Below, piece after piece: positions 1-12,815 of a stretch of DNA of 12,815 bases (positions within the stretch are counted from its first letter, which is position 1; each line of letters opens with the position of its first letter). A program made the position numbers and the translations under genes. Under the pieces are notes generated by a model. That model searched no databases, was not told the origin of the DNA, and was given only the letters and a program-made list of their open reading frames with translations. The stretch comes from Chitinophagaceae bacterium (GTDB lineage: Bacteria; Bacteroidota; Bacteroidia; Chitinophagales; Chitinophagaceae), in NCBI GenBank assembly GCA_947463755.1, contig CANHUK010000012.1, forward strand, positions 1 to 12,815. The letters run 5' to 3'.

Positions 1-1
1 C

Positions 2-280
2 CAGGGCATCCTGGCCTTCAACCGCGAAACACTGAAAGAAAACTATCCCTTCAGTGAACTCGCCGACAGTGAGGATGTCAACACCCTGATCTTCCCGAAC
101 CTCAGTGCAGGCAACATCGCCTACAACCTCCTGCAGGAAGTGGGCGGCGCCGACAGCATTGGTCCCATCCTCCTGGGACTCAGAAAACCGGTACACGTTC
201 TGCAACTCGGGGCATCCGTGCGCGACATCATCAATATGGTGGTGATCTCCGTGGTGGATGCACAGATGAAATCACGCTGA
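2..280 (+). CDS. maeB: NADP-dependent malic enzyme, C-terminal end (partial, 5' end outside window)
   Basis: This is the last 92 codons of a gene that starts upstream; the frame is open from base 2 to the TGA at 278-280. The fragment matches the C-terminal phosphotransacetylase-like domain of large MaeB malic enzymes, which convert malate to pyruvate and CO2 with NADP in the cytoplasm. Recognisable pieces are NTLIFPNLSAGNIAYNLL, GGADSIGPILLGL, KPVHVLQLGASVRDI and the ending VVDAQ. The KPVHVLQ-type tail favours MaeB over a free-standing phosphate acetyltransferase (Pta), although both share this fold and the catalytic malic half is not visible. In MaeB proteins this domain is generally regarded as regulatory (acetyl-CoA binding) rather than a working acetyltransferase. 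A strong hairpin begins 6 bases after the stop. Confidence 0.85.
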   Translation, partial: QGILAFNRETLKENYPFSELADSEDVNTLIFPNLSAGNIAYNLLQEVGGADSIGPILLGLRKPVHVLQLGASVRDIINMVVISVVDAQMKSR

Positions 281-285
281 TCAGG

Positions 286-352
286 CCCTGGCCATTCCGT
301 TGCGTCCCCGCGGTAAATGCATGACCGCAAGAACGCAACGGAATGGCCGGGG
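286..352. repeat. Long inverted repeat (hairpin) between maeB and the next gene
   Basis: A perfect 16-base inverted repeat pairs 290-305 (GGCCATTCCGTTGCGT) with 333-348. With one G-T pair it extends to about 20 pairs (286-305 with 333-352). A second small stem, GCGGT (310-314) with ACCGC (324-328), sits inside the loop. It lies between the maeB stop (280) and the next start (374). The right arm is followed by CCCTTCATAAT rather than a T run, so it is not a textbook intrinsic terminator on the + strand. It could end or protect the maeB transcript, or be a dispersed palindromic element. Confidence 0.8.
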
Positions 353-373
353 ATCCCTTCATAATCGCCCGCC

Positions 374-1411
374 ATGGAACATATCTCCCGCCGGAAACAG
401 CATTTTGCGGTGAGTCCGGCGTTCATGAAATTCCTCGCCAGGCACGGCCGGACCATCCCCCTGCCCGTGACTTACCAGATGTTGCGCGGGTATCAGGACG
501 CCATCACCCTGTATGACAAGGAAGGCCGGGACACCTACTGGGAAACCGTCTTCTTCCCACCCTCCCTGACCGAAGAGATCCACCGCGGACTCAAACGCAC
601 CTACTCCATCCTCAAGGCCAGCGGGTACACACAGGCGGAGGAACACCTGCAGATCGAACGGATAGACTACTGTGTCTTCGGAAATTCGAAACCCTTCCGC
701 ATCAAGATCGTCAACACCTACAACGAGGTACACGACTATTTCTACTTCAAGATCGCGGACGCCTCCCGCATCTGGGGGCTCGAACTGGAACATCTGCTGT
801 CGCCCTACCGCATCAACTACCTGGTCGATGGACAGACCCTCATCGAAGAACACATCTCCGGCATCCCGGGCGATGTGTTCAGCCAGCGGTACATGGACCG
901 GCCGGAATTCAACCCCAGACGCATCGCCAAGGAGTTTGTAAAATTCAACGAAAGATGTTTCATGCGCCTGCTGGGCGATATGCGCAGCTACAACTTCGTG
1001 TTCGATATCACCCAGGATTTTGACGACATCCAGTTCCGCATCCGGGCGATCGACTTCGACCAGCAATCCTATGAAGGAAGAAAGAACATCTACCTGCCAC
1101 AATTCTTCAAGGAAAACCAGTCCTTTGTAAAGGAAGTCATGTCACGCCTTCATCCCGACGTGATCAAACAATACCAGATGGAAGAGCGATCCCTGTTCCA
1201 TCGCAGGGTGCGCGCCGAATACTACCGGCTGAGCGACCTCCAGCGCACCCTCACCAAAGAACCATTGTCCCTGCCGGAAAAGATAGCATCCCTGCGGGAA
1301 GAGCTGGCCGCATACCACGGACAGTCCAACTTCGTCAAATGTACCACCATGCCCCAGATCCTCCACCTGCACATCAAATGCTTCGTCCGGATGGATCTCC
1401 GGAAAGCTTGA
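374..1411 (+). CDS. Uncharacterised protein with a kinase-like core, first gene of the MlaEF cluster
   Basis: A 345-residue protein with no signal peptide or membrane segment; I do not recognise a named family. Its middle third reads like a divergent protein-kinase/aminoglycoside-phosphotransferase (APH) fold. FYFKIA offers a beta-3 lysine (K126), GLELEHLL an alpha-C glutamate (E137 or E139), and LIEEHISGIPGD a hinge (about 156-167). GDMRSYNF (201-208) gives the Asp-x4-Asn spacing of the catalytic loop (D202, N207), and AIDFDQQSY (225-233) gives the metal-binding Asp (D227). The IDFD form recalls small-molecule and lipopolysaccharide sugar kinases. About 110 residues flank the core on each side and are unassigned. 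The ATG at 374 follows the 286-352 hairpin; ATG 425 is an alternative start. The stop is 39 bases before mlaE, so the genes are probably co-transcribed. The CDS is fairly secure; the kinase reading is my inference. Confidence 0.75.
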   Translation: MEHISRRKQHFAVSPAFMKFLARHGRTIPLPVTYQMLRGYQDAITLYDKEGRDTYWETVFFPPSLTEEIHRGLKRTYSILKASGYTQAEEHLQIERIDYCVFGNSKPFRIKIVNTYNEVHDYFYFKIADASRIWGLELEHLLSPYRINYLVDGQTLIEEHISGIPGDVFSQRYMDRPEFNPRRIAKEFVKFNERCFMRLLGDMRSYNFVFDITQDFDDIQFRIRAIDFDQQSYEGRKNIYLPQFFKENQSFVKEVMSRLHPDVIKQYQMEERSLFHRRVRAEYYRLSDLQRTLTKEPLSLPEKIASLREELAAYHGQSNFVKCTTMPQILHLHIKCFVRMDLRKA

Positions 1412-1450
1412 GCGATTTGCGTACTTTTGACCGTCACCAAACCCGCACGG

Positions 1451-2191
1451 ATGTACTTCTTCAGACATTTCGGCTCCTTCATCCTCATGATCCGCGGGAT
1501 GTTCTCCCGACCCGAGAACTACCGGATGTACTGGAAGGAACTCATGCACCAGTGCGTTGAACTGGGCATCGGCTCCCTGGGCATCGTATCGATCATCTCC
1601 GTCTTCATTGGCGCGGTGTCCACCGTACAAACCGCCTACCAGCTCGTCAGTCCCCTGGTTCCGATCTCGACCATCGCCCAGATCGTTCGTGATACCGTCA
1701 TCCTCGAATTCGCCCCCACCCTCAGTTGCATCGTGCTCGCCGGCGTGGTAGGGAGCAAGATCGCCAGCGAACTCGGCAATATGCGCGTCTCCGAACAGAT
1801 CGATGCCCTGGAGATCATGGGCATCAACACCCGTGCCTACCTGATCATGCCCAAGATCGTCGCCTGCCTGATCATGATCCCCCTGCTCGTCGTGATCGCC
1901 ATGACCGTTGGCATCTGGGGCGGGAGATTCGCGGGACAAGCCGCCGGGATCATGTCCTATGAGGTGTTCGACCGCGGACTGTTCAAAGACTTCATCGCCT
2001 ACAACGTGACCTTCGCACTGACCAAGGCCTACACCTTCGCCTTCATCATCTCCGCAATACCGGCATACTATGGATACCACGTACGCGGCGGAGCGCTGGA
2101 GATCGGACAATCAAGTACCCGGGCCGTCGTCACCAGCTGCGTGACCGTGCTGCTGGCCGACTACATACTGGCCGCCCTGCTACTCGACTGA
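1451..2191 (+). CDS. mlaE: MlaE-family ABC transporter permease
   Basis: A 246-residue inner-membrane permease of the MlaE/YrbE family, the membrane part of transporters that move phospholipids between the inner and outer membranes. Family signatures are LEFAPTLS (about 85-92), AGVVGSKIASELG (97-109) and EQIDALEIMGI (115-125), the last being the cytoplasmic stretch that contacts the ATPase. Hydrophobic segments lie at about 42-64, 84-105, 136-158, 190-205 and 228-246. The open frame extends upstream to a TTG at 1427, but I chose ATG 1451. The protein then begins MYFFRHFGSFILM, which matches the usual N-terminus of Bacteroidota homologues. It is followed 46 bases later by its ATPase. No MlaD-like subunit is encoded nearby. 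Confidence 0.92.
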   Translation: MYFFRHFGSFILMIRGMFSRPENYRMYWKELMHQCVELGIGSLGIVSIISVFIGAVSTVQTAYQLVSPLVPISTIAQIVRDTVILEFAPTLSCIVLAGVVGSKIASELGNMRVSEQIDALEIMGINTRAYLIMPKIVACLIMIPLLVVIAMTVGIWGGRFAGQAAGIMSYEVFDRGLFKDFIAYNVTFALTKAYTFAFIISAIPAYYGYHVRGGALEIGQSSTRAVVTSCVTVLLADYILAALLLD

Positions 2192-2204
2192 TGACAGAAA
2201 CAAG

Positions 2205-2220
2205 TACCCATCACCGTTAG
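2205..2220 (+). repeat. Intergenic repeat copy 1, before mlaF
   Basis: TACCCATCACCGTTAG. A near copy (14 of 16 bases) lies after mlaF at 3093-3108. The following bases 2225-2236 repeat part of the unit again (TACCCATTCACC) and end just before the mlaF start codon. Short ACCCATTCACC-like strings are a feature of intergenic DNA in some Chitinophagaceae. No function is evident. Confidence 0.5.
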
Positions 2221-2237
2221 TCAATTACCCATTCACC

Positions 2238-3053
2238 ATGATCGAAGTCAGGAACCTGAGGAAGGGATTCGGCGACCGCACCGTGATCAGCGACGTATCC
2301 GCGGTCATGGAAACGGGCAAGTGCAATCTCATCATCGGCGCCAGTGGCAGCGGGAAGACCGTGCTCATGAAATGCATGGTGGGCCTGCTCGACCCCGACG
2401 CCGGAGACATCATCTACGACAACCTTCGGTTCACCGGGATGAATACCGGTGAGAAAAAGGAAATGCGCCGACAGATCGGCATGCTCTTCCAGGGATCCGC
2501 CCTCTTCGACAGCATGACCGTCGAACAGAACGTGATGTTTCCGCTCGATATGTTCAGCAACATGACCCGGGGAGAAAAACAAAAACGCGTCGATGAAGTG
2601 CTCGCCAGGGTCCAGCTGGTAGAAGCGCACAGGAAATTCCCCGCAGAGATCAGCGGCGGCATGAAGAAACGCGTCGGTATCGCCCGGGCCATTGTACTGA
2701 ACCCCAGGTATCTGTTCTGCGACGAACCCAATTCGGGCCTCGATCCGCAGACCTCCCTGGTGATCGACAAATTGATCCGCGAGATCACCCTCGAATACAA
2801 TATCACCACCGTGGTCAATACCCACGACATGAACTCGGTCATGGAGATGGGCGACCGCATCTTCTACATGTACCAGGGGTACAAGGAATGGGAAGGCTCA
2901 AACCAGGAGATCATCTTCAGTAAGAACGAAAAGCTGAACGCCTTCATCTTCGCATCAGACTTCCTGCGCGACGCCAAGGATATGCGCATGCTGGAGCTCA
3001 AGGGTCGCATCAGCGACCAGCGCGATATGGACAGCATGCTGCGTGAAAGCTGA
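2238..3053 (+). CDS. mlaF: MlaF-family ABC transporter ATP-binding protein
   Basis: A 271-residue ATPase that powers the MlaE permease encoded just upstream. All nucleotide-binding motifs are intact: Walker A GASGSGKT (34-41), Q-loop at Q85 (MLFQGSALF), signature SGGMKKRVGIAR (139-150), Walker B YLFCDEP (158-164) followed by the D-loop NSGLDP, and the H-loop histidine in NTHDM (H196). The FQGSALFDSMTV stretch and SGGM signature are typical of the MlaF/Ttg2A branch rather than of generic importers. The roughly 40-residue tail after 235 is charged and may be dimer-stabilising, as in other MlaF proteins. Start ATG 2238 follows a short repeat-like leader without a Shine-Dalgarno site. Confidence 0.93.
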   Translation: MIEVRNLRKGFGDRTVISDVSAVMETGKCNLIIGASGSGKTVLMKCMVGLLDPDAGDIIYDNLRFTGMNTGEKKEMRRQIGMLFQGSALFDSMTVEQNVMFPLDMFSNMTRGEKQKRVDEVLARVQLVEAHRKFPAEISGGMKKRVGIARAIVLNPRYLFCDEPNSGLDPQTSLVIDKLIREITLEYNITTVVNTHDMNSVMEMGDRIFYMYQGYKEWEGSNQEIIFSKNEKLNAFIFASDFLRDAKDMRMLELKGRISDQRDMDSMLRES

Positions 3054-3092
3054 ACAAATCCTCAGGTTTTCAGGAACAACATTAAAATAGGG

Positions 3093-3108
3093 TACCCGTA
3101 ACCGTTAG
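3093..3108 (+). repeat. Intergenic repeat copy 2, after mlaF
   Basis: TACCCGTAACCGTTAG, differing at two of 16 positions from 2205-2220. It lies 39 bases after the mlaF stop, in the 262-base gap before the small heat shock gene. I see no clear terminator in that gap. Confidence 0.45.
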
Positions 3109-3268
3109 TACGGATATCATACCCGAATTGGGCCTCCAGATCAACTCACATTCCACCCGGGGAGTTGTGCTCATTTATCATACATCCCAGACATGGCGAT
3201 GACTTTCATCATTCACACCGAAGGCGTTTCCCGGACAATGATGAAATAAAGACCCCACACATCACGCA

Positions 3269-3276
3269 TACCTTTG
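3269..3276 (+). promoter_or_regulatory. Bacteroidota -7 promoter element for the small heat shock gene
   Basis: TACCTTTG is a perfect match to the Bacteroidota housekeeping -7 consensus TAnnTTTG. It lies 39 bases before the start codon at 3316, which implies a leader of roughly 30 bases. I find no convincing -33 TTTG partner at the expected spacing. No CIRCE-type inverted repeat is visible. Confidence 0.6.
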
Positions 3277-3315
3277 GGTCGTCAAATTCTTTTGCTGACC
3301 TAAAAACACAATGCC

Positions 3316-3768
3316 ATGCTGAAACACACAATCAGTCGCCCCCTCGGGCTGTTGCGACCCCGGATCTTCGACGAGTTCATGATGCCATGGAACGAACTGA
3401 CGGGAGACGGAGACCTCTTCCCCGAATGGCGTACCACACTGCCCGCCGTGAACATCGCGGAAGACGAGAACAGTTATCTCCTTTCCCTCGCCGCGCCCGG
3501 CATGAAGAAAGATGATTTCCGGATCGATCTCGAAGGAGACACACTGACGATCCATGCGGAAAAAGAACGCGAGCAGGAAGATGGGGCCAGGAGATTTACC
3601 CGTCGCGAATACGAATACCAATCTTTCTCGCGGAGCTTCACGCTGCCGGATGGTATCGACCGCGATAAGATCGATGCGCGCTACGAGAATGGGGTATTGA
3701 TGCTAACACTCTCCAAGAAAGAGGAAGCCAGAAAGAAAAACCCGGTGAAGGCCATTACCGTCAAATGA
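3316..3768 (+). CDS. hsp20: Small heat shock protein (Hsp20/alpha-crystallin family)
   Basis: A 150-residue cytoplasmic chaperone that holds unfolding proteins without using ATP and forms oligomers. The alpha-crystallin domain runs from about 43 to 134: LPAVNIAEDENSY, LAAPGMKKDDFRIDLEGDTL, and the hallmark A-x3-N-G-V-L in ARYENGVLML (121-130). The C-terminal I-x-V anchor is ITV (147-149), near the end of the protein. Length and domain order are normal for the family. The ATG at 3316 lies 39 bases after a perfect -7 box, so it probably has its own promoter. A long hairpin follows the stop. Confidence 0.95.
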   Translation: MLKHTISRPLGLLRPRIFDEFMMPWNELTGDGDLFPEWRTTLPAVNIAEDENSYLLSLAAPGMKKDDFRIDLEGDTLTIHAEKEREQEDGARRFTRREYEYQSFSRSFTLPDGIDRDKIDARYENGVLMLTLSKKEEARKKNPVKAITVK

Positions 3769-3775
3769 CAGGACA

Positions 3776-3811
3776 CCGGCGACCGGGAGGTCTCCATCAG
3801 CCGGTCGCCGG
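3776..3811. terminator. Strong hairpin after hsp20 (no T run)
   Basis: A perfect 11-base inverted repeat, CCGGCGACCGG (3776-3786) with CCGGTCGCCGG (3801-3811), separated by 14 bases. It starts 8 bases after the hsp20 stop. There is no T tract on either side, so it is either an atypical terminator or a 3' end stabiliser of the hsp20 mRNA. Confidence 0.55.
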
Positions 3812-3877
3812 ATCCACGTAACCGGACACCCCCTCGCATTCTATCACTCACCGGGCCTCGCCCGAAAATACACAACC

Positions 3878-4468
3878 ATGAAAAAACACATCCTGGCCGT
3901 AGCAGTACTCCTGCTGTCCAGCCACCTGCACGCGCAGACAAGGTTCGGCCTCAAAGCCGGCCTCAATTTTGCCCACATCAGCGCCAATGAATCGGCGATC
4001 ACGGATTACGACAAAGTCAGGCCCACATTTCAGGCGGGACTACTCACCGACTTCTCCGCCGGAGCGCATTTCAGCTTCCAGCCGCAGGTCGTCATCCAGG
4101 GAAAAGGCACCAAGATCAAGTACGACTCAGCGGATACCCTCTACCGATTTCTTTCACTCGACATTCCCCTGAACCTGCTCTACAAGTCGGATGGCTTCTT
4201 CGTCGGCGGAGGGCCCAACCTGGGTTTCAATCTGGATGCCAACTACAAGCAGAACGGCAACGTGACGGATATCGGCATCGGCAACGGCGACTCAGAATTC
4301 AAGCGATTCGACTTCGGCCTGCACTTCATGGCCGGATATGAATCGGAAGCCGGATTTATTATCGGTTTGAATTACCTCAGAGGCGTGAGCAACCTACGGA
4401 ATTCTTCAAACCATGATTGGAGAAACCATGTCTTCTCCGTAAGCGTAGGCTACCTGTTCGGCGACTGA
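3878..4468 (+). CDS. PorT-family outer membrane beta-barrel protein
   Basis: A 196-residue exported protein. A signal peptide is clear (MKK, hydrophobic LAVAVLLLSS, cleavage likely after A19 in LHAQ). The mature part shows alternating hydrophobic/polar strands with glycine and aromatic residues (FGLKAGLNFA, GAHFSFQPQVVIQG, SLDIPLNLLYK, GFFVGGGPNLGF, FDFGLHFMAGYE, FIIGLNYLRG, HVFSVSVGYLF). This is the pattern of small 8-strand barrels annotated as PorT-like or outer-membrane-beta-barrel in Bacteroidota. Proteins of this group have varied and mostly unknown roles, so membership does not imply a part in type IX secretion. No promoter consensus is seen in the 110 bases before it; it could be read through from hsp20. 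It ends at a T-rich terminator. Confidence 0.85.
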   Translation: MKKHILAVAVLLLSSHLHAQTRFGLKAGLNFAHISANESAITDYDKVRPTFQAGLLTDFSAGAHFSFQPQVVIQGKGTKIKYDSADTLYRFLSLDIPLNLLYKSDGFFVGGGPNLGFNLDANYKQNGNVTDIGIGNGDSEFKRFDFGLHFMAGYESEAGFIIGLNYLRGVSNLRNSSNHDWRNHVFSVSVGYLFGD

Positions 4469-4500
4469 CGACCCAAAAGAAATGCATTCACGGGAAAAAG

Positions 4501-4530
4501 AAAAAAGACACCTTTCGGGGTGTTTTTTTT
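4501..4530 (+). terminator. Intrinsic terminator after the beta-barrel gene
   Basis: An A run, the stem ACACC (4508-4512) with GGTGT (4518-4522), then eight T at 4523-4530. The flanking A and T runs lengthen the stem and allow weaker leftward use as well. Confidence 0.85.
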
Positions 4531-4535
4531 ATTTC

Positions 4536-4551
4536 ATATTTATATAAATAT
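4536..4551. repeat. AT-only perfect palindrome
   Basis: ATATTTATATAAATAT reads the same on both strands. It lies between two terminators in the convergent gap between the beta-barrel gene and the AraC gene. No role is evident. Confidence 0.5.
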
Positions 4552-4611
4552 AAATGAAGATCCAGGGTTGATGAAAATGATGATATGAACTGGTCATCAA
4601 CTGTCAAATAA

Positions 4612-4650
4612 AATGCCGGACACAGATCAAGTGGATCCATGTCCGGCGTT
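4612..4650 (-). terminator. Terminator of the leftward AraC gene
   Basis: An 11-pair stem with one G-T pair joins AATGCCGGACA (4612-4622) to TGTCCGGCGTT (4640-4650) around a 17-base loop. On the minus strand the hairpin is followed by TTTATTTG. It lies 24 bases past the end of the regulator gene and is matched against the rightward terminator on the other side of the gap. Confidence 0.75.
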
Positions 4651-4673
4651 AAAAATGACATGCAATACGCCAT

Positions 4674-5333
4674 TCAGGAAGCCGGCTGGCCGGCGACCGA
4701 GGATACATAATGCGGGATACCCGAACTGGCGGCATAAGGGATGCGACCATCGCCATCGGCAAAGGGCCGTAGCTGGCCGTCGGTATTCATCAACTGATGC
4801 AGGTGCAGGGCCTTGAACTCAGAAGCCGAGAGACCGGTCGTCTTCCGGAACTGGTTCGAAAGATGCGCGACACTGCTGTAGTTCAGCATCGTCGCGATCT
4901 CCGTCAGATTCAGCCCGCTGTGCAGAAGCAGCTTCTTGACCTTTTCAATGCGCTTGTTGATGATGAATTGCCGGAGGCTGATCTTGTTGTGCTCTGAAAA
5001 GATGTTGGAGAGATAATTGTAGTTCAGATTCAGCTTGTCGCTCAGATACACCGAGATCTTCAGGTTCGGCCGATTTTCCCAGTTGTTCACCATCTCGGTA
5101 ACGACATGGGATATCCGCTGCACCAGGATCCGCTGATGGTCGTACACCAGCTCGTAACCCTGCTTGAGCATACTGGCACCCAGATGCGAGATACGATGAG
5201 GGTTTTCGTGATCGTGCAATTCAATACATCCATTCTCGACCTTGTAATTGTTGAATCTGTGCGCGTGCAATAAATCGCTGACGGCCTTCTCTCCATCCTT
5301 GCCGTTCATGTTGTTGACAGGAATTCTGATCAT
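4674..5333 (-). CDS. AraC-family regulator with an HMA-like N-terminal domain lacking the metal cysteines
   Basis: A 219-residue DNA-binding protein. The C-terminal half (about 91-175) is an AraC-type double helix-turn-helix. Its first helix pair is near YLSDKLNLNYNYLSNIFSEH and its second is near LTEIATMLNYSSVAHLSNQF, closing with TGLSASEFK. Bacteroidota carry a family with this DNA-binding half fused to a small ferredoxin-like domain resembling heavy-metal-associated (HMA) domains, usually with M-x-C-x-x-C in the first loop. Here residues 1-65 keep the strand-helix pattern, but that loop reads MNGKDG (9-14), with glycine in place of both cysteines. The only cysteine in this part is C36. A tail of about 45 residues after the DNA-binding domain is unassigned. 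Start ATG 5333 preserves the first strand (MIRIPVNNM). The target genes and signal are unknown. Confidence 0.85.
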   Translation of the reverse strand: MIRIPVNNMNGKDGEKAVSDLLHAHRFNNYKVENGCIELHDHENPHRISHLGASMLKQGYELVYDHQRILVQRISHVVTEMVNNWENRPNLKISVYLSDKLNLNYNYLSNIFSEHNKISLRQFIINKRIEKVKKLLLHSGLNLTEIATMLNYSSVAHLSNQFRKTTGLSASEFKALHLHQLMNTDGQLRPFADGDGRIPYAASSGIPHYVSSVAGQPAS

Positions 5334-5418
5334 AGGTTAGTTTGTTGCGGCATACGCCCGATCAGGCACACAGGTGCCGGGTCATGCATATGCACGGGTG
5401 TTAAAATAGGTTGCTACG

Positions 5419-5441
5419 GGTACGATCTGGTTCATCGTACC
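5419..5441. promoter_or_regulatory. Perfect inverted repeat, candidate operator
   Basis: GGTACGAT (5419-5426), 7 bases, ATCGTACC (5434-5441). Arm centres are about 15 bases apart, compatible with a dimeric regulator binding site. It lies 86-108 bases upstream of the start of the HMA-like AraC regulator. No second copy was noticed in the window. Confidence 0.45.
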
Positions 5442-5581
5442 ACACGGTTTCAGGAGTTCGGATGTGGGATACATGTCCGTGGCCAGCGCAACATGCCCCT
5501 GGTTCCAAGCATCAGTGAGGACCTGGATCTTGGGATGGTTTTTCGGGAAGGAATGGGATGATCAGTGCGCAAGACAAAGCA

Positions 5582-5603
5582 AGAAAAAAAACAACAGTAT
5601 TGT
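5582..5603 (-). terminator. Possible weak terminator of the receiver-AraC gene
   Basis: On the minus strand a short ACAA/TTGT stem (5591-5594 with 5600-5603) is followed by a run of eight T (5583-5590 as A on the + strand). It is about 60 bases past the stop of the 5664-6461 gene. The stem is only 4 pairs, so support is modest. Confidence 0.3.
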
Positions 5604-5663
5604 GTTACAGATTTCGTCAGTAATTTTTCATTTTTCATACCTGCCCCGTAAAAACATACGAAA

Positions 5664-6461
5664 TCAGTTGTAATTGCAAACCGATCGCTTGAACTCGGAT
5701 GCTGACAACCCCGTAATCTTCCGGAACTGTGCAGAAAGGTGGGCGACACTGCTGTAATCCATCTGGTTGGCGATCTGTGTCAATGAATGCCGATCTTCCT
5801 GGATCATCGTCTTGACCCGGTCGATCTTCCTGATGATCACATACTGGCTCAGATTGATCCGCATCTCTTTCTTGAACTGAAGTGACAACTGATGATAGGA
5901 CAAGCCGATCTGCCGGCTAAGGAAATCAGAGAGGTTCTCCTGACGCAGAGAAAAGGGGGATGAAAGAACTTCTTCTATGAGGCGGCATGTCACCGTAATC
6001 GGTTCAGACATGTAGACGGCAGGCGGGTTGGTAAAATCCCGGCGCATAACATCTATCAATCGACTGATGATCGAACGACTCATCGGCATGCCACCGGAGA
6101 GGGCAAGTATCAGGTTTGCCCTGAACTCATCATACGTCGAATTTTTTACGATGTAACCGCCGGCCCCGGCAACGAATGCCTGGCGTATCAATGCATCAGT
6201 CTCCTGTTGACTACAGGCGATGACGCTGACCGCCGTATTTTCACTCAATGTGCGAATGAATGAGAAGATCTCCTCCGACGCTCCGGCTTCGAGGTCGATG
6301 ATCACCACATCCGTAGGCTTCGTCAATAGTGTGTGGGCACGTTCAAGGTCCTGAAACACAGCATCGAGTACATATCCATCTATGCTGGCAATCATCCGGG
6401 TCAACAGCGTCCTGTACAACGCATTGCCCTCTAAGATCGAGATGATGGTCTTCTTTTGCAT
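5664..6461 (-). CDS. Receiver-AraC fusion response regulator
   Basis: A 265-residue protein from ATG 6461. Residues 1-125 form a CheY-like receiver. IIDLEA carries the phospho-acceptor Asp (D56), VIACS gives the switch Ser (S84), and GYIVKNS gives the conserved Lys (K106). The N-terminal acidic pair is incomplete: ISILEGN has Glu (E11) and then Gly. Residues about 153-260 are an AraC double helix-turn-helix, ending SSVAHLSAQFRKITGLSASEFK, very like the neighbouring regulator. The fusion of a receiver to an AraC output domain is known in Bacteroidota. The frame extends upstream to 6572, but the added 37 residues look non-coding and the receiver's first strand begins right after M1. No histidine kinase is nearby, so its partner, if any, is elsewhere. 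Confidence 0.88.
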   Translation of the reverse strand: MQKKTIISILEGNALYRTLLTRMIASIDGYVLDAVFQDLERAHTLLTKPTDVVIIDLEAGASEEIFSFIRTLSENTAVSVIACSQQETDALIRQAFVAGAGGYIVKNSTYDEFRANLILALSGGMPMSRSIISRLIDVMRRDFTNPPAVYMSEPITVTCRLIEEVLSSPFSLRQENLSDFLSRQIGLSYHQLSLQFKKEMRINLSQYVIIRKIDRVKTMIQEDRHSLTQIANQMDYSSVAHLSAQFRKITGLSASEFKRSVCNYN

Positions 6462-6830
6462 GTCAAAGGCTTTGGTCAATTCAGGCAGTTTAATGGTTTT
6501 TTCTAATAGATATCCATCGATACGGATACCACAAAAGAAGACAGGGACGAAGCACAGGCAACGTCCTAACATTCAAAATTGACCAAACAGGAGCTGAGGG
6601 GCGGAAACCAGACGGCACTGCATTGAGCACGTTATGTACGTAGACTTCAATAACGCATTTATGCCTTAATTATTGCCACGCCAATAACAGCCAAATTTCC
6701 TGAACGATCTCTGTCGGTCCCATTTGGCAGATCAGATCAAAACTGTAAAAATCCTGGTGGTTGAGGGGCAACCCTCCTGTCAAATCTTCGGCAATTTTAC
6801 ACACCCCCAAGCTTATAGAGAATTCAAACA

Positions 6831-6844
6831 ATGAATAGATGATC
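6831..6844 (+). repeat. Direct repeat copy A
   Basis: ATGAATAGATGATC, repeated at 6944-6957 with one change, 113 bases apart. Each copy spells a minimal Met-Asn-Arg-stop frame. Both copies are also followed some tens of bases later by ACCTATC, so they may be remnants of a duplication. Confidence 0.5.
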
Positions 6845-6943
6845 GCATCCTGTGACGACGGATGTTACCTATCATAATGTTATAAAAAAATAAAATAAAA
6901 GTGTAACGCAAACGAAGTTGCCTGAACCTAGATTTACATTGTC

Positions 6944-6957
6944 ATGAATAGATGACC
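6944..6957 (+). repeat. Direct repeat copy B
   Basis: ATGAATAGATGACC, 13 of 14 bases identical to 6831-6844. It overlaps the proposed 5' end of the candidate small RNA by position. Confidence 0.5.
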
Positions 6958-7011
6958 AACGGCTAATAACACCAACCCTGAACAACCGCCGTTGCTAACC
7001 TATCCCACCTG

Positions 7012-7038
7012 AAGGGGCCGTCCAATACGGCCCCTTTT
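7012..7038 (+). terminator. Rightward intrinsic terminator with no upstream gene on the same strand
   Basis: The perfect stem GGGGCCG (7014-7020) with CGGCCCC (7028-7034), flanked by AA/TT that extend it to nine pairs, has a 7-base loop and then TTTTAT. The T run is only on the + side. It lies about 80 bases upstream of the sucD promoter box, so it cannot attenuate a transcript that starts there. Confidence 0.75.
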
Positions 7039-7120
7039 ATGCATGGGAAGGGCCATGAAGCCCCCATCGCCTTCGTCCAGGGGTTCGCAGAAGACATCAG
7101 CGGATATCCCCTGTTTTTAC

Positions 7121-7128
7121 TACCTTTG
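7121..7128 (+). promoter_or_regulatory. Bacteroidota -7 promoter element for sucD
   Basis: TACCTTTG, a perfect TAnnTTTG match 25 bases before the ATG at 7154, leaving a leader of about 20 bases. A clear -33 element is not seen. The box falls inside the longer open frame that begins at 7043, which argues for the downstream start. Confidence 0.65.
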
Positions 7129-7153
7129 TGCCTCGAAACAAATCTCACCAAAG

Positions 7154-8026
7154 ATGTCGGTACTTGTCAATAAACAGTCGAAGGTTCTTGTTCAGGGCTT
7201 CACGGGTACGGAGGGCACTTTCCACGCCTCGCAGATGATCGAATACGGCACCAATGTGGTCGGTGGTGTCACCCCCGGCAAGGGCGGAAGCATGCATCTC
7301 GACCGGCCCGTTTTCAACACGGTGGCAGAAGCTGTGAAGGCGACAGGTGCTGATGTGAGCATCATTTTTGTACCTCCGGCATTTGCCGGAGATGCCATTT
7401 GCGAAGCTGCTGAGGCAGGCATCGCCCTGGTGGTCTGCATCACCGAGGGTATCCCTGTACAGGATATGGTCAAGGCCAAGAACTATCTGCAAGGCCGCAA
7501 GACCCGCCTGATCGGTCCGAATTGTCCCGGCGTCATCACTGCCGGCGAATGTAAGGTCGGCATCATGCCCGGCTTCATTTTCAAACAAGGCAATATCGGC
7601 ATCGTGTCCAAGTCAGGCACCCTTACCTACGAAGCAGCCGACCAGATCGTGAAAGCAGGTATGGGCATCACGACGGCCATTGGCATTGGTGGTGACCCGA
7701 TCATCGGCACGACCACCCGCGAAGCTGTCGAACTGTTCATGAACGACCCCGCCACAGAAGGCATCGTGATGATCGGTGAGATCGGTGGGGGCATGGAAGC
7801 CGAAGCCGCCCGATGGATCAAGGAAAACTCGACCAAACCTGTCGTAGGCTTCATCGCCGGACAGACCGCCCCTCCCGGCCGCCGCATGGGCCATGCCGGC
7901 GCCATCATCGGCGGATCGGAAGATACGGCAGAAGCCAAAATGAGGATCATGCGCGAATGCGGGATCCTTGTGGTGGACAGCCCCGCCGACATCGGCAAGA
8001 CGATGGCTGCCGCCATGAAATCCTGA
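7154..8026 (+). CDS. sucD: Succinyl-CoA synthetase (succinate-CoA ligase) alpha subunit
   Basis: A 290-residue TCA-cycle enzyme subunit that, with SucC, interconverts succinyl-CoA and succinate with ADP or GDP phosphorylation. The CoA-binding Rossmann half begins [14 protein letters not shown] (11-24). GGVTPGKGG (37-45), GPNCPGVI (121-128) and [13 protein letters not shown] (149-161) are conserved. The phosphorylated active-site histidine is H247 in [13 protein letters not shown]. Length is normal for the family. The frame is open from 7043, but the promoter box at 7121-7128 and the homologous N-terminus [11 protein letters not shown] favour ATG 7154. SucC is not adjacent, so sucD is a single-gene unit with its own promoter and a strong terminator. 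The two subunits being encoded apart is plausible for Bacteroidota. Confidence 0.97.
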
Positions 8027-8049
8027 CCATATGCATCCTGCATATACCG

Positions 8050-8089
8050 GAGCGGATTGACAATCATTTGTTAATCCGCTCTTTTTTTT
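8050..8089 (+). terminator. Strong intrinsic terminator of sucD
   Basis: A 14-pair stem with one G-T pair joins GAGCGGATTGACAA (8050-8063) to TTGTTAATCCGCTC (8068-8081) around a TCAT loop. Eight T follow (8082-8089). It begins 23 bases after the sucD stop. Confidence 0.95.
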
Positions 8090-8199
8090 GTGCAATCCGA
8101 AAGGTTTCCACATCTTGAAGGAGCAGGGGCTCCGTTGGATCCGAATCCTCAGATCCTTGCCCAATATCCTCCCATCCCACACACCGACAACGCATCTGC

Positions 8200-11100
8200 A
8201 TGAAACGAATCATCGCACTCATCTGTGCCGTATTCCTGCTGAATTCGCTACAGGCCCAGCCTTCCGCCCGCTTCTATGCCTCGGCCTGGAAACAGGTGGA
8301 TGCCCTGGACAAGGCAAACCTGCCCGCTTCGGCCGCTGAAGCGGTGTCGCGCATCCTCCAGCGCGCCCGGCGAGACGCGAACCTGGCCCAGGAGCTCAAG
8401 GCCATTTTTCACCTGGGCAGCTACCTGCAGACGCGAGGGGAGGATGCCATCCTCACCCATGCAGACACCCTGACGGTTTACCTCAGGGGGGCTACGGGCA
8501 TCCGCAAAGCACTGCTGCACAGCATGCGCGCATCCGCATTGTCCGAATACCTCGCCGAACAGCGATGGAGGCTCTATAACCGGTCAGAAACCCTGGAACG
8601 TTCTGAAGATATCCGGACATGGTCTGCCACCGACCTGCATCGTCAGATCGCGGCCGACCACCTCGCCGCTCTGTCTGAGCGCGCAAAACTCAGCACATCC
8701 TCCACCGCCGGACTTTCCGCCGCACTGATCGCCGGAGATCTTATCAAACGCAGACCCACCCTGTACGACCTCGTGGTGCATGCCGCGCTGGATCACTTCA
8801 CCCGCGACGAACGCGATATCAACCGATTCGCCGGCGGCTTTGAACTCAACGATCCCCTCCTCTTCGCCCCGGCACCGGTCTTTACAAAGCTACCCGTCCC
8901 TGCCACCGACAGCCTCTCCCTGGAGCTAAAGGCCATCCGACTCTTTCAGGAAGCGCTGGCATGGCATCTGAACGACAGAGCACCGGAGGCTGTGATCGAC
9001 CTGGACCTGCGACGCCTGGCATTCGTACACGACCGGTCTGTGGACCCCGACCGGGATCAGCAATACGCCGCCGCGCTCAAAGAACTGGCAGATAGATACG
9101 CGAAAGATCCGGCCTCCGCACAGGCCCAATATCTCAAAGCTGCCCTCGACCACCGACTGGCAGAAGGATCACTGAAGGCCGGCAGACCAGACCGACAAGC
9201 CCTGCGTAACATCGAGGCAGAATGCAACCGCATCATCGCGCGCCACCCCGGCAGCGAAGGCGCGCTGAATGCCGCCATCCTGCTCGAATCCCTGCGCAAA
9301 CCGGAACTCAACCTGCAGGTCGAACTGATGAACATCCCCGGGCACGACTTCCGATGCAGGGTTGCCTATCGCAACCTGCAGTCGATCCACTACCGCATCA
9401 TCCCCCTGTCCGACAGCCTGACAAATGTGTTGACCGGCCTGTCGGGCAATGATCACTGGAAACGCCTGGCATCTCTCCCCGCCGTCCGCAGCGAATCTCA
9501 GGTCCTGCCATCCTTCGATGATCTCCGCTCACATGCTGTGGAGATCCGCATCCGAGCACTGCCTGAGGGACGATACCTCGTCCTCGCATCTGCCGATCCC
9601 GCCTTCCAGCCCGGACGTCAGCCGATGGCTGCCAACGGATTCCATATCACACGCATCGCCTGGATCAACCGCGGCAACGACTACTTTGTACTCGACCGGG
9701 AAAGCGGTACCCCGCTGCATGACGCGAAAGTGCGCATCTGGCAAACACAGTATGGATATGGTGAAAGAAGGCCCCTGCTCCGGCTTGAAGACTCCGTCAG
9801 GACCGACCTGAACGGTCATTTCCTCATGCCTCCGCCAGATATGCATGCCTGGGGTGGCCGTCGGCTCGAAGTGGAATGGCGGGGCGACCGTGTTTTCCCC
9901 GACGCCAGGGATCACGCGGAATGGCCCGATGACAGACCCTGGATCAATGACCGGGAGGAATACGAACGACGCTACCGGCGCCTTTTCCTGTTCACCGACC
10001 GCAGCATTTACCGGCCGGGACAGACGGTGCATTTCAAGGGATTACTCGTCAGTCGCGACCCGGATACCCGCCGGCCAAAGATCGTGGAAGGATGGGAACG
10101 GATGCTGAAACTGACGAATGCCAATGGCGAAGAGATCGATTCGATCGTACTTCGGACCGGTGTGTACGGCAGCTTTCACGGCAGCTTCCGGTTGCCGGAA
10201 CGCGGACTGACCGGTACGTTCAGGATCGCTGACCGGGATCTGGGCAGTATCAGTATCCAGGTCGAAGAATACAAGCGGCCAACCTTTGAGGTCACCTGGA
10301 CATCAACACAGGATGAATACAAGGTGTATGATACCGTGAAGGCCACAGGGATCGCTACCTCCTACGCCGGGGCCGCCCTCAATGGTGCCCGAGTGAAGTA
10401 TCGCGTGGAACGTATCGCCCGATTCCCTTACCCCTGGCGCTGGCATTATTTCGGATGGGGAGAACCACCGGCCGGCGCCATGGAGATCTCCCACGGAACA
10501 GCCACTACGGATGAAAATGGCATATTTGACATACGCTTTGCCGCCGTGCCGGACAAGAAGATCGATCCTTCCCTCCTGCCGGTATTCGAATATCGCATCA
10601 CCGCCGATGTCACCGACCTCAACGGCGAAACCCGCTCCGGCGATCGGACGTTGCCGGTCGGCTATCACAGTCTGAACCTGGAGATCGTAACCGGCAATGG
10701 CGGAGATCCCACGAATGCAGCGGATGCGCCCATCACGCTAAAGGCATCGAATCTGGAAGGTCTGCCCCGGATGGTGAAGGCAACCCTCGAACTGCGACCC
10801 CTAAGATCGCCGCAACGGCTGATCCGGCCCAGGCTTTGGGCAGCACCGGACACTTTCCTGATGTCCGAAACGGATTATATCAGGTACTTCCCCTTCGATG
10901 AATATGCCCGGGAGGCACAACCCGAAACCTGGGCCACCGGACCTGTCCTATTCCGTTCCGTCGATTCGCTGCGTGATGGCCGTTCGGATGTGCGTCTACC
11001 CCTGAAAGCTATCAAGGCCGGCTGGTATCGCATCATGCTAACGGCCACGGATAAACGCGGAATGCCGGTCACGGCACAACGTGATATCCGGGTGACGGAT

Positions 11101-12815
11101 GCACAGACCGGACAGGCAGGTGCCGCCTGGCTGACGGTACATACCAACCGGGAAACTGCGCAGCCCGGCGACCGCATCCGTGTGACCTTATCGACCGCCG
11201 ACAGCGGGCTGCATCTGATCCAGCTGCTCGACGGATACCAGGGCCAGGTGGAAGATACCCGCCCCGAAAGCGGGCGCAAGACCCCGCAACGGATGAGCGT
11301 ACCAGAAGGTCCGGGCGGTCCCTTCCGCTTTCCGGAACTGGGCACTACGCCGGCAAGCTTCGTCATTCCGGTCACGGATGCCGACCGGGGTGGGTTTGCC
11401 GTGAGCCACGCCTTTGTGCGACAGAACCGGATGTATAGTTTCGAAACGCTGATCGAGGTGCCCTGGAGCGACCGGGAACTGGATATTCAGACGGAAACAT
11501 GGCGGGACCGCACCCTGCCGGGCAGCGCCGAGGAATGGACCGTAAAGGTTCGCGGCAGCAAGGGGGAAGCCGTAGCGGCGGAGATGCTGATGTCCATGTA
11601 CGATGCCTCACTGGATCAATTCCGGGGGCATGCGTGGCAAAAACCTGAACTATTCGAAGTCTGGCCGGCACGCTTTGACCGGTACCTGAAAAAGCCCTGG
11701 AATTCGCATCATTTCCGGAGTTCGGACGGGCGAACCCTCGATGCGATCGTTCGGTCGCTGCCCCGCTTCAACGGAAGATACCAACGCTTCGTCTGGGCGG
11801 ACGGGCTCCAGCGCATGCGTGACCAGTTCAATGCCTTTGAAGCCAGGGGCGGGCGGGTCATGAAGATGCAGCGGGCCATGGAAGACATGGCGCCGATGGC
11901 GGCCGCCCCTCCGCCGGATGGTGCAAGCCCGGACACCGCCATGATGCTCAACGAGACAGTGGTCGTCAGCAAAGGCACAGCCGCAAAAAAGGGACCTTCC
12001 TTCCCCATGCAGATCCGCAAAGACTTCCGCGAGACGGCCTTCTTCCTCCCCGATCTGAAAACGGACAGCCTCGGGAACATCCGCTTTCGATTCACCATGC
12101 CGGAGGCGCTGACCCGATGGAAATGGCAGATGCTGGCGCACACAAAAGATCTGTCGATGGCCACGGCCACTCGGACGGTCATCACACAAAAAGACCTGAT
12201 GGTTCAAGCCAACACGCCGCGATTCCTGCGGGAAGGCGACATGCTCTCCCTGCCTGCGAAGGTCACCAATCTTACAGATGCCGAACTGTCCGGCCAACTG
12301 ACCCTCGAGATCATCGATGCAGAAACGGGCACTTCGGTTGACGGATACTTCCATAATGTTTTTCCGGTCCAGTATTTCACCGCCGCCGCCAGGCAATCCA
12401 CTGCCGTACCATTTACGCTCCGCGTACCGGGCAATTTCAACAAGCCGGTCACCTTCCGGATCTCCGCGCGCGCGGGCAGGCATACAGACGGCGAAGAACG
12501 CACGGTACCGGTACTGACGGATCGGATACTCGTGACCGAATCCATGCCCCTGCGCTTCAAAGGCACCGGATCGAAAACCTTCCGATTCGGAAAGCTGGCC
12601 GAGGCCGACGCATCCGCATCGCTCACCCATCATCGGTTGACGGCGGAATGGTCCACCAACCCCTCATGGTATGCAGTAGAATCCCTTCCCTATCTCACGA
12701 CCTATCCCTACGATTGTGCCGAACAATCCTTCAATAAATTCTATGCGAATGCCATGGCGCAACGCATTGTGCGCACATCCCCGGCCATCAGGGCATGGCA
12801 CGAAAGGATGATGAC
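8200..12815 (+). CDS. Large alpha-2-macroglobulin family protein (partial, 3' end outside window)
   Basis: The frame is open from ATG 8200 to the window edge (1538 codons). A signal peptide is clear (MKRIIALICAVFLLNSLQAQ) and there is no lipobox Cys at the cleavage site. Residues about 25-365 are helical and partly TPR-like. From about 370 beta-rich macroglobulin domains follow, including the MG2 hallmark TDRSIYRPGQTVHFKG (599-614) and VEEYKRPTFEV (688-698). A low-complexity stretch around 1218-1267, rich in Met, Ala and Pro, fits the protease bait region. The A2M core motif RKDFRETAFFLPDL comes next, and the thioester motif is C1506-A-E-Q1509 (tgt at 12715-12717). In known members a cut in the bait triggers the thioester to trap the protease. 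This protein is likely periplasmic or surface-exposed, protecting the envelope. About 30 residues follow the thioester before the edge, so the thioester-domain rest and C-terminal domains are missing. No promoter consensus was found in 8090-8199. Confidence 0.93.
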   Translation, partial: MKRIIALICAVFLLNSLQAQPSARFYASAWKQVDALDKANLPASAAEAVSRILQRARRDANLAQELKAIFHLGSYLQTRGEDAILTHADTLTVYLRGATGIRKALLHSMRASALSEYLAEQRWRLYNRSETLERSEDIRTWSATDLHRQIAADHLAALSERAKLSTSSTAGLSAALIAGDLIKRRPTLYDLVVHAALDHFTRDERDINRFAGGFELNDPLLFAPAPVFTKLPVPATDSLSLELKAIRLFQEALAWHLNDRAPEAVIDLDLRRLAFVHDRSVDPDRDQQYAAALKELADRYAKDPASAQAQYLKAALDHRLAEGSLKAGRPDRQALRNIEAECNRIIARHPGSEGALNAAILLESLRKPELNLQVELMNIPGHDFRCRVAYRNLQSIHYRIIPLSDSLTNVLTGLSGNDHWKRLASLPAVRSESQVLPSFDDLRSHAVEIRIRALPEGRYLVLASADPAFQPGRQPMAANGFHITRIAWINRGNDYFVLDRESGTPLHDAKVRIWQTQYGYGERRPLLRLEDSVRTDLNGHFLMPPPDMHAWGGRRLEVEWRGDRVFPDARDHAEWPDDRPWINDREEYERRYRRLFLFTDRSIYRPGQTVHFKGLLVSRDPDTRRPKIVEGWERMLKLTNANGEEIDSIVLRTGVYGSFHGSFRLPERGLTGTFRIADRDLGSISIQVEEYKRPTFEVTWTSTQDEYKVYDTVKATGIATSYAGAALNGARVKYRVERIARFPYPWRWHYFGWGEPPAGAMEISHGTATTDENGIFDIRFAAVPDKKIDPSLLPVFEYRITADVTDLNGETRSGDRTLPVGYHSLNLEIVTGNGGDPTNAADAPITLKASNLEGLPRMVKATLELRPLRSPQRLIRPRLWAAPDTFLMSETDYIRYFPFDEYAREAQPETWATGPVLFRSVDSLRDGRSDVRLPLKAIKAGWYRIMLTATDKRGMPVTAQRDIRVTDAQTGQAGAAWLTVHTNRETAQPGDRIRVTLSTADSGLHLIQLLDGYQGQVEDTRPESGRKTPQRMSVPEGPGGPFRFPELGTTPASFVIPVTDADRGGFAVSHAFVRQNRMYSFETLIEVPWSDRELDIQTETWRDRTLPGSAEEWTVKVRGSKGEAVAAEMLMSMYDASLDQFRGHAWQKPELFEVWPARFDRYLKKPWNSHHFRSSDGRTLDAIVRSLPRFNGRYQRFVWADGLQRMRDQFNAFEARGGRVMKMQRAMEDMAPMAAAPPPDGASPDTAMMLNETVVVSKGTAAKKGPSFPMQIRKDFRETAFFLPDLKTDSLGNIRFRFTMPEALTRWKWQMLAHTKDLSMATATRTVITQKDLMVQANTPRFLREGDMLSLPAKVTNLTDAELSGQLTLEIIDAETGTSVDGYFHNVFPVQYFTAAARQSTAVPFTLRVPGNFNKPVTFRISARAGRHTDGEERTVPVLTDRILVTESMPLRFKGTGSKTFRFGKLAEADASASLTHHRLTAEWSTNPSWYAVESLPYLTTYPYDCAEQSFNKFYANAMAQRIVRTSPAIRAWHERMM

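Follow-up and report, generated by a model that had tools for sequence, protein, structure and literature searches.

An unnamed family of predicted bacterial kinases in Bacteroidota with a model fold resembling PI3/PI4 kinases

The locus and its neighbours

The window (the whole stretch of DNA analysed, 12,815 nucleotides from a Chitinophagaceae bacterium) carries at positions 374-1411 of the plus strand an open reading frame, verified for coordinates, strand and length, which encodes a protein of 345 aa plus stop (P0001) that homologues and structure models place in a putative kinase family of PI3/4-kinase-type predicted fold. The same-strand gene upstream, which ends at 280, corresponds to the end of a malic enzyme-phosphotransacetylase (PTA_PTB domain at 6e-24 for the piece in the window); its full-length counterpart at locus L031 has malic, Malic_M and PTA_PTB domains and is termed MaeB. 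Downstream lie MlaE (PF02405 at 3e-63; TIGR00056 under the NCBIfam cut-off) and an ABC ATPase, for which the MlaF model was one among many ABC matches, all listed ones being under cut-off. The 39-base gap between kinase gene and mlaE given in an earlier note on this DNA is correct, provided that the ATG at 1451 is the start of MlaE. That note had also seen no other partner nearby: the mlaE adjacency held but its exclusivity did not, since the PTA_PTB-domain gene ends only 93 bp upstream.

The interval between maeB and the kinase gene holds an inverted repeat (286-352, 29-nt arms; RNA fold of 278-376 at -51.2 kcal/mol, z -6.1), which is not followed by a T run, has no second strong copy in its own genome (60% complete) and drew three Rfam matches, all well under the gathering score. 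Judging from folds, a long hairpin with different arm letters occupies the same place in L172 and L173; by eye none was found there in L174-L176. Farther downstream the window encodes an Hsp20 (3316-3768), an outer-membrane barrel (3878-4468), a pair of minus-strand AraC-type regulators (4674-5333 and 5664-6572), one with a receiver domain, a CoA-binding/CoA-ligase protein (7043-8026) and a very long ORF (8200-12813), open at the window end, which by eye we take to resemble an alpha-2-macroglobulin-type protein (YPYDCAEQ).

The adjacency to mlaE had been read earlier as a possible new link to Mla-type transport. Among 80 kinase-bearing loci, MlaE directly followed the kinase gene on the same strand in 13 (L031-L043, all labelled with Chitinophagaceae genera or the family, except L031 with just "Chitinophagia"), with MlaF in 12 of these (L031 ends before MlaF, and L038 has MlaE and MlaF in pieces) and a gene of the L031 MaeB cluster nearby in 10. 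MlaE was found at none of the other 67 loci (flanks of at most 10 kb, less where the contig was short), including three (L047, L057 and L099) that also carry a Chitinophagaceae label. Moreover, within 1.5 kb of 29 further whole-genome copies, of which seven belong to the same family as the window, there was no MlaE and a single MaeB (L002, same family, where MaeB stands next to the kinase gene). In the window's own genus, where many genomes are incomplete drafts, 22 genomes had an MlaE of at least 72% identity, each with MaeB upstream and MlaF downstream; the kinase gene lay inside this array in six (window included) and was absent from 16, in which 11-74 bp separated MaeB from MlaE, most often 14 bp (11 genomes). 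In one genome with a kinase-free array (G311), a more distant copy of the kinase gene lies elsewhere. At L173 (G313) the gene junction is bridged: kinase and MlaE share a single open frame of 573 codons, which may be an assembly error.

Across the phylum MlaE occurred in 285 of 296 genomes versus 80 of 296 for the kinase gene, and in 25/25 genomes of kinase-bearing loci (in pieces in two). Conserved-neighbour searches of the 80 loci and of 118 loci (78 + 40; ORFs of at least 80 aa within ~6.5 kb) found nothing reaching across families, and outside the MlaE-bearing loci the neighbours varied between groups. One neighbour cluster merged MlaF with genes of an unnamed family, f5; an identity of f5 with MlaF was rejected, as the f5 gene at L201 by eye resembles an ABC-2 type ATPase, next to which lies an ABC-2-like permease. 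Neither adjacency nor co-occurrence of kinase gene and mlaEF is thus conserved, and on the locus, co-occurrence and array data the Mla-partner idea was rejected as a general feature. At the Chitinophagaceae position the genes may be co-expressed, with the kinase an optional member of the maeB-mlaE-mlaF array.

Family distribution and conserved residues

The family is large: at least 8000 clustered homologues were retrieved, and at least 8000 again from a Cerasicoccus copy. Among the 240 matches listed (2 x 120), source names, where given, were "hypothetical" or "uncharacterized", and one match (P0342, a longer protein) had a precomputed Pfam domain, PF13453. The window protein had no Pfam match (E up to 1) and no NCBIfam match; for 17 members of A1, Pfam at E up to 10 gave ten families, each matched by a single member at E between 0.012 and 0.27, of which the sole kinase-like one was ABC1 at 0.19. 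PDB sequence searches (single protein, A1 and A2) returned chance matches only, and none of the open-access papers searched names the family in its title or the start of its abstract. A role as defence gene was rejected on the lack of any PADLOC match for the family, and phage or plasmid cargo on zero tblastn matches in phage and plasmid collections.

When 296 phylum genomes were searched with a profile (E up to 1), the matches broke off sharply: they stood at 4e-110 or better, and below them came only a broken remnant in two pieces with stops (G249:C1:3158145-3158410) and a little noise between 0.05 and 0.5. Besides its 80 phylum genomes, the gene was counted in 68 of 198 class genomes and in 10 of 40 near relatives; these ten include the genome of the window and 6/24 others of its genus. 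It is usually present as a single copy (two in G091). Verrucomicrobiota copies were found at L102, L106 and L108, and further ones by the Cerasicoccus-copy search. A tree of the 80 loci plus the window (root for drawing only) mostly tracks genera and families, with the three Verrucomicrobiota rows as one group (92/84) inside Bacteroidota. Going by its relatives, the window's own class and phylum are taken as Bacteroidia and Bacteroidota.

The residues singled out by the earlier note (K126, E137/E139, the hinge, D202, N207 and D227) were all at the positions claimed, and conservation among homologues bore out K126, D202, N207 and D227. In counts that include the window protein itself and rows that are in part redundant, K126, E139, D202, N207 and D227 were each present in 350/350 sequences and E137 in 348/350 (230/230 and 229/230 respectively in a smaller set), so that the kinase-like superfamily set (beta-3 Lys, helix-C acid, catalytic Asp, Asn at +5, metal Asp) is complete and in order. 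D129, R132, E158, H160, G201, M203, F228, D229 and Q230 were likewise invariant across the 350. Part of the invariance at 186-192, 201-207 and 224-231 stems from the selection of rows via motifs: 80 rows (L031-L110) were recovered with the patterns R[ASP]IDFDQQ and KEFVKFN, 29 rows are one frame from each of 29 loci picked by motif regex, and the protein matches have short exact words in common. On the other hand, K126, D129, R132 and E139 lie outside the selection patterns. Since just 52 of 345 columns reach 99.5%, invariance at all five chosen positions appears well above chance, as a rough yardstick without a formal test. The last 70 and the first 46 residues were the most variable.

Predicted fold and comparison with known kinases

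Structure prediction, proposed earlier as a check of the kinase call, yielded a confident bilobal kinase fold with an ATP site between the lobes. Along the plus strand, the model begins with an N-terminal extension (~residues 15-89; 416-640) of a helix (15-23), a beta hairpin (42-47/53-60) and a second helix (63-82), which is among the less conserved parts of the protein. The N-lobe strands 92-100, 108-114 and 119-127 (647-754) follow, with a GNSxPFR turn (N104, P107 and R109 each 350/350) where the nucleotide loop would lie, and with K126 at the end of strand 119-127. The segment K126-x2-D129-x2-R132 leads into helix 130-142 with E137 and E139 (749-799), and the hinge LIEEHISGIPGD (residues 156-167; 839-874; E158, H160, G163, P165 and G166 each 350/350) stands at the end of strand 155-159. 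The catalytic loop LLGDMRSYN (199-207; 968-994), with D202 and N207 and with Arg (336/350) or His (14/350) at residue 204, falls between helix 181-197 and strand 208-214. D227 of the metal site AIDFDQQ (225-231; 1046-1066; D227, F228, D229 and Q230 all 350/350) comes right after strand 219-225, and the C-lobe helices (246-344; 1109-1405) lie inside alignments to PI3/4-kinase domains. In the predicted model this order of elements is the canonical kinase order. The confident model, the invariant catalytic residues and structural rows made up only of kinases together support the kinase call, and neither of the two outcomes that the earlier note had named as counter-evidence was seen.

As to subtype, the two structural rankings disagree. 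By VIA, which re-ranks just Foldseek's first 1000 chains, treats rows within 1 Z as tied and draws on a PDB rich in PI3-kinases, 50/50 entries shown were PI3/4K/PIKK for each of two separately predicted models, with alignment ranges spanning the whole core; the highest rows were PI3/PI4 kinases of the PF00454 type (VPS34, PI4KIIIbeta, p110, mTOR, ATM/Tel1, SMG1). By Foldseek E-value, the first 28 rows were protein kinases, pseudokinases, Pan2:Pan3 and an ethanolamine kinase (2qg7, of APH type, in the first row), VPS34 came at rank 29 (1.2e-3), and TM scores were low (TMq 0.21-0.41). The predicted fold seems, by structural re-alignment and with the rankings in disagreement, to resemble most the eukaryotic PI3/PI4-kinase group. 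The fold comparison proposed in the earlier note supported the kinase superfamily, and structural re-alignment favoured a PI3/4-kinase-like subtype, with APH and HipA as less likely candidates.

Motif spacing agrees in part. Yeast VPS34 (FKVGDDLRQD, GVGDRHLDN, HADFG) and the family (FK126-I-A-D129-A-S-R132, LGD202-M-R-S-Y-N207, AID227-F-D229) share K with D at +3 and R at +6, D-x-[RH]-x2-N, and D-F, all 350/350 in the family. Residue 204 is His, like its VPS34 equivalent, in 14/350 members. They differ in that VPS34 has an acid at its K+8, where the family has W134; K-to-D distance is 76 residues in the family versus 107 in VPS34, and D202-D227 distance 25 versus 18. Unlike PI3/PI4 kinases with their DFG, the family has DFD (D229 in 350/350), and its protein is just 345 aa with no PF00454 match (E up to 1; none in 17 members at E up to 10); the PF00454 profile gave no match in any of 198 class genomes.

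Profile-profile comparison by hhalign (22 APH and 26 HipA regions from 30 loci each, and 120 VPS34 proteins) had low power, as APH versus HipA scored 0.5, PI3K versus HipA 1.8 and PI3K versus APH 3.1. The best match, though weak, was to APH (3.4-3.8%, P 0.011-0.013; reversed control 0.2-0.3%) and fell on the catalytic loop; VPS34 (0.3%) stayed under its reversed-profile control (1.6-1.7%), and HipA, aligned at the D-x4-N loop, was not above its own (0.1 versus 0.2). The family shares the GD-x4-N catalytic loop with APH/choline kinases but has no PF01636 match, and no APH was among the VIA rows shown. HipA is likewise bacterial, of the kinase-like superfamily and with a D-x4-N loop, but PF07804 gave no match; HipA structures were absent among the VIA and Foldseek rows shown, an absence that, as for APH, is no exclusion, and there is no sign of a HipB-like partner because no neighbour is conserved in the loci examined. 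A result of like kind, as far as its description goes, comes from Legionella, where model and motif predicted novel, unnamed kinase-like families, one placed near PI3K families (PMC9758233). The Legionella set as described includes putative effectors, whereas the present gene is chromosomal, mostly one copy per genome, and found in Bacteroidota and Verrucomicrobiota.

Proposed activity and its alternatives

In our view the gene probably codes for a catalytically active kinase that works as a stand-alone protein and belongs to an unnamed bacterial family within the kinase-like superfamily, with a PI3/4-kinase-type fold; the disagreement of the two structural rankings slightly lowers our confidence. 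With residue roles that we presume from general knowledge of kinases and PI3-kinases, ATP would be held between the lobes of a cytosolic enzyme, K126, kept in place by the helix-C acid (E137/E139), would grip the ATP phosphates, D202 with N207 and D227 (perhaps D229) would position the substrate hydroxyl and metal ions, and R/H204 would occupy the place of the His in the PI3-kinase Asp-Arg-His. The gamma-phosphate would then pass to one fixed acceptor, for which conservation and single copy suggest, as a guess, a small molecule or lipid head group rather than a set of proteins. The gene is chromosomal, mostly single-copy, lacking a constant partner and without a match in the phage and plasmid collections surveyed, and its active site does not change between the two phyla. 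This pattern would suit a metabolic or lipid kinase that acts on one acceptor more than it would suit an effector, a broad protein kinase or a gene for defence.

A rather unlikely alternative is a generic superfamily member from the APH/choline-kinase or HipA side, for which the PI3/4-kinase ranking would be an effect of the aligner, through its weighting of long helical C-lobes, and of PI3-kinase abundance in the PDB. The Foldseek order, headed by 2qg7 and protein kinases, and the APH match above its reversed control, which PI3K failed to exceed, agree with it; the uniform, core-wide VIA result for both models argues against it, though protein kinases fill most full-model Foldseek rows shown. 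Going beyond the preferred reading, membership of a bacterial branch of the PI3/4-kinase group, as a native lipid (or inositol-type head group) kinase of Bacteroidota and Verrucomicrobiota, is unlikely.

Quite improbable is a pseudokinase able to bind ATP or a metabolite without transferring phosphate. In its favour, kinase activity is so far a prediction and D229 replaces the Gly of DFG in all 350 sequences; against it, pseudokinases usually lose one of the catalytic residues, whereas here K126, a helix-C acid, D202, N207 and D227 never vary. Highly improbable is a dedicated Mla-system part phosphorylating a lipid or MlaF/MlaE: the 13 loci with MlaE directly downstream speak for it, and against it stand the 67 loci and 29 further copies lacking MlaE, the 16 kinase-free arrays of the same genus and the far larger number of phylum genomes with MlaE than with the kinase.

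A family of at least 8000 clustered homologues with an invariant active site and no match in the present Pfam, NCBIfam and PADLOC searches represents a large annotation gap in Bacteroidota. Should the likeness to PI3/4 kinases reflect true homology, the family points to an unknown phosphorylated compound in genera such as Chitinophaga, Pedobacter and Hymenobacter, and offers a small bacterial protein for studying the origin of eukaryotic signalling kinases; a true bacterial branch would mark a bacterial relative of the ancestor shared by PI3K, PI4K and the mTOR/ATM kinases.
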